A stretch of 64,000 nucleotides of DNA. Origin: Salinispora fenicalii (GTDB taxonomy: Bacteria > Actinomycetota > Actinomycetes > Mycobacteriales > Micromonosporaceae). Position numbers and translations under genes: made by a program. The notes below the pieces were generated by a model that was not told the origin of the DNA, ran no database searches, and saw only the letters and a program-made list of their open reading frames with translations. How positions within the stretch are numbered: the stretch's first letter is position 1; each line of letters begins with the position of its first letter. Location: positions 1 through 64,000 of the forward strand of contig NZ_AZWQ01000031.1 in the NCBI RefSeq assembly GCF_000514815.1, read 5' to 3'. Below, one piece after another: positions 1-64,000 of this stretch.

Positions 1-398
1 CCGAAGGGCTACCGAAGGTCGACCTCTACTCGCAGGTGGCGGTCGCCACCGGGTCGCGGCTGGTCTTCCTCGCCGGCCAGGTCGCCGTCGACGCCGACGG
101 GAACACGGTTGGCGTGGGCGACCTCGCTGCCCAGGTCGAGCAGTGCTACCTCAACGTCGCCACCGCCCTGGCCGAGGTCGGCGGCTCCTTCGATGATGTG
201 GCGAAGTTGACCGTGTACGTCGTCGACTGGACGCCCGACAAGATGGCGCTCCTGGGAGAGGGGATCGCGCGGGCGGCGGCGAAGCTGGGCGTCACCCTGG
301 CCGCCCCGTTGACAGGCCTGGGCATCAGCGCGCTCGCCGGCCCCGACCTGCTGGTCGAGGTCGAGGCCACGGCGGTCCTCGACGCAGTGTCACGTTGA
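1..398 (+). CDS. RidA/YjgF-family protein, 5' truncated by window edge
   Basis: The reading frame is open from the first base (EGLPKVDLYSQ precedes the first internal GTG at 36) and ends with TGA at 396-398, so the gene begins upstream. The visible protein is about 131 residues, nearly the whole family length. It shows the RidA pattern: an N-terminal EGLPK..YSQ segment, LAGQVAVDADG, a central VAKLTVYVVD strand and a C-terminal LVEVEATAVL strand. RidA proteins form trimers and hydrolyse reactive enamine/imine intermediates in the cytosol, but actinobacterial paralogues differ in substrate. The C-terminal active-site Arg of archetypal RidA (IEVEA.A motif region) cannot be confirmed, so only the family is assigned. 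A 15-bp hairpin follows at 427. Confidence 0.85.
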   Translation, partial: EGLPKVDLYSQVAVATGSRLVFLAGQVAVDADGNTVGVGDLAAQVEQCYLNVATALAEVGGSFDDVAKLTVYVVDWTPDKMALLGEGIARAAAKLGVTLAAPLTGLGISALAGPDLLVEVEATAVLDAVSR

Positions 399-426
399 GT
401 TAGCCGAGGCCGGCGTGGCGCGGGTC

Positions 427-467
427 GATGTTCCCTGGGCGTGGCCCTGGCCCGCCCAGGGAACATC
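427..467. terminator. bidirectional hairpin terminator between convergent genes
   Basis: A perfect 15-bp inverted repeat (gatgttccctgggcg / cgcccagggaacatc) with an 11-nt loop lies between the RidA-like gene (+) and the DHFR-like gene (-, stop at 473). Its position suits termination in both directions; no long U tract is present, as is common in high-GC actinobacteria. Confidence 0.7.
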
Positions 468-472
468 ACAGC

Positions 473-1015
473 TCAGCGCAGGATCCGAAATCGCAGGTGG
501 GTCGCCTGGGGCGTATCGATCGCACCGATGTTCTCCAACCGCAGGGCGGTGGCGTCGAACAGCTTGATCCCGTCGTCGATCACCATGGGCCGTACCGCCA
601 GCCGGATCTCGTCGACGAGCCCCGCAGCCAGGCACTGCTGGGCGAGCTGGGCGCCGCCGCCGATGATGACCTCGCGCTCTCCCGCGGCGACCTGGGCGCG
701 GCCCACCGCCTCGGCCACGTCCGGGATGAAGTGGAAGACGGTGTCCCCTTTGGCCACCTGCTCCGGTGTGCTGTGCGAGACGACGAAGTGCTCGACCAGG
801 AACGGGTTGTCCACGAACCCGTCCTGGCTGGCGCCCTGGTCGTAGGTGCGTCGCCCCATCACCATCGCGCCCATGCTGCGCTGCAGCTCCTCGACGATCG
901 CCTGGCTCTCCGGCGAGGGGGCGAAGAACCAGTCATGCAGCCCTTCGGGCCCGCCGTCCGGCCCGGCAATGCAGCCATTTACCGACATCGTCATATCTAG
1001 CACTACTTTTCCCAT
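473..1015 (-). CDS. dihydrofolate reductase family / RibD C-terminal domain protein
   Basis: This 180-residue protein begins MGKVVLDMTMSVNGCIAGP, the typical N-terminus of the actinobacterial RibD_C/DHFR-like family, followed by GRRTYDQG, VVSH, a VIIGGGAQLAQQ nucleotide-binding turn and a DEIRLAVRPM..D strand. Such proteins are stand-alone NADPH-binding reductases whose substrates are mostly unknown; they are distinct from FolA. ATG at 1015 is chosen over an upstream in-frame ATG at 1075 because the family motif starts here and a GGTGGGGG stretch precedes it. It is a single gene, convergent with the RidA-like gene. Confidence 0.85.
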   Translation of the reverse strand: MGKVVLDMTMSVNGCIAGPDGGPEGLHDWFFAPSPESQAIVEELQRSMGAMVMGRRTYDQGASQDGFVDNPFLVEHFVVSHSTPEQVAKGDTVFHFIPDVAEAVGRAQVAAGEREVIIGGGAQLAQQCLAAGLVDEIRLAVRPMVIDDGIKLFDATALRLENIGAIDTPQATHLRFRILR

Positions 1016-1255
1016 GGCACCCCCACCGGTTGCTGGCATCCTGTTTCGCGAGCCGGGAATAGCGCCCCTGCCCACCTCTCCGGGTGCCGAGGTGTCATGA
1101 GCGCAAGCGGCTCGCCTCCGCCGATGTCATCATCACGCACCGACATTCCGGCGCCCCGTCGACTCACCGGCGTACCCCACCGTGGGCATCGGCGTGGACC
1201 ACGCCCCACTGATCTACCAAGATCAAATACCGGGACTGCCTGAACTCGCCATGGT

Positions 1256-1288
1256 GAGGCCCGGGGATATGTCCAATCCCCGGGCCTC
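1256..1288. terminator. 12-bp hairpin, probable terminator of the tRNA-like RNA transcript
   Basis: Perfect 12-bp inverted repeat gaggcccgggga / tccccgggcctc with a 9-nt loop. It lies about 60 nt beyond the last tRNA-like module on the minus strand, so it probably ends that transcript. Between 1016 and 1255 I see no gene or other recognisable element. Confidence 0.65.
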
Positions 1289-1346
1289 GGTTTGCCACCG
1301 ATTTTTGCACACCGACACTTTTAAGAATGCAGATCATTCGTTACGA

Positions 1347-1416
1347 CATCAGGTTTTACCGTTAAACTATCGCCGCATGTTGGAGCGGCGAGCTGGACTT
1401 GAACCAGCATCCGACG
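1347..1416 (-). ncRNA. permuted tRNA-like module B
   Basis: In minus-strand order: candidate anticodon-stem 3' strand CGTCGG (1416-1411), T arm GCTGG-TTCAAGT-CCAGC (1408-1392), acceptor 3' strand TCGCCGC (1391-1385), 8-nt linker TCCAACAT (1384-1377), acceptor 5' strand GCGGCGA (1376-1370), TA, D arm GTTT-AACGGTA-AAAC (1367-1353), then CTGATG (1352-1347). The acceptor strands are perfectly complementary over 7 bp and the D and T stems are perfect. CTGATG pairs with CGTCGG over 6 bp with two G-U pairs. The D loop has the conserved GG and the T loop the TTC.A pattern. A standard tRNA search would miss this because the halves are in inverted order. Confidence 0.65.
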
Positions 1417-1489
1417 ATCAGCGTCCACATTCGTTCGACCCGGTGTTCAGTGGCGAATACTGAAGTTGGAGCGATAATCTGAGATTGAC

Positions 1490-1566
1490 CGTGGCTGCCT
1501 CTGCCAGTTGGGCTACCCCGACCCGAGAAGTGCCGGGGGCAGGGATCGAACCTGCACTGGACCGCG
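1490..1566 (-). ncRNA. permuted tRNA-like module A
   Basis: In minus-strand order: candidate anticodon-stem 3' strand CGCGGT (1566-1561), 5-nt variable region CCAGT, T arm GCAGG-TTCGATC-CCTGC (1555-1539), acceptor 3' strand CCCCGGC (1538-1532), a 9-nt linker beginning with A (1531-1523), acceptor 5' strand GTCGGGG (1522-1516), TA at tRNA positions 8-9, D arm GCCC-loop with GG-AGGC (1513-1497), then GCCACG (1495-1490). The acceptor strands pair over 7 bp with one G-U. The anticodon-stem strands pair over 6 bp with one A-C mismatch and one G-U. The T loop matches TTCRANY. The two halves of a tRNA are therefore present in reversed order, joined through what would be the CCA end. Confidence 0.65.
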
Positions 1567-1642
1567 TTCGTCAGTTTAAGCTTCAGCTTCAGCTTTGCGC
1601 CCTTGGCGCACCCCTGCGCTCCCACAGGGGAACCTATGACGG

Positions 1643-2374
1643 CTACCCGAACAGGTAGTCAAAGACCGCTGCGCCTACCCGCTTTTCAACGGCCTCGGTA
1701 TTGTTGGCCTCCTCCCGCGCGAACTTGACCGCTGCTTGCAGCGCCACGACGCGGTCGAGGATTTCGTTGACCCGCTTGGCTGGCAGGGCTCCGGAGAATT
1801 TCACCGTCGTCCAGTAACCGACGGCCACATCCTCGTAGTAGACCTCAACCTGGGCCGGGTGCTTCTCCGTGGCCTCGGCCTTCACGTGGTTGCGCGGAAC
1901 TTTCTTAGTCCGAATGGTACGTACCGACTCGGTCCGCCAACTGTCGGTGGACTCGTCACGTACCCACGACTCAGCAGCGTCCAGGACTGGCAGCTTCTTG
2001 ACGAAGGTGTGCAAGTCGACCAGCTGCTTCTCAAGAAACAGCAAGTATGTGACTGGTACGCCGCTGGCTACGGTCTGACCGTCGACCACGATGTCGGCGT
2101 GCGCCACACAGTTGGTCCAGTCCTTGGTGGCCGTAACGTCAAGAAGGCGTGTGAGCGTTGTCGAGACCTGCCGCAGGATGTCCTCGGCCTTGATCTGCAC
2201 CCGCGTCGACTCGGCCGGCAGTTGCTCGCCTTCCTCGTCCTTGGGCTGGTAGGTGCGCGAGATGCCTGCCAACGGAGCGGTCTTCTGCAGGGCATGGTGT
2301 GCCTCAGTCCAGTCCGCGAACGACTTGCTCTTGACGCCCTTTTCGACCGCGATTATCTGGTTAAGCCTCGGCAC
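1643..2374 (-). CDS. conserved protein of unknown function (243 aa) upstream of the tRNA-like RNA
   Basis: The start is GTG at 2374, preceded by AGGAG at good spacing; upstream ATG codons at 2425 lack such a site. The protein (PRLNQIIAVEKGVKSKS...) is soluble, highly charged and without signal peptide or membrane segments. It contains a basic stretch around residues 150-165 (RTKKVPRNHVKAEA) followed by strands VEVYYEDVAVGYWTTVKFSG and a C-terminal helical part ending FDYLFG. I have seen closely similar proteins as widespread hypotheticals in actinomycetes but know no assigned function. Its stop codon lies 13 nt from the first hairpin of the permuted tRNA-like RNA, which suggests a protein-RNA unit; this is inference from position only. 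Confidence 0.85.
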   Translation of the reverse strand: MPRLNQIIAVEKGVKSKSFADWTEAHHALQKTAPLAGISRTYQPKDEEGEQLPAESTRVQIKAEDILRQVSTTLTRLLDVTATKDWTNCVAHADIVVDGQTVASGVPVTYLLFLEKQLVDLHTFVKKLPVLDAAESWVRDESTDSWRTESVRTIRTKKVPRNHVKAEATEKHPAQVEVYYEDVAVGYWTTVKFSGALPAKRVNEILDRVVALQAAVKFAREEANNTEAVEKRVGAAVFDYLFG

Positions 2375-2569
2375 AATTTCTCCTATCGACCAGCGGTACG
2401 TTAGCACCCCTGCCCACTGTGGCAAACATCAGCGTGACGCGGGCGGATGGAATCCCCTCGCGACGCCCGCTGGCCGGCCGAAGACGGTTGACTATCAGCC
2501 CGGACCTCTGGTGGTCCATCATGGCCGGTGACGTCGGCGAGGAGTAAGCCCGACGCGGTCCTGCCGTGA

Positions 2570-3607
2570 CTAAGGGGCGACCACGCTGAGGTGGGTCGGG
2601 GGTAGCCAGAGGGAGGTGCCGTCGCCGGGGCGCAGCGGTGCTGCCGGCCCGGTGGTGAGGTGCAGGGTGACTCCGCCGCTGGTGGCCTGGATGTCGAGGT
2701 GGGTGCCCCGGTCGGTGACGGCGGTGATGGTCGCCGGCACCACATTGTCCCCCTGCTGGTCCCCGACCACGATGGCTTCCGGGCGGATGAGGAGCAGGCC
2801 TGCTCCGCGGTGGTCGGTGTCGAGGCGGAGGCGGCCGAGGGGGCAGTCGAAGTGGCCGGGGGAAGCGGTGCCGGGGATGGCATTGCCGGCGCCGCCCAGG
2901 AATCGGGCGACAGCCAGGGTCGTGGGCCGGCGAAACAGGTCGGCGGGTGGGGCGTGCTGCGCGACCCGGCCGTCGAGAAGCACGGTGACCGTGTCGGCCA
3001 CGTCGGTGGCCTCGTCGCGGTCGTGGGTGACGAAGAGGGTGGTGCTGCCCTCCCGCCGGTGCAGCTCGGTGAGGAGTGCCCGCATGTCGCCGCGTAGCTG
3101 CGGGTCGAGGGCGCTGAACGGCTCGTCGAGCAGCAGGACCCCGGGGCGGACGGCCAGGGCGCGGGCGAGGGCGATGCGTTGCTGCTGGCCGCCGGAGAGT
3201 TCGCTGCTGCGCCGCTCGCCGTAGCCCGGTAGCGCGACGGCGTCGAGCAGCTCGGCGACCCGCCGCCGGATGGCAGCGCGGTCGGTGCCGCGCATGCGCA
3301 GCCCGAAGGCGACGTTCTCGGCCACGGTGAGGTGCGGGAAGAGCAGCGGGCGTTGAAAGACGACGCCGAGGTCGCGCCGGTGCGGGGGCTGGCGCAGGAC
3401 ACTGTGGCCGGCGACCCGGACGTCGCCGCCGGTGGGGGCGCTCAGCCCGGCGACGATCGACAGGAGGGTGGACTTGCCGCTGCCGGAGGGCCCGAGGACG
3501 GCGGTACGGGTGCCCGCCGGCACCTCCAGGCTGACCCGGCGCAGCGTCGGCGTGGTCGCGCCGGGGTAGGTGTGGTCCAGGTCGGCGATGGTGATGTCGG
3601 TGGTCAT
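2570..3607 (-). CDS. ABC transporter ATP-binding protein (YnjD-like)
   Basis: This 345-residue cytosolic ATPase has Walker A GPSGSGKS (39-46), a Q loop in VVFQRPLLFP, signature LSGGQ (137-141), Walker B VLLLDEP (157-163) and switch His195 in VTHDRDEA. A C-terminal TOBE-like regulatory domain follows from about residue 235. It energises import through the two permeases encoded immediately upstream. Its ATG at 3607 overlaps the permease stop (ATGA), so translation is coupled, and it is the last gene of the seven-gene operon. The substrate is unknown: the binding protein belongs to the YnjB family, whose ligand is not established to my knowledge. About 195 bp with no recognised element separates it from the gene at 2374. 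Confidence 0.9.
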   Translation of the reverse strand: MTTDITIADLDHTYPGATTPTLRRVSLEVPAGTRTAVLGPSGSGKSTLLSIVAGLSAPTGGDVRVAGHSVLRQPPHRRDLGVVFQRPLLFPHLTVAENVAFGLRMRGTDRAAIRRRVAELLDAVALPGYGERRSSELSGGQQQRIALARALAVRPGVLLLDEPFSALDPQLRGDMRALLTELHRREGSTTLFVTHDRDEATDVADTVTVLLDGRVAQHAPPADLFRRPTTLAVARFLGGAGNAIPGTASPGHFDCPLGRLRLDTDHRGAGLLLIRPEAIVVGDQQGDNVVPATITAVTDRGTHLDIQATSGGVTLHLTTGPAAPLRPGDGTSLWLPPTHLSVVAP

Positions 3608-4542
3608 CGGCCGACTCCGAGCAAGGCGGTGTCGCGGCCGGCGAGTTGCCGGGCGGCGAGGGCGGTCAGCAGCAGGGGCGGGGCGACGGCGACCAGCGCG
3701 ATGGCGGCGGTGGCGGCCTGGTTGCCGCTGCCGGCGGCGGTGGCGAAGAGCAGCAGCGGCACCGTGGTGACGACGCCACCACCGATGAGCAGGGTCAACA
3801 GATAGTCGCTCCAGGAGATGAGGAAGGCGAACATGGCGGCGACGACCAGACCGCCACGCAGCTGGGGGAGGCTGACCTCGCGGAACGCCCGCCACGCCCC
3901 GGCGCCGAGGGTGCGGGCCTGCCGTTCCAGAGCCGGGTCGACGCCGGCCCACACCCCGGACATCAGCAGTGTGGCGTACGCGGTGGCGGCGGGTAGCTGG
4001 GCCAGGACCACGCCGGCGAGCGAGTCGGCGAGCCCGGCGCGCAGGTAGACGATCTGCGCGCCCATGGCGACGGCGAACGGGGGTACCAGCACCGGGGCGA
4101 GCAGAACCAGCTCGATCAGCCGTCTCCCCGGCAGCCGGTGCCAGGCCAACGCGCGCCCGGCGGCGGCCCCGAGGACGGTGGCGAGGGCGGCGACGGCGGC
4201 ACCGATGCTGATGGAGGTGGCGACGGCCTCGGCGAGGCGGGACTGTGGGCCGAGCGCCTGCTCCCAGCCGACCAGCGACCAGCGAGCCGGCCACAGGTCG
4301 GGGTAGAACCATTGGTCGGTGAAGGCCTGTACTGCCAGCGGCAGCAGCGGCCCCGCCACCCAGAGGCCGGTGAGGATCAGTACCGTGGGGCGGGCCAACG
4401 CCGCGCCGAGCGGCCGCCGGGGCCGCCCCGCTCCCTGAACCAGCTGCGCTCCCGCCACCGGCCCCGCTTCCTGCACCGCTCCCCGCCCCGGTCGCGCTTC
4501 CCGTACTGGCCGGGATCCCGTCGCCGGCCCCGCTTCCGTCAT
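3604..4542 (-). CDS. ABC transporter permease, second subunit (YnjC C-terminal half equivalent)
   Basis: The 312-residue membrane protein has a Pro/Arg/Gly-rich N-terminal tail of about 45 residues, then about six hydrophobic segments and a permease EAA-type loop near ERQARTLGAGAWRAFREVSLP. ATG at 4542 overlaps the upstream permease stop (ATGA), and its own stop overlaps the ATPase start. Together with the other permease it would form the transmembrane channel of the importer. E. coli YnjC is, as I recall, a single fused permease; here the two halves are separate genes. An in-frame upstream extension to 4935 is antisense/overlap shadow inside the preceding permease. Confidence 0.85.
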   Translation of the reverse strand: MTEAGPATGSRPVREARPGRGAVQEAGPVAGAQLVQGAGRPRRPLGAALARPTVLILTGLWVAGPLLPLAVQAFTDQWFYPDLWPARWSLVGWEQALGPQSRLAEAVATSISIGAAVAALATVLGAAAGRALAWHRLPGRRLIELVLLAPVLVPPFAVAMGAQIVYLRAGLADSLAGVVLAQLPAATAYATLLMSGVWAGVDPALERQARTLGAGAWRAFREVSLPQLRGGLVVAAMFAFLISWSDYLLTLLIGGGVVTTVPLLLFATAAGSGNQAATAAIALVAVAPPLLLTALAARQLAGRDTALLGVGR

Positions 4543-5396
4543 CGCCGCGCTCCCGTCACCCGGCCGACGGCACGCCGGCTGGCCCCGGTGTACGCGAGCG
4601 CCGCCGCGACGGCGATGACCGCGATCAGCAGGGCGACGGCGACGCCCTCGGCCCGGCCGGAGAGTTCGGCGGCGGTGAACCGCTGGTAGGCCAGGACCGG
4701 TAGCGGCTGCGGGTAGGCGCGGCCGAGCAGGGCGGGCACCTCGTACGCGCCGAGGGTGAAGGCGAAGATCAGCACCGCCACGGCCAGGATCGACGGGGCG
4801 AGCAGGGGCAGGGTCACGTGCCGCAGCACCTGCCGGGGGCGGGCGCCGAGGGTGGCGGCGACCCGTTCGTGCTCGGCTACCGGACCGCCGAGCGCGGCGA
4901 GGACGACGATCAGCACGAACGGCGCCTCCTTCCACACGTACTCGGCGATCACGGCGACCGCGTGCGGGTCGGCGACCAGGGCGGGCAGCGCGACGCCGAC
5001 GGTACGGGCGGCGCGGGCCAGCAGGCCGGAGTCGGCCAGCAGCAGCCCGATCGCGACCGCGCCGATCAGGTGCGGCACCGGCAGCCCGAGCTGGGCCAGG
5101 AAGGTGGCCGTGCGTCGGCCCGCGGCTGTGCGGCGCAGGGCCAGGGCGGCGGCGACACCGAGGGCGACGGCGAGCCCGGTGGCGACGGTGGAGATCCAGA
5201 GGCTCAGCAGCAGTCCGTCGGTGAACGCCGGACCGTCGGTCACCCGCTGGTAGGCGGCCAGGCCGACCGGCGTGTCGGTGAACCCGGCCAGGCCGAGGCT
5301 CTGGGCGAACCCGTAGCCGAGGCCGCCGCCGAAGAGCAGCACCACGGTGGCCAGCGCCGGCAGGATCAGCAGGAGCCCGGTGCGGCGGTGGTTCAC
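4539..5396 (-). CDS. ABC transporter permease, first subunit (YnjC-like)
   Basis: This 285-residue integral membrane protein begins at GTG 5396 (VNHRRTGLLLILPAL), overlapping the TGA of the substrate-binding gene (GTGA). It has about six transmembrane segments, and the binding-protein-dependent permease loop lies near HERVAATLGARPRQVLRHVTLP (split here: HERVAATLGA, then RPRQVLRHVTLP). It pairs with the next permease and the ATPase at 2570. The reported longer frame to 5444 would overlap the upstream gene by 52 nt and lacks a ribosome-binding site, so the GTG is preferred. Confidence 0.87.
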   Translation of the reverse strand: MNHRRTGLLLILPALATVVLLFGGGLGYGFAQSLGLAGFTDTPVGLAAYQRVTDGPAFTDGLLLSLWISTVATGLAVALGVAAALALRRTAAGRRTATFLAQLGLPVPHLIGAVAIGLLLADSGLLARAARTVGVALPALVADPHAVAVIAEYVWKEAPFVLIVVLAALGGPVAEHERVAATLGARPRQVLRHVTLPLLAPSILAVAVLIFAFTLGAYEVPALLGRAYPQPLPVLAYQRFTAAELSGRAEGVAVALLIAVIAVAAALAYTGASRRAVGRVTGARR

Positions 5397-6625
5397 TGTT
5401 GCAGTACCTCGCGTCGCCAGCCCTCCTCCAACGGCGGCAGCCACTGCGCCCGTAGCTCCGGTTGGCTGTTACGCGACAGCTGGTCGTAGCTTGGCACCTG
5501 AGCCGAGGTGGGCAGGGCGGCGAAGCGGTCCCGCCACTCGACGTCGAGCTTGTCGAGGTTCACGGCCGGGTACTGGCCCCACCCGTCGGGGCGGGCCTTC
5601 TCGTACTGCAACTCGGGGGAGAGCATCAGGTCGGCCAGGGCGAGGGCGGCGGAGCGGTTGGCGGCGTTGGCCGGTACGGCGAGATAGTTGGTGTTGCCGA
5701 TGGTGCCCTCGTCCAGCAGCAGGGTACGGGTGGTGGCCGGGAACTGTCCCCGTTCGACCAGGCTGGTGACCTGCGCCGGCCCGTACGTCATGGTGAAGTC
5801 GACCTGCCCGTTGGCGTACAGGTCGTTGAGCTCCTTCTCGTTGGCCGGGTACGTCTCACCCGCACGCCACAGGGCGGGCCGCAGCTCGCGCAGGGTCTGC
5901 CACAGCGGCGGGGTGAGCCGGTCGTAGGCGGCCTGGTCGAAGTCGTCCGGGATCTGGTCGACCCCGCCGGCCTGGTGGTAGAGGGCATGCCGGACGAAGA
6001 CCGAGCCGGTGAAGTCCGGCGGGGCGGGGTAGGTGAACCGGCCTGGGTGGGCGCGGATCCAGTCCAGCAGCCCGGCGACGCTGGTCGGCGGGTCGCTGAC
6101 CCGCGCGGAGTCGTAGCTGAACGCGAACTGGGCGCGGCTCCACGGCACCTCGCACCCCTCGACCGGGGTGCCGAAGTCGTTGGCGACCGTCGGCTCGGAC
6201 CAGTCGACGTAGCGCATGTTCGGCAACAGCTCGACCAGCCCGCACTGCCACAGCCCGGCCTGCTTGCCGGTGCGGAAGTTCTCCCCGTTGATCCACACCA
6301 GATCCACCGATCCGCCTGAGCCGCGGCCGGCCTGCTTCTCGCCGAGGACCTTGTTGACTGCCAGGGCGGTGTCGGTGATCGGTACCCGGTTGATCCGGAC
6401 GTCGAGCCGTTCGCGGGCGGCCGGGGCGACGACCTCGTCGACATAGCGGTTGGCGCCGTCGTCGCCGCCGTACATGAAGAGGTTGACCGTCTGCCCGCGG
6501 GCCTCCTGCAGCACCTGGGCGAAGTCGCGGGGGGCGGGGTCGACGTCGCCGGTGCCGGCGGTGCAGCCGGCGGCGAGCAGGCCGGCGGCGGTCAGCGTCG
6601 CCACCGCGCGCCATCGTCGGTTCAT
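5393..6625 (-). CDS. YnjB-like ABC transporter substrate-binding lipoprotein
   Basis: This 410-residue extracytoplasmic lipoprotein has a short signal peptide with lipobox LAAGC (Cys21). The mature part contains FMYGGDDGANRYVD, ITDTALAVNKVLGEK and DLVWINGENFRTGK; the last is characteristic of the YnjB family. It would capture the solute for the permeases and ATPase encoded downstream. The ATG at 6625 overlaps the stop of the phosphatidyltransferase gene (ATGA). The ligand is not known. In E. coli, ynjBCD lies in a cluster with TVP38/TMEM64-like (ydjX, ydjZ) and CDP-alcohol phosphatidyltransferase (ynjF) genes, matching this operon. Confidence 0.87.
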   Translation of the reverse strand: MNRRWRAVATLTAAGLLAAGCTAGTGDVDPAPRDFAQVLQEARGQTVNLFMYGGDDGANRYVDEVVAPAARERLDVRINRVPITDTALAVNKVLGEKQAGRGSGGSVDLVWINGENFRTGKQAGLWQCGLVELLPNMRYVDWSEPTVANDFGTPVEGCEVPWSRAQFAFSYDSARVSDPPTSVAGLLDWIRAHPGRFTYPAPPDFTGSVFVRHALYHQAGGVDQIPDDFDQAAYDRLTPPLWQTLRELRPALWRAGETYPANEKELNDLYANGQVDFTMTYGPAQVTSLVERGQFPATTRTLLLDEGTIGNTNYLAVPANAANRSAALALADLMLSPELQYEKARPDGWGQYPAVNLDKLDVEWRDRFAALPTSAQVPSYDQLSRNSQPELRAQWLPPLEEGWRREVLQQ

Positions 6626-7245
6626 CGGGTGGGCCTCCCGGCGGGCTCGGACAGGGTACGGACAGCGTGCACGACGCGTTGCCCGGCGGTGATGGCGACC
6701 ACGGCGGCCCAACCCCAGGCGAGCTGGCCGGCGAAGCCGGGCAGCAGGCAGAAGAGGGCGTGTACGGCGATGGTCTCGGCGCCCTCGGCCAGTCCGCCGA
6801 GGAAGTGCAGCGACCGCTCGTCACCGCGTTGCCGGCCCACCCGTTCGGCGATCGACGAGTACGCCAGCAGCGTCGCCCCGTTGACGTAGTAGGTCACCAG
6901 CAGGACCAGGAACGGGGTGGCGGGCCCGGCAGCGCCGACGGCGACTCCGGCGACGAACGCCCCGTACACGGTGAAGTCCGCGACGATGTCGAGGAACCCG
7001 CCCAACGGGGAGGCGGTGCCGCGGCGGCGGGCGAGGGGGCCGTCGAGGCCGTCGGCGAGCCGGGACACCAGCCACGCCACCAGCGCCGGCCACCACCAGC
7101 CGGCCGCCGCGGCGGCGCTCGCGGCCAGGCCCAGGGCCAGGCCGGCGGCGGTCAACCGGCCGGGCGTCACCCACGGCCGGTCCACGGCGGCGGCGAACCG
7201 GTCCAGGGTCTTGGCCAGGACCGGTCGCAGACGTGCGTCGATCAT
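6622..7245 (-). CDS. CDP-alcohol phosphatidyltransferase family membrane protein (YnjF-like)
   Basis: The 207-residue protein carries the family's metal-binding motif in order: D65-G-x-D68-G-x2-A-R-x8-G-x3-D86-x3-D90 (DGLDGPLARR...GGFLDIVAD). About six hydrophobic helices are visible. Family members transfer a phosphoalcohol from a CDP-activated donor to an alcohol in the membrane, most often for phospholipid synthesis; the acceptor here is unknown. ATG at 7245 shares one base with the stop of the TVP38-like gene. It sits between that gene and the YnjB-like binding protein, as in the equivalent enterobacterial cluster, which hints at a common membrane-linked pathway. Confidence 0.88.
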   Translation of the reverse strand: MIDARLRPVLAKTLDRFAAAVDRPWVTPGRLTAAGLALGLAASAAAAAGWWWPALVAWLVSRLADGLDGPLARRRGTASPLGGFLDIVADFTVYGAFVAGVAVGAAGPATPFLVLLVTYYVNGATLLAYSSIAERVGRQRGDERSLHFLGGLAEGAETIAVHALFCLLPGFAGQLAWGWAAVVAITAGQRVVHAVRTLSEPAGRPTR

Positions 7246-7964
7246 CAGGTGGTGCCCTCGGTGGCCGGCACCGGGCGGGAGTCCCGGCGCCGGACCCGGC
7301 GGGCCGCCGCCGCACCGGCCAGGGTCAGCGCGGCCAGACCGGCCACGGCGGCGAGGAACTGCGGCGAGGTGGGATCGGTCAGCGAGCCACCGACCGCGGT
7401 GTAGGCGACAATTCCCGGCGTCATACCGATCGCCGAGCCCAGGGCGTAGTCGCGCAGCCGGACGGCGGTCACCCCGGAGCCGTAGTTGAGCAGCGCGAAC
7501 GGGACCAGCGGCACGAGTCGCAGCCCGATCACCGCGATCAGCCCGCGCCGCGCCAGGAACTGGTCCAGGCGGTGCAGCCGGCCGCCGACGAGCCGCTCCA
7601 CGGCCGGGCGACCCAGCAGCCGGCCGAGCAGGAACGACGCCACCGCTCCCAGGGTCGCCCCCACCAGCACCACCACTGATCCGCCGACCACCCCGAACAG
7701 CGCCCCGGCAGCCGCGGTGAGCAGCACCCCGGGGACCAGCAGCACGGTGCCCAGGGCGTACCCGACGATGTAGAGCAGCGGTGCCCACGGCCCGGCGGCG
7801 GCGACGCGGTCCTGCAGCGTCTCCACGTCCGGGGTGCCCTGGGTGGCCAGCAGCGTCGCCGCGCCGGCCAGCAGGACCACCAGGAAGGCCAGCCTCGGCC
7901 ACGGTGAGCCGACGATCCGGACGAGCCGTGACGTCGCCGCGGGCTGGGCTGATTCGTCGGTCAT
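7245..7964 (-). CDS. TVP38/TMEM64 (VTT domain) family membrane protein
   Basis: This 239-residue membrane protein has a cytosolic N-terminus of about 25 residues, a first transmembrane helix, then the VTT core: VPGVLLTAAAGALFG, SFLLGRLLGRP, a GLIAVIGLRLVPLVPF segment and a glycine-rich re-entrant region. Family proteins (DedA/TVP38 superfamily) are linked to lipid scrambling or carrier recycling. ATG at 7964 overlaps the oxidoreductase stop (ATGA). Co-location with a CDP-alcohol phosphatidyltransferase and YnjBCD-type importer matches the E. coli ydjXYZ-ynj region. Confidence 0.88.
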   Translation of the reverse strand: MTDESAQPAATSRLVRIVGSPWPRLAFLVVLLAGAATLLATQGTPDVETLQDRVAAAGPWAPLLYIVGYALGTVLLVPGVLLTAAAGALFGVVGGSVVVLVGATLGAVASFLLGRLLGRPAVERLVGGRLHRLDQFLARRGLIAVIGLRLVPLVPFALLNYGSGVTAVRLRDYALGSAIGMTPGIVAYTAVGGSLTDPTSPQFLAAVAGLAALTLAGAAAARRVRRRDSRPVPATEGTT

Positions 7965-9409
7965 CGGTTCCCACCCCGGATCGGGTGCAGGGCGCGGCGC
8001 AGGGTGCGGAGCGCGGTCATCGCCCGGGTCGGCAGCGGCGCGGTCAGGTCGGCGCGGAGCTGGGCGAGACTGGCGTTCCACGGCCCGTCCCCGTACGTCG
8101 GGTAGGGGTGCACGGTGCTGGCCACGTCGCGTACCTTCGCGCCGCGCCGGATCGCGGCGGCGAGCTCGGCGATCGTCTCACCGGCCCGGGGCGAGACGAC
8201 GGTGGCGCCGAGGAGCCGGCCGCCCGGCCCGCTCACCAGCTGGGTGAATCCGTCGGTACGACCGTCGGTGATCGCCCGGTCGACGTGGTCGTGGGCGAGC
8301 CGTTCCGCACGTGCTCGGGTGCCGTGCCGCTGGCGGGCCTGGGCGAGGGTCGCCCCGACGCGCGCCACCTCCGGGTCGGTGAAGGTCACCCACGGTACGG
8401 CGGCGTAGTCGATGCGGCGGCGCAGCCCGAGCAGCGCGTTGGTGGCGGCGTATCCGCCCTGCACCCCGGCGACGTGGGTGAACGGGAGGGTGCCGGTGAC
8501 GTCACCGGCGGCGAAGATCCGCCGGTTGCTGGTCCGCATCATGCCGTCGATCACGACGTGCCCCTGCTCGGCGCAGCGCACTCCGGCGGCGGCCAGGCCC
8601 AGGTCGGTGCTGCGCGGTCGACGTCCGGTGGCGACCAGGATCCGGTCGACCTCGACCGTTGGGCCGTTGCTGAGGTGGAGCGTGCCGCCGGCGACCCGGT
8701 CGACGCCGGTCCCGGTCACCACGGTCACGCCCTCGGTGCGGAGCCGTTCGGCGATCAGCGCGCCGACCTCCGGCTCCTCCTTGCCCAGTAGCCGGTCGGC
8801 CAGCTCGATGAGGGTGACCTCGACGCCGAGCCGGGCGAGGGCCTGGCCCAGCTCGCAGCCGATCGGGCCGCCGCCGAGGATCGCCAGCCGCCGGGGCAAC
8901 TCGGTGAGGTCCCAGAGCGTGTCGGTGGTCAGCGGGTCGGCCTCGGCGAGGCCGGGCACGGTGGGTAGGGCCGGCGCGGCACCAGTGGCGATCAGTGCCC
9001 AGCGGAACCGGGCTGGTCGGGTGCCCGCGTCGTCGGTGATTTGTAGCGTCCCCGGTCCGGTGAACTTCGCTCGGCCGGCCACCACCGTCGCCCCCGTGGC
9101 GCTGATCGCCGCGGGGGAGTCCACCGGCTCGATTCGGGTGATCGATGCCCGTACGTGGGCGAGCACGGCGGCGTCGTCGACCTTCGGCGGGCCGGTCTGC
9201 ACCCCGTACCGGTCGGCGGTGCGGACGGCGTGCGCGGCGTGCGCGGCGGCGATCAGCGATTTGCTGGGCACGCATCCGGTCCAGAGGCAGTCACCCCCGG
9301 TGCGCTCGGATTCGACCAGCAGCACCCGGGCACCGAACCGGCCGGCGGTCTTGGCTGCCACGAGCCCCGCGGTGCCGCCACCGAGGACCACAAGATCCCA
9401 CTCTTCCAC
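7961..9409 (-). CDS. FAD-dependent pyridine nucleotide-disulfide oxidoreductase (MerA/Lpd-like)
   Basis: This 482-residue class I disulfide reductase has an N-terminal FAD-binding GGGTAG, the redox-active pair in CLWTGC (Cys41, Cys46), an NAD(P)-binding LGGGPIGCELG near residue 170, a second FAD contact at FAAGDVTG and a C-terminal dimerisation domain. The usual C-terminal catalytic HPxxxE pattern reads HPYPTYGD, so the acidic partner would be Asp. No N-terminal heavy-metal domain or C-terminal Cys pair of true MerA is present. GTG at 9409 follows AGGAAGG. It is the first gene of the operon; its substrate is unknown, but it may reduce a disulfide or thiol adduct of the solute imported by the ABC genes (inference). 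Confidence 0.88.
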   Translation of the reverse strand: MEEWDLVVLGGGTAGLVAAKTAGRFGARVLLVESERTGGDCLWTGCVPSKSLIAAAHAAHAVRTADRYGVQTGPPKVDDAAVLAHVRASITRIEPVDSPAAISATGATVVAGRAKFTGPGTLQITDDAGTRPARFRWALIATGAAPALPTVPGLAEADPLTTDTLWDLTELPRRLAILGGGPIGCELGQALARLGVEVTLIELADRLLGKEEPEVGALIAERLRTEGVTVVTGTGVDRVAGGTLHLSNGPTVEVDRILVATGRRPRSTDLGLAAAGVRCAEQGHVVIDGMMRTSNRRIFAAGDVTGTLPFTHVAGVQGGYAATNALLGLRRRIDYAAVPWVTFTDPEVARVGATLAQARQRHGTRARAERLAHDHVDRAITDGRTDGFTQLVSGPGGRLLGATVVSPRAGETIAELAAAIRRGAKVRDVASTVHPYPTYGDGPWNASLAQLRADLTAPLPTRAMTALRTLRRALHPIRGGNR

Positions 9410-9540
9410 CCAATCCAGCCTTCCTCGCTGTGCCGCCCGTGCGGCCGTGCCTGTTCAGGATGCCCGGTTGGGGCCCCGGCCACCGAACCCGGTAATGCAA
9501 CGGTGAGAACTAGTTGTGGCGGATCGGCGCGGTGGCCGGC

Positions 9541-10086
9541 TCAGGAGCGGCTGGTGGTCTTGCGGGCGCGGTAGGCGGTGACGGCGGCCCGGTTGCCGCA
9601 GCCGGCGTCGCAGAAGCGGCGGGATCGGTTTCGCGACAGGTCGACCAGGACGTTGCCGCACTCGGGATGGTCGCAGCTTCGTAGTCGGCCCAGTTCGCCG
9701 CTGCGGACGAGGTCGACCATCGCCATGGCGGACTCCACCGCCATCCGGGTCGCGAGCGGCGCGTCCCGGGGCACCGCGTGCAGGTGGTACGGCTCGTTGT
9801 CGTGCGTGATGAGCTGGGGTAGGGCGGAGTTCTCCCGGAGCAGCCCGTTGACGATGGACACGATCTCGTCGGTGTCGCTGTGCCAGATCCGGCGCAGCCG
9901 GGGACGCAGCTCGCGTACCGCCCGCAGTTCGTCGTCGGTGTGCTCGTGTCGGCCGCTGTACGCGTGCGCGATGAAGAAGTTGTTCAGCGCGGCCGTGTCG
10001 GGCAGGTCGTCGCCGGCTCTGCCGTCGGTGTTCACCAGGGCCGCGGCGGCGATCAATGAATGTTCGGTGTCATGGGCAAAAAGCAA
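9541..10086 (-). CDS. CGNR zinc-finger (ABATE domain) transcriptional regulator
   Basis: The protein has an N-terminal ABATE-type domain (a stress-response-linked domain, residues about 1-125) and a C-terminal CGNR finger with CDHPECGNVL, RFCDAGCGNR and RARK. CGNR proteins are putative DNA-binding regulators. A consensus AGGAG lies 5 nt before TTG at 10086, which makes that the likeliest start; an ATG five codons upstream (10101) has no ribosome site. It is divergent from the EamA exporter at 10173 with an 86-nt shared promoter region, so it probably regulates that gene (inference). Confidence 0.85.
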   Translation of the reverse strand: MLFAHDTEHSLIAAAALVNTDGRAGDDLPDTAALNNFFIAHAYSGRHEHTDDELRAVRELRPRLRRIWHSDTDEIVSIVNGLLRENSALPQLITHDNEPYHLHAVPRDAPLATRMAVESAMAMVDLVRSGELGRLRSCDHPECGNVLVDLSRNRSRRFCDAGCGNRAAVTAYRARKTTSRS

Positions 10087-10172
10087 CTTGACTCCTGTCA
10101 TGGCGGCAGCCTAGCGTCATCAGCGTTGCCTCATTTTGCTCATGACATGGTGTTGTTGCCAAGGAGAAACCC

Positions 10173-11135
10173 ATGCGTCAACCCCCGCGCGGCAGCGCCG
10201 GCCTCCTGCTGGCGGTGCTCTCGGCACTGACCTTCGCGACCTCCGGGACGTTCGCCCGCTCGTTGATCGACGCCGGCTGGTCCGCCGAGGCGGCGGTGGT
10301 CGTCCGGGTCGGCCTCGCTGCCCTGGTGTTGACGGTGCCAGCGGTGCTGGCGCTGCGCGGCCGCTGGTCGATCCTCCGGCGCAACGCCGCCTCGATCGGT
10401 GCGTTCGGGCTGCTCGGCGTCGCCCTCGCCCAGGTGTGCTTCTTCAACGCGGTGCGCTACCTGCCGGTCGGCGTCGCGCTGATGTTGGAGTACCTGGCCG
10501 TCGTGGTGGTGGTCGGCTGGATGTGGCTGGCCCACGGGCAACGACCCCGCCGGCTCACCGTCGCCGGGTCGGTCGTCGCCCTGGCCGGGCTCGGCCTCGT
10601 GCTCGACCTCGCCGGGGCCGGGCGGCTCGACCCGGTGGGTGTGCTCTGGGGACTCGGCGCGGCTGTCGGGCTCGCCGGCTACTTCGTGCTCGCCGGCCGG
10701 ATGGACGCGAACCTCCCGTCGGTGGTGCTGGCCTCCGGTGGGATGGCGGTCGGCGCCGGTGTGCTGCTCCTTCTCGGGCTGGTCGGGGTGTTGCCGCTGC
10801 GGACGTACACCGGCCCGGTGGACTTCGCCGGGCAGCGCACCAGCTGGCTGGTGCCGGTGGCGGGGCTGGTGCTGGTCGCGGCCGTGCTCGCGTACCTCAC
10901 CGGGGTTGCCTCGACCCGTCTCCTCGGTGCCCGGCTGGCCTCCTTCGTCGGGCTGACCGAGGTGATGTTCGCCGTGCTCATCGCCTGGCTGGTGCTGACC
11001 GAACTGCCCACCGCGGTGCAGCTCGTCGGTGGGGCTCTGATCGTCGCCGGGGTGGCCCTGGTCCGCCTCGACGAGCCACGCGAGACCCCAATGGTGGAGC
11101 AGGGGCAGAAACCGGCACTCGCCACCCGCGGTTGA
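10173..11135 (+). CDS. EamA/DMT-family exporter
   Basis: The 320-residue protein contains ten hydrophobic segments arranged as two EamA repeats (about residues 8-140 and 150-295), the layout of drug/metabolite transporters such as RhaT/YdcZ-like amino acid or metabolite exporters. ATG at 10173 has AAGGAG 6 nt upstream. The C-terminal 25 residues are polar and cytosolic. The neighbouring divergent CGNR gene is a likely regulator. The substrate cannot be read from sequence. Confidence 0.87.
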   Translation: MRQPPRGSAGLLLAVLSALTFATSGTFARSLIDAGWSAEAAVVVRVGLAALVLTVPAVLALRGRWSILRRNAASIGAFGLLGVALAQVCFFNAVRYLPVGVALMLEYLAVVVVVGWMWLAHGQRPRRLTVAGSVVALAGLGLVLDLAGAGRLDPVGVLWGLGAAVGLAGYFVLAGRMDANLPSVVLASGGMAVGAGVLLLLGLVGVLPLRTYTGPVDFAGQRTSWLVPVAGLVLVAAVLAYLTGVASTRLLGARLASFVGLTEVMFAVLIAWLVLTELPTAVQLVGGALIVAGVALVRLDEPRETPMVEQGQKPALATRG

Positions 11136-11154
11136 CCCTGGCAAGCTCGACGCC

Positions 11155-11470
11155 ATGCTGAGAACGGCGGTGTTCGATGCGGACGAAACCCTGCTCGACC
11201 TCCGCCCGGCGGCTCCCTTCCCCGATGCGCTGCCGGCGCTCGCGGAGTCGGCGGATCGTCCAGAACGTGGTCGGGGCGCAGAACGCCGGGCTGCGTGGAG
11301 TCTGGCTTAGCCGCGATGGTCGATCCTGCCCACCGGGGGTGCGGCCAGACGCGGAGCTGTCTACTTTGACGGATCTTCCTGCCGTCTTGGCTGCTCTTGC
11401 GGACGAAGACGATCTTCGGGGCGCAATCGGAAAGGCCTCTGGTGCAAACGTCGACAGTGCTGTTCGATGA
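11155..11470 (+). pseudogene. HAD-superfamily hydrolase remnant with internal deletion
   Basis: ATG at 11155 opens a frame starting MLRTAVFDADETLLDLRPA, the DxDxT motif I of HAD phosphatases. Within 30 codons the frame loses similarity. A second frame (from about 11264) then resumes with VVGAQNAGLRGVWLSRDG...LTDLPAVLAALA, the C-terminal motif IV end of the same family. The cap domain and motifs II/III, about 130 residues, are missing and the two ends are out of frame. It is therefore a decayed gene. A complete HAD gene of the same general class is present at 23421. Confidence 0.8.
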
Positions 11471-11500
11471 CTGCCACGTCCCGCAACGAGAGGATCCGAT

Positions 11501-13219
11501 GTGAGTAGACGCTTCACCGCAGGCGCCGTCGCTACCGTGACGGGCCTGGCGTTGACGGTCACGGGTCTGAGTGTCCCCGCCGGCGCCGCACCGAGCAGCA
11601 GCGAAACCTTCACTGTGGTCGCGGAGGACGGCGTCAGCGCCGAGGCGGCCCTGGCGGAGATCCAAGCAGCCGGGGGCGCCGTCGTAACCCGGATCGATGA
11701 TGTCGGCGTGTTCCAGGTGACCAGCGACCAAGCCGACTTTACTGATCGGATTGCCGAGGCAGACAACCTGATCGGTGCCGTCGAGCAGAAGGCCATCGGC
11801 CGTAAGCCCAAGCTGGACCCGGTCGAGCAGGAGGCGCTGCTGACCACCATCAACAGCAAGGGCTCCGGCAAGGGCAAGGACTCTGGCAAGGGCAAGGGCT
11901 CCGGCAAGGGCAAGAAGATGGACCCGCTGGACGACAAGCTGTGGGGCCTGGACATGATCCGCGCCGACAAGGCCCGGAAGAAGGAGTCCGGCGACCGGCG
12001 CGTCACCGTCGGCGTGCTGGACACCGGTGTCGACGCCAGCCACCCCGACATCGCACCGAACTTCAACTGGGCGTTGTCCCGCAACTTCGCGCCGGACATG
12101 CCCGAGGTCGACGGTGAGTGCGAGGTGGCGAGCTGCCTCGACCCGGTCGGCACCGATGACGGCGGCCACGGCACCCACGTGGCAGGCACCATCGGCGCCG
12201 CCGCCAACGGCTTCGGCCTCTCCGGGGTCGCGCCGAACGTCTCGCTGGTGGAGCTGAAGGGCGGCCAGGACTCCGGCTACTTCTTCCTGGAGCCGGTGGT
12301 CCAGTCGTTGATGCACGCCGGCCGGGCCGGGCTCGACGTGGTGAACATGTCCTTCTACGTCGACCCGTGGCTCTACAACTGCACCGCCAACCCGGCCGAC
12401 TCGCCCGAACACCAGGCTGAGCAGCGGGCCATCATCAAGGCGATGAAGCGGGCCCTGAACTTCGCCCACGAACAGGGCGTCACCCTGGTCGGCTCCCTCG
12501 GCAACAACCACGAGGACCTGGGCGACCCCCGGATCGACACGTCCAGCCCGGACTTCGGTGACACCCCGCCGTACCCGCGTGAGATCGACAATGACAGCTG
12601 CTGGAACATGCCGACCGAAGGGCCGCACGTGATCGGCGTCTCCGCCGTCGGCCCCTCGGGCAAGAAGGCCGCCTACTCCAACTACGGCACCGAGCGGATC
12701 GGTATCGCCGCTCCCGGCGGCTGGTTCCGCGACGGTTTCGGCACGGACACCTTCCGCACCTTCCCCAACCTGATCCTCTCCACCTACCCGGAGAAGGTGC
12801 TCAAGGAAGACGGCCTGGTGGACGCGGACGGCAACATCGATCCGAGCGCCGAAGGGCTCATCTTCAAGGACTGCAAGAGCACCGGTGAGTGCGGCTACTA
12901 CCGCTACCTCCAGGGCACCTCGATGGCGTCGCCGCACGCCTCGGGCGTGGCCGCGCTGATCGTCAGCAAGCACGGGAAGAAGCAGGGCCGCAACGGCTAC
13001 GGTCTGGCCCCGGACCTGGTCGAGCAGCACCTCTACCGCACCGCCACCGAGCAGGCCTGCCCGAACCCGCGGCTACAGCAGTACCGTGACGAGGGCCGCG
13101 ACGAGACCTACGACGCGTACTGCGACGGTGGGCGCAACTTCAACGGCTTCTACGGGCACGGCGTCATCGACGCGTACGAGGCGGTAACCACCCCGCTCAA
13201 GTCGCACGGCCGGCCGTAA
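11501..13219 (+). CDS. secreted S8 subtilisin-family serine protease
   Basis: The 572-residue preproprotein has a signal peptide (about 1-30, cleavage near AGAA), an inhibitor-I9-like propeptide (about 35-100), a lysine/glycine-rich linker (SGKGK repeats, about 119-139) and a subtilase domain. Catalytic residues are visible: Asp174 in VLDTGVD, His223 in GHGTHVAG, Asn335 in GNN and Ser474 in GTSMASPHASG. It should degrade extracellular protein after autoprocessing. GTG at 11501 has GAGAGG upstream. A 13-bp hairpin terminator follows at 13235. The repetitive basic linker between propeptide and catalytic domain is unusual and may be a processing or wall-binding segment. Confidence 0.92.
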   Translation: MSRRFTAGAVATVTGLALTVTGLSVPAGAAPSSSETFTVVAEDGVSAEAALAEIQAAGGAVVTRIDDVGVFQVTSDQADFTDRIAEADNLIGAVEQKAIGRKPKLDPVEQEALLTTINSKGSGKGKDSGKGKGSGKGKKMDPLDDKLWGLDMIRADKARKKESGDRRVTVGVLDTGVDASHPDIAPNFNWALSRNFAPDMPEVDGECEVASCLDPVGTDDGGHGTHVAGTIGAAANGFGLSGVAPNVSLVELKGGQDSGYFFLEPVVQSLMHAGRAGLDVVNMSFYVDPWLYNCTANPADSPEHQAEQRAIIKAMKRALNFAHEQGVTLVGSLGNNHEDLGDPRIDTSSPDFGDTPPYPREIDNDSCWNMPTEGPHVIGVSAVGPSGKKAAYSNYGTERIGIAAPGGWFRDGFGTDTFRTFPNLILSTYPEKVLKEDGLVDADGNIDPSAEGLIFKDCKSTGECGYYRYLQGTSMASPHASGVAALIVSKHGKKQGRNGYGLAPDLVEQHLYRTATEQACPNPRLQQYRDEGRDETYDAYCDGGRNFNGFYGHGVIDAYEAVTTPLKSHGRP

Positions 13220-13234
13220 GGCGGACCGAGCACT

Positions 13235-13265
13235 GGCCCGGCCGACCCGACAGGTCGGCCGGGCC
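13235..13265. terminator. 13-bp hairpin terminator
   Basis: Perfect inverted repeat ggcccggccgacc / ggtcggccgggcc with a 5-nt loop, placed 15 nt after the protease stop and before the convergent IclR-type gene. Confidence 0.75.
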
Positions 13266-13318
13266 TTCCGGCTCAGCGCACCGCGTGGGCCCCAACCGGT
13301 CAGCGCGGCACGTCGGCT

Positions 13319-13990
13319 TCAGCGCAGCGCGTCGGCGACGGTGCCGGCGGCCGTGCGGACCTGACCGCCGATCGTCTCGGTGTCCAGCGGCGTCAGGGAG
13401 ACCACACCGACGCTCGCCTCCAGCCCCGGTACGCCCAGCACGGGCGCAGCCACCCCGTACGCCCCGGACTGCAACTCCCCAGCCGTGTCCACCGGCTCGG
13501 CCACGCCGGCTCGGCCGGCGAGAATCGCCCGCCCGGCCGCCCCCCGCTCCAGCGGATGCCGCGCCCCAGTCCGGTACGCCACGTGCAGGGCGGTCCAACT
13601 CGGTTCGACCACCGCCAGCGCGACGCCCTCACCGCCCTCGACCACGGTCAGGTGCGCGGTCGCCCCGGTCTGCTCGGCGAGTTGCCGCAGCGCCGGCAGC
13701 GCCCCCTCGGCCAGCAGCGGCTGGGCCCGCCGGGCCAGATTCAGCACCCCTACGCCGAGGCGGAGTCGACCGTCGGTGTCGCGGCGCAGCAGGCCATGCG
13801 CGTTCAACGGCGCGACCAGCCGGTACACGGCGGCGCGCCCGATCCGCAGCTGGCCCGCCAGCTCGGTGACGGTCAACCCGCCGGGCGCGTCGGCGACCAG
13901 GTGCAGCAGGCGCAACCCCCGGTCCAGCGTCTGTGCGCTCTCGCCGCCCCGCGGGGTCGGCGGGTTGCTGCGTCGGGGGGTCGTGTCCAC
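13319..13990 (-). CDS. IclR-family transcriptional regulator
   Basis: The 223-residue protein has an N-terminal winged helix-turn-helix (residues about 18-80: QTLDRGLRLLHLVADAPGGL, then LRIGRAAVYRLVAPL) and an IclR effector domain (TGATAHLTVVEGGEGVALAV, then HVAYRTGARHPLERGAAGRA). IclR regulators repress or activate catabolic operons upon small-ligand binding. The C-terminal domain is a little shorter than the usual 250-residue family length. GTG at 13990 is used. It is divergent from cysS, about 60 bp apart, but cysS is essential and unlikely to be its sole target. Confidence 0.87.
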   Translation of the reverse strand: MDTTPRRSNPPTPRGGESAQTLDRGLRLLHLVADAPGGLTVTELAGQLRIGRAAVYRLVAPLNAHGLLRRDTDGRLRLGVGVLNLARRAQPLLAEGALPALRQLAEQTGATAHLTVVEGGEGVALAVVEPSWTALHVAYRTGARHPLERGAAGRAILAGRAGVAEPVDTAGELQSGAYGVAAPVLGVPGLEASVGVVSLTPLDTETIGGQVRTAAGTVADALR

Positions 13991-14052
13991 GCCAGCAGCG
14001 TACGACCCGGCTCCCGGCGGCCCGAGGAAGCGGGGACGGATACCCTTGTCTA

Positions 14053-15468
14053 GTGACCCTACGCCTGTATGACACCGCCACCCGTTCGGTGCGGGACTTC
14101 GTCCCGCGGGAAGCCGGCAAGGTGGGGATCTACCTGTGTGGTCTCACCCTTCAGGCGCCGCCGCACATCGGTCACCTTCGCTCCGGCATCAACTACGACG
14201 TGCTCCGCCGATGGCTGCTGGCACGCGGGCTCGAGGTCCGCTTCATTCGTAATCTTACCGATATCGACGACAAAATCCTGGTCAAGGCGGTGGAGCAGGA
14301 CCGGCCGTATTGGTCGATCGCCTACGCCAACGAGCTGAAGCTGACCGCCGCGTACCGGGCGTTGAACGTGCTGCCCCCGACCTACGAGCCACGGGCCACC
14401 GGGCACATCCCGGAGATGCTGCAGCTGATCGCGAAGCTGATCGACGCCGGCCACGCCTACCCGGCCTCCGACGGCTCCGGCGATGTCTACTTCGACGTGC
14501 ACTCCTGGCCCGCGTACGGGGCGCTGTCCAACCAGGCCCCGAGCGACATGCAGCCCGCCGGCGACGCCCCCGAACGGTGCAAACGTGACCCGCGCGACTT
14601 CGCCCTCTGGAAGGGGGCCAAGCCCGGCGAGCCCGCCGACGCGTACTGGCCGTCGCCGTGGGGTCGGGGCCGGCCCGGCTGGCACATCGAGTGCTCGGCG
14701 ATGTGCTGGCGCTACCTCGGCAGCGAGTTCGACATCCACGGCGGCGGGCTGGACCTGACCTTCCCGCACCACGAGAACGAACTCGCCCAGTCGCAGGCGG
14801 CCGGCCTGCCGTTCGCCCGTTACTGGGTGCATCACGGCCTGCTCAACATCGCCGGCACGAAGATGGGCAAGTCCTGCGGCAACGCCCTCGACCTGACGTA
14901 CGTGGACTCGCTCGGGGTGCGTCCGGTGGAGCTGCGCTACTACTACGCCGCCGCCCACTACCGGTCGGTGATCGACTACTCGGAGGACGCGCTGCGCGAG
15001 GCGGCCGTCGCGTACCGGCGGATCGAGGGCTTCGTGCAGCGGTCCGCCGAGCGGGTCGGCGCCGGCCAACCCGCGGTGGTGCCCGCAGCGTTCGCCGCGG
15101 CCATGGACGACGACCTGAACACCTCAGCGGCGCTCGCCGTGCTGCACGAGACGGTTCGGGACGGCAACACCGCGCTGACCGGCGGCGACGATGTGACGGT
15201 CCGCACCGCGCTCGGCCAGGTGCGGGCGATGCTGGATATCCTCGGGGTCGATCCACTCGACCCGGCGTGGAGCGCCGGCGGCGGCACGGACGACCTGTGC
15301 GCCGTGGTCGACTCGCTGGTGCAGCTAGCCCTGGAGCAGCGGGCGCAGGCGCGCAGCCGCAAGGACTGGTCCGCCGCCGATGCGATCCGCGACCAGCTCA
15401 AGCTGGCCGGCGTCGTGGTCGAGGACACCCCCAACGGCCCCCGTTGGACTATTGGAGAGCAGGACTGA
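14053..15468 (+). CDS. cysS: cysteinyl-tRNA synthetase
   Basis: The 471-residue class I synthetase charges tRNA-Cys. It has the HIGH motif (38-41), zinc-ligand Cys29 in [12 protein letters not shown] and [10 protein letters not shown] further zinc-site motifs, and the KMSKS loop as KMGKS in [10 protein letters not shown]. The GTG at 14053 gives the expected start MTLRLYDT. It overlaps rlmB by one base, the usual actinobacterial cysS-rlmB pair. MshC, the mycothiol ligase paralogue, is shorter and not paired with rlmB, so cysS is preferred. The Gly in KMGKS is a mild deviation from canonical KMSKS. Confidence 0.93.
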
Positions 15469-16613
15469 TGGCCGGCAACTCGCAGCGCCGTAGCCGACGG
15501 CTGACCCCGAAGGCGGGTGCCCCGAAGGGCACCGGCGGCAAGGGGCGGGACGCCCTCGCGGGGCGGGGCCGTACCTTGCCCGCCGACGAGCGGCCGTGGC
15601 ACAAGGCGTACTCGGGCACCGAGAAGCTGCCCCAGCGCACCGCCTGGAAGCAGGAGAAGGAGCGGCGGAGCGCGGCCGAGGAGGGGCGCGCCCCGAAGAT
15701 CGGTAAACCCGGCACGAAGGACACCACCTGGGGCAAGGGTGGCGGTCGGGGCGTTCCCACCAACAAGAGCGGCCGGGGCGTCCCCAGCAAGAGCGGCCGG
15801 GGCCGGCCAGACAGCCGCAGCGGTGGCCCGCGGGTCGCCCCCGGTCGTCGGACGAACCCGGCGAAGGATGCTCCCGAACTGTTGGTCGGCCGCAACCCCG
15901 TGCTCGAATCATTGCGCGCGAACGTGCCGGCCACCGCCCTCTACGTGGCGCAGGGAATCAACACCGACGACCGGATCGGCGAGATCGTCCGGACCGCGGC
16001 GGACCGGGGCCTCGCGATGCTGGAGGTCAGCCGCGCCGAACTGGACCGGATGACCGGCGGCGTGTTGCACCAGGGCGTCGGCCTCCAGGTGCCGCCGTTC
16101 CGGTACGAGCCGTTCGAGGACCTGACGGCGGCGGCGCTGGAACAGCCCGCCCCGCTGCTGGTGGCGCTGGACGGGGTCACCGACCCACGAAACCTGGGCG
16201 CGGTGATCCGGTCGGCCGCCGCGTTCGGCGCGCAGGGGGTCTTCGTCCCCGAACGGCGGGCCGCCGGGATCACCGCGACCGCCTGGCGGACCAGCGCCGG
16301 TGCCGCCGCGCGGGTTCCGGTCGCCCAGGTCACCAACCTGACCCGGGCACTGAAAGCATGCAAGGAGGCCGGCTTCGTCGTGGTCGGCCTGGACGCCGAC
16401 GGGGAGACCGACCTCTACCATCTGGAAGCCGCTGTTGGTCCGCTCGTTGTGGTGGTGGGCTCCGAAGGGCGCGGCCTGTCCCGGCTGGTCGGCCAGACCT
16501 GTGACCTAACCGTCCAGATCCCGATGGTCTCCGACGTCGAGTCGCTGAACGCCAGCGTCGCGGCGGCCGTGACGCTCGGCGAAGTGGCTCGCCGCCGGGC
16601 CGCCGAGGCCTGA
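15468..16613 (+). CDS. rlmB: 23S rRNA (guanosine-2'-O-)-methyltransferase, TrmH/SpoU family
   Basis: The 381-residue protein has a long basic, Gly/Lys/Arg-rich N-terminal extension (about 1-130), a SpoU substrate-binding domain from ELLVGRNPVLESL and a trefoil-knot SAM domain with motifs NLGAVIRSAAAFG, VVGSEGRGLSRLV and IPMVSDVESLNASVAA. It methylates the ribose of a 23S rRNA guanosine (E. coli G2251) or a related site. ATG at 15468 overlaps the cysS stop (TGATG). The disordered basic extension is typical of actinobacterial members. A strong terminator follows. Confidence 0.92.
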   Translation: MAGNSQRRSRRLTPKAGAPKGTGGKGRDALAGRGRTLPADERPWHKAYSGTEKLPQRTAWKQEKERRSAAEEGRAPKIGKPGTKDTTWGKGGGRGVPTNKSGRGVPSKSGRGRPDSRSGGPRVAPGRRTNPAKDAPELLVGRNPVLESLRANVPATALYVAQGINTDDRIGEIVRTAADRGLAMLEVSRAELDRMTGGVLHQGVGLQVPPFRYEPFEDLTAAALEQPAPLLVALDGVTDPRNLGAVIRSAAAFGAQGVFVPERRAAGITATAWRTSAGAAARVPVAQVTNLTRALKACKEAGFVVVGLDADGETDLYHLEAAVGPLVVVVGSEGRGLSRLVGQTCDLTVQIPMVSDVESLNASVAAAVTLGEVARRRAAEA

Positions 16614-16627
16614 ACTAACTCCGCACA

Positions 16628-16669
16628 CGAAAGGGGGGCGGTCCGCATCAGCGGACCGCCCCCCTTTCG
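16628..16669. terminator. 19-bp bidirectional hairpin terminator
   Basis: Perfect 19-bp inverted repeat with a 4-nt loop; the outer arm cgaaagggg pairs with cccctttcg, giving an A-tract on one side and a T-tract on the other. It lies between rlmB (+) and the MsiK-type gene (-) and serves both. Confidence 0.88.
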
Positions 16670-16687
16670 TAGCTCAGGATTCGTAGG

Positions 16688-17785
<1,098 letters not shown>

Positions 17786-18091
17786 GGGGGTGCTTCCTTT
17801 CACCGGCAGGAACGTGCCGGACGATCCGAGTGAAAGAGCGACCGGTCCGCAGCTGCGACCCGGCCCACGGGCGACGGGCGTCGACCGCGTCCCTGAACGG
17901 TAGATCGGTTTCCTCCGCGTGCCAAGAACGGGAGCAGCTGGTGGGACTGGGGCCATACGCATAACGGTCAAGCAGGCAGTGGCGGGCACGAAACGATGGC
18001 AGTCGAGGCGTGCTGCCGACGTTAGTCGTGCTGACGGGGCCTGCCGCGCGGGAAAACTGGACGTCAGTCGCTATGCTGGCGTCGGCAACAC

Positions 18092-18168
18092 GCCCCTGTA
18101 GCTCAGCTGGACAGAGCACTCGCCTTGTAAGCGAGATGTCGCCGGTTCGATCCCGGCCGGGGGCTCCA
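18092..18168 (+). tRNA. tRNA-Thr (anticodon TGT)
   Basis: All arms are present: acceptor GCCCCTG/CGGGGGC, D arm with CAGCTGGAC loop, anticodon stem CTCGC/GCGAG with loop CTTGTAA (anticodon TGT at 18126-18128), T arm GCCGG-TTCGATC-CCGGC, discriminator T and encoded CCA (18166-18168). It would decode ACA and related threonine codons. No integrase or duplicated 3' end was seen nearby. Confidence 0.96.
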
Positions 18169-18548
18169 ACTCCACCAGGCATCCCACGACTGGATGCCGT
18201 CGTGTATCGCCAGCCTGACAGCCATGCTGACAGCAACGAGGTCAAGACCACCGCCCGTCGGACTCGCCGAGAACCTGAGGCGGTGAAGGAGAACGCCGCG
18301 TCCGGCGAATTTGCGATCGTGACCCACACGCCGACGACTGCTGACCTGTCGCGGTCAACGACGCCCCGCCCGGCCGGGAGGCCAATGGCGGGGCGTCGTT
18401 GTCGTTCAGATGCGTGTCATCACCGGTGTCACGCGCCGGCTCACAGGCCGCCAGGGCGATGGGGCGGTCGCCCAGGGCGAACTGCCTCGATCGGTTCCGG
18501 CAGGTGTCGGGCGGGAGGGTGGTGGTGTGGGCTGGTGGCACCTTGTTT
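18169..18548. other. intergenic region with 15-bp hairpin at 18356-18401
   Basis: I find no convincing gene between the tRNA and the RCC1-repeat gene. The inverted repeat caacgacgccccgcc / ggcggggcgtcgttg (18356-18370 and 18387-18401) forms a 15-bp stem with a 16-nt loop and probably terminates the minus-strand RCC1 gene, the tRNA transcript or both. Confidence 0.55.
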
Positions 18549-20225
18549 CTACGTGGTCCGGTGTGGTGGGCGTCGGCGTGCGGCGTAGCTGAGGATGGCG
18601 CCGGCCAGGATGGAGAGGGCGGCGGTGCCGGTGGTGGTGGTGAGGTTGGGGCCGGTGATGGGTAGGTCGGGTTCGTCGGGTGGTGCGGCGATGGTGACGG
18701 TGGTGGGTGGGGATTGGCTGTTGGGGCAGGTGTTGGTGCTGGTGTAGTGGGCGGTGAGGGTGTGGGTGCCGGGTGGGAGTGTGGTGGTGGCGGTGGCGGT
18801 GGCGTTGGTGGTCAGGGCGACGGTGGCGAGGGTGGTGGTGTTGGTGTGGAAGGTGATGGTTCCGGTGGGGGTGTCGATGTTGCAGGTGACGGTGGCGGTG
18901 AGGGTGGTGTCCTGATCTGCTGCCGGGTTGGTGGGGGTGACGTGCAGGGTGGTGGTGGAGGTTGGTGGTGCGGTTAGGGCCAGGCTGTGGAAATCGCCGG
19001 CGGCGATGGCCGTGATGATGGTTGCTGGCGGCAGGTTGACGTTGATGGGTGTGCTGCTGTCGGTGTCGGTTCCGTCGCCTAACTGACCGAAGAGGTTGGC
19101 GCCCCAGGCGAGGACGGTGCCGGTGGAGGTGATCGCCAGACTGTGGAGGTCGCCGCCGGTGATGGCCGTGATGGTGATGCCTGCGGGCAGGCTGACGTTG
19201 ACGGGTGTGAGTCTGTTGGTGTTGGTTCCGTCGCCCAACTGACCGAAGAAGTTGGCGCCCCAGGCGAGGACGGTGCCGGTGGGAGTCAATGCCAGACTGT
19301 ATTGGTCGCCGGCGGCGATGGCCGTGATGGTGACGCCTGCGGGCAGGCTGACGTTGACGGGTGTGAGTTTGTCGGTAGTGGTTCCGTCGCCCAACTGACC
19401 GTAGAAATTTCTGCCCCAGGCGAGGGCGGCATCAGTGGACGTCAGCGCCAGACTGAAATCGCCGTGGGCGGCGATGGCCGTGATGGTGACGCCTGCGGGC
19501 AGGTCGACGTTGACGGGTGTGAGTTTGTCGGTAGTGGTTCCGTCGCCCAACTCACCGTCGTCGTTTTCGCCCCAGGCGAGGACGGTGCCGGTGGACGTAA
19601 GCGCCAGACTGTGGTCGTCGCCGCCAGCGATGGCCGTGATGGTGGTTCCCGGTGGCAGGTCGACGTTGACGGGTGTGCTGCGGTTGGTGTTGGTTCCGTC
19701 GCCCAACTGACCTTCGTCGTTATCTCCCCAGGCGAGGACGGTGCCGGTGGAGGTCAGCGCCAGACTGTGGTCGTCGCCAGCGGCGATGGCCGTGATGGTG
19801 ACGCCTGCGGGCAGGTCGACGTTTACGGGTGTGCTTCTGCTGGTGTTGGTTCCGTCGCCCAACTGACCGTCGTCGTTTTTGCCCCAGGCGAGGACGGTGC
19901 CGGTGGACGTCAGCGCCAGACTGTGGTCGCCGGTGGCGGCGATGGCAGTGACCTCTGTGCCCGCGGGCAGGTTGACGTCGACGGGTGCGTTTCTGTCGGT
20001 GGTGGTTCCGTCGCCCAACTCGCCGTCATCGTTTTCCCCCCAGGCCAGGAGGGTGTCCGACGCGGCACTGGACGGTGCCGGCGTGTTCCGCGCGGCCGCA
20101 GGCCACACGCCAGCGACTGCCTGCGTGACTGTCACCGCCAACGCCAGAAAGAACCAGCCGACGATGGCCCGACCCACCCGGCCCACGCCGGCACTGTGGC
20201 CTAGTCGCTGGCAAAATCTTCGCAT
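18549..20225 (-). CDS. secreted RCC1-repeat protein with LPxTG wall anchor
   Basis: The 558-residue protein starts at ATG 20225 after GGAGGTAGGAGTA. It has a signal peptide (GWFFLALAVTVTQAVAG), seven consecutive RCC1 repeats of about 52 residues each, beginning LLAWGENDDGELGDGT and built around LAWGxNxxGQLGDGT and HSLALTSTGT, an Ig-like bacterial repeat (about 90 residues, TLTATVTCNIDTPTGTITF), a Pro/Thr stretch, and the C-terminal sorting signal LPITG, a hydrophobic helix and RRR tail. It should form a seven-bladed propeller displayed on the cell wall. The likely transpeptidase is a housekeeping sortase or the class F enzyme at 34445. Ligand and role are unknown. Confidence 0.88.
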   Translation of the reverse strand: MRRFCQRLGHSAGVGRVGRAIVGWFFLALAVTVTQAVAGVWPAAARNTPAPSSAASDTLLAWGENDDGELGDGTTTDRNAPVDVNLPAGTEVTAIAATGDHSLALTSTGTVLAWGKNDDGQLGDGTNTSRSTPVNVDLPAGVTITAIAAGDDHSLALTSTGTVLAWGDNDEGQLGDGTNTNRSTPVNVDLPPGTTITAIAGGDDHSLALTSTGTVLAWGENDDGELGDGTTTDKLTPVNVDLPAGVTITAIAAHGDFSLALTSTDAALAWGRNFYGQLGDGTTTDKLTPVNVSLPAGVTITAIAAGDQYSLALTPTGTVLAWGANFFGQLGDGTNTNRLTPVNVSLPAGITITAITGGDLHSLAITSTGTVLAWGANLFGQLGDGTDTDSSTPINVNLPPATIITAIAAGDFHSLALTAPPTSTTTLHVTPTNPAADQDTTLTATVTCNIDTPTGTITFHTNTTTLATVALTTNATATATTTLPPGTHTLTAHYTSTNTCPNSQSPPTTVTIAAPPDEPDLPITGPNLTTTTGTAALSILAGAILSYAARRRPPHRTT

Positions 20226-20604
20226 TACTCCTACCTCCACGCAGGCAAGCATCGCCAATAGGACAGAAGCTAGTGTCGACGAGCTAACGCAGATAGATGC
20301 GGAGAAACGCCCTTTAGAGGAAGTGCAGTTGACAGCGCCGGTCGAAACCGACAAGGAACGGCGGGTGAGGGGTCCGCTCAGCCGTCCCACTGCCGGACGA
20401 CCTCCGTACCTCTGAGCGCATCGGGCCTGGCATCGAGTACGCATTCGACTGGAAGCGGTCTAGCGATGTTGCGACACCTGTGGCAACATCGCCGACTTCC
20501 CGGGCTGAAATAGGTTGGCGATGCGGGTAGAAATCAGGGCAGGCCGTTCGTCGTAGGGTCAGCCACCCGGCGCGGGTGGCTGACGAGGCGAAGAAGGTAG
20601 GTAG
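20226..20604. other. divergent intergenic region with 10-bp hairpin (20463-20492)
   Basis: Between the RCC1 gene (-) and the DGPF gene (+). A perfect gcgatgttgc / gcaacatcgc inverted repeat with a 10-nt loop is visible; it could be an operator or part of a 5' leader. No gene is supported here. Confidence 0.4.
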
Positions 20605-20961
20605 ATGAAGTACCTGATGCTGGTGTGTGTCAACCGGTCGGCCGATGAGGGGGCAGGCGACCTCGGCCGCCCGGTCGGTGCCGCACCAGACGAGATCGAC
20701 GTTGACTCCTGGGTCGAGGAGATGGACGGCCGGGGCGTACGGCTGCTGGGCGAGGCGATCCGTCCGGAAAGCGATTCGACGACGGTTCGCGTACGCGATG
20801 GCAAGGTCCTGCTCACCGACGGCCCGTACGCCGAGACGAAGGACGTGATCGCCGGCTTCGACGTACTCGACTGCGCCGACCTCGACGAGGCGGTAGAGGT
20901 TGCGTCGAAGCATCCGATGGCGCGTAGCAATGTGGTCGAACTGAGGCCGTTCTGGGAGTAG
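20605..20961 (+). CDS. YCII/DGPF-domain protein, partner of ECF42 sigma factor
   Basis: This 118-residue cytosolic protein carries the signature LTDGPYAETKDVI (DGPF motif) and begins MKYLMLVCV. DGPF/YCII-like proteins have a ferredoxin-like fold and are almost always encoded beside ECF42-type sigma factors, as here (the sigma gene follows within about 40 nt). Their biochemical role is not established; they may be the sigma factor's targets or modulators. ATG at 20605 is preceded by GAAGGTAGG. Confidence 0.9.
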   Translation: MKYLMLVCVNRSADEGAGDLGRPVGAAPDEIDVDSWVEEMDGRGVRLLGEAIRPESDSTTVRVRDGKVLLTDGPYAETKDVIAGFDVLDCADLDEAVEVASKHPMARSNVVELRPFWE

Positions 20962-20999
20962 GACGCAGCACCGACATCGAGGCGGGCCGGGTCAGCGCG

Positions 21000-22211
21000 G
21001 TGGTCGCCACCGCCTACACCGACGACTGGGGGCGGATCGTCGCCATGCTGATCCGGCTCGCTGGGGACTGGGAGCTGGCGGAGGAGTGCGCCCAGGACGC
21101 GTTCGCCGCGGCGCTCGCGCGCTGGCCGACGGAGGGGATACCGGACCGTCCTGGGGGATGGCTCGCCACCACGGCCCGCAATCGCGCGGTGGACCGGCTT
21201 CGTCGCTCCGCCGTGGAGGCCGGAAAGCTGCGGGACCTGTCCCGGCTGGGGGAGCCGACTCCGGTCGGCTACTTCCCCGACGAACGCCTCGAGCTGATGT
21301 TCACCTGCGTGCATCCGGCGCTCACCAAGGAGGCGCAGGTCGCGCTCATGCTGCGCTACCTCGCCGGGCTCCGGACAGCGGAGATCGCCCGAGCTTTCCT
21401 GGTGTCGGAGCACACCATGGGGCAACGGCTGTTCCGTGCGAAAAGCAGGATCCGCCATGCTCGAATCCCGTTCCGGATCCCGCCGGCTCAGCTGCTACCG
21501 GAGCGGCTGTCGGCCGTACTCGCAGTCCTCTATCTGTTGTTCAACGAGGGGTACGCGGCGACCGCCGGGACGAACCTCGTGACCGCAGGTCTCTCCGGAG
21601 AGGCGATCCGGCTGGCCCGCCTCCTCACCACTCTGATGCCGGCTGAGCCCGAAGCCCGTGGACTGCTCGCGCTCATGTTGCTGCACGACGCCCGTCGCTC
21701 GTCCCGGATCGACCAGCACGGCGACCTGGTCATCCTGGCCGAACAGGACCGTTCGGCCTGGGACCGTACCCAGATCGCCGAAGCAGTCGCCCTGCTCGAA
21801 GAGGCACTGGCCCAGCGCCGCCCCGGCACCTACCAGGTGCAGGCGGCGATCGCCGCGGTCCACGCCGAGGCGCCCGACACGGCGGCGACCGACTGGCCAC
21901 AGATCGTCGGCCTGTACGCGCAACTCGCCCGCCTGGCACCCACCCCGGTCGTCGAGCTCAACCGGGCGGTGGCGGTGGCGATGGCCGACGGGCCCGGAGC
22001 CGGACTGGCGTTGGTGGATCGCCTGGCCGCCACCGGAGAGCTCAATGACTACTATCTGCTGCCGGCGACCCGGGCCGACCTGCTGCGCCGGCTGGGGCGA
22101 CACTCCGAGGCGGCGGTCGCCTACCGTCGGGCGCTCGAGCTGTGCGGGACCGACGCCGAGCACCGGTACCTACGCCGACGCCTGCGCGAGGTGTCGGCAC
22201 CCACCTCGTAG
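21000..22211 (+). CDS. ECF42-type RNA polymerase sigma factor with C-terminal TPR-like domain
   Basis: The protein of at least 403 residues has sigma-70 region 2 (DWELAEECAQDAFAAALARWP), region 4 (AQVALMLRYLAGLRTAEIARAFLVSE, HTMGQRLFRAKSRI) and a long helical C-terminal domain of about 220 residues, the hallmark of ECF42, which replaces the anti-sigma partner. The start is uncertain: GTG at 21000 is the first standard start in frame, but similarity to relatives appears to extend further upstream (STDIEAGRVSAV), possibly to a non-canonical CTG at 20952. It is co-transcribed with the DGPF gene. Confidence 0.88.
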   Translation: MVATAYTDDWGRIVAMLIRLAGDWELAEECAQDAFAAALARWPTEGIPDRPGGWLATTARNRAVDRLRRSAVEAGKLRDLSRLGEPTPVGYFPDERLELMFTCVHPALTKEAQVALMLRYLAGLRTAEIARAFLVSEHTMGQRLFRAKSRIRHARIPFRIPPAQLLPERLSAVLAVLYLLFNEGYAATAGTNLVTAGLSGEAIRLARLLTTLMPAEPEARGLLALMLLHDARRSSRIDQHGDLVILAEQDRSAWDRTQIAEAVALLEEALAQRRPGTYQVQAAIAAVHAEAPDTAATDWPQIVGLYAQLARLAPTPVVELNRAVAVAMADGPGAGLALVDRLAATGELNDYYLLPATRADLLRRLGRHSEAAVAYRRALELCGTDAEHRYLRRRLREVSAPTS

Positions 22212-22269
22212 GAAACCGTCCAACGCCGGCTGGGTGGCCTGCGCTCTCCTGCGGTGGCGGTCTTGCCGG

Positions 22270-23262
22270 CTACGTGGACAGCAGCAGCGGTATCGTCAGC
22301 ACATACGCCGCGAGCAGCACCGAGCCTTCCGGGCGGGTGAGTGAATAGCTCCGGCGGAGCAGCATCCAGGCCGCCACCGCGGCCAGGCCCATCACCAGGA
22401 CGAGCGCGACATTGGTGCCGGGGACACTGCTCGGGGCGGCCAAGGCGATCACGGCGCCGCCGACGAGACTGTTGAACAGGTTGGAGCCGAACAGGTTGCC
22501 CACGAGCAGGTCCGACTCACCCTGTCGCTGGGCTTGAATCGTGGTGACCAGCTCCGGCAGGGAGGTGCCCACCGCGACCAGGGTGATCCCGATGACCAGT
22601 TGGGGGACACCGAGGTCGGTGGCGATGGCGGCGGCGTTGACGACCAGCAGCTGCGCCCCGGCCAGGACCCCGACGAGGCCGAGTACGGTGCGGACCGGAT
22701 CCCACCAGGCCAGCGGTTGCCGCTGCGCCGGCTCGTCTTGACCAGCCGGGGCGACCGCGGCGATGTTCTCGTTCTCCACGTGCTCCACCACGTCCTGGGC
22801 CAGCGGGGTCGCTTCGCCCTCGCCCGCCCACCGGACCAGCAGCCACAGCGCGCCGGCGGCGGCGACCAGCAGCACCGCACCGGTGACGACCGTTAGGCCG
22901 GTCCAGGCCAGGAGCCCGAAGAGCAGCACTGCCCCGACCGCGAGTCGCGCCTCGCGGTAGATCACCGTCGACTTCACGGTGACCTTGGCGACCAGTGCGG
23001 CGATGCCGAGAACCATGGTCAGGTTGAGAATGTTGGAGCCCGCAATGTTACCCAGGGCGATGCTGGTGTCGCCGCGGGCCGCAGCCACTCCGGAGACCAG
23101 CAGCTCCGGTGCCGAGGTGCCGAGACCGATCACCACGACACCGACGATGACGGGTCTGATCCGTAGCCGGTGGGCGAGCCGGGAGGCGCCGAGCACGAGG
23201 TGGTCGGCAGCCACGGTCAGCAGCAACAGACCGGCTACCGCGAGGAGAGTTCGGAAGATCAT
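22270..23262 (-). CDS. Ca2+/cation antiporter (CaCA family, YrbG-like)
   Basis: The 330-residue membrane protein has the two inverted alpha-repeats with signatures GLGTSAPELLVS (about 46-57) and AVGTSLPELVTT (about 233-244), each followed by a GN.xGSNxxN motif (GNIAGSNILN; GNLFGSNLFN). About ten transmembrane helices are split by an acidic cytosolic loop (residues 150-185). It should exchange sodium or protons for calcium across the membrane. ATG at 23262. It is convergent with the sigma gene. Confidence 0.92.
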   Translation of the reverse strand: MIFRTLLAVAGLLLLTVAADHLVLGASRLAHRLRIRPVIVGVVVIGLGTSAPELLVSGVAAARGDTSIALGNIAGSNILNLTMVLGIAALVAKVTVKSTVIYREARLAVGAVLLFGLLAWTGLTVVTGAVLLVAAAGALWLLVRWAGEGEATPLAQDVVEHVENENIAAVAPAGQDEPAQRQPLAWWDPVRTVLGLVGVLAGAQLLVVNAAAIATDLGVPQLVIGITLVAVGTSLPELVTTIQAQRQGESDLLVGNLFGSNLFNSLVGGAVIALAAPSSVPGTNVALVLVMGLAAVAAWMLLRRSYSLTRPEGSVLLAAYVLTIPLLLST

Positions 23263-23420
23263 GATGGGCTCATGTACGGCGTTGTCCTCGCTATCCCGTT
23301 GACCCGGCGCCCGGGCTACCGGAGCCCAACCTACTGCCTGGGGGACTCGGGTGGGGCTGGGCGCGTACGGCGGCGACGCGACCAGTACCGGTGGGTTGCG
23401 GAGGGCACTAGCCTCAAGCT

Positions 23421-24113
23421 GTGATCGAGGCGGTGTTGTGGGACGTTGACGACACCCTTTTCGACTTCTCAGGCTCGGATCGGCGGGCGTTGTCGCGGCA
23501 CTTCCAGGCGGAGGGTCTACCCGCGTCAGCGGCGTCGGTTGAGCGTTGGCAGCAGGCGACCGAGATCGCCTACGGTCGGTTGGCTGCTGGGGAGCTCACG
23601 TACGAGCAGTGTCAACGGCAGCGGGTAAACGGGTTCCTGGGGCGGACGCTGGACGACGTGGAGGCGGACGCGTGGCTCCGGCGCTACACGGCGCTGTTCG
23701 AACGCGCATGGACGGCATTCCCGGACGTCACGGCTACCCTCGCGGCGCTGCCGTACCGGCACGGGATCCTCTCCAACTCCAGCACCGTGCATCAGGAGCG
23801 CAGACTGACCGCCCTGGGGCTGCGCCACCACTTCGAGGTGCTGCTCTGCGCGGACCGGCTGGCCCGGGCGAAGCCGGACCCCTCGGCGTTCCTGGCTGGC
23901 TGCCGGGCACTCGGGTTGCCTCCGGATGCTGTCGCCTACGTGGGCGATCAGTTGGACACGGATGCGGTGGCTGCTCGTGACGCGGGCCTGGTCGGAATCT
24001 GGCTTGATCGTGCACGGGCGACGGGGACGACGATTGTCCCGGTACCGGCGGGTGTGCACCGGATCTCGGACCTCGCTGGCCTCCCCCGGCTGCTTGCCAC
24101 GCTGGGTGGATGA
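23421..24113 (+). CDS. HAD-superfamily hydrolase
   Basis: The 230-residue protein has HAD motif I VDDTLFDF (Asp9-x-Asp11 within WDVDDT), a helical cap (residues 18-90), motif II ILSNSS, motif III Lys in ARAKPDPSAF and motif IV YVGDQLDTDA. It is a complete phosphatase-type HAD, likely acting on a small phosphorylated metabolite. The start is GTG at 23421. It is followed within 38 nt by a GNAT gene. Confidence 0.9.
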   Translation: MIEAVLWDVDDTLFDFSGSDRRALSRHFQAEGLPASAASVERWQQATEIAYGRLAAGELTYEQCQRQRVNGFLGRTLDDVEADAWLRRYTALFERAWTAFPDVTATLAALPYRHGILSNSSTVHQERRLTALGLRHHFEVLLCADRLARAKPDPSAFLAGCRALGLPPDAVAYVGDQLDTDAVAARDAGLVGIWLDRARATGTTIVPVPAGVHRISDLAGLPRLLATLGG

Positions 24114-24150
24114 GGCCACGGTTGTCCCGCCTATGATTCGGAGCCCCGCG

Positions 24151-24714
24151 ATGCCGTTCGAACTCCAGCCCGTCCTGACCAGCGACCTGCTCAGCGTAAG
24201 GCCGCTTCAGTCGGCAGATTACGATGAGCTGTTTGCTGTCGCTGCTGACCCGCTGTTGTGGGAACAGCATCCGCAGTCGGACCGGTACCGGAAGGACATT
24301 TTTCACGCCTTCTTCCAGGATGCCCTCGCCTCCGGCGGCGCGTTGGCGGTGGTCGACGCCAGAGAGTCCCGTCTTGTCGGTTCATCTCGATACCACGGCT
24401 ACGACGCGGATCAGCGCGAGGTCGAAATTGGGTGGACCTTCCTTGCGCGTTCCCACTGGGGTGGGCTTTACAACAAGGAACTCAAGCAGCTCATGCTGCG
24501 CCATGCTTTTCGGTTCGTCGATACCGTCGTCTTTCTCGTCGGTACGGCGAATCTTCGTTCTCGGCGGGCGGTGGAGAAGCTCGGTGGGGTCCTGGCCGGG
24601 CCCGGCCAGGACCGGGCTGGGGTGCCCCATGTTCGCTACCGGATCGAGGTTGGTAACTGGTCCGGCGGGCGTGCAGGTGCCGGCGGCCCGGGCGGTGCCG
24701 GTGGTCTGAGCTGA
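24151..24714 (+). CDS. GNAT-family N-acetyltransferase (RimJ-like)
   Basis: The 187-residue protein has strands LSVRPLQSADYDELF, LVGSSRYHGYD, VEIGWTFLARSHWGGLYNKE (acetyl-CoA-binding region) and FVDTVVFLVGTANLRSRRAVEKLG, the usual RimJ/RimL acetyltransferase layout. ATG at 24151 has GGAG 7 nt upstream and is preferred to ATG at 24133. The last 12 residues are Gly-rich and reach into a set of short direct repeats (24703-24763), so the C-terminus may have been extended by repeat expansion. Confidence 0.85.
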   Translation: MPFELQPVLTSDLLSVRPLQSADYDELFAVAADPLLWEQHPQSDRYRKDIFHAFFQDALASGGALAVVDARESRLVGSSRYHGYDADQREVEIGWTFLARSHWGGLYNKELKQLMLRHAFRFVDTVVFLVGTANLRSRRAVEKLGGVLAGPGQDRAGVPHVRYRIEVGNWSGGRAGAGGPGGAGGLS

Positions 24715-24763
24715 CGGTGGTCTGAGCTGATGGCGGGTCTGGGGTGCCGGTCTGAGCTGACGG
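24703..24763 (+). repeat. three short direct repeats (ggtctgagctgaYgg)
   Basis: Copies at 24703-24717, 24719-24733 and 24749-24763 differ by one base. The first copy contains the GNAT stop codon. They look like slippage- or recombination-derived repeats; no promoter or binding-site family is recognised. Confidence 0.7.
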
Positions 24764-24915
24764 TGGCAGGGTGAAAGCGGGCTAGTCCTCCGGTTGGTCC
24801 GCTTCTATACTCCCCAGTAATGATCATCCCGCTGTGCGTGTCAGTGGGGTGTGGACTGTCGGGTAAGCGGTCACGGCCAGTAGTGCAACTGCAAGGGGCG
24901 ACCGAGGGGGCATGG

Positions 24916-25440
24916 GTGCAACGGGCGCGCCTGATTCGCCGGTGTCGGCGAGTGATTAGCGAGCTCAGGATTCCCGCTCCGTTTGACCTGGATGAATTTC
25001 GGCAGGGTTTGGCCGAGCAGCGGGGGCGTGTACTTAACGTTACCCCGCTGCCGGTGTTGGCAGAGCCGGGATTCGCCAGCGGGATATGGGTTGCGACCGA
25101 CACTACTGATTACATTCTTTACAACGATCGGACCAGTCCACTACACCAGCGGCACATCATTTTGCATGAAGTGGGGCACATGATCTTCAGGCATAACGAG
25201 CGAAGGCTGTCGGACAACGTGCTACCGGACGGTGGTTTCCCGAATCTTGACCCACAGTCGGCCCGGCACCTCATGGGCCGCGTCCACTACTCGGAGCCGG
25301 AGGAAGAGGAGGCGGAGATGACGGCGACGCTCCTGTTGGAGGCGATCGGCGAAGTGCCGGGTCCGAGCCGCTTCAGCGGCCTACTCGCCGAGGCCGAGGC
25401 GCTGCTTGGGTTTCGGAAGTTGACGGGAGTCCGGTCGTGA
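24916..25440 (+). CDS. ImmA/IrrE-like zinc metallopeptidase domain protein
   Basis: This 174-residue protein has an N-terminal helical part (ARLIRRCRRVISELRIPAPFD) and an HEVGH metal-binding motif (His84, Glu85, His88), followed by HNERRLSD and an acidic EPEEEEAE segment with the likely third ligand. ImmA/IrrE-type peptidases cleave repressors or act as toxin-like components; actinobacterial versions of this class usually sit beside a membrane protein and an XRE gene. GTG at 24916 has a GAGGGGG site; a longer frame to ATG 24820 has no family similarity. The next gene overlaps its stop, so they are coupled. No XRE gene is adjacent. Confidence 0.8.
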   Translation: MQRARLIRRCRRVISELRIPAPFDLDEFRQGLAEQRGRVLNVTPLPVLAEPGFASGIWVATDTTDYILYNDRTSPLHQRHIILHEVGHMIFRHNERRLSDNVLPDGGFPNLDPQSARHLMGRVHYSEPEEEEAEMTATLLLEAIGEVPGPSRFSGLLAEAEALLGFRKLTGVRS

Positions 25441-26567
25441 TGGCGGTGCTGCAGGTCGTGGGGTTGGGGTCGATGTGGGTGGTGGCGGCCCTGCTGCTTC
25501 CGCAGGCCTTGCACGATGCCAAGCGCCGCATGCTGTGGGCGGTGCTCCTGCTTTTCGCGATTGAGCTGACCCTGTACCGGCCGGAGGTGCAGGCCCCGAT
25601 CTACGACGTCATCAACGGGCACATCGTCTTCGTGGCCGTGCATCTGGTGAGCGTCGGCAAGGGGATCGGCGTGCTGTACCTGCTGCTCATGCTGGTGCAG
25701 CGCCCCCGCTATCGGCTACCGGTTGCGATAGCGGGGCTGGCGGTCTCCGCCACGATGATCGCGATCTACGCGTCGGCTCGGCCAGAGCCAGCCACAGTCG
25801 ACATCCCGCCCGAGATCCCGTTGAGCTACTGGCACATTTTGTCGGTGTTCCACACGGTCGCGCATCTGTTGGCGGTTGGGCTGTGCTGGCATGCCAGCCG
25901 ACTTGTCGCGCCGAGAGCGATGCGTATCAGCCTGCGGGCATTGACCGGCGGGCTGCTGTTGGCATGCCTGCCGTGGGCGTTCAACCTCGGCTGGCTCCTC
26001 ACCGATGACACCGCCTGGCTCGATCCGATCGGTCCGATCGATGCGGTGACCGGTCTCTTCTTCGCGTTCGGTGCCGCGTTGCCGCTGGTGGCGACGGCGC
26101 ATCGGGTGGTACGGCACTACCGCGCCTTGCGTCAACTGGAGGCACTATGGCGAGAGCTCACCTCGGTGGTACCCGACATCGTGTTCGAAGCGGTTCGGCC
26201 CGGGCTCGGTGTGCGTCAGCTACGGCTGCGGCTGTATCGACGGGTCGTGGAGCTCCGAGACGCGATGTTGGCGCTGCGTGAACATGTCACTCCTGCAGAG
26301 CTGCGCGCGGCGCAGGAACATGTTGCCGCCGAGGTGCTCGACGAGCAGCGACGGGAAGCTGCGGCTATCGCCTGCTGGCTGGCGGCAGCCGTGGCGGCGA
26401 AGTCCCGAGGCGACGCGCCGATGGTGCAGCAGGAGGACCTGACGAGCGCCCCCGGTGACGACCTCGACGAGGAGGTCCGGCAGTTGCTGGAGATCGCGCA
26501 GTGGTACCGCTCACCGCTGGTTGACCGCTATCGGGCCGGACTGCCGCCGGTCACCACGGCCCAGTAG
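25437..26567 (+). CDS. MAB_1171c-like multi-pass membrane protein
   Basis: This 376-residue protein has seven or eight hydrophobic segments in the first 230 residues (starting AVLQVVGLGSMWVVAALLLP) and a cytosolic helical C-terminal domain of about 150 residues with LEALWRELTSVVPDIVF and LRQLRLRLYRRVVELRD-type helices. This matches the actinobacterial MAB_1171c/DUF6545 family, which I know only as putative transporters or sensors paired with ImmA-like proteins. It starts with GTG 25437 or ATG 25440, overlapping the peptidase stop, so both are made together. A signalling role with the peptidase as effector is inference. Confidence 0.8.
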   Translation: MMAVLQVVGLGSMWVVAALLLPQALHDAKRRMLWAVLLLFAIELTLYRPEVQAPIYDVINGHIVFVAVHLVSVGKGIGVLYLLLMLVQRPRYRLPVAIAGLAVSATMIAIYASARPEPATVDIPPEIPLSYWHILSVFHTVAHLLAVGLCWHASRLVAPRAMRISLRALTGGLLLACLPWAFNLGWLLTDDTAWLDPIGPIDAVTGLFFAFGAALPLVATAHRVVRHYRALRQLEALWRELTSVVPDIVFEAVRPGLGVRQLRLRLYRRVVELRDAMLALREHVTPAELRAAQEHVAAEVLDEQRREAAAIACWLAAAVAAKSRGDAPMVQQEDLTSAPGDDLDEEVRQLLEIAQWYRSPLVDRYRAGLPPVTTAQ

Positions 26568-26602
26568 ATAGTTCATCCCGCAAATCGAGAAGGGAGACCT
26601 GG

Positions 26603-26905
26603 GTGGGATTCATCCAGATAATCGACTACCGGACCGAGTGCCCCGAGGCGGTGGACCAGCTCCTCACCGAGTGGATCAACGGGAGTGCCGGTCTGCGTAC
26701 CGCCACCCGTACGCGGGTCTGCCGTGACCGTGATGACCCGACCCACTACATGGAGATCCTTGAATTCGACTCGTACGACGATGCGATGGTGAACTCCGAG
26801 TTGGCCGTAACCAACGCGACCCATGAGGCGTTCGTGCCACTGTGCACCGACGGCCCACGCTTTATCAATCTCGATGTCATCCGAGACGAGCCATGGCAAT
26901 TATGA
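26603..26905 (+). CDS. small ABM/dimeric ferredoxin-fold-like protein (100 aa)
   Basis: The protein begins MGFIQIIDYRT and shows a beta-alpha-beta pattern with DPTHYMEILEFDSYDDAM and a C-terminal INLDVIRDEPW strand, reminiscent of antibiotic-biosynthesis monooxygenase/Dabb-type small dimeric proteins. GTG at 26603 has AGGGAGA upstream. No catalytic residues can be assigned; the function is unknown. A 14-bp terminator follows immediately. Confidence 0.78.
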   Translation: MGFIQIIDYRTECPEAVDQLLTEWINGSAGLRTATRTRVCRDRDDPTHYMEILEFDSYDDAMVNSELAVTNATHEAFVPLCTDGPRFINLDVIRDEPWQL

Positions 26906-26910
26906 GCACC

Positions 26911-26941
26911 GCGGTGGGCGGGCGTGTCGCCCGCCCACCGC
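26911..26941 (+). terminator. 14-bp hairpin terminator
   Basis: Perfect gcggtgggcgggcg / cgcccgcccaccgc stem with a 3-nt loop, starting 6 nt after the stop of the small ABM-like gene and followed by a short pyrimidine run. Confidence 0.82.
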
Positions 26942-26977
26942 GCCCCTTCTACGGCCTACCTAGTCGGCTCAACCGGC

Positions 26978-27088
26978 ATGGTCGCGTTAACTAACAGGGG
27001 AGCTACAGCGCCCCTGGTTCTGACTCCACTGGCTGTGGTTGGCACCCTGGCTCTGACCGGCTGCACAGCCGGATCCAACGCCCGCTGA
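26978..27088 (+). CDS. 36-codon ORF encoding a lipoprotein signal peptide only
   Basis: ATG GTC GCG at 26978 opens a frame that reads MVALTNRG, a hydrophobic stretch, then LALTGCTAG (lipobox with Cys29), and stops after SNAR. It is a complete lipoprotein signal and lipobox followed by only seven residues. Either it is the 5' remnant of a deleted lipoprotein gene or a genuine micro-lipoprotein. No downstream continuation in another frame was recognised before the convergent MOSC gene, and no good ribosome-binding site is visible. Confidence 0.4.
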   Translation: MVALTNRGATAPLVLTPLAVVGTLALTGCTAGSNAR

Positions 27089-27150
27089 ACTTGCCAGGGC
27101 GAATCGAGCCGGCGTTCCAGTTGGACGCGCGCCGGTTACTGCTGGCTGCC

Positions 27151-27807
27151 TCAGCTGCCCGCACGTTTCCGTAGCATTTGCCGTAGTTCGTCGGGGAGGC
27201 CTTCGACCTCTGCCAGTGCGGGCAGCAACTTCGGCTCGTTCAGGTAGGCGTGGAAGGCCGCCGCGATTGTTACCCCATGGGTCGGCCGGTGGAGCACAGA
27301 AACTGAATCTCCGGCTTGGACCTCTCCCGGCTTGACAACCCGAAGGTAGGCACCCGGCCGATCTTCCCGGGTGAACCGCTTCACCCACTGCGGCTCCGCC
27401 ATCTTTGCCTGGAAGGTGGCGCACGGGATGCGGCCAAAGGTCGGCTGAAGTTCGAGGTGGTCACCGATGCGCCAGATCTCGCCGATCACCGCACCGTTGA
27501 CGTCAACACCGACCGTGGTCAAGTTCTCGCCGAAGATCCCGCCCGGCAGTACCCGGCCAAGTTGGGATTCCCACCAGTCGTAGTCCTCCCGAGCGTACGC
27601 GTACACGGCCTGGTCGTCGCCGCCGTGGTGCTCGATGTCGAAGATCTGGTCGCCGACCAGGCCGCTGTGTAGGCCGGTGGTCTTCGGCCCGGGGGCACGG
27701 ACCGGCACGGGTCTGTCAACGGGCTGCTTGTTGATGCCGGTGAGCCCGACTCGCTTCGCGGTGCTGAGTTCCGGGACCGCCAGGTTGACCGAGAGGATGC
27801 TGCCCAT
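27151..27807 (-). CDS. MOSC-domain protein (YiiM-like)
   Basis: The 218-residue protein contains KQPVDRPVPVRAPGPK, the GDQIFDIEHHGGDDQAVYAY segment typical of YiiM/MOSC proteins, GGIFGENLTTVGVD and the conserved Cys in RIPCATFQAKM, with a C-terminal 3-alpha helical tail. MOSC proteins bind molybdenum cofactor or sulfur-carrying cysteines; YiiM in E. coli reduces N-hydroxylated purines. ATG at 27807 is preferred to TTG at 27816. It is a single gene. Confidence 0.9.
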   Translation of the reverse strand: MGSILSVNLAVPELSTAKRVGLTGINKQPVDRPVPVRAPGPKTTGLHSGLVGDQIFDIEHHGGDDQAVYAYAREDYDWWESQLGRVLPGGIFGENLTTVGVDVNGAVIGEIWRIGDHLELQPTFGRIPCATFQAKMAEPQWVKRFTREDRPGAYLRVVKPGEVQAGDSVSVLHRPTHGVTIAAAFHAYLNEPKLLPALAEVEGLPDELRQMLRKRAGS

Positions 27808-27863
27808 AGGCAGCAACCTAACGGTGAACCTGGCGTGGAGCGAAGGGGGCTTCTGGGGGCGGT

Positions 27864-28271
27864 CTACGACGCGGCTTCCAGCACGACGACGGGGATTTCA
27901 CGGGTGGTCTTGGCTTCGTATTCGGCGAAGCCGGGGAAGGCGTCCTTCTGCGCGCTCCAGATGCGCTCCCGCTCGTCCCCAGTGGCGACCCTGGCCACCA
28001 GGTCGAACGTGTTTGTGCCGATCTCCGCCTTGACCTGCGGGTGGGCTCGCAGGTTGTGGTACCAGTCGGGGTGGCTGGGGGCGCCGGCCTTGGAGGCGAA
28101 CACGGCGTAGCCGCGATCCAACTTCTGGTACATCATCGGGTTCAAACGAGGCTGCCCACTTTTGGCGCCCACGGTGTGCAACAGCAGGAGTGGCGCGCCT
28201 GCGAACTGGCCACCGACCTGCCCGTCGTTCTCGCGAAACTCTTTTATGATCTTGGCGTTCCAGTCGTCCAT
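27864..28271 (-). CDS. Ddn-like F420-dependent nitroreductase/oxidoreductase
   Basis: The 135-residue protein has FAGAPLLLLHTVGAKSGQ, LNPMMYQKLDRGYAVFASKAG and HPDWYHNLRAHPQVKAEIG, the sequence pattern of the deazaflavin (F420)-dependent split-barrel family (Ddn, FDOR-A). Such enzymes use reduced F420 to reduce quinones, nitro compounds or other electrophiles. ATG at 28271 follows GAGGAGAGATC. It is divergent from the ADP-ribosylglycohydrolase at 28357. Confidence 0.9.
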   Translation of the reverse strand: MDDWNAKIIKEFRENDGQVGGQFAGAPLLLLHTVGAKSGQPRLNPMMYQKLDRGYAVFASKAGAPSHPDWYHNLRAHPQVKAEIGTNTFDLVARVATGDERERIWSAQKDAFPGFAEYEAKTTREIPVVVLEAAS

Positions 28272-28356
28272 GATCTCTCCTCGCTCGTGTGCCGGGCCCA
28301 TTATCGTCAATCTGGCAACCCCGCAGTGCCATCCGTTGGGCTACCATCCACTCGAT

Positions 28357-29364
28357 ATGCGAGAGCCGACTGCGTCGAACGCGGCGTCGGGGTGCCTGTT
28401 CGGACTGGCCTACGGCGACGCCTTGGGTGGACCGACCGAGTTCATGACGGTCCCCGATATCCATGCCCGCTATGGGCCCGGTGGCCCGCGCGAGTTGGCG
28501 GGCCATCCCGCACCGGTCACTGACGACACCCAACTGACCCTGGCGGTCGGGTGGGCGCTGTTGAGTGCGCCCACGCCGACGGCCGAGGTGCTGGAACCGC
28601 TGCTTCGGGAGCGGTTCGTGCAGTGGGCGGCCAGCCCCGACAACAACCGCGCGCCGGGAATGACCTGCCTGCGTGCCTGCGGGAACCTGGCCCTCGGCCA
28701 GCCGTGGACCCAAGCCACGATGACCAGCTCCAAGGGCTGTGGCGCGAACATGCGGGTCGCGCCGGTCGGGCTCGTCGCCGACTACGACCTGGACACCCTC
28801 GCCGGGGTGGCGCAGCTGCAGGCCGCGATGACCCATGGGCACCCCACCGCGCTCGCGGCCAGTGAGCTGACCGCGTACGCCGTGCGGTTGCTGCGCGACG
28901 GCGCGGAGCTGCCATCCCTGCCCACGCTGCTGCGAGCCCGTGCCAACGACCAGCGCACCGTGTACCGCCACGAGTGGCTGGGTGTGCTGTGGCAGCAGCC
29001 CGGCGTTGTCAATCCCGCCGACTACCTCGCCCGAGGTTGGGACGAGTGCCGGCACATACTGGAACGGCTCGATTTCGCGCTCGCTTCGGCCGACGACGGC
29101 GCGGATGCCTGCCGGGTGACCGGCGCCGGTTGGATCGCCGAGGAGGCCCTGGCCACCGCGCTGTTCTGTGCGATACGGCATGCTGATGATCCGGTGTCCG
29201 CCCTTGCCCGCGCCGCCACTACCTCCGGCGACTCCGACTCCATCGCCTGTCTGACCGGCGCGTTCCTCGGTGCCGCCTTCGGTATGGCCGCGTGGCCGGA
29301 GTCCTGGCGTGATCAAATCGAGTACGCGGGTGAGCTCGCCGCGATGAGTGCGGCCTGGGACTGA
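28357..29364 (+). CDS. ADP-ribosylglycohydrolase family protein
   Basis: The 335-residue all-helical protein has the two metal-binding segments of the DraG/ARH family: GLAYGDALGGPTEF (about 12-25) with TDDTQLTLAVGWAL (about 55-68), and the C-terminal GDSDSIACLTGAFLGAAFG. It should remove ADP-ribose from a protein or nucleic acid substrate using two Mg ions. ATG at 28357 places the first motif correctly. No ADP-ribosyltransferase is visible in the window. Confidence 0.9.
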   Translation: MREPTASNAASGCLFGLAYGDALGGPTEFMTVPDIHARYGPGGPRELAGHPAPVTDDTQLTLAVGWALLSAPTPTAEVLEPLLRERFVQWAASPDNNRAPGMTCLRACGNLALGQPWTQATMTSSKGCGANMRVAPVGLVADYDLDTLAGVAQLQAAMTHGHPTALAASELTAYAVRLLRDGAELPSLPTLLRARANDQRTVYRHEWLGVLWQQPGVVNPADYLARGWDECRHILERLDFALASADDGADACRVTGAGWIAEEALATALFCAIRHADDPVSALARAATTSGDSDSIACLTGAFLGAAFGMAAWPESWRDQIEYAGELAAMSAAWD

Positions 29365-29584
29365 TTTTCAGCTCGTGATCAGGTTCATTTTGCGTTACCC
29401 ACGTACCCTGTCTTCGATGATCTATCAATGTGTGCGTCAGTATTCTGCCGTTTGTGTATCAGCTCGGGGGTAGGCCGCCTCACCTATATCAGCGATGACG
29501 TAGCAAATTGGTGGGAGTCGCAGCTACCTCCCCCCTTCCGAGCGCCAGCGCGGCTGAGTCGTCCAATTGAGAGGAAGAACCGGC

Positions 29585-29842
29585 ATGCACACCGTCGACC
29601 TCGCCCTCCGAGCCCGGCCCAACGCCAACACCCCGTGCAACCACCAGCCGACGTGTCCCGCCGCGAGCGCGGTCGACCACGAGGCGGCCCGCATCATCGC
29701 GTCTCACCCCGAGCAGGGTTGGAGTCTGCGCTGCAACGGCGTGATTGTCTTCGATGACACCGGTGAATTGATGCCCGACAACAGCCCGGTCGCCCCGCAC
29801 CGCGGTCCGGCTCGGCACTGGGAGAGCTACCGCGGAGCGTGA
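29585..29842 (+). CDS. DUF5999-family small protein
   Basis: The 85-residue protein contains NHQPTCPAASAVDHEAARII, then HPEQGWSLRCNGVIVFDDTGEL and APHRG, the actinobacterial DUF5999 pattern: two N-terminal Cys/His residues that may bind metal and a beta hairpin rich in conserved Gly/Trp. It is cytosolic and of unknown function. The N-terminus is about 18 residues longer than relatives I recall. The start ATG at 29585 follows GAGAGGAAG. Upstream 29365-29584 holds only a relatively AT-rich promoter-like stretch. Confidence 0.8.
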   Translation: MHTVDLALRARPNANTPCNHQPTCPAASAVDHEAARIIASHPEQGWSLRCNGVIVFDDTGELMPDNSPVAPHRGPARHWESYRGA

Positions 29843-29878
29843 CCCGAATGCCGCTGATCCGCCACCCTTATGGCCGGG

Positions 29879-30259
29879 TCAGTCCGTCGGAACCCAAAAC
29901 CGGAGCTTCCCGCTGCGTTGGTCTGCGAAGACTCCGCCGTTGCGTTCGATCACCTTACGGGATGCGATGTTGTCCACGTCGCACGTCACCAGGGCAGACG
30001 TGATGTCCAGGTGGTACGCCATGGGTAGCGACGGTACGTGCCCGTCCGGGCGCGGGGAGTCCTCGAGGCTCTGGTTCCGCAACCAGTCGACGTAGTCGGC
30101 GAACCCCGCGGGAGTCGACCAGTGGCGCGTGAATTCGCGCAGCTCAGACCCGATCATGCTGCTGTCTTCCGCGCTGCCACGTCCCTCGGCATGGAACTCG
30201 GCCATGGCGGCAATGAACGATTGATGCACCCGCACGGTGGGCCGGCTCAACTCGGGCAT
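29879..30259 (-). pseudogene. GNAT acetyltransferase gene with internal deletion
   Basis: The 126-residue product opens MPELSRPTVRVHQSFIAAM and continues to RNQSLEDSPRPDGHVPS as in COG3981-type predicted acetyltransferases, then jumps to ALVTCDVDNIASRKVIERNGG and KLRFWVP, the family C-terminus. The central approximately 60 residues, which carry the GHIGY/R-RGHA acetyl-CoA loop, are absent although the frame is kept. The product cannot bind acetyl-CoA in the usual way, so it is called a pseudogene. Region 30260-30545 upstream holds nothing recognisable. Confidence 0.75.
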
Positions 30260-30545
30260 AGCGATATCAGTATCGAATCGGCCGCTTCGGCGCACCAATA
30301 TTCGGGCGTGGTGTGGGAGGCGGGCGGCGAGGGGCACGTCGCTGACCTGGCCGGAACCCCCGAGTACCGCCGCGGTCGGGCTACTCGTAGGCCCCGTCAC
30401 GTTCGGCCAGAGCCCGACTACTCGTGTGCTCCGATGTGGTCTTACCCCCCCGTGGGTGGACGCCCGGGCCGGCGGCAGGGCTGGGAGGATCCACATGAAT
30501 CTGTAGGGACGCCACCGGCGTCGGTGGCGACAACAGGAGGATGAG

Positions 30546-31145
30546 ATGGCAGACGGAATGGTGCTGGCCTCCGGCCCACGCATCGGCGTGTTGGCCGACG
30601 CGTGGGGTGGTTCTCTGGCGCGGGAGGTCGCCTTGGTTGTCGGTGGGGCCGCTGTCGTCGGTGCCGCCGCGCAGGTGTCGGTGACGATTCCGGGGTCTCC
30701 GGTCCCCGTCACCGGGCAGACCTTCGCGGTGCTCCTGGCCGGGACCGCGCTTGGGTCGGCCCGTGGGGTGGCGAGCATGCTGCTCTATCTGGTGGCGGGG
30801 GTGTTGGGGGTGCCGTGGTTTGCCGACGGCGCGCACGGCTGGCCGTCCGCGACCGCGGGCTATCTGCTGGGCTTCGTGTTGGCCGCGGCCGTTGTCGGCC
30901 GGCTGGCCTCGGCCGGGGCGGACCGGCGGCCATGGCGCATGTTCGGGCTGATGGCTTTCGGGAACGTGGTGATCTATGCGGTTGGTGTTCCCTGGTTGAC
31001 GATCGCCACCGGGATGGATCTGCCGACCGCGCTTCTGCTGGGCCTCGTCGCGTTCCTGCCGGGTGACCTGCTCAAGGCCTTGCTCGCCGCGGGCCTGCTA
31101 CCGGGCTCGTGGCGTCTGGTACGCCGACTGTCCGGCAGCGCGTGA
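30546..31145 (+). CDS. bioY: biotin transporter BioY
   Basis: The 199-residue membrane protein has six hydrophobic segments and BioY motifs VTIPGSPVPVTGQTFAVLLAG (split: VTIPGSPVPVTGQ, FAVLLAG), ARGVASMLLYLVAGVLGVPWF and PSATAGYLLGF, plus FLPGDLLKALLAAG. It is the S component that binds biotin in ECF-type uptake and can work alone. ATG at 30546 has AGGAGG upstream. Energy-coupling genes (bioM/bioN) are not adjacent; a 62-residue ORF overlaps its stop instead. Confidence 0.92.
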   Translation: MADGMVLASGPRIGVLADAWGGSLAREVALVVGGAAVVGAAAQVSVTIPGSPVPVTGQTFAVLLAGTALGSARGVASMLLYLVAGVLGVPWFADGAHGWPSATAGYLLGFVLAAAVVGRLASAGADRRPWRMFGLMAFGNVVIYAVGVPWLTIATGMDLPTALLLGLVAFLPGDLLKALLAAGLLPGSWRLVRRLSGSA

Positions 31146-31330
31146 GCGAGCTCGTGGACCCCGGATGTGCGGTCCAGGCCGCCGAGCCGGAGCGCGTCGC
31201 CCACGACGAAGCCAGGGCGCAGCGGGCCGCCGCGGCGGAGGCGGCAGCGGATCAGGCAAGGGAGGGGGAGGGTTCGATGGGATCAATCATCGCCGGTGCC
31301 GCCGCCGGTGCCTCCGGTGCTGTCGGATAG
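31142..31330 (+). CDS. small hypothetical protein coupled to bioY
   Basis: GTG at 31142 overlaps the bioY stop (GTGA), giving a 62-residue protein with an Ala/Glu-rich amphipathic helix (HDEARAQRAAAAEAAADQAR) and a short Gly/Ala tail. It has no recognised domain. Translational coupling supports expression but the composition could also reflect chance GC-rich reading. A 15-bp terminator follows at 31390. Confidence 0.4.
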   Translation: MSELVDPGCAVQAAEPERVAHDEARAQRAAAAEAAADQAREGEGSMGSIIAGAAAGASGAVG

Positions 31331-31389
31331 CCCTCCTGACAGGAACGAAGACGACAGTGGCCGCGGTGTGGCTGCACCACGGCTGCGCA

Positions 31390-31432
31390 CTGTCCGCCTC
31401 TCCAGCGGCTGGTCCGTTGGAGAGGCGGACAG
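31390..31432 (+). terminator. 15-bp hairpin terminator after bioY unit
   Basis: Perfect inverted repeat ctgtccgcctctcca / tggagaggcggacag with a 13-nt loop. It separates the bioY unit from the feo operon. The rest of 31331-31611 has no supported gene. Confidence 0.75.
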
Positions 31433-31611
31433 CCTGTTCCGGAAGCTGGAGCCCGACCGGGCTGATCTTGGTCGCTGGCGGGGTATGCCCGTCGCCGGCC
31501 GACCATCTGGTCCACGCGGCGCGCGCTAGCGCAGCGAGCGCGGCGGCCGTCGTTCTAGCCGGCGATTGTCCCGAGAACAGGGGCCGAAGGTCACGTCCTG
31601 GAGGATATTAC

Positions 31612-31630
31612 TGAGGTTAGCCTTACCTAA
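31612..31630. promoter_or_regulatory. IdeR/DtxR (iron) box upstream of feoA
   Basis: The sequence tgaggttagccttacctaa matches the 19-bp IdeR/DmdR consensus TTAGGTTAGSCTAACCTAA at 17 of 19 positions. It lies 28 nt before the feoA ATG and overlaps a possible -10 element (tattac, 31607-31612), so iron-loaded IdeR would block transcription. This predicts induction of feoAB under iron limitation. Confidence 0.85.
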
Positions 31631-31658
31631 TTCACGGTGAGTCTGGCTGGGGGCGTGC

Positions 31659-31961
31659 ATGACGAGCAGGACGTTCGAACAGGGGACCGACGGTCGGCCC
31701 CGGGCCGAGGCCCGGTACGACCAGAGGACGCTGGCCGACCTGATGCCGACCGCCACGGCTCAGGTCGTGAGCGTCTCGGTGCCCGGTTCACCGGCTGTCG
31801 CGCGGCGCCTGGCCGACCTCGGATTCACACCGGGCACGGTGGTCCGGGTACTACGTCGGGCACCGCTGCGCGACCCCCTGATCTACCAGGTGAAAGACTA
31901 CGAGATCTGCCTACGCCGGGCGCAGGCGTCGTGCGTGAACGTGGTCGAGGTTGACCGGTGA
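31659..31961 (+). CDS. feoA: ferrous iron transport protein A
   Basis: The 100-residue protein has an SH3-like FeoA domain: VSVSVPGSPAVARRLADLGFTPGT, VRVLRRAPLRDPLIYQVKDYEICLR (continuous strands, split here) and NVVEVDR. FeoA is a cytosolic partner that supports FeoB transport. ATG at 31659; its stop overlaps the feoB start by 4 nt. The N-terminal 25 residues are unstructured and not conserved in the family. Confidence 0.92.
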   Translation: MTSRTFEQGTDGRPRAEARYDQRTLADLMPTATAQVVSVSVPGSPAVARRLADLGFTPGTVVRVLRRAPLRDPLIYQVKDYEICLRRAQASCVNVVEVDR

Positions 31962-33901
31962 GCAACTCCTGCCACGAGAGTGGCCAACCGGCGGCCCAGC
32001 TGACCCAGCTGCCGCAGGTGGCCCTGGTCGGTGCCCCCAACGCGGGCAAGACGAGCGTGTTCAACGCCCTGACCGGCTTGAAGGCCAAGACCGGAAACTA
32101 TCCCGGGGTGACCGTGTCCCGCTTCGCCGGGACCTGCCGAGCCGGCGACCGTAAGTTCGCTGTCGAAGATCTACCCGGTTCGTACGGGCTGGACCCGGTC
32201 AGTCTGGACGAGCAGGTTCTGGTCGACGTCCTGGACGGCGACGGCATGCGGGCGCCGGACGCATTGCTGATCGTGGTTGACGCGACGACCCTGCGGCGCT
32301 CGTTGGGATTCGTCGCGCAGGTGCTGGCCCGTGGTCTTCCCAGCTGCGTGGTGTTGAGCTTCACCGACGAGCTACTTCGCCGCCAGGGCGCGGTGGACGT
32401 CGACGCGCTGAGCCAGGCCCTGGGAGTGCCCGTGGTCGCGGTGGTCGGTCACCGTGGTCACGGCATCGCTGAACTGCGCGAACAGCTGCTCGACTGGAGA
32501 GACTGGCCGACTCCGGTAATACCACCACCGGTGGACCCGGGCGAGCGGGACGCCTGGGTGGAGTCCGTCCTGTCGTACGCCGGGTACCGCGTGGCCCAGC
32601 CGCACGGCCTCACCCGACGGCTCGATGCGGTGCTGCTGCACCCGCTGCTGGGCACCGTGGTCTTTTTCGCCGTGATGGTGCTCTTCTTCCAGACAGTCTT
32701 CGCCCTGGCCGCTCCGCTCCAGGGAGGCGTCGAGGCGTTCTTCGGCGTACTGTCGGAATGGGTGGCGGCGCACGTCACCAACCCGTGGCTGTCGGGCCTG
32801 CTCGGCGACGCCCTGATCGGCGGGGTCGGCGGTGTCCTGGTCTTCCTGCCGCAGATCATGCTGCTGTTCCTGCTGATCTCCCTCCTCGAGGGGGTCGGCT
32901 ACATGTCCCGCGCGGCGTTCCTGATGGACCGCGTGATGGGCCGCGCCGGGCTGGAAGGACGCGCCTTCGTGGCGCTGCTGTCGTCGTTCGCCTGCGCGAT
33001 CCCCGGCATCATGGCCACCCGCACCCTGCCCTCGGCCAAGGACCGGATCGCCACGATGATGGCGGCGCCACTGGTGACCTGCGCGGCGCGGCTTCCCGTC
33101 TACGTGGTCCTGATCGGTCTGCTGGTCGACCCGGCCGCCACGTTTGGCCCGTTCGGTCTGCAGGGACTGGTCATGTTCGGGCTGTACCTGCTCGGGGCGG
33201 TCTCGGCGATGCTGGCCGCGTGGGCGTTCAAGAAGTTCGGTGACCGCCGTAGCCAGCCGACACCGTTCTATCTGGAGATGCCGCCGTACCGGCTGCCCTC
33301 GCCCCGGGCGATCCTGCTGGCGGTGTGGGGCGCGGCGAGTTCGTTCCTCCGCAAGTGCTCGACCATCATTGTGGCCACCACAATGGTGCTGTGGCTGCTG
33401 CTGAACCTGCCGCTGCACTCGACCGAGCAGATGCAGGCGACGGGTGTCGACACCGCTGATTCGGCGGCAGTGTCGGCCTACGTCGTTGACCACAGCTACG
33501 CCGCCGAGGTCGGCCGGCTGGTGGCCCCGGTCTTCGACCCCCTGGGCTTCGACTGGCGGATCAATGTCGGCGTGCTGTCCGCCCAGTCGGCCCGGGAGAC
33601 CTTCGTCGCCACCCTCGGGCAGGTCGCGGCGGCCGAAGACCCCGAAGACCCGGGCGACGCGCTGCGGGCCATGACCTACTCGGACGGCCCGCGCGCCGGG
33701 GAGCCGGTTTTCACCGCACCGACGATCGCCGCGCTGCTGGTGTACTTCGCCTTCGCCCTTCAATGTATGGCGACCGTCGGGGTCATCCGGCGGGAGACCG
33801 GCACCTGGCGATGGCCGTTGGTGGCCTTCGGCTACCTCACCGTGACGGCCTGGCTGATGGCTTACCTTGCCCGGACCGTGACCGCCTTCTTCGTTGGCTG
33901 A
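31958..33901 (+). CDS. feoB: ferrous iron transporter B
   Basis: The 647-residue protein has an N-terminal G domain (G1 GAPNAGKT at 25-32, G2 Thr in YPGVTVS, G3 DLPG at 71-74, G5 region GHRGHG) and a C-terminal polytopic membrane domain with two Gate-type segments (ALLSSFACAIPGIMATRTL and its later counterpart). It imports Fe2+ across the membrane. The G4 guanine-specificity motif, usually NxxD, reads SFTD (134-137). GTG 31958 overlaps the feoA stop. The operon is placed under the IdeR box at 31612. Confidence 0.94.
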   Translation: MSNSCHESGQPAAQLTQLPQVALVGAPNAGKTSVFNALTGLKAKTGNYPGVTVSRFAGTCRAGDRKFAVEDLPGSYGLDPVSLDEQVLVDVLDGDGMRAPDALLIVVDATTLRRSLGFVAQVLARGLPSCVVLSFTDELLRRQGAVDVDALSQALGVPVVAVVGHRGHGIAELREQLLDWRDWPTPVIPPPVDPGERDAWVESVLSYAGYRVAQPHGLTRRLDAVLLHPLLGTVVFFAVMVLFFQTVFALAAPLQGGVEAFFGVLSEWVAAHVTNPWLSGLLGDALIGGVGGVLVFLPQIMLLFLLISLLEGVGYMSRAAFLMDRVMGRAGLEGRAFVALLSSFACAIPGIMATRTLPSAKDRIATMMAAPLVTCAARLPVYVVLIGLLVDPAATFGPFGLQGLVMFGLYLLGAVSAMLAAWAFKKFGDRRSQPTPFYLEMPPYRLPSPRAILLAVWGAASSFLRKCSTIIVATTMVLWLLLNLPLHSTEQMQATGVDTADSAAVSAYVVDHSYAAEVGRLVAPVFDPLGFDWRINVGVLSAQSARETFVATLGQVAAAEDPEDPGDALRAMTYSDGPRAGEPVFTAPTIAALLVYFAFALQCMATVGVIRRETGTWRWPLVAFGYLTVTAWLMAYLARTVTAFFVG

Positions 33902-33906
33902 CTCGG

Positions 33907-34464
33907 ATGGTTCCCCTGCACCCGCAGCGCTGCGCCGACGAACCGGATCTGCTGCGCTGGGTCATCCCCGCCGACCTGCTCGAATCGGTCGGCGTCGTCG
34001 CCGCGGCCCCGCCACCGCTGGCGGGGCTGCTCGCCGACGGGACGCTCGCTGAGCTCCGGCTGGAGCCCGCCGCCGTGCTCACCCGTCTCGGTCCGCGACA
34101 TAGCTGGGGAGACCAGGGGCCACGGGTACGCGGCGCGCTGCACGCCGCGCTCGGGGAACCCGGCGGCTGGCACGTCGTACCCGACTCCGGTGAGCGGGTC
34201 GGGGACACTGAGCTGCGTACGCTGACCCAGCAGCTCCTCGACGGGCCGGTCGGGCAGTTCGCCGCCGCGCATGGCGGCCGGATCGACCTGGTGGACGTGC
34301 GGGACGGCGTGGTCACCGTCCGGCTCGCCGGTGCGTGCAACGGCTGCCCGGCCGCCCGCAGCACTCTGCACGGCCAGCTGGAACGCCGCCTCCGGCAGCG
34401 CTATCCGGCACTGCGCGCGGTCGTCGACCACTCACCCCGGTTGATCAGGCCGGCACCGCGGTGA
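33907..34464 (+). CDS. NifU-C-domain protein of the feo operon
   Basis: The 185-residue protein has an N-terminal region without a clear family (1-100) and a C-terminal NifU-like domain with GRIDLVDVRDGVVTVRLAGAC and the Cys-x2-Cys pair in ACNGCPAA. NifU-C domains carry transient Fe-S clusters. It starts 5 nt after feoB, so it probably replaces FeoC as the third gene, perhaps sensing or using imported iron (inference). Its 3' end overlaps the convergent sortase gene by 20 nt. Confidence 0.85.
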   Translation: MVPLHPQRCADEPDLLRWVIPADLLESVGVVAAAPPPLAGLLADGTLAELRLEPAAVLTRLGPRHSWGDQGPRVRGALHAALGEPGGWHVVPDSGERVGDTELRTLTQQLLDGPVGQFAAAHGGRIDLVDVRDGVVTVRLAGACNGCPAARSTLHGQLERRLRQRYPALRAVVDHSPRLIRPAPR

Positions 34465-35107
34465 CCACGAGGTTGTCACGATACCGGCGGGTGTCGGCGT
34501 CGAAGGGCCCGCCGCAGGTTATGAGGGTCAAGCGTTGGCCGCCATCGCGGGCGAAGTAGCGGTCCAGCGGAATTCTTGTCTTCTGGTACTCCTCCCGGGC
34601 GATCACGCGGTAGGCGCGTTCCTGGCCGTCGCTGCCGGTCACGGCCAGTCTGTCGCCCTGCTCCAACTCCCGGAGCCGGAAGAACGCGCCTTTGCCCTGA
34701 GTGGAGCTGTCCACGTGGCCGGAGATCACCACTGAGCCCGCCGGCGCCGTCAGCCCCGGGCCGTATCGGTACCAGCCGACCTGGTCCACCCTGGGTGGTA
34801 CCTCGAACTCACCGGTCTGCGGGTTGATGCCGACAGCGTTCACCGTGGCGGTCACTCCGATTGCCGGGATTCGTAGGCCGACCGGCGGAACAACCTCGGC
34901 GCCGGTCGGCAGTTCCCCCTTGCGCACCGGCATCGGCGCCGGCGATCGGCTTCCTGCGGCGGAGGGGGTGGTGCCGGCGAGGGCGGTCACCTCGTCCGCG
35001 CCGACATCCGCCGTGGGCCGAGAGGCAACGGTGGCCAAGGCCGCGACGGTGAGGGCGGCGGCGCCGGCGGCCATCGCCGCCAGCGCCCCGCGTTTGCGCA
35101 CCGTCAC
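34445..35107 (-). CDS. class F sortase
   Basis: The 220-residue protein has an N-terminal membrane anchor (about 7-29), a Pro/Ser linker and a sortase barrel with catalytic His131 (VVISGHVDS), Cys198 (LTLITCGGPFD) and an Arg near 207-210 (RRYRDN). Such actinobacterial class F sortases attach or transfer surface proteins. GTG at 35107 overlaps the stop of the DUF4397 gene (GTGA). LPxTG proteins are encoded at 18549 and 44115, but the coupled DUF4397 protein itself has no LPxTG motif. Confidence 0.9.
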   Translation of the reverse strand: MTVRKRGALAAMAAGAAALTVAALATVASRPTADVGADEVTALAGTTPSAAGSRSPAPMPVRKGELPTGAEVVPPVGLRIPAIGVTATVNAVGINPQTGEFEVPPRVDQVGWYRYGPGLTAPAGSVVISGHVDSSTQGKGAFFRLRELEQGDRLAVTGSDGQERAYRVIAREEYQKTRIPLDRYFARDGGQRLTLITCGGPFDADTRRYRDNLVVTAVPA

Positions 35108-35934
35108 CGGTTGCTCCTCCGGGCGGTGGCGACCCGGGCTCTTCCACCGACCAGCAGGAGGGCGCCGGCACCGGCCAGGAGGTACAACCAGGTGTTCGCC
35201 GTGGTGCCGGCCTGGCCGCCGTCGCCGCTGGGCACCCCGGCCGGGGGCGAGTGCAGGCCGGTGATGGTCTGTGCCACGACCTCGAGGGTGCCGGCATCGG
35301 CCGAGCCGAACGCGTAGACGATCGTCGCGGTACCCTCGCTCAGTTCCAGTTCGGCGGGGCCGATCGTGACGGTCTCCGTGCCGGCGAGCACAGCATCCGC
35401 CTGTATCGTTCCGGCTTCCATATCGGCCTTGGCCTCGTTCGAGTTGGTCAGGTTGGTGAAGACCGAAGTGCCGCCGGCCCGTACGTCCATCGCCGGAGCG
35501 GCAGCGATGTGCCGGGCGATCAGCCGGGACTTGCCGGCCTCCACCTTCGAGATGTCGTTGACAAATGAGGTGATCTTCGGCTCGCCGCTCGCGTCCAGGT
35601 GGGCGGCCATGCTGATGTTGGTTCCGCCCAGCACCTCCGCGTCGTCAACCGTGAGGAACGCGTCGGCCACCGGCTCGCCCGACTTGGTCAGCGCGATGTC
35701 GAATACGCCCGCCGCCAGGCTCAGCGGGCCTGCCACCTCGCCGGGCGCGAAGTTGTCCAGCGTCTTCTCCCCATTGAGGTACACGTCAACCGGGATGCCC
35801 GGGATGCCATGGATCGCAGAGACCTCGGCTGTGGCCGCGTATGCCGGGGTCGCGGTGAGCGCACCGACTCCAGCGAACGTCAGCGCGGCGAGCACGCCAC
35901 CTGCGGCCACCTGGCGGGAGTACGAGAGCTGCAT
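35104..35934 (-). CDS. DUF4397-domain surface protein coupled to sortase F
   Basis: The 276-residue protein has a signal peptide (about 1-33, APAYA-type cleavage), two DUF4397 beta-sandwich repeats (AEVSAIHGIPGIPVDVYLNG...; SRLIARHIAAAPAMDVRAGG...), a Gly/Ser linker and a C-terminal hydrophobic helix with a basic tail (ARVATARRSNR). The tail resembles a sorting signal but LPxTG is replaced by TTANT. ATG at 35934 has AGGAGG upstream. Translational coupling with the sortase suggests it is the enzyme's dedicated substrate or partner. Confidence 0.85.
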   Translation of the reverse strand: MQLSYSRQVAAGGVLAALTFAGVGALTATPAYAATAEVSAIHGIPGIPVDVYLNGEKTLDNFAPGEVAGPLSLAAGVFDIALTKSGEPVADAFLTVDDAEVLGGTNISMAAHLDASGEPKITSFVNDISKVEAGKSRLIARHIAAAPAMDVRAGGTSVFTNLTNSNEAKADMEAGTIQADAVLAGTETVTIGPAELELSEGTATIVYAFGSADAGTLEVVAQTITGLHSPPAGVPSGDGGQAGTTANTWLYLLAGAGALLLVGGRARVATARRSNR

Positions 35935-36233
35935 GCCTGCCTCCTGGTGATTAGTCCTGATTGGTCAGGCTAACTGGTGAAGAGCATTACGCTCGCTCCA
36001 TACAAGCTGGATGCGGCCGAAAATATCTTTGTCTTTCGACGTCGCCGCATTCACGCGGACCTCGGCCGATGAGCGACCCTGTCGAAAGGCAGCTATTCGG
36101 CACGATAGGGAGTCACATCCGGCGTGACACGCAGCGCCTGAAAGGCAGATGGGTGGCATCGTCGCGGAGATCCGGTCGCCGGTTGCCCCCGCAGGCTTGT
36201 CGCACCGGTTGTCGACGGTGAACTGGGCTGCGA
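35935..36233. other. intergenic region, promoter of the DUF4397-sortase pair
   Basis: Just upstream of the DUF4397 ribosome site lies a small hairpin cctga-ttgg-tcagg (35956-35969), possibly an operator or leader element. The remainder shows no gene; a 50-codon plus-strand frame from 36069 is not supported by codon usage or motifs. Confidence 0.35.
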
Positions 36234-37082
36234 TTAACTGTGTCGTTGCCAGACGGCTCGCAGCGAGTCCCAGTTGCCACCGAGGCTGTCGCAGAGTACG
36301 TCCACAAAGACAGCGGTATCAGTGCCGTCCGGGTTCCACCAGATGCCGCAGAGAGCCGGGATTTCGCCGGTCGGGGTGGTGTACTCGACATACAAGCCCG
36401 GAGTCCCGGTGACGCCCCCCAGCTTGTCGCCGGGCTCCTCCGCATCGGGGCGGTCGCTCGCCGAACTGCGGGCGATCCGCTGCCGGAAACTCAGGTCGGC
36501 AGCTCGCCCCTCGGCCGACTGATACGCGACAAAGTGGAGATACATGCCGCCATCCCGGCACAGCACGTGGGCGCGCTCGCCGGGCCCGAGGGCCGGGCCG
36601 CCGTCATCGGTGTTCGCGACGCAGCTACTCATGTCGGCAAGCCACGGCTCCGCCAACGGGATCAGGTCACCCGGGAACGCCGCGCGGTTGGCGGCGGCGA
36701 AGACGTCGGTGGGTTCCTCGGCTGGCTCTTCGGGCGGTGCCGCAGCCGGTTCTTCGGCGGGTGCGTCCGACGGCGGGGCAGCGACTGGGGTGCTGTCGGG
36801 GGCAGTCGCTCGGCCGAGGACGAACGCGCCGACTCCGGCCACCAACGCGCCAGCGAGCACCCCGACTATCACGCCGAGCAGCAGCTTCCCTCGTTGTGGG
36901 GGTGGCGACGGCACGATCCGGCGCTGCGGTGCCGGCGCGGCGAAGTCACCGGAAAGAGGTGGTGCAGCGAAACCGCCCGATACCGGCTCTGTGCTCAGAC
37001 CGTACTGGTCATGGCCGCCGGAGTGAGGCGCATGCTCACCGTTGGGCCGGTATTCCCGTCCGGGGGCGGGGCGATCAGTCAC
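36234..37082 (-). CDS. membrane-anchored hypothetical protein
   Basis: This 282-residue protein has a polar Gly/Pro-rich N-terminus (about 60 residues), one transmembrane helix (LLLGVIVGVLAGALVAGVGAF, split: LLLGVIVGVLAG, ALVAGVGAF), a Pro/Glu/Ala spacer and an extracellular C-terminal domain with four Cys residues (SSCVANTDD; HVLCRDGG; ALCGIWWN; VLCDSLG) that could form two disulfides. The layout resembles actinobacterial surface-exposed sensor or inhibitor-like proteins; function unknown. GTG at 37082 or at 37091 is the likely start; neither has a strong ribosome site. Confidence 0.75.
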   Translation of the reverse strand: MTDRPAPGREYRPNGEHAPHSGGHDQYGLSTEPVSGGFAAPPLSGDFAAPAPQRRIVPSPPPQRGKLLLGVIVGVLAGALVAGVGAFVLGRATAPDSTPVAAPPSDAPAEEPAAAPPEEPAEEPTDVFAAANRAAFPGDLIPLAEPWLADMSSCVANTDDGGPALGPGERAHVLCRDGGMYLHFVAYQSAEGRAADLSFRQRIARSSASDRPDAEEPGDKLGGVTGTPGLYVEYTTPTGEIPALCGIWWNPDGTDTAVFVDVLCDSLGGNWDSLRAVWQRHS

Positions 37083-37253
37083 GTGCGGCACGTTATCAGC
37101 GTCTATCGAAACCCCGCAGACCCGTTCAGTAGCACATTCACTTTGCTGGAAGTGTGCGGATGGTGATGCGCGGCAGAACACGGTGGCGACGCGTTCCGGA
37201 ATCGGCTTCGGCTAGACTTGGCGCGCGGCCCTCCAGCAGGACGACCGGGTTCG

Positions 37254-38732
37254 ATGCCCACGTCACACGCCGCGACCGAAACGGTCAGCGCCGGGCGGGA
37301 CGGCCCCCCTTCAACCTTCGGAGCCTTCATGGCGGCAAGCCGCCCGCGCCAGAACACCTTGCCTGACTCCCAGCACACCTTGCCTGACTCGCTGACCTTC
37401 ACTGACCTCGGCGTCCCCGACCTGCTCAACCGGCAACTGGCCGCGGCCGGGGTGGAACGGCCGTTTCCGATCCAGGCCGCGACCCTGCCGGACGCGCTCG
37501 CCGGACGGGACGTGCTCGGCCGAGGCCGAACCGGTTCGGGGAAGACCTATGCCTTCGTGCTGGCGGTGCTGACCCGCCTGGCCGCGAACACCACGCGACG
37601 TCGCCCTGGCCGCCCCCGGGCGTTGATCCTCGCGCCGACTCGCGAGTTGGCCACCCAGATCGACCGCGTGATGGCGCCGCTGGCCCAGGCGCTGTCGCTT
37701 CGTACGATGGCCGTCTTCGGCGGCGTCGCTGCCCGACCCCAGATCGCCGGGCTCCAGGCCGGGGTCGATGTTCTGGTGGCCTGTCCGGGACGGCTGACCG
37801 ACCACGTCGAGGCCGGACACGCACACCTGGACGCCGTCGAGATCACCGTCCTCGACGAGGCCGACCACATGGCGGATCTCGGCTTCCTGCCCAGCGTACG
37901 GCGGCTGTTGGAACGGACCCCGCGCGGCGGGCAGCGGCTGCTCTTCTCCGCGACCCTGGACTCCGGCGTCGATGTCCTGGTGCGGCGGTTCCTCACCAAA
38001 CCAGTTGTACACAGCGTTGACTCAACGCTGTCACCGGTCGCCGCGATGACCCACCACGTGCTGCACGTCCACGCCGAGGACCGGTTCGCCGTGCTGGTCG
38101 AGTTGACCGCCACGGCAAACCGTACGGTCGTGTTCACCCGTACCAAACGGGGTGCGAAAACCCTGGCTCGACGGCTCGCCGCAGCGGGGGTTAGCGCGGT
38201 CGAACTACATGGCAACCTGGCCCAGGGCGCCCGCACCCGGAATCTGCGGGCCTTCGCCACCGGGGAGGCGCACACGCTGGTCGCCACCGACATCGCCGCC
38301 CGGGGCATCCACATCGACGACGTGGCGCTGGTCGTACACGCCGACCCGCCGGTGGAGCACAAGGCGTACCTGCACCGCTCGGGCCGTACCGCTCGGGCTG
38401 GTGCGGACGGGACCGTCGTGACCCTGATGACTGACGCGCAGGTGACCGAGGTGCGGGCCTTGACCCGCAAGGCGGGCATCACCGCGACCACGAGCCGACT
38501 GCGCCCCGGGGACGAACTGCTCCGCGAAATCGCCCCGGGCGAACGGCGGCTGGTACCCCAGCCCGTACCACCCTCTGGTGGCCCACAGCCGGAGGTGCGG
38601 CCCGCCCACGGTGGCCGGAGGCAGCGCGGCGGCAAACCGGCGTCGACTTCGACCCGGTCCGCATCGACCCGATCCGGGGCGGCCGCCTTCTCCAGCCGGT
38701 CCCGTCCGGGCACTCGCCGCAGCGGACGCTAG
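37254..38732 (+). CDS. DEAD-box ATP-dependent RNA helicase
   Basis: The protein shows ordered helicase motifs: Q motif (FPIQAATLPDALAGRD), I GRTGSGKT, Ia PTRELA, II DEAD (in VLDEADHMAD), III FSAT, IV VVFTRT, V ATDIAARGIH and VI HRSGRTARAG. A basic Arg/Ser/Gly-rich C-terminal tail (about 80 residues) probably binds RNA. It should remodel RNA duplexes, as in cold adaptation or ribosome assembly. Two starts are possible: ATG 37254, or ATG 37329 which has GGAG 5 nt upstream; the longer is listed. It is convergent with the gene at 38742. Confidence 0.9.
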   Translation: MPTSHAATETVSAGRDGPPSTFGAFMAASRPRQNTLPDSQHTLPDSLTFTDLGVPDLLNRQLAAAGVERPFPIQAATLPDALAGRDVLGRGRTGSGKTYAFVLAVLTRLAANTTRRRPGRPRALILAPTRELATQIDRVMAPLAQALSLRTMAVFGGVAARPQIAGLQAGVDVLVACPGRLTDHVEAGHAHLDAVEITVLDEADHMADLGFLPSVRRLLERTPRGGQRLLFSATLDSGVDVLVRRFLTKPVVHSVDSTLSPVAAMTHHVLHVHAEDRFAVLVELTATANRTVVFTRTKRGAKTLARRLAAAGVSAVELHGNLAQGARTRNLRAFATGEAHTLVATDIAARGIHIDDVALVVHADPPVEHKAYLHRSGRTARAGADGTVVTLMTDAQVTEVRALTRKAGITATTSRLRPGDELLREIAPGERRLVPQPVPPSGGPQPEVRPAHGGRRQRGGKPASTSTRSASTRSGAAAFSSRSRPGTRRSGR

Positions 38733-38741
38733 CCGCCGGGC

Positions 38742-39476
38742 TCAGTCCGGGGCCGGGGTGTCGCCGGCCGCGGCGGGTGGGCTGGGTCCGAGCTGGGTGA
38801 TGTCGTACCCATTGGGGTAGGTCTTGGTCTTGATGCCGTCGGCGAACAGGGGGACCGCTGGTGGTCGCCCAAGCCAGCGTTGCGTGTGTGCGCGGGCGCG
38901 GAGGGCCAGGTGCAGTCCGACGCGCGCCGGCCAGGGTGGATTCGCCACCCGGGTCGCAGCGCGTAAGGGTGGGTCGTAGATGGCGCTGACCAGTGCGTTG
39001 CCCATCGGGGCGAGGGCGGCGGGTAGCCGGTTCAGCATCAGCATCCGGGTGGCCCGCTCGATCGCGGCCGCATCATCGTTGGGGCGCAGCTGGGCCCGGT
39101 CGTACCCGTCGAACCAGGCCTCGACCGCCTGGTAAGAGTCGGGGATGTCGGTGATCCCCATCCGACGGCCTAACTCCAGGTAGAACCGCCGGAGGGCATC
39201 GCGCCCGCGGGGCTGCTCGAAGCCGTTGAGCACGATCTCATACATGAGTAGGCCGGTGTCGTCGATCCGCTGCTGGGTGCGTTTAGTGAGTTCGCCGGTG
39301 GCGGCGTGCACCGCGGCGATCTCCGGGATCGAGAACGAGCGGTTGAAGGCGAGGTTGAGTCCGAGCTTCATGTCCCACGGGAACTCGTACCGCAGCATGA
39401 TCTGGTAGATCGTCAGGTGGTCGTCGTCGGGGTCGAGCGAGCGGATCCGGTGCAGGTGAACGAGGCGGTCTCTCAC
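38742..39476 (-). CDS. MpaB/DUF2236-like oxygenase family protein
   Basis: The 244-residue protein has EFPWDMKLGLNLAFNRSFSIP, TQQRIDDTGLLMYEIVLNG, a GRDALRRFYLELGRRMGI helix pair and a conserved YDPPLR near residue 185. These features match the ER-bound oxygenase MpaB/DUF2236 family in its shorter actinobacterial form, known for heme-linked or oxygenase-like roles in a few cases only. GTG at 39476 overlaps the stop of the ImmA-like gene (GTGA), so the two are coupled. It takes the place held by the MAB_1171c membrane protein in the other ImmA pair. Confidence 0.7.
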   Translation of the reverse strand: MRDRLVHLHRIRSLDPDDDHLTIYQIMLRYEFPWDMKLGLNLAFNRSFSIPEIAAVHAATGELTKRTQQRIDDTGLLMYEIVLNGFEQPRGRDALRRFYLELGRRMGITDIPDSYQAVEAWFDGYDRAQLRPNDDAAAIERATRMLMLNRLPAALAPMGNALVSAIYDPPLRAATRVANPPWPARVGLHLALRARAHTQRWLGRPPAVPLFADGIKTKTYPNGYDITQLGPSPPAAAGDTPAPD

Positions 39477-40069
39477 TGGCGTGGGTCTCCGATGGGCTGC
39501 GACCGGGTGTCGGTGGCGGTGAGGTGCCCGGTGGCGTCGAGGGTGGCGGCCACCACCGGGGACTGGTGGTACGCGATCGCGACGCGGGTGAGCCAGGTGA
39601 CCTCGCCGGCGTAGCCGTCAGCCGGTCGGGGTGGGGTATCGGCTGGCTGCGGCTGGGTGGCGGGGACGCCGGCGCGGTGCGCCCGCAGGCCGAAGGCCAG
39701 CTGGGCGGCCTCGATGGTGGCAAGCCGGTCGTCGTCGGCGAGGCCCGCCTGCTCGGCGAGGCCGTCAGCGGTCTGGGCGACCCGGGCGTCGAGGTCTGGC
39801 AGAAGCAGCTTGGACACATCGGGATCCAGTACGGCGGCGGGTCGGTGCCCAGCGAGCAGGTGACCCAGCTCGTGCCCGATGATCAGCATTTGGTGTATCG
39901 GCGAGGTGTCCTGCTCGTAGAAGCAGATACTCCAAGCGGGCGGTGAGTGTGTCGAAGGGTGGTAGTTCCGGCCGGCCTTGGTGCTCCGCAACCATTGGTT
40001 CGTACCCTCCCCGTGACCGATCCACAGCAGTGTCACGTCGCCGATGCCCGGCACGGCAGGTGTCGACAC
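39473..40069 (-). CDS. ImmA/IrrE-like metallopeptidase-domain protein, short N-terminus
   Basis: The 198-residue protein has the zinc motif HELGH (His66, Glu67, His70) and the upstream SPIHQMLIIG helix, aligning with the HEVGH protein encoded at 24916. The N-terminal helical region found in that protein is missing: the frame starts at GTG 40069 and upstream codons reach a stop (TGA) without similarity. The C-terminal 60 residues are Pro/Ala-rich. It may be a 5'-truncated or divergent family member; the catalytic motif is intact. It is coupled to the MpaB-like gene. Confidence 0.75.
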   Translation of the reverse strand: MSTPAVPGIGDVTLLWIGHGEGTNQWLRSTKAGRNYHPSTHSPPAWSICFYEQDTSPIHQMLIIGHELGHLLAGHRPAAVLDPDVSKLLLPDLDARVAQTADGLAEQAGLADDDRLATIEAAQLAFGLRAHRAGVPATQPQPADTPPRPADGYAGEVTWLTRVAIAYHQSPVVAATLDATGHLTATDTRSQPIGDPRQ

Positions 40070-40108
40070 GTGACCGTAATCTATGATGCCTACGGCCCTT
40101 CCTGCCGA

Positions 40109-40948
40109 TCAGGGCCTGTAGCCCACTCCGCAGAACTCGTCCACCTCGGGCCCGGCAGCGGTGTCGGCGTCGGGTCGCCACCGGGTCAGTGAGACGATGC
40201 CCGGCTCGACCAGCTCAAGGCCGCGGAAGAATCGGCCGATGCCGTCGAGGCTACGCACCACCATCGGGTCGGAGCCGCCCTCGTTCCAGATCCGGACTGC
40301 CTCGTCGGTCGCAGCGCCGTGAACGGCATTGGTGGTATGTGTCATCGCCAGGTAGCTCCCCGATGGGAGCGCCTCAACCAGGCGGTCGACTGCTCCGTAG
40401 GCCTCGTCGTCGTCGGCCAGGAAGATCACGATGCCGAGCATGGTGATGGCGATCGGCTTGGTGAAGTCGAGTGTCTTGGCCGCCGCAGCGAGAATCTTGT
40501 CCGGGTCTCGTAGGTCGGCGTCTATGTAGTCGGTCGTGCCCTTGGGGTGGCTGGTCAGAAGTGCCCGCGCATGGACCAGGACCAGCGGGTCGTTATCGGC
40601 GTAGACGATGCGCGACTCGGGAGCGATCGACTGAGCGACCTCGTGGGTGTTGTTGGCTGTGGGCAGGCCGGTGCCGATGTCCAGGAACTGTCGAACGCCG
40701 GTCTCTTTGGCCAGATGGGTGACCGCGCGTACCAGGAAGGATCGCTGGTTGCGGGCCAGTTCGATGATGTGTGGGTAGGCGGCGATCGTGTGGTCGCCGA
40801 CCTCGCGATCTACCTCGAAGTTGTCCTTGCCGCCCAGCCAGTAGTTCCAGACCCGGGCCGGGTGCGCGATCGTAGTGTCGATCTCCGAGGAGAGTGACCC
40901 GTTCCGTTCGGCGGCCGAGGGCATGGTTTCCGCAGGGGTGTCTGTCAC
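40109..40948 (-). CDS. DUF574-family SAM-dependent methyltransferase
   Basis: The 279-residue protein has IDTTIAHPARVWNYWLGGKDNF, the actinobacterial DUF574 hallmark, then FLDIGTGLPT (SAM motif I), VYADNDPLVL, YIDADLRDP and a C-terminal FCGVGYRP. These enzymes are very numerous in actinomycetes, often duplicated; the substrate is unknown. GTG at 40948 follows AAGAGATT. It precedes the ImmA-like gene by 39 nt on the same strand and may be in its operon. Confidence 0.9.
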   Translation of the reverse strand: MTDTPAETMPSAAERNGSLSSEIDTTIAHPARVWNYWLGGKDNFEVDREVGDHTIAAYPHIIELARNQRSFLVRAVTHLAKETGVRQFLDIGTGLPTANNTHEVAQSIAPESRIVYADNDPLVLVHARALLTSHPKGTTDYIDADLRDPDKILAAAAKTLDFTKPIAITMLGIVIFLADDDEAYGAVDRLVEALPSGSYLAMTHTTNAVHGAATDEAVRIWNEGGSDPMVVRSLDGIGRFFRGLELVEPGIVSLTRWRPDADTAAGPEVDEFCGVGYRP

Positions 40949-41347
40949 TGGGAATCTCTTCTCGACTCGCGGCGGGTGACTTCTCCCACACGGTAGCAGG
41001 GGAGCCGAAAGGTTCCACTGAGCATCCATTGTGGATGAATGAGGTCAGGTTTCACCGTTTGTGTGCAGGTGAAGCCGCACTACATCGGGGGAAACCTGCT
41101 CGCCGGCTCTGCCTCCGGCCCGGCTACGTCTGGCCAAGATCGTCACTACGACGACCCGTTGGCCGGGTGCTTCCCCGTCGTCGAACTTCCGCCACCGACG
41201 GAGCCGCCTGATTCGGGCCGCAAACTCTGCGGCGACCGTTGACCCGCGGCCTCTCGATTCCAGGGGAGGGTAGCCCGTCATTCATGACACGTGGTGATGG
41301 ATGGCGTAGTGTGTCATCGGGCCTCGCAGTGAGGCTGCGGGAATCTG

Positions 41348-41442
41348 AAGGAGGAGGTGGCGTTTTCATGCATGTGACTGCTGAAAACCGCCACGCTTCG
41401 TGCGCCTGAGCGACATCAGGTGACGATCGGTTCACCCGATCG
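41348..41442 (+). promoter_or_regulatory. leader region of rsgA with uORF-containing hairpin
   Basis: Upstream of rsgA is a strong ribosome site (aaggaggagg, 41348-41357). It partly pairs with a distal segment: gtggcg-tttt (41357-41366) against aaaa-c-cgccac (41384-41394), a 10-bp stem with one bulge that encloses the start of a 13-codon ORF. A second hairpin cgatcgg-ttcac-ccgatcg (41424-41442) follows before the rsgA TTG. The arrangement resembles translation-attenuation leaders. The rest of 40949-41347 has no supported gene. Confidence 0.5.
41368..41409 (+). CDS. 13-residue leader peptide ORF upstream of rsgA
   Basis: ATG at 41368 encodes MHVTAENRHASCA and stops at TGA 41407-41409, 65 nt before the rsgA start. 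A consensus ribosome site lies about 10 nt upstream. The peptide is not hydrophobic and ends in a Ser-Cys-Ala run. Its position inside a stem-loop suggests that ribosome stalling here would change folding of the downstream region. Confidence 0.45.
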   Translation: MHVTAENRHASCA

Positions 41443-41474
41443 GATTTCACTCCTTCACGCAGAGGGTTCCTCAG

Positions 41475-42530
41475 TTGTCTTCTCCCCGTAGGGGTCCGTC
41501 GGAGACCCCAGAAACATCATCCTTGTCTCTTGCCGCCTTGGGCTGGTCGAATCGATGGCAGGCGGCGCTTGCCGCGCACGATGCTGGCCGTCCGGGGCGC
41601 GTCGTCCGCCACGACGGCTCAGCCGTTCTGATCAGCACCGAAGGCGACACCCAACACTTCCCCGTACGGCCCTCGGCGCACGCGCTCGCAGTCGGTGACT
41701 GGGTCGTCGTTGACGACAGCCGCGTCCTCGACCTGTTGCCGCGGGCTTCACTGCTGCGTCGTCGCGACCCCTCCACCGGAGGGAGCCAGCTCATCGCCGC
41801 GAACGTGGACGTGGTGGGCATTGTCTGTGGCCTGGACCGGCCGGTCGTCCACGGCCGGCTACAACGCTTCACCTCGCTCGCCTGGGACGCCGGAGCGGCA
41901 CCGTTGGTGATCCTCTCCAAAGCCGACCTCGTGAGCTCCACCGCGCAGATCGAAAATGGTCTGCTCCAGCAGCATCCCGGCGTCGATATCATCTCCGTCG
42001 CCGCGGCGACAGCCACCGGGATATCCGCTCTCCTCGACCGGTGCGCGCAGCGCACGCTGGTGCTCGTCGGCGAATCCGGAGCAGGTAAGTCGACGCTCCT
42101 GAACGCTCTCGCGGGTCGGGAGTTGGGGGCCACCGGAAAGGTCCGCAGCTCGGACGCGAAGGGCCGGCACACCACCACCGCCCGGCAGCTCTTCGCGCTG
42201 GAGGGCGGCTGCTGCCTGATCGACACCCCCGGCATGCGCGAGGTCGGCGTCCATGCCGATGTTGCCACCGTTGACGCGGGTTTCGACGACATTGCGGAGT
42301 TGTCGGCTGGCTGTCGATTCGGCGACTGCGGTCACGCCAACGAGCCCGGCTGCGCGGTGCTCGCGGCCGTCGGCGACGGGAGGCTGAGCGAGCAACGACT
42401 GCGGGCCTGGAATCAGCTGTGCCGTGAGGCCGCGTGGGCTGAGCTTCGCGCGGATCCTGCGGCCCAGCGACGGGCCGGCCGGCGACTCGCCCGGGTCATC
42501 AAAGACGCCCAGCGGGCAAAGCGGCGCTGA
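41475..42530 (+). CDS. rsgA: ribosome small-subunit-dependent GTPase RsgA
   Basis: The 351-residue protein has an N-terminal OB-like domain (RPGRVVRHDGSAVLIS), a circularly permuted GTPase order (G4 SKAD, then G1 GESGAGKS, G3 DTPG) and the zinc finger CRFGDCGHANEPGC (C-x4-C-x-H-x5-C). It tests late assembly of the 30S subunit and hydrolyses GTP there. The start is TTG at 41475 following an AGAGGG site. A leader peptide region precedes it, implying ribosome-linked regulation, which would suit a ribosome assembly factor. Confidence 0.9.
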   Translation: MSSPRRGPSETPETSSLSLAALGWSNRWQAALAAHDAGRPGRVVRHDGSAVLISTEGDTQHFPVRPSAHALAVGDWVVVDDSRVLDLLPRASLLRRRDPSTGGSQLIAANVDVVGIVCGLDRPVVHGRLQRFTSLAWDAGAAPLVILSKADLVSSTAQIENGLLQQHPGVDIISVAAATATGISALLDRCAQRTLVLVGESGAGKSTLLNALAGRELGATGKVRSSDAKGRHTTTARQLFALEGGCCLIDTPGMREVGVHADVATVDAGFDDIAELSAGCRFGDCGHANEPGCAVLAAVGDGRLSEQRLRAWNQLCREAAWAELRADPAAQRRAGRRLARVIKDAQRAKRR

Positions 42531-42613
42531 CTCGAAGGTGCGCTGCTGGTCCCCGGCGGACCGGGCTACGTGATCGGGCGGCGACCCCGTACTCGGTCCA
42601 GGTCGTAGCTGAC

Positions 42614-42648
42614 CGCGCCCGGCTCGATGTGTCATCGGGCCGGGCGCG
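42614..42648. terminator. hairpin terminator after rsgA
   Basis: Perfect cgcgcccggc / gccgggcgcg 10-bp stem with a 15-nt loop between rsgA (+) and the convergent PfpI-like gene (-). Confidence 0.65.
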
Positions 42649-42716
42649 ATCAGCGCTGTGCCTAGAGAGATACGCCGCGACTCGCACTTCAGCAGGGGAG
42701 GTCCGTGGTGCCGGTG

Positions 42717-43280
42717 TCACCTGGCCGAACCGGCATACCCACCCGCGGCGACTTCGTCGACCAACGTGGCGCAGAACGCCGGCAGATCACCGGGTCGGCG
42801 GCTAGTGATCAGGCCGTTGTCGACATACACCTCCTCGTCAACCCAGGTAGCGCCGGCGTTGGCCAAGTCGGTGCGCAGACTTGGCCAGGAGGTGAGGGTG
42901 CGGCCCCGCACCACGTTCGCCTCGACCAACGTCCAAAGGCCGTGACAAATGGCGGCTACCGGCTTGCCGGATTCAACGAAAGTCCGTACGAAGCGCACCG
43001 CGTTGGGGTCGGCCCGCAGGAAGTCCGGGTTGGCGACACCGCCGGGCAGCACCAAGGCGTCGTAGTCGGCGGGGTCTGCGTCGGCGACGACCCCGTCTAC
43101 CTCGTACGTCCTGGACTTGTCCAAGTGATCGACTGACTGAATCGGCTCCTCGCCCAACGAGATCAGTTCGACGCTGCCGCCGGCGGCCTCCACAGCTGCG
43201 CGGGGCTTGATGTACTCCGCCTCTTCCACCCCGTCGGTCGCCAGAATCGCTACCCGCTTGCCGTCGAGCTTCGCCGCCAT
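42717..43280 (-). CDS. DJ-1/PfpI-family type 1 glutamine amidotransferase-like protein
   Basis: The 187-residue protein has the nucleophile elbow AAICHGLW (Cys about 112), Glu near residue 19-20 (DGVEEAEY) and the YDALVLPGGVANPDFLR loop of PfpI-type proteins. Members act as glyoxalase III, deglycase-like or stress-related hydrolases. ATG at 43280 has AAGGGGGAG upstream. It is transcribed toward rsgA and is followed by a shared terminator. Confidence 0.9.
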   Translation of the reverse strand: MAAKLDGKRVAILATDGVEEAEYIKPRAAVEAAGGSVELISLGEEPIQSVDHLDKSRTYEVDGVVADADPADYDALVLPGGVANPDFLRADPNAVRFVRTFVESGKPVAAICHGLWTLVEANVVRGRTLTSWPSLRTDLANAGATWVDEEVYVDNGLITSRRPGDLPAFCATLVDEVAAGGYAGSAR

Positions 43281-43391
43281 CGCTTTGTCTCCCCCTTTTC
43301 AGTGCTGCCGGCTAGCCGGGGCGGGACCAGGTCCCCGCAGCTCGGATACCCGCTCTTCGGATCAGCGAAACCCACTGCTGGGCCGTACCGC

Positions 43392-43775
43392 TCAGCTTGG
43401 ATGTGGGTTCTGCATCAGCGCGACTACCGCGCCTGCCGGGTCCTTGATCAGCGCGAAGCCGCCCGGACCGGTGCCGTTGGGTTGCCGCAAGACCTCGCCT
43501 CTTTTTTCGGTCACCCGCGCCAGGCTTGCGGAAAGGTCATTGACCGTGATGTAGGTAATCCACTGCGGCGGCAGGTCGGCGTTGCCGCTCCTCGCGTGGC
43601 AGATACCAGCGGCCGGGCTACCGTCCTGTGCGAGCATCATGTAGTCGTCGTAGTCGCCCATACTGAGCGGCTTCGGCTTCCAGCCGACCACGTCGGCATA
43701 GAAGTCGCGGATTCCGTTCGCGTTCGGGACGGTCAGGTCGAAGCCCGCGATCATGCCTGCCTTGTTCTGGCTCAT
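43392..43775 (-). CDS. VOC-family (glyoxalase-like) protein
   Basis: The 127-residue protein has paired beta-alpha-beta-beta-beta modules: IAGFDLTVPNANGIRDFYADVVGWKP, MMLAQDGSPAAGICHA, then WITYITVNDL and DPAGAVVALMQ. It lacks the full set of glyoxalase I metal ligands, so it may be a small-molecule-binding or resistance-type VOC protein. ATG at 43775. It is in tandem with the PfpI gene, 111 nt apart. Confidence 0.87.
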   Translation of the reverse strand: MSQNKAGMIAGFDLTVPNANGIRDFYADVVGWKPKPLSMGDYDDYMMLAQDGSPAAGICHARSGNADLPPQWITYITVNDLSASLARVTEKRGEVLRQPNGTGPGGFALIKDPAGAVVALMQNPHPS

Positions 43776-44114
43776 CGTGTGTTCGGTCCTTTCTCTTTAC
43801 GCCCTTCCGGGGGCTTGATTATCGACATGGTAATGAATGAAGTTGATCTGTGGTGGGACCAAGCGGCTGGCCGGCACGCAGACCGTCGGAGTACGTTTTA
43901 GCGGACGCAGCGTCGTTGGGGCGCCTCGGCACCCACGCTCCACAGTCGGTGTTCGCTCTCGATTGTCTGTCCACAGCGCGCTAGGTCCCAATTATAGTTT
44001 TGTTTGCGACGATTTGTGGCATTGCGCGGGTTCTTGTCGCCATGCTGATGACATCGGCCATAATGTATAGCTCGGGGCGTCCGGGTGAAAGAAAGTGATG
44101 TAGTCTGCTTGGTC
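43776..44114. other. intergenic region upstream of LPxTG protein gene
   Basis: This divergent region contains AT-richer patches and a possible -10 element (taatgt, 44061-44066) about 50 nt before the ATG at 44115. No gene is supported. Confidence 0.35.
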
Positions 44115-45773
44115 ATGTCCAATCTCAAGCTCCGCCTGGCGGCGAGCGCGGCTGCTCTTACCGTCGCCGCGTCCGTCGGCGCGCTGATATCCCCTCCCGC
44201 CCTGGCTGCGGGACCTGAGCTGCACATCTCCTACAGCACCCTCGGGGAGGTCGATAACAGTGGCGGGCTCGTCGGGGCCTACGCCTACAACTGGGGCGAC
44301 CAGGCGGCCAGCGACGTGACCATGACGTTCGACGCCAGTGACCTACGTGATGTCGACATCAGGGTGCCTGACTGGATCGACGAATGTGACGCGAACGGTC
44401 CGGTTGTGACCTGCAAACTCGCCGGTCTCGCGGCAGAGCACACCGAACTGGTGAGAGTGTTCGAACTGAGCAGCAGAAAGCAGGCCAAAACCGGCCCGGC
44501 CGGCACCCTCAAGGGCACGATTCATGCCTTTGGCCCCGACGGCGCCGAGTACACCGGCGGCGGTGACCTCGATGTCGTGATCGTGGAAAGCGGCCCCGAC
44601 CTGGTCGCGTCGACCGCCGACATCTCCGGTGAGGATGACCCGGTCGGTAGTGGCGACGTCCGTCCGATCACCGCCGGGATCTACAACGACGGCGACACCC
44701 CGACCGGCGAGTGGTACGTCCGGATCTCGTTGCCGACCGGCGCCGGCATCGTCGAGCAGTACTCGGACTGTGAGTATGGGGACTCGTGGCCGGGCGAGCA
44801 CCCGGACGGCTACGTCTACGGACCGAACTCCGTCACCTGCCCGGCACCGCCGGAGCTGGAGCCACTTGGTGCCGGCGAAGGCATCGAGTTCATCGACGCC
44901 GAGGGCACCTCTCTCTTCCACGCCGTATTCGGTAAGAACCTACGCGGCCCTGTTGAAAACAGCGGATCCGTTGAGGTCGGGCTCATCGATAACCTGCAAG
45001 GCTCGCGGTCACCGAAGTCGTTGACCCGCGATGGGTCGGCGGAGAAAACGTTCGCGGCTGCTCTCGCCGACCTGAAGCCCACCGCGCGGGCCGGCATCTT
45101 GGGCGAAGACAACATCGAGAATAACTGGGCCGTCTTCTCGTTCTGGACCAAGCCGAACATGTTCGACTTTACGGTGACCGCGGAGCCGGTGAGCGGCTCC
45201 ATCGGCGACATCGTCGAGATCCCGTACACGGTGGTCAACAATGGACCGTCGGATGGTGGCGCCGGCTGGACGTTTAAGGCGCCGACCGGCACGGTGCTGG
45301 TCGCCGACGAAGATCACAACTCACCGCCGTGGTGCTACTTCTTTGATAAGGACGGAAATCCGGTCGAGGAACTTCCGGAGGTCACCTGCAGCACCGAGTC
45401 CGAGTGGCCGGCGGCCGCATCCGGGTACACGGGCGTCAAGGAAACGATGAAGCTCCGGATCGTCTCAACGCCCGGTGATGACGGCACGCTACGGGTCCGG
45501 CCGTATCCTGAGTCCGCTGAGTCCAACCCGGCCAATGACGAGGTCAAGCTGGTCGTCACCGTCGGCGGCAGCGGTGACGGCAGCGGTGACGGCGGCGGTG
45601 ACGGCGGCGGTGACGGCGGCGGTGACGGCGGCGGTGACGGCGGCGGTGGTGGTGGCGGCCTGCCGGTCACCGGAGCCAACACGGCCCTCCTCGGCGGCAT
45701 CGGTGGTGGCATCGTGGTCATCGGCGCTGCGCTGATCCACTTCGCGCGCCGGCGCCGTATCGTCACTGAGTAG
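44115..45773 (+). CDS. LPxTG-anchored surface protein with Gly/Asp repeat stalk
   Basis: The 552-residue protein has a signal peptide (about 1-32, PPALA cleavage), three or four beta-sandwich modules resembling DUF11/CARDB-like extracellular domains (DLVASTADISGEDD...; FDFTVTAEPVSGSIGDIVEIPYTVVNNGPS), a flexible repeat of G-D-G-G units (about 487-515) and the sorting signal LPVTG, a hydrophobic helix and RRRR. It should be linked to the cell wall by a sortase. ATG at 44115 gives a classical signal peptide; GTG at 44085 is an alternative. A strong terminator follows at 45786. The binding target is unknown. Confidence 0.88.
   Translation: MSNLKLRLAASAAALTVAASVGALISPPALAAGPELHISYSTLGEVDNSGGLVGAYAYNWGDQAASDVTMTFDASDLRDVDIRVPDWIDECDANGPVVTCKLAGLAAEHTELVRVFELSSRKQAKTGPAGTLKGTIHAFGPDGAEYTGGGDLDVVIVESGPDLVASTADISGEDDPVGSGDVRPITAGIYNDGDTPTGEWYVRISLPTGAGIVEQYSDCEYGDSWPGEHPDGYVYGPNSVTCPAPPELEPLGAGEGIEFIDAEGTSLFHAVFGKNLRGPVENSGSVEVGLIDNLQGSRSPKSLTRDGSAEKTFAAALADLKPTARAGILGEDNIENNWAVFSFWTKPNMFDFTVTAEPVSGSIGDIVEIPYTVVNNGPSDGGAGWTFKAPTGTVLVADEDHNSPPWCYFFDKDGNPVEELPEVTCSTESEWPAAASGYTGVKETMKLRIVSTPGDDGTLRVRPYPESAESNPANDEVKLVVTVGGSGDGSGDGGGDGGGDGGGDGGGDGGGGGGGLPVTGANTALLGGIGGGIVVIGAALIHFARRRRIVTE
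45573..45644 (+). repeat. six tandem 12-bp repeats encoding GDGG/GDGS stalk
   Basis: Units ggtgacggcRgc begin at 45573, 45585, 45597, 45609, 45621 and 45633, followed by a degenerate ggtggtggtggc. The repeat lies in frame in the wall-spanning stalk of the LPxTG protein and can change length by slippage without breaking the frame. Confidence 0.9.
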
Positions 45774-45785
45774 CACCAACGTTTG

Positions 45786-45827
45786 CGAAAGGGGACACCG
45801 CCGGAGCTCCGGCGGTGTCCCCTTTCG
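45786..45827. terminator. 19-bp hairpin terminator
   Basis: Perfect 19-bp stem from cgaaaggggacaccgccgg to its complement, loop agct. The arms end in aaagggg/cccctttc as in the rlmB terminator at 16628, so both belong to the same type. It follows the LPxTG gene by 12 nt. Confidence 0.88.
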
Positions 45828-46007
45828 CCCCTCATCCTGAATAGCTTCACGGCCGGAGCCAGCAACGACGTCGGGGCGCCGATCTACCGCATGGACGGGG
45901 CCGCCGAGCTGATGGGTGGAGCGGGTAGCGGGCGTGGTTCACGCTCATCACCGGCCGGGCACGCACGTGTCGGCGGATCACGTTGGGCCGGCGGCTTCGG
46001 CCCCCGG

Positions 46008-46403
46008 CTAGGCGGGCGGCGTCGGCGCCAGGAACTCCAGCCGGTTGCCCAGCGGGTCGTGGACGTAGAACCGGCGATGCCCGGGGAAGTTGTCGTCCCA
46101 GTCGACCTCGATCCCGTGCTCGCCGAGGTGCTTGGCCAAGGTGTCGATGTCGTTCACCAGGATCCCCGGGTGCGCCTTGCGGGCCGGCCGGAAGTCCTGC
46201 TCTACGCCCAGGTGGATTTCGAGCCCGTTGGAGCGAAACCAGCAACCACCGCGCGTGGCGAGGACTGGCGGTTTGTCTATCTCGGTCATGCCGAGCACGC
46301 CACCGTAGAACGCTCGCACGGCCGGCTCCGACTCCGGCGGGATGGCCAACTGCGTGTGGTGCAGCCCGTTCAACATGTTGCCCTGCTGCCGCTGGTCGCT
46401 CAC
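46008..46403 (-). CDS. VOC/glyoxalase-fold dioxygenase-like protein
   Basis: The 131-residue protein has LHHTQLAIPPESEPAVRAFY with His for metal, GCWFRSNGLEIHLGVE (His), a HPGILVNDIDTLAKHL module and RRFYVHDPLGNRLEFLAP (His, Glu). The metal ligands of glyoxalase/fosfomycin-type VOC enzymes are thus largely kept. GTG at 46403 or ATG at 46376 could start it. Region 45828-46007 holds no gene. Confidence 0.85.
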   Translation of the reverse strand: MSDQRQQGNMLNGLHHTQLAIPPESEPAVRAFYGGVLGMTEIDKPPVLATRGGCWFRSNGLEIHLGVEQDFRPARKAHPGILVNDIDTLAKHLGEHGIEVDWDDNFPGHRRFYVHDPLGNRLEFLAPTPPA

Positions 46404-46530
46404 CGATCTACCCCCACTCGTCGTAGCAACGGGTCTAAAATGTATACGCTGGCCGCTGTTCCGTCGGAATTCTGTTCTCCGAGGGTATGGCGAGAACCCG
46501 GCGATCCGGCAGAAGGTGAAGTCGCGTCGC

Positions 46531-46981
46531 TCACGGTCTAGCGGCCGGTCGCCACAGCCACCGCAGAGCGTCCGGGATTAGGGTGCCGCCGTGATTCGGA
46601 CTGTGGCCCCCATCGCCCAGCACAAGACGGAAGTCATAGCCCGCCTCCGCCAGGGCGGCCGCGACCCGGAGGTTGTTGGCCAGCCAGTTCTGCTCGGGTT
46701 CGTCCCAGAACGGTTCCGCCCCGGACTTCCCCCTCCGGGTCCAGATATAGTTTTCCATCCTGAAATACGATCAGGGCTGCTGGTTTTGTGGGATTGTACT
46801 GCGCCGGAAGATGAACCCAGAACTTGCGAGATGTCCCGGGGTAGGCAAGGCTTTCGCGCCAGTCGAACTCGATCGTTTCGCCTATGGGTACACCCTGCTG
46901 TCTGCCCGAATCCGGGCCATGGGCGTATCGGACATTCGACTGGTTGAGGGGAAGCGGGCGGTACGGGACTTCGATAGTCAC
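46531..46981 (-). pseudogene. esterase-like alpha/beta hydrolase (enterochelin esterase type), internally deleted
   Basis: From GTG 46981 one frame reads VTIEVPYRPLPLN, IGETIEFDWRESLAYPGTSRKFWVHLP and AALIVFQDGKLYL, the N-terminal part of Fes/IroE-like esterases. At about 46740 similarity moves to another frame that reads WDEPEQNWLANNLRVAAAL and YDFRLVLGDGGHSPNHGG with the catalytic His of the C-terminus. The central region with the Ser nucleophile is deleted (roughly 100 residues) and the ends are out of frame. Confidence 0.75.
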
Positions 46982-47078
46982 GTGGGCAACGTAACGGACA
47001 ACCGGATGACTGTGGCAAGCGAGATTACGCCGCCTCCAGCGGTACAGCTCTCCCGTGCCCGGCTGCGCCGTTGGGGAT

Positions 47079-47618
47079 TCAGAAACCGCGGATGGCTGCG
47101 GAGACAACAGAGAAGAGCGCAGCGGCGAGCAGGATCAGTCCGGTTGGCGCACCGACGACGGCGCTCACCGACAGCTTCCGGGCCCGGGCGACCGGGATCG
47201 CGGCGACCGAGACGACCGTGATGAGCGCGGCCGCCATATGGATCATGGGGTAGTCGATCAGCGCGGCGACCGGGAAGAGGTGGACACCGACGACGAAGGC
47301 GACCCACATCGAGATCAGGTCCCGTCGGCCGCGGATCGTGAGTAGGACCGACCCGAGGGCGGCCGCCCCGAACTCGATGGCGACCACGACGCCGAACGCG
47401 CGGCTGATGGCCTCGTCGAAGGCGGTGTCGTTGTGCCAGAGCCGCCAGGTCAGCAGCCCACCGGCGATTGCGGTGAGTAGGCTGGTCACCGCGCCGGCGG
47501 CGAGGAGCCCACGCCATCTGCCAGGAGGCGCCTCTTGCGCCCAGCCGAACCAGCTCGAAGCAAAGAAGCCGAAGATCACGGCAGTTGCTGCCGGGTCACG
47601 CACGTGCTCGGCAAACAT
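47079..47618 (-). CDS. small multi-pass membrane protein
   Basis: The 179-residue protein has about five transmembrane helices (starting VIFGFFASSWFGWAQ and ending LILLAAALFSVVSAAIRGF). ATG at 47618 has GGGAGG upstream. It resembles unannotated actinobacterial membrane proteins; no catalytic motif is visible. It is a single gene between the esterase remnant and the kinase gene. Confidence 0.75.
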   Translation of the reverse strand: MFAEHVRDPAATAVIFGFFASSWFGWAQEAPPGRWRGLLAAGAVTSLLTAIAGGLLTWRLWHNDTAFDEAISRAFGVVVAIEFGAAALGSVLLTIRGRRDLISMWVAFVVGVHLFPVAALIDYPMIHMAAALITVVSVAAIPVARARKLSVSAVVGAPTGLILLAAALFSVVSAAIRGF

Positions 47619-47745
47619 GGCGCCTCCCTGCCGGATGAGGACAAGCTACGGCAGTTTGGGGGACTCCTCCAGCCTCAGGTGCCGGAGAAGGTGCCAGGTA
47701 GTTCCGGCTGTCCGCTGTGGTGCCCGGTGTAGGCCGGCCCGTCGT

Positions 47746-48630
47746 TCAGCTGTATTTACGCAGCACGGTTTTGGTGTCGCGGATCCAGTCCGGAAGGTCG
47801 GAGCCGAAGTGGGCGAGGACGCTGAGCTGTTCGCGGAGGTTGAGTAGGTCCATCCGGTCACGCCAACCGGCTTGGGGGGCGGCGGCTTCCTCGTAGGCGG
47901 CGAAGAAGGGTTCCGGCGGGCGGTGAACGCTGTAGATCATGCTGAGGTCGGCTTCGGCCCAGTTCCAGTGCACCGCAGGGTCGATGAGCACGGGGCTGCC
48001 CTCGTCGGTGGCGATGAGGTTGTTGCGCCAGAGGTCGCCGTGGGTGAGCACGGCGGGGGCGGATGGCAGCAGTTCGGGTAGCCGTTCGCAGATGCGTTCC
48101 AGCCGGGTCAGGTCGGTAGGGTCCAGGACCTGTTGGACCTTCGGCTCGGTCACGTAGCGCAGCAGCCGGTGGGTAGCGAAGAACTCGTGGCCGTTGCTGG
48201 TCTGCTTGTTGTGTTGGGGGAGCAGGCCGAGCCAGCCGTCCTCGGGCCAGCCGAAGGTGCTGCCCACAACGGAGTGCAGCCGGGCGATAGCACGGCCGGC
48301 CTCTTCCCAGTACTGGTCGGTGTCGGGGCGGGGAGCTAGTGCGGCGAGGACGAGATGGTGTTCGGTCACCTCGTAGACCTCGGGGGTTCGGACGCCACCG
48401 AGCTCGCTGAGGGTGCGCAGCCCCGCGGCTTCCAGAGCGAACATGCCGGGCGGGCTTTGCGAGGACGCCGGGGTCCGCTTGACCACGGCCGGCCGGCCAT
48501 CGGCGAGCCGGACTCGCTGCACGTGGTGGGCGACCCCGCCGGAGAGGGGTTCCCAGTCGGTGGCACCGTCCAGTACCGAAGTGACCGTCCCGGTACGCGT
48601 GTCGGCCGCGCTTATCTGACCTGAACCCAC
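47746..48630 (-). CDS. fructosamine kinase-like / APH-fold phosphotransferase
   Basis: The 294-residue protein has an N-lobe (PLSGGVAHHVQRVRLADG, PAVVKRT with the ATP-binding Lys), catalytic loop HGDLWRNN and metal-binding IDPAVHWNWAEAD, the fructosamine-3-kinase/APH arrangement. It probably phosphorylates a glycated amine or small hydroxyl compound. GTG at 48630 is preferred because GGAGGAG lies 6 nt upstream; the TTG two codons earlier overlaps that site. Confidence 0.87.
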   Translation of the reverse strand: MGSGQISAADTRTGTVTSVLDGATDWEPLSGGVAHHVQRVRLADGRPAVVKRTPASSQSPPGMFALEAAGLRTLSELGGVRTPEVYEVTEHHLVLAALAPRPDTDQYWEEAGRAIARLHSVVGSTFGWPEDGWLGLLPQHNKQTSNGHEFFATHRLLRYVTEPKVQQVLDPTDLTRLERICERLPELLPSAPAVLTHGDLWRNNLIATDEGSPVLIDPAVHWNWAEADLSMIYSVHRPPEPFFAAYEEAAAPQAGWRDRMDLLNLREQLSVLAHFGSDLPDWIRDTKTVLRKYS

Positions 48631-49020
48631 GATCAACTCCTCCCGCGGAACTACCTGCAGGATGCACTATCTAACCTGCTGGCTATCGGTCGGTAGCAGG
48701 GTTAGCGAACGGAGTCACACCGCGTACGAGTCGCTACGCGCGTAGCGCTCCGGTCTGGACCTGGGCCCGCCTGCTCCGCCGTCACCGGCAGGGCAAAGCT
48801 ATGTCAATAATTCGCAATGTTGTCCCACTTGGGGTGGAGTTGGAATTCTGCTAGCTCCAATTCACCCTGGTCATTTACTGACATCGCCACTACCTTGTGT
48901 TCGGGTTGGAGGGCATCTATGCTCCCGCTACTTCGCGCTATGTCTGCCAGGTAGCCGCGATCTAGGGCTATAGCAGCCGGCCTATGCTGTCAGCCCGTGT
49001 AGCGACGAGGGGGACCAGAG
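48631..49020. other. divergent intergenic region, no gene seen
   Basis: A near-palindromic stretch around 48830-48875 (gtggagttgga ... tccaattcac) could be an operator for the divergent kinase and MFS genes. The remainder shows nothing recognisable. Confidence 0.35.
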
Positions 49021-50286
49021 GTGACCGAAGCCGAAGCCGTCAACACGGTCACCACATCCGACGGCACCCCGAAGCGGCTACTCAACAAGACGATGTTGGG
49101 AATCGTGGCCTCGGAGACCATCTCCGCGTTCGGTACCCAGATGACGTTCCTGGCCGTTCCGTGGTTCGTGCTCTCGACCACCGGGTCGGCGTCGCGGATG
49201 GGCCTCGTTTTCGCGGTCGAACTTCTCCCGATCGCCCTGCTGGGCATGCCGTCAGCCCTGGTGGTGCAGCGCATCGGGGTACGCGCCACGATGCTCCTGG
49301 CGGACGCCGTACGAGGAACATTGGTCCTGCTCATCCCAATCCTGCACCTGCTTGGGCTCCTGTCGTTTCCGGTGCTGTTGGCGGTCGTCTTCGCGCTCGG
49401 CTCCTGCACCGCGCCGTACCTTTCGGCGCAGCGTCTGATCCTGCCCGAGACCTTCGGCGACGACCAAGCCCTGATGACCAAGGGCAACGCGTTGATCGAG
49501 GGTGGTACCCGAACGGCACAGCTTCTGGGCCCCGCCATCGCCGGTCTGCTGATCACTCAGATCGGCGAGATCAACGTTCTCTGGTTTGACGCGGCGACCT
49601 ACGCACTGTCGATCGCCATCCTGATGCTCGCCCTTCCCCGATCCAGGAGACCACTCGCTGCTACCGCAGCAGCGCCACAAGGCGGCGTTTTCGAAGGCGC
49701 CCGGTTCGTGCTCGCTCACCCGCTGCTACGACGGGTTGCGGCGGCTGCTCTCGCGTTCGGCACCTTCTTCCCGATCCTGATCGCGACCCTGCCGGTCCTG
49801 ACCGTGGAACGCTTTCAGGCCAACTCGGCCGTGGCTGGCGCGTTGATCGGGGGCTGGGGTGCCGGCGCCCTGATCGGCGTCTTCGTAGTCATGCGGCTAG
49901 CGTCACGCATTCCGCCACTAAAGCTGGGTGCACTGGCGGCCGTGGCCGTAGCCGCGCCGCTGTGGCTGCTGCCCTTGCCTCTTACGGCGTGGCAGAGCGT
50001 CCTCATTCTGGCTGTGGCCGGCGTCTCTACCCCCATGCTCAATGCCCCGGTGATCACGATCATCCTCACGCGTTCCCCGGACCGCATCCGGGCCAAAGTG
50101 ATCGCCTTCGTGATGACCGCGAACCTACTCGCCGGCCCGGCGGGGTACGCAGTTGGCGGTGCGCTGCTGGAGCGTTGGGGAGTAACCATCCCGCTGATCC
50201 TCGCCGCGGCCGGTACCAGCCTCGCCGCGCTGCTGTTGACCACGATGCTCCGTGTCCCCGACGAAGCACCACCTCCCCAAAACTAG
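49021..50286 (+). CDS. MFS transporter (drug exporter-like)
   Basis: The 421-residue protein has 12 hydrophobic segments, a cytosolic N-terminus of about 20 residues and typical loop 2-3 residues (ALVVQRIGVRATMLLADAVRG). The pattern matches the MFS_3/enterobactin-exporter (EntS-like) group. It likely exports a small hydrophobic compound or siderophore. GTG at 49021 has GAGGGG upstream. Confidence 0.88.
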   Translation: MTEAEAVNTVTTSDGTPKRLLNKTMLGIVASETISAFGTQMTFLAVPWFVLSTTGSASRMGLVFAVELLPIALLGMPSALVVQRIGVRATMLLADAVRGTLVLLIPILHLLGLLSFPVLLAVVFALGSCTAPYLSAQRLILPETFGDDQALMTKGNALIEGGTRTAQLLGPAIAGLLITQIGEINVLWFDAATYALSIAILMLALPRSRRPLAATAAAPQGGVFEGARFVLAHPLLRRVAAAALAFGTFFPILIATLPVLTVERFQANSAVAGALIGGWGAGALIGVFVVMRLASRIPPLKLGALAAVAVAAPLWLLPLPLTAWQSVLILAVAGVSTPMLNAPVITIILTRSPDRIRAKVIAFVMTANLLAGPAGYAVGGALLERWGVTIPLILAAAGTSLAALLLTTMLRVPDEAPPPQN

Positions 50287-50485
50287 GGGGCGCCTACAGC
50301 GGCAGCCTCCTGACGGTCCTCGCCACCACTGCGGAAGGTGTTCACGAGTACACCCTATGAAGCACCCCGTCGGTACTCGAGCGTCAGGTGACACCTCTTC
50401 ACGGGGCTCGCGCTCGATCTGTCGTACCCGCAGTCCATGATCCCTGCCGTGACATGCTGCGGCGCCGGCTGACTCTGGCGTCGGC

Positions 50486-51031
50486 ATGGCCATGGGAATG
50501 TTCGGTGGGCGGGGAGGTCGAAGGGTGGCGGATGTGGACGATGCTGGTTGGGCGGGGCGAAGTATGGCGAGGGTGGTAGCCCCTGCCCGGCCCCGCAAGC
50601 TGGCCAAGGTGCCGTTCGTGGAGCTGGCCGAGGGGCGGCTGCAGGGCGTGGTGTCCAGCGGGTCGGATGTCGGGAGGGTGTACGTTTCGTCGATCACGGC
50701 CAACACCCACGCCTACCACTGCAGCACCAACAACAACCGGCCGTGCGGTGGCCTCGGCGGCGCTCCGTGCAAGCATCTGCAGACTCTGGCCAATGAGGCG
50801 GTGCTGCAGTACGGGCTCGAGCGGGTGGCCCGCTACCTGCGAGTCGAACCCGACGCTTCGACGAACACGGGCGCCGAGCTGCTGCACGGCCTGAACGCCC
50901 GGCACGAGCCGAGCTCGGCAGCGGTGGTATTCAGTCGGTTTCTGCGTTACCTGTCCTACCTGGAGGTGCCGGGCAGCACCACGCCCCTGCCTGAGCTGCA
51001 CTGGTTCCCGTCAACCAGGGTGGCTAGCTGA
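50486..51031 (+). CDS. SWIM zinc-finger-like protein of the MoxR/VWA operon
   Basis: The 181-residue protein has a basic N-terminal part and a Cys/His cluster HCSTNNNRPCGGLGGAPCKHLQTLAN that fits a SWIM-type CxCxnCxH finger in spacing (Cys, Cys, CKH). SWIM domains bind DNA or proteins. Several ATG codons lie near the 5' end (50486, 50492, 50498); none has a clear ribosome site. The stop overlaps the next gene by one base (TGATG). It heads a five-gene operon whose other members include an AAA ATPase and a VWA protein. Confidence 0.75.
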   Translation: MAMGMFGGRGGRRVADVDDAGWAGRSMARVVAPARPRKLAKVPFVELAEGRLQGVVSSGSDVGRVYVSSITANTHAYHCSTNNNRPCGGLGGAPCKHLQTLANEAVLQYGLERVARYLRVEPDASTNTGAELLHGLNARHEPSSAAVVFSRFLRYLSYLEVPGSTTPLPELHWFPSTRVAS

Positions 51032-52464
51032 TGCGCGGAACGCAGATCGCCGCCCTCACCGCTGGCCATCCGGCCGGGCTAACCGACGCCCTCAACCTGG
51101 TGGAAGGCCTTGATGCCGCCCTGACCCGAGGCCTGGCCCGGGTCGGCGACGAGGACGCTGCGGCGCTGGCCGGCCTGGCCGGGGCGCTGGCGACCACCCC
51201 GTTGGCGAACCTGGTCGCCGAGGCGGTCGACAAGATCATTGCTGGTTCGGGAGCCCACGAGTATGTCGCTGCGCTCGCTGGAGCACGGTCGGCGGTGTTC
51301 GGAGCGGTGCACGATGCCCTGCTCGGGCAGGTCGACGTCGCCTTCGAGCGCAGCCGTGCGCCGTGGGCGCCGGTCCCGCCCGCCGCACCTGACGAGGTGT
51401 CACCCGCCGCACCTGGCGAGATGTCGCCGGCCCTGGCCGGGGCGCGCGCTTGGTTGTCCGAGGTGGCGGTGACCGGGTGGCGTGGCGTCAACCACGAGTT
51501 GGTGGCCGGGGCCGGGTCGGCGGTTGAGGCGGCGCTGGCCGTACCTGAACTGCGGCGGCTCGCGGTGCTGCTCGACGGTCTCGCCGCTGAGCTGCGTGCC
51601 TGCGTGCCGGTTGCCAGGATGCCGCAGCTGCCGCAGCGCCGCTGGGCCGACCTGTGGTCCCGTGGTGTGCTGCTCGCCCAGGAGACCGCCGCTGGGGATA
51701 CGGCCCTCAGCGTCGCCGAACGGGTGTCGGGGCGGCTGCTGCCGCTGGCGGTGGACGTGCACGAACACGACACCGCAGTGCAGTTCCAGGTGCATGCGCT
51801 TCTCGAGCCGGCCGGTGGCGGGCCGCCCCGGCTCGTCCGTACGGCGGTGGGCGCGGCGAAGGTGGACAGCATCGTTGGTCCGGCGCTGTGGCGGCTGCTG
51901 CCGGCGCAGTCCGTCCTGCTGGCGGCGCTGGCGCAGCGGCGCGGTGTGCTGGTGTCTGACGTGCCGATCCGAGGTGCGGATGTGTATTGGCAGGACGACC
52001 GGGCGCGGCTCGATGAGCCGGTCGATCCGTTCGCCGCGGCACGGGTCCTGCTGCCGGGGGCCTTGGCGGCAGCACCGCATCCGGTGGACCGGCACCCGGC
52101 CGGGATCGCCGAGCCTGTCCTGATCGAGGGGTACGCCGTCAGTGCCCAGGAGGGTGGGCTCACGGTGGAGCTGGACGGCCACCGGCTCGCTGTGGCGGTA
52201 GACCGATTGCCCTCCTGCGGTCCGCTCACCCCGGAGTTGGTCGCCGCGTCGACGGCATGTCTCGGGCTGCTGCGCTGGGATGCCGGCCAGTGGCTGCTGC
52301 AGCCGGTGGCGGTGCAGGCCACCGTCAAGCGCAAGATCGTCGCCGTGCACACCGGCGACTGGGCGTGCGGGGTCACCGACGCGAAGGCCGCGAAGGCCGA
52401 TGCGAAGGCGGGCGACGCCGTGCTGGTGTTGCGGGAACGGGCGGGACGGTTGCTGCGCCGATGA
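51031..52464 (+). CDS. uncharacterised 477-aa protein of the MoxR/VWA operon
   Basis: The protein is Ala/Leu-rich and mostly helical (residues 1-200 with DALNLVEGLDAALTRGLARV and a TPLANLVAEAVDKIIAG helix), a Pro/Ala linker near 115-135 and a more beta-rich C-terminal half (LEPAGGGPPRLVRTAVGAAKV and QPVAVQATVKRKIVAVHTGDW). No enzyme motif was recognised. It is fixed between the SWIM and VWA genes by 1- and 4-nt overlaps, so it is an operon component, perhaps a scaffold. It may correspond in position to DUF5691 in related operons, but I could not confirm similarity. Confidence 0.8.
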   Translation: MRGTQIAALTAGHPAGLTDALNLVEGLDAALTRGLARVGDEDAAALAGLAGALATTPLANLVAEAVDKIIAGSGAHEYVAALAGARSAVFGAVHDALLGQVDVAFERSRAPWAPVPPAAPDEVSPAAPGEMSPALAGARAWLSEVAVTGWRGVNHELVAGAGSAVEAALAVPELRRLAVLLDGLAAELRACVPVARMPQLPQRRWADLWSRGVLLAQETAAGDTALSVAERVSGRLLPLAVDVHEHDTAVQFQVHALLEPAGGGPPRLVRTAVGAAKVDSIVGPALWRLLPAQSVLLAALAQRRGVLVSDVPIRGADVYWQDDRARLDEPVDPFAAARVLLPGALAAAPHPVDRHPAGIAEPVLIEGYAVSAQEGGLTVELDGHRLAVAVDRLPSCGPLTPELVAASTACLGLLRWDAGQWLLQPVAVQATVKRKIVAVHTGDWACGVTDAKAAKADAKAGDAVLVLRERAGRLLRR

Positions 52465-53804
52465 CCCTTCCCCATCACGATCGCGCCGACAAAAATCGGC
52501 GGCAGGTGCTCTACTGGCGGCTACTGGCCAGGCTTTTCGACCCGAACGAGCAGCCCACGCTGGAAACGGCGAGCCTGGCCGTGGTCGAGGACCTGGGGCT
52601 ACCCGCCGCGCTGCTGGACCCGGCCGTCTCGGTGGACTCTGTGGTCCAGCGTTACCCATCGCTCGCCGCGGAGCTGCGCGGCCTGCTCACCGCTGCCGAG
52701 CAGGCACCAGCGGCCGACGACGCCGCCACACCGGAACCCGGTCCAGCCGAAGTGCGGCGGGCCGCGCTGGTGTCGAAGGTGCTGCTCAACGTGTTCGCCG
52801 CCGGTACCGGGCCGGTCAACGCCAGCGAGCTGGCCCGGTGGCAGTCCGACGCCGGTTGGTTCGAGCAGGCGCTCGGCGCCGAGCCGGGCGAGCTACGCCG
52901 GGAGGGCGGGACGGGGCTGGGTGGCACTCTCGCCGGGCTGGAAGCCGACTTGGTACGCCGAATGCACCTGCGCGAGGTGCTCGCCGATCCGGTGCTGGCC
53001 AGCCGGCTCACGCCGAGCATGTCGCTGATCGAGCAGCTGTTGCGGGACAAGGCGAACCTGTCCGGGGTAGCTCTGGCCAATGCCAAGGCACTGATCCGCC
53101 GGTTCGTCGACGAGGTCGCCGAGGTGCTGCGCACGCAGGTGGAGCAGACCAGCGTGGGAACCATCGACCGGTCGGTGCCGCCGAAGCGGGTGTTCCGTAA
53201 CCTCGATCTGGACCGCACCATCTGGCAGAACCTGACCAACTGGAGCCCCGAGGATCAGCGGCTCTACGTCGATCGCCTCTACTACCGGCACACCGCCCGC
53301 CGTACGACGCCGGCTCGGCTGATCGTGGTGGTGGACCAGTCCGGCTCGATGGTCGACTCGATGGTCAACTGCACGATCCTGGCGTCTATCTTCGCTGGGC
53401 TACCCAAGGTGGACGTGCATCTGATCGCGTACGACACGCAGGCGCTGGACCTGACCCCGTGGGTGCACGATCCGTTCGAGGTGCTGCTGCGCACCAAGCT
53501 GGGCGGCGGCAACGACGGTCCGGTCGCCATGGCGATGGCCCGTCCCAAGATCGCCGAACCGCGGAACACCGTCCTGGTGTGGATTTCAGATTTCTACGAG
53601 TTCGACCGGTCGCAGCCCCTGTTCGACGGCATCGAGGCCGTACACCGCTCCGGCGTGCGATTCATCCCCGTCGGCTCAGTCAACAGCTCCGGCCAGCAGA
53701 GCGTCAATCCCTGGTTTCGGCAGCGCTTCAAGGACCTGGGCACTCCGGTGATCTCGGGTCACCTCCGCAAACTCGTCTTCGAGCTCAAGAGCTTTCTCAC
53801 CTAG
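52461..53804 (+). CDS. VWA-domain (CoxE-like) protein
   Basis: The 447-residue protein has a helical N-terminal region (about 1-280) and a C-terminal von Willebrand A domain with a complete MIDAS: DQSGSM (Asp292, Ser294, Ser296), a later conserved Thr/Asp in the AYDTQALDLTPWVHDP region and SDFYEFD. VWA proteins pair with MoxR-type AAA ATPases to insert metals or remodel protein complexes. ATG at 52461 overlaps the preceding stop (ATGA); the MoxR gene follows after 15 nt. Confidence 0.88.
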   Translation: MTLPHHDRADKNRRQVLYWRLLARLFDPNEQPTLETASLAVVEDLGLPAALLDPAVSVDSVVQRYPSLAAELRGLLTAAEQAPAADDAATPEPGPAEVRRAALVSKVLLNVFAAGTGPVNASELARWQSDAGWFEQALGAEPGELRREGGTGLGGTLAGLEADLVRRMHLREVLADPVLASRLTPSMSLIEQLLRDKANLSGVALANAKALIRRFVDEVAEVLRTQVEQTSVGTIDRSVPPKRVFRNLDLDRTIWQNLTNWSPEDQRLYVDRLYYRHTARRTTPARLIVVVDQSGSMVDSMVNCTILASIFAGLPKVDVHLIAYDTQALDLTPWVHDPFEVLLRTKLGGGNDGPVAMAMARPKIAEPRNTVLVWISDFYEFDRSQPLFDGIEAVHRSGVRFIPVGSVNSSGQQSVNPWFRQRFKDLGTPVISGHLRKLVFELKSFLT

Positions 53805-53819
53805 GAGTCCAACCCCCTC

Positions 53820-54932
53820 ATGTCTGAGATGTTGCGTGCCCCCGTTGAGGTCAAGTACGCCGACGAACTCGACTACCTGGCGTCGGTCGACACCGACCCG
53901 AAGCCGTTTTCCTGGCGGCTCAGCCCCCGCATGGTCCGGCTGTTCGTCCTCGGCTCCGAACGCGCCGACGGCCTGGACCGGGTGATCCCGCAGAAGTGGT
54001 TCGGCGACCGCAGCTTCGTCGAACGCAGCATCGTCACCCTGGCCTCCGACCGGGGTCTGCTGCTCATCGGTGACCCCGGCACCGGCAAGAGCTGGCTGGC
54101 CGAGCTGTTGGCCGCCGCGATCTGCCGCAACTCCACGCTGGTGGTGCAGGGCACCGCCGGCACCACCGAGGACCACATCAAGTACTCGTGGAATGTGTCC
54201 ATGGTCATCGGCCGGGGGCAGTCCCGGGAGTCGATGATCCCGTCACCGATCATGACCGCGATGGAGCAGGGTGTCATCGGCCGTTTCGAGGAGCTGACCC
54301 GCTCCACCAGCGACGTACAGGACGCGCTCATCTCCATCCTGTCGGAGAAGTATGTATCGATTCCGGAGCTGGACAACGACAACATCGTCTTTGCCAAGCC
54401 CGGCTTCTCCATCATCGCGACCGCGAACAGTCGCGACCGCGGGGTCAACGATCTGTCCTCCGCGCTGAAGCGACGGTTCAATTTCGTCCGGATCCCGGTG
54501 GTGACCAACAAACGCAGCGAGGCAGAGATCGTCCGGTTCCGCACCGAGGAACTGCTGCGCCGACACCGCATTGAGGTCGAGGTTCCGCCCACCCTGCTGG
54601 ACATCCTGCTGCAGAGCTTCGCCGACCTGCGTACGGCTGCTGCGGGGGCGACCAGTGACGACGAGAAGCTCGAGTCGGCGCTGTCCACGGCAGAGCAGAT
54701 CGGTGTGTTGGAGGATGCCATCCTGCACAGCCAGTTCTTCGGCGACCGGGCGCTGCATGCCGAAACCCTGGCCAGGTCGCTGATGGGGTCGTTGGCCCGG
54801 CGAAGCCCGGAGGACCTGGCGATTCTGAACAAGTACCTGCACGGGGTAGTGGAGCCTCGGGCCAAGCAGGACGGCGGCGGGTGGGAGGGCTTCCTCGACG
54901 GCGGCCGTCAAGCGATCGCTGCTCTGTCGTGA
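53820..54932 (+). CDS. MoxR-family AAA+ ATPase
   Basis: The 370-residue protein has Walker A GDPGTGKS (84-91), a Walker B region that is atypical (GVIGRFEELTRS, Glu-rich instead of the usual hhhDE), sensor 1 SIIATANSRDRG and an Arg-finger segment LKRRFNFV. MoxR ATPases are chaperone-like and act with VWA proteins. ATG at 53820; its stop overlaps the DUF5682 start (GTGA). Its unusual Walker B suggests altered hydrolysis or coupling, though Glu at the end of the strand could still activate water. Confidence 0.88.
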   Translation: MSEMLRAPVEVKYADELDYLASVDTDPKPFSWRLSPRMVRLFVLGSERADGLDRVIPQKWFGDRSFVERSIVTLASDRGLLLIGDPGTGKSWLAELLAAAICRNSTLVVQGTAGTTEDHIKYSWNVSMVIGRGQSRESMIPSPIMTAMEQGVIGRFEELTRSTSDVQDALISILSEKYVSIPELDNDNIVFAKPGFSIIATANSRDRGVNDLSSALKRRFNFVRIPVVTNKRSEAEIVRFRTEELLRRHRIEVEVPPTLLDILLQSFADLRTAAAGATSDDEKLESALSTAEQIGVLEDAILHSQFFGDRALHAETLARSLMGSLARRSPEDLAILNKYLHGVVEPRAKQDGGGWEGFLDGGRQAIAALS

Positions 54933-57757
54933 CCGCGCCCACTACCGGTGGCCCGTTTACTGGTCTTCGCGAACAGCTCACCGCCGCCGCCGCTGCCTTC
55001 GCCGACTCTCCGGACGCACTCGCCGACATGCTCAAGGGCATGGTTGACGATGTCGACCGGGCCCTCGCCGTGCCGCTGGAGATCTTCCCGGTGTGCCACC
55101 ACTCGCCGGCCTCCGCGCTGGCCGTGGTACGCCGGCTGCGCGAAAAGCAGCCCCGGGTGATCTATCTGGAACTCTGCGAGGATCTGCAACCGCTGCTGGC
55201 CGAACTGGGCAACTGCCGGCTCCCGGTGGCGGTGCAGGCGTTCGCCTCTGAGCTGGACGGCCATCCGAACGAGTGGGGTCCGCTCAGCGTCGTCGCACCG
55301 ATCACTGAGGCCTCTGCTGAATACCAGGCCATCTGCTATGCCCTCGAAACCCCCGGGGTCGAACTGGTGCTGGTGGACCGCTCCACTGACCATGTTTTTC
55401 AGTGGTTGCCCCGCACCCCGCAGGTCCAGTCGGAGGGTGCCTTCCAGGTGGGCGAGGGGGGTGGCGGGCCCGGTGACGACGCTGCCCTGCACGGCGACGC
55501 GGTGGGGGTGGAGATCGGTGACCTGCGCCCCGGCTTCGCTGAGCTGGAGGCGTACCTGCTGCACCACGGCAAGGTGCGGCACTGGTCGGAGTGGTGGGAC
55601 CAGTACGTCGAACAGCCCCTCGCCGACGCCGACCACGAAACCTACCAGCAGGTGATGCTCCTCATCGGCAGCCTGTTCCGCCGGCTACGCCCGGATCGCT
55701 CCGAGCGGCTGGACCGCGACGAAGACCGTGAGCGGTACATGTGGACGCGGATGCGGGAACACATCGCCGCCTCCGGTGTTGATCCCGACCACTGCCTCTA
55801 CATTTGCGGTGCCTTCCACGCCGTAAGTCAGGTCGAGCAGTTCGGCCTCACCCCCGATGCCCCCGGCTACGAAATCAGCCCCCGCACCGACACCCGCTGG
55901 CGGTACGGGCTGATCCCATCCAGCCATTCCGCCATTGAGGCGCAGTTCGGCCTGGCCCCCGGCTCGGTCTCCATCGCCGCGGCAACCTGGACGAAGGCGT
56001 TGAAACACTCGGGTCTCACCCCATACCGGCTGAACGGGCAGCGCGGTTCCCGTACTCGCGGCCGGCGCGGGCGAAGCGCCGCCGGAGCCGCCACCGGTCC
56101 CACCGACCGGCTCTCCGGATTTCTCGCCGCAGCACCCGAGTTCAACGGCCTCGACGAGGCTGAGCTCCGCGGCTGGTGCGTTGAGATCGTCCGGCTCGCC
56201 CGACGCAACGGCTACCTTGCCAGCACCGCCGACGCGATCGCCGTCTACGAGACTTCCATTCTCCTCGCCGGTCTACGCAACCGGACCCGCCCCACCCCGT
56301 ACGACTTTGCCGACGCCGCGGTCACCTGCATTGAGAAGGACGCCGTCCCCGGCCGGCGGGACGTGCGACGACTCTGCGAGATCCTGCTCGGCGGTGACCG
56401 AGTTGGCCGGGTCGGCTACGAGGCCCTTCCGCCGCTGGCCCGCGATGTCCTCGAACGTCTCCGCCCACTCGGCCTGGACTTGGAGAAGCGGACTGTCCAG
56501 CGGGCCTTGCTCGACCTGCGCGCCGACTCCCGGCTGGCACCCTGCTCCGATCTACTCTGGATGCTGCGGTACCTGCTCCCGCACGATGCGGCGCGTCCGA
56601 TCATGGGGGAGCGGCGGCTGGGTCACCGCTCCATCCAGGAGAGTTGGGACATCGGTCTCGGTCGCAACCAACGGGCCCTGATCGAGCTGGGCTACGAGGG
56701 TGTCACCGTGGAGCAGGTGCTGGAGCAGCGACTGCGTCGCGCGGTAGGCGGACCGCAGGCGACTGCCGCCGAAGCTCTGGCGGCGATCGAGGATGCCATC
56801 CGGTTACTCGACAGCCCCCGTCTGGTCGACGAACTCGGCGGTCGGGCCGTGGAGCTGCTCGCTGCCGAACGCACTGTCGACGACGCCCCACATGTACTGC
56901 ACCGCATCCGCCGGCTCCTGGTCCACTACCGCGCCACTGCGACGGCTCTGCCGTCCTGGTGCGAGGCGTTCGTGGTCGCCGGCTACACGCACTACTGCAC
57001 TCTGCTGCCGAGCGCGTTCGCCGACGAGCAGGCGGGGGTCCGGCAGGTCGGTGCCATGCTCGGTTTTCTGTTCAGCATGGAGAACCTGGCGTTGACCCTC
57101 GGCTGTGAGCGTACGCAGCTCGAACTAGCCGTCGCGCAGGCGCACCCGGAGGAGCCCGCCAAGCTGGCCCTGCACTGGGCGGCCCGACACCAGCTGGGCC
57201 TGCTGCCCCTCGTTGAGTTGCGCGCCCGCTGCGCCGAGCTGCTGGCCAACCCGCTGGTGGTGCCGATCTTCCCGCAGTACCTCTCCGGCTTCGTCCAGGC
57301 CCTCGACCCGGTACCTGGGCTGGCGTCGTTCGTGGTCGAGCTGATGTCGAGCACGTTCGCTCAGCTGCCCGACTCGATCCTGCTGCCCTGGCTGCCCACT
57401 CTCATCACCACACTGCGCGAGCACGGTCCGGAGCTGGTGCCGCTGCTGATCCGAGAGGCCGCAAGCACCTTTCCCGGCGACCTGGCCGCGCTAGACACCT
57501 GGGTGCCACCCTGGGTTTCAACCACCCCGGCGCCGGTGGTCGTGCCGGCGGGGCCAGTTGTCGGGCTGTTGACCGACTATCCCGATTCCATTGACGCGAT
57601 CGCCGCACTGCTCGGCTGCTCCAATCCGTGGCGACGGCACGACCAACCCGCTCGTACCGAGGTAGCGGCGCTGCTCACCCAGCACCCCGACACCGCAGCA
57701 GCCGTGGTTGACCTCCTGTCGGCAAGGTCGCGAACCGCGACGTCGATGCCGAGCTAG
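54929..57757 (+). CDS. DUF5682-family protein (ChaN/TraB/EreA-like fold)
   Basis: The 942-residue protein has an N-terminal segment IFPVCHHSPASALAVVRRL followed by VIYLELCEDLQPLL, similar to the metal-free His/Glu core of the TIKI/TraB/erythromycin-esterase superfamily, a YICGAFHAVSQVEQFG segment near 305, and a long helical C-terminal region of about 500 residues. A basic linker (RTRGRRGRSAAG) lies near residue 375. It is the terminal member of the operon and likely the effector acted on by MoxR/VWA, but the substrate is unknown. GTG at 54929 is coupled to the MoxR stop. Confidence 0.85.
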   Translation: MTAPTTGGPFTGLREQLTAAAAAFADSPDALADMLKGMVDDVDRALAVPLEIFPVCHHSPASALAVVRRLREKQPRVIYLELCEDLQPLLAELGNCRLPVAVQAFASELDGHPNEWGPLSVVAPITEASAEYQAICYALETPGVELVLVDRSTDHVFQWLPRTPQVQSEGAFQVGEGGGGPGDDAALHGDAVGVEIGDLRPGFAELEAYLLHHGKVRHWSEWWDQYVEQPLADADHETYQQVMLLIGSLFRRLRPDRSERLDRDEDRERYMWTRMREHIAASGVDPDHCLYICGAFHAVSQVEQFGLTPDAPGYEISPRTDTRWRYGLIPSSHSAIEAQFGLAPGSVSIAAATWTKALKHSGLTPYRLNGQRGSRTRGRRGRSAAGAATGPTDRLSGFLAAAPEFNGLDEAELRGWCVEIVRLARRNGYLASTADAIAVYETSILLAGLRNRTRPTPYDFADAAVTCIEKDAVPGRRDVRRLCEILLGGDRVGRVGYEALPPLARDVLERLRPLGLDLEKRTVQRALLDLRADSRLAPCSDLLWMLRYLLPHDAARPIMGERRLGHRSIQESWDIGLGRNQRALIELGYEGVTVEQVLEQRLRRAVGGPQATAAEALAAIEDAIRLLDSPRLVDELGGRAVELLAAERTVDDAPHVLHRIRRLLVHYRATATALPSWCEAFVVAGYTHYCTLLPSAFADEQAGVRQVGAMLGFLFSMENLALTLGCERTQLELAVAQAHPEEPAKLALHWAARHQLGLLPLVELRARCAELLANPLVVPIFPQYLSGFVQALDPVPGLASFVVELMSSTFAQLPDSILLPWLPTLITTLREHGPELVPLLIREAASTFPGDLAALDTWVPPWVSTTPAPVVVPAGPVVGLLTDYPDSIDAIAALLGCSNPWRRHDQPARTEVAALLTQHPDTAAAVVDLLSARSRTATSMPS

Positions 57758-57951
57758 CCGCCGCGGATCGCACCATCCGGAGCTGAGCGGCGGCGATGCC
57801 AGCTGTCCCGGTCGGCAGTCTGTGTTCCGCAGTCCCTACGAACCAGGGCCAGGCAAGTGTCAAGGTGCGTCCATGGCATTTCGGCAGGTGCAACCTCCGC
57901 CGTGGCCTCGGACGGATCGATTCTTCCACTATGCGTCTATTAGACGGACAT

Positions 57952-59154
57952 TCACCGTACGCGTTCTCCGGCCCGGAAGACCGCGCGAGCCTGGACCATT
58001 GCATTGATGTCAGTTACGGGGTTCCCCGCCACGGCCAGCAGATCGGCGTCGTAGCCGACCGCCACCCGCCCCTTGCGGTGGCCGAGGCGGCACGCCTGCG
58101 CGGCCAACGACGTCACCGATGCCAACGCCTCGGCGTTGGTGCCGACCTGGCCGGCGAAGTATCCGACGTCGCTCGGAAGGATGTCGTGGGGCTTGTGCTG
58201 GTTGATTCCCGCATCGGTGCAGCAGACGACGCGAACGCCACGGCGACGCAGGTACGCCTGATTCTCCCAGTAGGGCGCGATGGTCTGGAGCACCTCCTCG
58301 GGCATCCCGTCTCTGGGCCGCACGACCGTGCATCCGACGAAGATCCCGGCCGCGGCGATCGCGTCGACCGTCGCCGGATCCAGCTTCAGCCCGTCGGCGG
58401 TCATGAACGTGCAGTGCTCGATGCTGTCGACCCCGACTGCGACGGCGTCGGCGATCCCTCTGGTCGCGTGGGCATGGGCGATGACCGGCAGGCCCCGGTC
58501 GTGGGCGGTCCGAGTGACTGCGCGTAGTTCATCGAGGGTGTACTGCGCCGCTGCGGCGTTTGAGCCGCGGGTAGTCATCCCACCCGTCGCCATGATCTTC
58601 AGGAGATCGGTACCGTGGTCGGCTCGGGCGTTAACCGCTGCGACCAGTTGGTCCGTGTTATCCGCCTCGCCCCCGAGATACCAGCAATGCCCGCTGCTGC
58701 GCGTGATCGGAGGCCCGGCAGCGAGCACCTGCGGACCACTGGTGTCCTCGGCATACTCCTCCCGCAACCGCAGGCCGAGGTAACCCCTGTCGCCCAGATC
58801 CCGGACCGTGGTGATGCCGGCGCGCAGCGCGCGGGCCGCATGTTCGCGCATCCGGCCCAGGATCGTGGTGTCGTCGTCGTGAATCATCTGGTGCTCGGTG
58901 CGCCCCTGCGGGTCGAACGCCAGATGTGTGTGCGCGTCCACCAGACCGGGCAGGAGCGTGACATCTCCGAGATCGGTCATCGGCACCCCGTCCGGGGGAG
59001 AGGCGCCGGTAACGTCCACATCGGTAATCTGCCCGCCTGTTACCAAAACCAGCACCGGGCCGTCGTGCAGCAGGTGACCGTCGAACAGACGTGTCGCACG
59101 GATCGCCAGCCGTGGGTCACAAACGGTCTTTGCCTGAGTCGTAGCCAAGCCCAC
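57952..59154 (-). CDS. amidohydrolase-family enzyme (imidazolonepropionase/prolidase-like)
   Basis: The 400-residue cytosolic enzyme has the metal-binding motif DAHTHL, a carboxylated-Lys candidate in LLKIMATGG, metal His residues in HAHAT and IEHCTF, and the catalytic Asp in CCTDAG. These are the ordered ligands of the binuclear amidohydrolase superfamily, in the subgroup with Xaa-Pro dipeptidases and related hydrolases. GTG at 59154 lies 3 nt after the stop of a small ORF, so it may be translated as the second gene. The substrate is not known. Confidence 0.88.
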   Translation of the reverse strand: MGLATTQAKTVCDPRLAIRATRLFDGHLLHDGPVLVLVTGGQITDVDVTGASPPDGVPMTDLGDVTLLPGLVDAHTHLAFDPQGRTEHQMIHDDDTTILGRMREHAARALRAGITTVRDLGDRGYLGLRLREEYAEDTSGPQVLAAGPPITRSSGHCWYLGGEADNTDQLVAAVNARADHGTDLLKIMATGGMTTRGSNAAAAQYTLDELRAVTRTAHDRGLPVIAHAHATRGIADAVAVGVDSIEHCTFMTADGLKLDPATVDAIAAAGIFVGCTVVRPRDGMPEEVLQTIAPYWENQAYLRRRGVRVVCCTDAGINQHKPHDILPSDVGYFAGQVGTNAEALASVTSLAAQACRLGHRKGRVAVGYDADLLAVAGNPVTDINAMVQARAVFRAGERVR

Positions 59155-59157
59155 CGC

Positions 59158-59367
59158 TCAGCTCCGATCGGCTCGGATGCCGGCGATCAAGTCCCGTTTA
59201 CGGACCGGTGCCGCCCACCGGTCGGGGGCGTGGATACGGGGCTTGCGGCCGAGCTCCGCCGAGAGGCTGCCGCAGAGCAGCCGTTCAATCCAGGTGCCGG
59301 CGTTTGTGGGATCTCCGCAAGGACGGGCATGCACAGCCATCAGGAAGCACTCCTGAGCAATGGTCAC
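59158..59367 (-). CDS. small hypothetical ORF upstream of amidohydrolase
   Basis: The frame encodes 69 residues (MTIAQECFLMAVHARPCGD...) with two Cys-containing segments and a basic C-terminus (APVRKRDLIAGIRADRS). It ends 3 nt before the amidohydrolase GTG. No family is recognised; it may be a remnant of a larger gene or a coupled small protein. Confidence 0.35.
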   Translation of the reverse strand: MTIAQECFLMAVHARPCGDPTNAGTWIERLLCGSLSAELGRKPRIHAPDRWAAPVRKRDLIAGIRADRS

Positions 59368-59726
59368 TGGGTGAGCCCCTTCCGCGGAAACGCGTCACTG
59401 GCGACCGAGAGTTTATGATCAATACGGGTTGCGGTCCAGCGAGGCTGATTGAACCGCACCAGAAGAAGATCAAAGCCAGCGCCCGCACGACCCCCCGACT
59501 ACAGACGCGCCATGAGCGCCTTGCCCCGGCGAGACCGAGAACGGGTGAGGTGAGTCCGCCGAGGTCGGGGCCGAATCTGATGGCGGCGGTCGCAGCGGCA
59601 TGTCATCCTGCAGGCGGCTCACCACCGCACGGTGGGGGCGTCGGGTGCAGGGCCTACCACGAGGAGTGACGATGCGAGCACATTCCACGCTCCGGACTTC
59701 TGACCGTCCTACCGTGGAGTTTTGCC
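59368..59726. other. intergenic region, no gene seen
   Basis: No gene, RNA or strong hairpin was recognised between the small ORF and the ribosomal-protection-protein fragment. Confidence 0.4.
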
Positions 59727-59981
59727 TTGGCGTTGTTGAACCTCGGAATCGTCGCCCATGTTGACGCCGGAAAGACCAGCCTGACCGAACGCCTGCTCTA
59801 CGAGGCGGGCGCCGTCTCGCATTTGGGCAGTGTCGACGCCGGCACGACGCGGACCGACTCCATGGAGTTGGAGCGCCGGCGCGGCATCACCATCCGGGCG
59901 GCTGTCACGTCGATCGCGTTCGGCGACCTGAGCATCAACGTGCTGGACACCCCCGGACACCCCGACTTCATCGCAGAGTGA
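59727..59981 (+). pseudogene. truncated ribosomal-protection GTPase (TetM/OtrA type)
   Basis: The 84-residue frame reads [20 protein letters not shown] (G1), [19 protein letters not shown] (G2) and [13 protein letters not shown] (G3), the first eighth of an EF-G-like tetracycline ribosomal protection protein (full length about 640). It then meets TGA where the family continues with a Val-Glu-Arg segment; faint similarity (FLGGAV) continues for about 20 codons in the following bases, then is lost. It is a 5' fragment without G4/G5 or domains II-V and cannot protect ribosomes. Confidence 0.85.
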
Positions 59982-60047
59982 CGTTCCTGGGCGGTGCGGT
60001 GCACGTGCGGCCTATCGGCTGCCTCAGGCCGATTTCTCGCCGGCCCG

Positions 60048-60386
60048 TCACCGTCGCTTACTAAAAACGTCACGCCATATCAACCGGCTAACTGCCGTAG
60101 CTCGCTCCGCGCTATTTAACCCGTATTTCGCAAGCACTCGACGCTGATGCTTCATGAACGGCAGAATTGCGCTCCACACTAGAAGAACACCCAATACTAC
60201 GGAGGCGAATGCAACACCGGCGCCAACCATGCCCGCAGGCGCCGGTATACCTACGGCCAACAGGGCGATAGAGATGCCAATCATTGAAAATCCGGCCAGC
60301 GTCGCTCGATAACCCCATACAGCTCGACGGTAGGAGCCCGCAGCTCTCAGATCTCGTCGATCATCCGTTGATATCGTTCTTACCAA
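60048..60386 (-). CDS. small membrane protein (112 aa)
   Basis: The protein has a polar N-terminus, two hydrophobic helices (FSMIGISIALLAVGIPA and GVAFASVVLGVLLVWSAIL) and a basic C-terminus (RLIWRDVFSKRR). It starts with TTG at 60386 with AGGA upstream. The base composition looks less GC-rich than most of the window, suggesting transfer. Function unknown. Confidence 0.55.
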   Translation of the reverse strand: MVRTISTDDRRDLRAAGSYRRAVWGYRATLAGFSMIGISIALLAVGIPAPAGMVGAGVAFASVVLGVLLVWSAILPFMKHQRRVLAKYGLNSAERATAVSRLIWRDVFSKRR

Positions 60387-60570
60387 CGTACCCAGTCCTA
60401 TCTGTCGACCCAGTTAATAGCTATACCGTCTGCCCACGACGCCGGGCCAATGTTGGAAACATAGCGCTTACTTACCCTTCTCCGACTCTAGGCAACCCCC
60501 AGCCATAGCGTTTCAATACGAAGCCGAAAGACGGAACAACGCCGGGGCGCTGGGTCCTCGCCTGCCCTGT

Positions 60571-60819
60571 CTAATGCCTCGTCATGCAGCCTTGAAGGGT
60601 AATCCAGGTGATGGATCTTGGAGCCGATAGCGAATGAGAATTTCCGGCTTCGCGCGTCGTGCCACGATTGAGACGAAATTCCCGGCCGTCGCCTAACACC
60701 TCGACCACATCCCATGACGACCCTTTAGCCTCACCAGCCTCCCCCCCCGTGAGATCTGGCGCCCGATCTGGTCGAATGACCCAATCATACCGGGTAGTCT
60801 GCAGCGCAGCCGGAATCAT
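60571..60819 (-). CDS. hypothetical protein (82 aa)
   Basis: ATG at 60819 has GGGAG 7 nt upstream and opens MIPAALQTTRYDWVI, followed by WDVVEVLGDGREFRLNRG strands and a Ser-rich tail. It overlaps the 3' end of the preceding lipoprotein-like gene by 35 nt in another frame, so it could be either a separate gene or the frameshifted continuation of that protein. No domain recognised. Region 60387-60570 has no gene. Confidence 0.4.
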   Translation of the reverse strand: MIPAALQTTRYDWVIRPDRAPDLTGGEAGEAKGSSWDVVEVLGDGREFRLNRGTTREAGNSHSLSAPRSITWITLQGCMTRH

Positions 60820-61339
60820 CGCGAATCTCCCTGGGATCACGCGTATCCTCTCCATCGCGCTCGGGGCGGTACGCGTAGCGGACGCTACCGGGGTCCGCGC
60901 CGGCAGGATATCTTGGCGCCTCCGAAACCGATACTACGTCCTCCACAACATGTTGACTCCCGACGTCAAGCTGCAGGCTAATTCCTATGAACTTCGGAAG
61001 CTCGATATTCGAGCCCGCCACCACAGTAGTCGTCCGGAATCTACTACTGTCTCCAAGCGCAATCCAACCATTCGCCACCGACTCGTGAGTCGGATCCTGC
61101 GCCTTCCAGTAGGTGAACTGCATCGAAGCAGAGTCATAGTTGGGCTCCTGCCCGGCCAATAGATTATCGTACGCCTCAACCCCCACCACTCGTTCGCCGT
61201 CACATAACGGCGCATAGACGTAGATTTGGTCACCGATCTGCGCAACCCCGACGGCATAATAGTCATGACTGGACAAGAACACACCACAACCGTAGATCAG
61301 CAACAGACCCATGAGGCAAGCAGCGATTCGTATCCTCAA
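60785..61339 (-). CDS. putative lipoprotein (184 aa)
   Basis: The frame begins with TTG 61339 overlapping the preceding stop (TTGA), or at an internal ATG (61312). It has a short signal peptide with lipobox LIYGC (Cys18) and a mature domain DQIYVYAPLCDGERVVGVEAYD with further beta-strands. This looks like an immunity- or surface-type lipoprotein, but no family was recognised. Coupling to the HExxH ORF suggests a pair. The base composition is again less GC-rich than the surroundings. Confidence 0.5.
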   Translation of the reverse strand: MRIRIAACLMGLLLIYGCGVFLSSHDYYAVGVAQIGDQIYVYAPLCDGERVVGVEAYDNLLAGQEPNYDSASMQFTYWKAQDPTHESVANGWIALGDSSRFRTTTVVAGSNIELPKFIGISLQLDVGSQHVVEDVVSVSEAPRYPAGADPGSVRYAYRPERDGEDTRDPREIRDDSGCAADYPV

Positions 61340-61611
61340 CAGGTGTATCCCCTTCCTCCGTTGCTGGCAGCATCGGCCGCTTCCTCATATCTGTTGCAGC
61401 CTCCGCCGATCCAGGCGTCGATTACCTCGGCGCGATAGTATAGCATCGGGAATAGCAGATCATGCTGATTCCATTGCTGGTCGCGGTGACACTTCTCGTG
61501 AGCCGCGAGCTCCGCATCAACCTTCCAGGGGCTTCTGTCGGTTACGAATGTCGTGCTGTACATGGTGCCACCCCTGGCTTCAGCGGTAACCGCCCCTGCT
61601 CGCACACCCAT
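61336..61611 (-). CDS. small HExxH-motif protein resembling an RHS/polymorphic-toxin C-terminal domain
   Basis: The 91-residue protein contains AELAAHEKCHRDQQWNQ (His-Glu-x2-His) and then WIGGGCNRYEEAADAASNGG, with a Glu that could be the third zinc ligand and two Cys. I recall similar short domains at the C-termini of RHS-type proteins. A stop codon lies just upstream of ATG 61611 in frame, so it is encoded alone here. The neighbouring lipoprotein gene is coupled by TTGA. An effector/immunity relation is a guess from context. Confidence 0.45.
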   Translation of the reverse strand: MGVRAGAVTAEARGGTMYSTTFVTDRSPWKVDAELAAHEKCHRDQQWNQHDLLFPMLYYRAEVIDAWIGGGCNRYEEAADAASNGGRGYTC

Positions 61612-61778
61612 AGTTCGTGCCTATAGACACAGCTTTCGCCCGTATTCGTCACCAGTCATTGCATGGCCGATGCTGTCTGAGTGTATCGTTGCCACGAACT
61701 ACTTCCCCACCTAGAAAGCCGCTTTAAGCGAATTCACCTTCTCTTTTTGTCGGGGGTAGAGCCTTTCGAATCGGACGG

Positions 61779-62462
61779 GTGCGACTGATCACGCAGCATG
61801 GCACCAGCGCCCGCCGGCTGCTCGACGCCCGGGTGCACACCGAGAACCCCATCACCCCGGGCACCTGGGACGACAAGTTCAGCACCCAGTACGCCTACCG
61901 GGACAACGGCCTGATCACCGTCATCGCCGGCAAGACCGACGGACAACGAGACCAGGTCGAGTGCTTCACCTACGACCACCAACAACGCCTCACCGAAGCA
62001 TGGACCGAAGCGACCTGGAACTGTGCCACCGCGCAACGCGCCGGAGCCGACCCGTACTGGCGGCAATGGACCTTCGACACCATCGGGAACCGACTCACCC
62101 AGGTCGACAAGAACCCCGCCGTCGGGGACACGACCTGGACCTACACCAGCCCCAACCCCGGTCAGGCCCGCCCCCACACGGTCACCGACGTCACCGCGAC
62201 CGGTCCCCAAGCCGGCACCCCCACCCGAGCGTTCACCTACGACAACGCCGGCAACACCCTCACCCGCACCACAACCAGCGGCGACACCCAAACCCTGACC
62301 TGGACCCCCGAAGGCCGCCTCGACACCCTCACCGACAACGGCGACACCACCAGCTACCTCTACGACGCCGACGGCAACAGGCTCCTCAGCCACGCACCCG
62401 ACAACACCACCCTCTACCTCAGCCACACCCAACTCGAACTCACCACCGGCAGCACCCAATGA
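61779..62462 (+). pseudogene. RHS/YD-repeat gene fragment
   Basis: The 227-residue frame contains YD-type repeats (QYAYRDNGLITVIAGKTDG; FTYDNAGNTLTRT; YLYDADGNRLL) and ends abruptly at STQ, where relatives continue with the RHS core. The start GTG at 61779 is internal to a longer similarity that is open upstream for at least ten codons, and no signal peptide is present. The 3' junction coincides with the ISL3-like transposase tail, so insertion probably removed the rest. Full RHS proteins are about 1500-2500 residues. Confidence 0.8.
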
Positions 62463-62593
62463 ACGCCGCCATCACGCTCCCCTACAGCAACGACCCCACC
62501 GAAGGCGTCAACACCAAAACCAAACGAATCGCCCGCCAAATGCACGGACGAGCAGGCTTCACCCTGCTCCGCCACCGCATCCTCCTCGGATAG
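62459..62593 (+). mobile_element. ISL3-family transposase C-terminal remnant
   Basis: The frame reads LPYSNDPTEGVNTKTKRIAR and then QMHGRAGFTLLRHRILLG before TAG, the conserved C-terminus of ISL3 (DDE, COG3464) transposases. Only about 44 residues remain and the catalytic Asp residues are absent. The bases just after the stop (gtaagtgagacagggcc, near 62615-62631) resemble the end of such elements. It joins directly to the truncated RHS gene. Confidence 0.8.
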
Positions 62594-62788
62594 CAACACC
62601 CTCCGTCACCACCGTAAGTGAGACAGGGCCGTTATTTACAGTCCCGGATGTCGCGGACGGCAGGAAATGTGCTGCGTCCGGCCGAGACCAAGGCGATTAA
62701 CGCGGCGCTGCTGCTGGCAGCATGCTGGCCCCCAAATCGATGCGGCCAGGCTGGGCCGATGCGCTACGCATGCCGTACTATTCGTTAG

Positions 62789-63133
62789 ATGACAGCTGGA
62801 ACTGAGCGGCATGGCCGGAGGTTCGGTTGGGTGACACCAGCCAAAGTAGCCTGGCTGGGAATCGCTTTGGTAGCACTTATATTGATCTGGCCAATTAACA
62901 TTCCCGCGCCGGGTGACCATGAGAAGATAAGTTGCGGAAACGCATTGGAAACCGATCTATTTTCCTGGCGAGGGCCCGAATCAAACACCTACTATTGGGA
63001 AACGGCGTTTCGGACCTGCAACTCGACACGCATTGACCGGATAGGTCGATCCGTCGGGGTCATCTCGTTGACGGTCCTGGCCGTCACACTGATGGCCGCG
63101 CGCACCCGTCGTCGAAATGATGGCAGCTATTGA
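62789..63133 (+). CDS. small two-helix membrane protein (114 aa)
   Basis: ATG at 62789 begins a protein with one hydrophobic helix near residues 18-38 (KVAWLGIALVALILIWPI), an extracytoplasmic loop with two Cys (SCGNALETDLFSW and FRTCNSTR), a second helix (SVGVISLTVLAVTLMAA) and a basic end. The two cysteines may form a disulfide. It resembles small actinobacterial membrane hypotheticals; no function known. Confidence 0.6.
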   Translation: MTAGTERHGRRFGWVTPAKVAWLGIALVALILIWPINIPAPGDHEKISCGNALETDLFSWRGPESNTYYWETAFRTCNSTRIDRIGRSVGVISLTVLAVTLMAARTRRRNDGSY

Positions 63134-63571
63134 GCCACTCCACGCGTTTAGGCCAGTACAGCAGGTGACGGTCCGGCTTGTCCGGATCGGGCCGGACGCG
63201 CCGATCCACCGACGAAGAATCACTCGCCTCGCTGATTCGCGCCTGGCGCCGGCAACGTCAGCCCGGTAGCCCTAAACACTGTTGAGCGATATAGGTGAGC
63301 TCTGGATTTGGTGGTAGGCCGTCTGCCGCGGCAGCGGGCGTGGTCTCCTGGGTCCTCCGGTCGTTGGGGTGGATGCTGTGCTTGTCAGTCGGATGCGGGT
63401 TCCGGCGGAGGACGACCCGCATCCCGGCCGGCCGGCCACGTTGGGTAGGCCGGTCAGTGCGGTGCCGTCGCGGAAAAGCCATCAGCGTCGATCACTAGTG
63501 ACCATGCCCGGGCGGGCAGGGCAATGACGGCGGCGCGTTCGGCCTCACTGATCGACCGACCGAGGGAGTAC
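63134..63571. other. noncoding region downstream of IS110-like transposase with hairpin 63392-63423
   Basis: No gene is convincing here. A 9-bp stem gatgcgggt / acccgcatc with a 14-nt loop is present. Noncoding ends of IS110/IS1111 elements encode bridge RNAs, so this region could include the element end, but its boundaries cannot be set from this window alone. Confidence 0.35.
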
Positions 63572-64000
63572 TCAAACCGCCGGCCGCGCTTGCCGTCCTG
63601 CCCGTGGAGCCAGGGCCCCGGCAAAGATGCTCCTATAGATGTCAAGCCGAGAGTTGAGATCGTTTGCTGTGATGAGTTGGTAGAGCTCGCGGGCGACGTA
63701 GCGCTTGAGACAGCGGATGGTCTCCTTCTCGGACATGCCTTCCTTGGTGCGTCGCTGCATGTAGTCACGGGCGTGTGGGTCCCATCGCAGCCGGACGAGT
63801 ACGACGCGGTAGAGCGCGGCGTTGGCCTGCCTGTCGCCACTGCGGTTGAGCCGGTGCCGGGTGGTCTTGCCGGAACTGGCCGGAATCGGAGCGGCTCCGC
63901 AGAGCATGGCGAACGCGGCTTCGGAAGTGAGCCGGTCGTGCTTCTCGCCGGAGCTGACCAACAGCTGCCCGGCGACGTCGGGTCCGACGCCGTTCGCGGC
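63572..64000 (-). mobile_element. IS110-family transposase, partial (5' end beyond window)
   Basis: The frame is open to the right edge and reads GVGPDVAGQLLVSSGEKHDRL, then SEAAFAMLCGAAPIPASSGK, HRLNRSGDRQANAAL, YMQRRTKEGMSEKETIRCLKR and ARELYQLI. This is the C-terminal Transposase_20 domain of IS110-type recombinases, including the SSG-type serine-region motif. The N-terminal RuvC-like DEDD domain lies outside the window. The last 30 residues diverge from relatives. Confidence 0.88.

Follow-up and report, generated by a model that had tools for sequence, protein, structure and literature searches.

Two stretches that resemble transfer RNA, each with its parts in permuted order, lie in tandem on the minus strand near the start of a 64,000-nucleotide piece (which we call the window) of a Salinispora fenicalii contig. 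What could such a pair be doing behind a protein gene? The initial annotation, made from the letters alone, had described the modules and left the gene aside as unrelated to them. Reading of the sequence and a mechanical scan both recover the two modules complete. Beyond what had been seen then, the modules sit inside a larger RNA, with hairpins at the 5′ end, a covarying core and a hairpin at the 3′ end. The view of the gene has to be revised, since it encodes a protein of the DUF7873 family that is the steady partner of the RNA across relatives. The reading that we favor, and to which we give a probability of about 0.58, is that a trans-acting RNA and DUF7873 would make up a ribonucleoprotein that uses tRNA mimicry on a factor handling tRNAs.

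In the window, the RNA lies 3′ of the DUF7873 gene, on the same strand, and the gap between them is 10 nt (Table 1). The acceptor stems that had been described, of 7 bp each and with one G-U pair in module A, are both present. The same goes for the two additional helices, CTGATG/CGTCGG and GCCACG/CGCGGT, and each of their strands prefers its own partner over the swapped one. The T loops TTCGATC and TTCAAGT and the GG of the D loop, which had been singled out as kept, are seen as TTCRANN and GG in both modules of the relatives, where these motifs form part of our scan rule. Outside the modules, the core stretches CTTAAACG and ATCGACCG are conserved among relatives, as is the loop of the 3′ hairpin (TGGACAT in the window, GGATAT in several phages). 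The GAGC motif of the 5′ hairpins occurs in 73 of 76 tested sequences when 31 are expected, a count uncorrected for kinship and from which 27 of the 103 regions described below are left out. A pseudoknot between this GAGC and a CGCTC located between the modules is possible. A consensus promoter scan of the region found no site, the terminator-like site found there is on the strand opposite to the RNA, and ARAGORN called no tRNA at the locus.

Table 1. Features of the RNA locus and its companion gene, in the direction of the minus strand.
Feature	Position	Strand	Parts and remarks	Basis
DUF7873 protein gene	1643-2374	minus	243 aa, GTG as start codon; regularly accompanies the RNA	PF25283, E 4e-115
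Whole structured RNA, ~377 nt	1632-1256	minus	ends inferred from alignment	26-sequence consensus
5′ double hairpin with GAGC motif	1630-1611 and 1609-1597	minus		helices 1 and 2 of 26-sequence consensus
Basal stem of module A	1566-1561 with 1495-1490	minus	CGCGGT with GCCACG	per-sequence own-partner test
Module A, permuted tRNA-like	1555-1497	minus	T arm 1555-1539 (GCAGG-TTCGATC-CCTGC), 3′ acceptor 1538-1532, 9-nt linker, 5′ acceptor 1522-1516 (7 bp, one G-U), TA, D arm 1513-1497	mechanical module scan; acceptor covariation (33 sequences)
Outer core helix	1454-1449 with 1299-1294	minus	GCCACT with GGTGGC	helix 8; both-side changes 3/6
Core helix CACCGG	1445-1440 with 1315-1310	minus		both-side changes 5/6 (30-sequence), 3/6 (26-sequence, helix 9)
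Core helix beneath module B	1432-1424 with 1333-1325	minus		helix 11; both sides changed in 7/9 pairs
Basal stem of module B	1417-1412 with 1352-1347	minus	CGTCGG with CTGATG	helix 12 of 26-sequence consensus; own-partner test
Module B, permuted tRNA-like	1408-1353	minus	T arm 1408-1392 (GCTGG-TTCAAGT-CCAGC), 3′ acceptor 1391-1385, 8-nt linker, 5′ acceptor 1376-1370 (7 bp), TA, D arm 1367-1353	mechanical module scan; acceptor covariation (30 sequences)
3′ hairpin	1288-1256	minus	conserved GGNNA-type loop	helix 16; both-side changes 9/11

How general is this arrangement? We gathered the best 80 of at least 567 bacterial relatives of DUF7873, 12 loci from IMG/VR, 10 annotated phage or plasmid loci and the window itself, and applied a fixed rule for permuted modules to the 103 regions that follow DUF7873 (two pairs are identical, which leaves 101 distinct regions). 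At least one module was present in 99 regions, with two modules in 72 and one in 27. The same rule gave modules in 1 of the 103 reverse complements, in 12 of 5150 shuffles by two-base blocks (which preserve the dinucleotide content only approximately) and in 6 of 1932 flanking tiles of 600 nt. The shuffles and the flanking tiles thus rule out a chance origin of the modules. A looser scanner identified modules in all 8 regions given to it, in none of the 8 reverse complements and in 19 of 1600 shuffles. The four regions lacking a module under the fixed rule include three of Herpetosiphon, where the RNA is located elsewhere in the genome, and one of a Microcoleus phage.

Homologous loci were aligned in search of compensatory changes, as the initial annotation had suggested, and the helices do covary. 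In the alignment of the whole RNA (26 sequences), 52 of the 89 pairs have changed on both sides and 97.9% of the cells are paired, for consensus structures that derive from the same alignments used to count covariation; none of 500 shuffles reaches the observed covariation, and slid partners are paired in 39.5-46.2% of cases. The core alignment, which covers module B and the helices beneath it in 30 sequences, has both-side changes in 31 of 37 pairs and 96.6% of its cells paired, a level found in 0 of 500 shuffles and to be compared with 38-45% for slid partners. Related sequences inflate such counts of covariation, and the slid controls retain this relatedness. When column pairs are ranked by covariation (396 columns, 72 sequences with two modules), the top 16 all correspond to base pairs in the model, and from the 17th place down base pairs are mixed with non-pairs, which we attribute to kinship. 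All seven acceptor pairs show both-side changes in module A (33 sequences) and in module B (30 sequences); because only sequences satisfying the module rule were aligned, pairing within the modules was partly preselected, while pairing in the core and in the terminal helices was not. The D stem of module A is invariant among the aligned sequences and hence uninformative. The basal stem of module B has both-side changes in 3 of 5 pairs and 92.2% of its cells paired. That of module A is absent from the RNAalifold consensus; in the comparison of own with swapped partners, the pairing run was 5.94 versus 4.85 ± 0.10 for module A and 5.35 versus 4.57 for module B. These results support the conclusion that the two permuted modules are real and under selection for pairing, and we have hardly any doubt that the RNA as a whole is real and conserved.

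The two modules differ in the end that they present. In the 72 sequences carrying both, the first acceptor position of module A is a G in 70 copies, the discriminator is an A in 67, and a CCA follows in register in 34, while its third acceptor pair is C-G in 49, G-C in 21, T-G in 1 and G-T in 1. The discriminator of module B is G or T in all 72 copies, followed by CT in 67 and by CCA in 5, and its acceptor opens with T1-A72 in 24. Acceptor letters vary freely in both modules, which argues against any use requiring charging. As far as these letters can tell, the signal of the modules is likely to be their shape and not charging, and module A is likely to be the better candidate for enzymes that sense the end of a tRNA. 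In a looser test, the motif of module A is missing from 23 of the 103 regions. Seven of these are L098, L101, L102, L103 and the regions of Herpetosiphon. For 13 of the other 16, we read the minimum-energy fold as a simple hairpin capping the same basal stem; the exceptions are L041, L053 and L115. The basal stem of module A is retained in most loci without the module. Judged from sequence and predicted folds, module A is an optional appendage that a plain hairpin can replace. As for module B, its stems seem to be retained in L109 and L110, downstream of DUF7873, but the T loop has changed (to TGCAGCT in L109), which makes a naturally occurring variant mimic.

If the RNA and DUF7873 function together, they should be found in the same genomes. 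The retrieval of loci started from the protein, which makes their linkage partly one of design; only searches with R1, a covariance model of the RNA core that we used independently of the protein, test the RNA alone. Among 396 genomes of Actinomycetota, the 7 with DUF7873 are the 7 with an R1 match of at least 68 bits, and in all of them the core lies 202-295 nt downstream of the gene on the same strand. The other R1 matches listed for this set have at most 52 bits. Among 200 genomes of Micromonosporaceae, DUF7873 was found in 93, the RNA core in 93 and both in 92, when the line for the core is drawn at E 5e-9, a value set after seeing the data (the next genome lacking DUF7873 has E 1e-7). One genome (G461, locus L147, 2588-3049) has an intact-looking core of 113 bits, upstream of which only the last 34 positions of the DUF7873 profile are left, and another (G458) has a fragment of DUF7873 (profile positions 39-176) and no strong RNA match. 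Since 20 relatives of the window's own genus, Salinispora, have no DUF7873 match, the copy in the window is patchy within the genus. In the three genomes of Herpetosiphon, a member of the Chloroflexota, the RNA (97 bits) is outside the DUF7873 loci, and both are kept. They are 123 kb apart on the same contig in one genome, on two contigs and at least 70 kb apart in the second, and on two contigs, each near a contig end, in the third. This co-occurrence in spite of separation argues for a shared function over mere adjacency.

The companion protein itself gives few hints on its role. Apart from the clusters of its own gene, the most widespread cluster of ORFs in its neighborhood recurs in 13 of 80 loci and 5 genera, in flanks of 5 kb where ORFs were chosen by length alone and real genes may be missed. 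The AlphaFold model (22 sequences; mean pLDDT 87.5, pTM 0.70) is fairly confident and shows helices together with an extended ribbon of two strands (151-166, 175-194) around the conserved stretch KKVPRNHVKAEATEKHPAQVE. The protein is not basic overall (pI 6.4); our guess is that the conserved basic stretch on the ribbon could be a putative contact with RNA. Searches with the predicted fold gave no match with E below 0.001 in the PDB or BFVD and matched no known RNA-binding fold. A phage protein from BFVD (A0A7M1RW91) reached a probability of 0.99, but with E 0.035 and 13.6 Å rmsd, and a similarity to TolC (VIA-align Z 7.3, 12.1 Å rmsd) was set aside as a resemblance between long helices. At the sequence level, the best E value was 1.6 against solved structures and 0.054 against PHROGs, and NCBIfam gave no match.

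The pair is also found in phages. A tblastn search identified DUF7873 in 73 phage records, and for 13 of these we examined the neighborhood of the gene (Mimi, Phendrix, Keelan, NiceHouse, Ronaldo, PA-SR01, K479, My-WqHQDG, TM39, Y1_11, KpLz-2_45, D505 and Pam2). In each of the 13, the fixed rule or the looser scanner finds one or more permuted modules 3′ of DUF7873, and tRNA genes are annotated in 9 of the 13 stretches. The phages with the pair infect Gordonia, Arthrobacter, Rhodococcus, Rhizobium, Vibrio, Klebsiella and cyanobacteria. R1 matches the RNA over its full length in Keelan and Ronaldo and partially in PA-SR01 (44 bits) and My-WqHQDG (31 bits), both at levels that tandem tRNAs can reach as well, and it has no match in K479. 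Hence, the RNAs of these last three phages are distant, and their assignment relies on the modules alone. In the Microcoleus phage My-WqHQDG (L103), DUF7873 is separated by a HEARO RNA and an ORF from the likely RNA, which is probably some 2 kb further on. This HEARO RNA (129 bits, 3950-4159) and its neighboring ORF look as if they had been inserted, and around 5760-5860 of the same locus an unusually long module linker holds what appear to be nested tRNA-like arms. The tRNA cluster of the Gordonia phage Phendrix (L097, 1075-1603) includes a tmRNA match of 89 bits (cut-off 47) that is unlisted in the annotation.

How should the resemblance to Y RNAs, raised by the initial annotation, be interpreted? 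YrlA RNAs are described as having 90-150 nt and one tRNA-like domain, a permuted module that binds PNPase while the stem binds Rsr (PMC8394870). When Rfam was searched as had been proposed, YrlA (RF02553) was the best match to both modules, with 25.8 bits (E 0.028) and 25.6 bits (E 0.033), and across the RNAs linked to DUF7873 its matches range from 25.6 to 37.1 bits, the highest in a Gordonia phage; the gathering cut-off is 69. Y RNA candidates beside TROVE genes of Micromonosporaceae score 34.9-41.5 bits, also below 69, and hence the YrlA cut-off alone is not decisive. One could thus see the RNA as a YrlA-type Y RNA with a doubled module, acting as a tRNA-mimicking gate and tether for Ro60/Rsr. 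The shared permuted module speaks for this, as does the overlap between genomes with DUF7873 and those with TROVE, which exceeds expectation (41 have both; odds ratio 3.4, uncorrected for kinship). Yet for the six candidates adjacent to TROVE, the match to R1 is confined to the surroundings of the module and has 40-47 bits, whereas in 28 of 32 loci of the DUF7873-linked RNA it extends along the entire model, with 60.7-141.1 bits (the exceptions are L101, L102, L103 and L112). Furthermore, the window's genome has no TROVE (Ro60) protein at E 1, and 52 of the 93 genomes with DUF7873 have no TROVE match at E 1e-5. We therefore find it rather unlikely that this is a Y RNA with two modules. The RNA is in part YrlA-like, by virtue of its tRNA mimic, but its partner is DUF7873 and not a TROVE protein. 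The order of parts, which the initial annotation had likened to that of a permuted tRNA and of the YrlA module, has stood; the RNA is not a permuted tRNA gene, and classing it with the YrlA Y RNAs is not supported. Concerning the Y RNAs themselves, the candidates within 1 kb of TROVE (L153-L158) suggest that the Rfam YrlA model may miss some in actinobacteria; L158 overlaps a tRNA call of ARAGORN. The seven other loci with YrlA matches that we fetched from the window's genome fall in ordinary tRNA arrays (L001, L002, L003, L007 and L008, on contig C2) or beside two tRNAs (L005), except for one (L006, C37:175406-175513; 20.7 bits, E 0.178) around which no tRNA is called.

Other explanations do not involve Y RNAs at all. 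The phages might have used the pair as a counter-measure, the RNA serving as a decoy for a defense enzyme or toxin directed at tRNAs and DUF7873 as its helper, with bacteria keeping both later on. The presence of the pair in phages of seven host groups, frequently beside tRNA genes, fits this idea, and the tRNA-like domain of YrlA has itself been proposed to act as a competitive inhibitor (PMC7790460). On the other hand, the modules have no anticodon loop, which makes decoys for anticodon nucleases unlikely, and the retention of DUF7873 by 93 of 200 Micromonosporaceae also counts against the idea; we regard the decoy as unlikely, if conceivable. The RNA might instead act in cis, as a folded 3′ part of the DUF7873 message whose tRNA-like contacts protect this message or regulate it. 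In favor of this, its start is often 10-40 nt past the stop codon of DUF7873 and the promoter scan came back empty, but the RNA lies elsewhere in the genome in Herpetosiphon, is separated from the gene by HEARO and an ORF in the Microcoleus phage (though the match there is weak, at 31 bits) and persists in G461 next to a mere remnant of DUF7873. A cis element is accordingly quite unlikely. The order of the parts, together with the G1, discriminator A and frequent CCA of module A, could also point to a precursor of a permuted tRNA or tmRNA, in which cuts in the linker would free real tRNA ends to be charged and used in translation. This would be very improbable: a stem leading into the rest of the RNA replaces the anticodon arm, the acceptor letters vary freely, which also led us to reject a permuted tRNA gene, the third acceptor pair does not hold a fixed Ala-type G3-U70 (G-T is found there in 1 of 72 copies of module A and 2 of 72 of module B), and module B often begins with T1-A72 and lacks CCA in 67 of 72. 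At last, tandem genes for tRNA-Asn do match YrlA and R1 weakly, as an array of ordinary tRNAs in decay might. The initial annotation had named such an array, or a lack of helix conservation, as the outcomes that would speak against it. The strong covariation inside and outside the modules excludes a decayed array, ARAGORN finds no tRNA at the locus, and we give this explanation practically no credence. The tandem genes have an interest of their own: the four weak R1 matches that we fetched from other genomes were tandem tRNA-Asn genes, and the pairs of such genes in L148-L151 score 38-41 bits against YrlA. A permuted module can thus be imitated by a tandem of like tRNAs, which is a trap of false positives for searches of permuted tRNAs.

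We return to the ribonucleoprotein that we favor. In this model, a stable, structured RNA of ~380 nt would be transcribed from its own gene and act in trans. It folds into a core of stacked helices bearing one or two modules and ends in a hairpin with a conserved loop, and each module holds acceptor, T and D arms atop a stem placed where a tRNA has its anticodon stem. The RNA would work with DUF7873, produced from the adjacent gene upstream, most likely as a ribonucleoprotein; that the two form such a particle is, on comparative grounds, probable. The modules would most likely be tRNA mimics that bring the particle to a tRNA-handling factor or occupy this factor, and RNase P, a 3′ exonuclease such as PNPase, a tRNA-modifying enzyme and EF-Tu are candidates for it. 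The pair is present in phages, frequently in the company of tRNA genes, and has been retained by a number of bacterial lineages, presumably to their benefit.

Many soil bacteria and phages of very different kinds share this gene pair, so the RNA seems to belong to a class not reported before. Within Rfam 15, no family reaches its cut-off inside the RNA, for the window and the relatives' loci that were searched. Limited searches of the literature gave no report that we recognized as describing the RNA, such that an earlier mention is possible, and no paper with the word DUF7873. We see even odds that it is the founding member of a class of phage and bacterial ribonucleoproteins, which would combine one large RNA, two unlike tRNA mimics (A with A73 and often CCA, B with a conserved non-CCA end) and a protein family of unknown fold. 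Such particles might act on tRNA handling or translation, possibly after a nick in the acceptor linker giving module A a true tRNA-like end. Few families are known to imitate tRNAs, namely tmRNA, Y RNAs, T boxes and the tRNA-like ends of viruses, and the locus adds to them a conserved structured RNA with a companion protein. It also ties DUF7873, so far without a function, to RNA biology. The lineages with two, one or altered modules could serve as a natural series for probing mimicry.

Comparison with known systems helps to place the RNA. Like YrlA, it has a T arm, a 3′ acceptor strand, a loop, a 5′ acceptor strand and a D arm on a stem; unlike YrlA, it has ~380 nt, a core that covaries and either one module or two, and it is partnered by DUF7873 instead of Rsr. 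Circularly permuted tRNA genes, described in red and green algae and in Thermofilum, have their halves reversed around a short intervening sequence (PMC3978253). The halves of our modules are in this same order, also with a short intervening sequence, but whereas permuted tRNA genes give working tRNAs through circularization and cutting, the modules have no anticodon arm and rest on stems of a larger RNA. The tmRNA genes of certain bacteria are permuted as well and are processed to two RNAs (PMC10085705). Our RNA differs from these in having no match above cut-off and no fixed Ala identity pair; the sole permuted-tmRNA hit, at 31.9 bits (cut-off 47), is in the cyanophage PA-SR01 (Pseudanabaena; L101, 5763-5942), 2 kb from DUF7873. 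A further parallel is provided by GOLLD and ROOL, large structured RNAs of phages and prophages whose function is unknown and which are often near tRNA islands; for ROOL, no protein partner is reported (PMC12286853). Their Rfam models have no match in positions 1-6000 of the window up to E 10, nor in the loci of relatives (E limits 0.5, 1 and 0.05). For GOLLD and ROOL it is an open question what leads phages to maintain large RNAs in the midst of tRNA genes, and the present RNA may offer a handle on it. Like them, it is a large structured RNA that phages carry, often among tRNA genes; unlike them, it has a different size and fold and comes with a steady companion gene, DUF7873.
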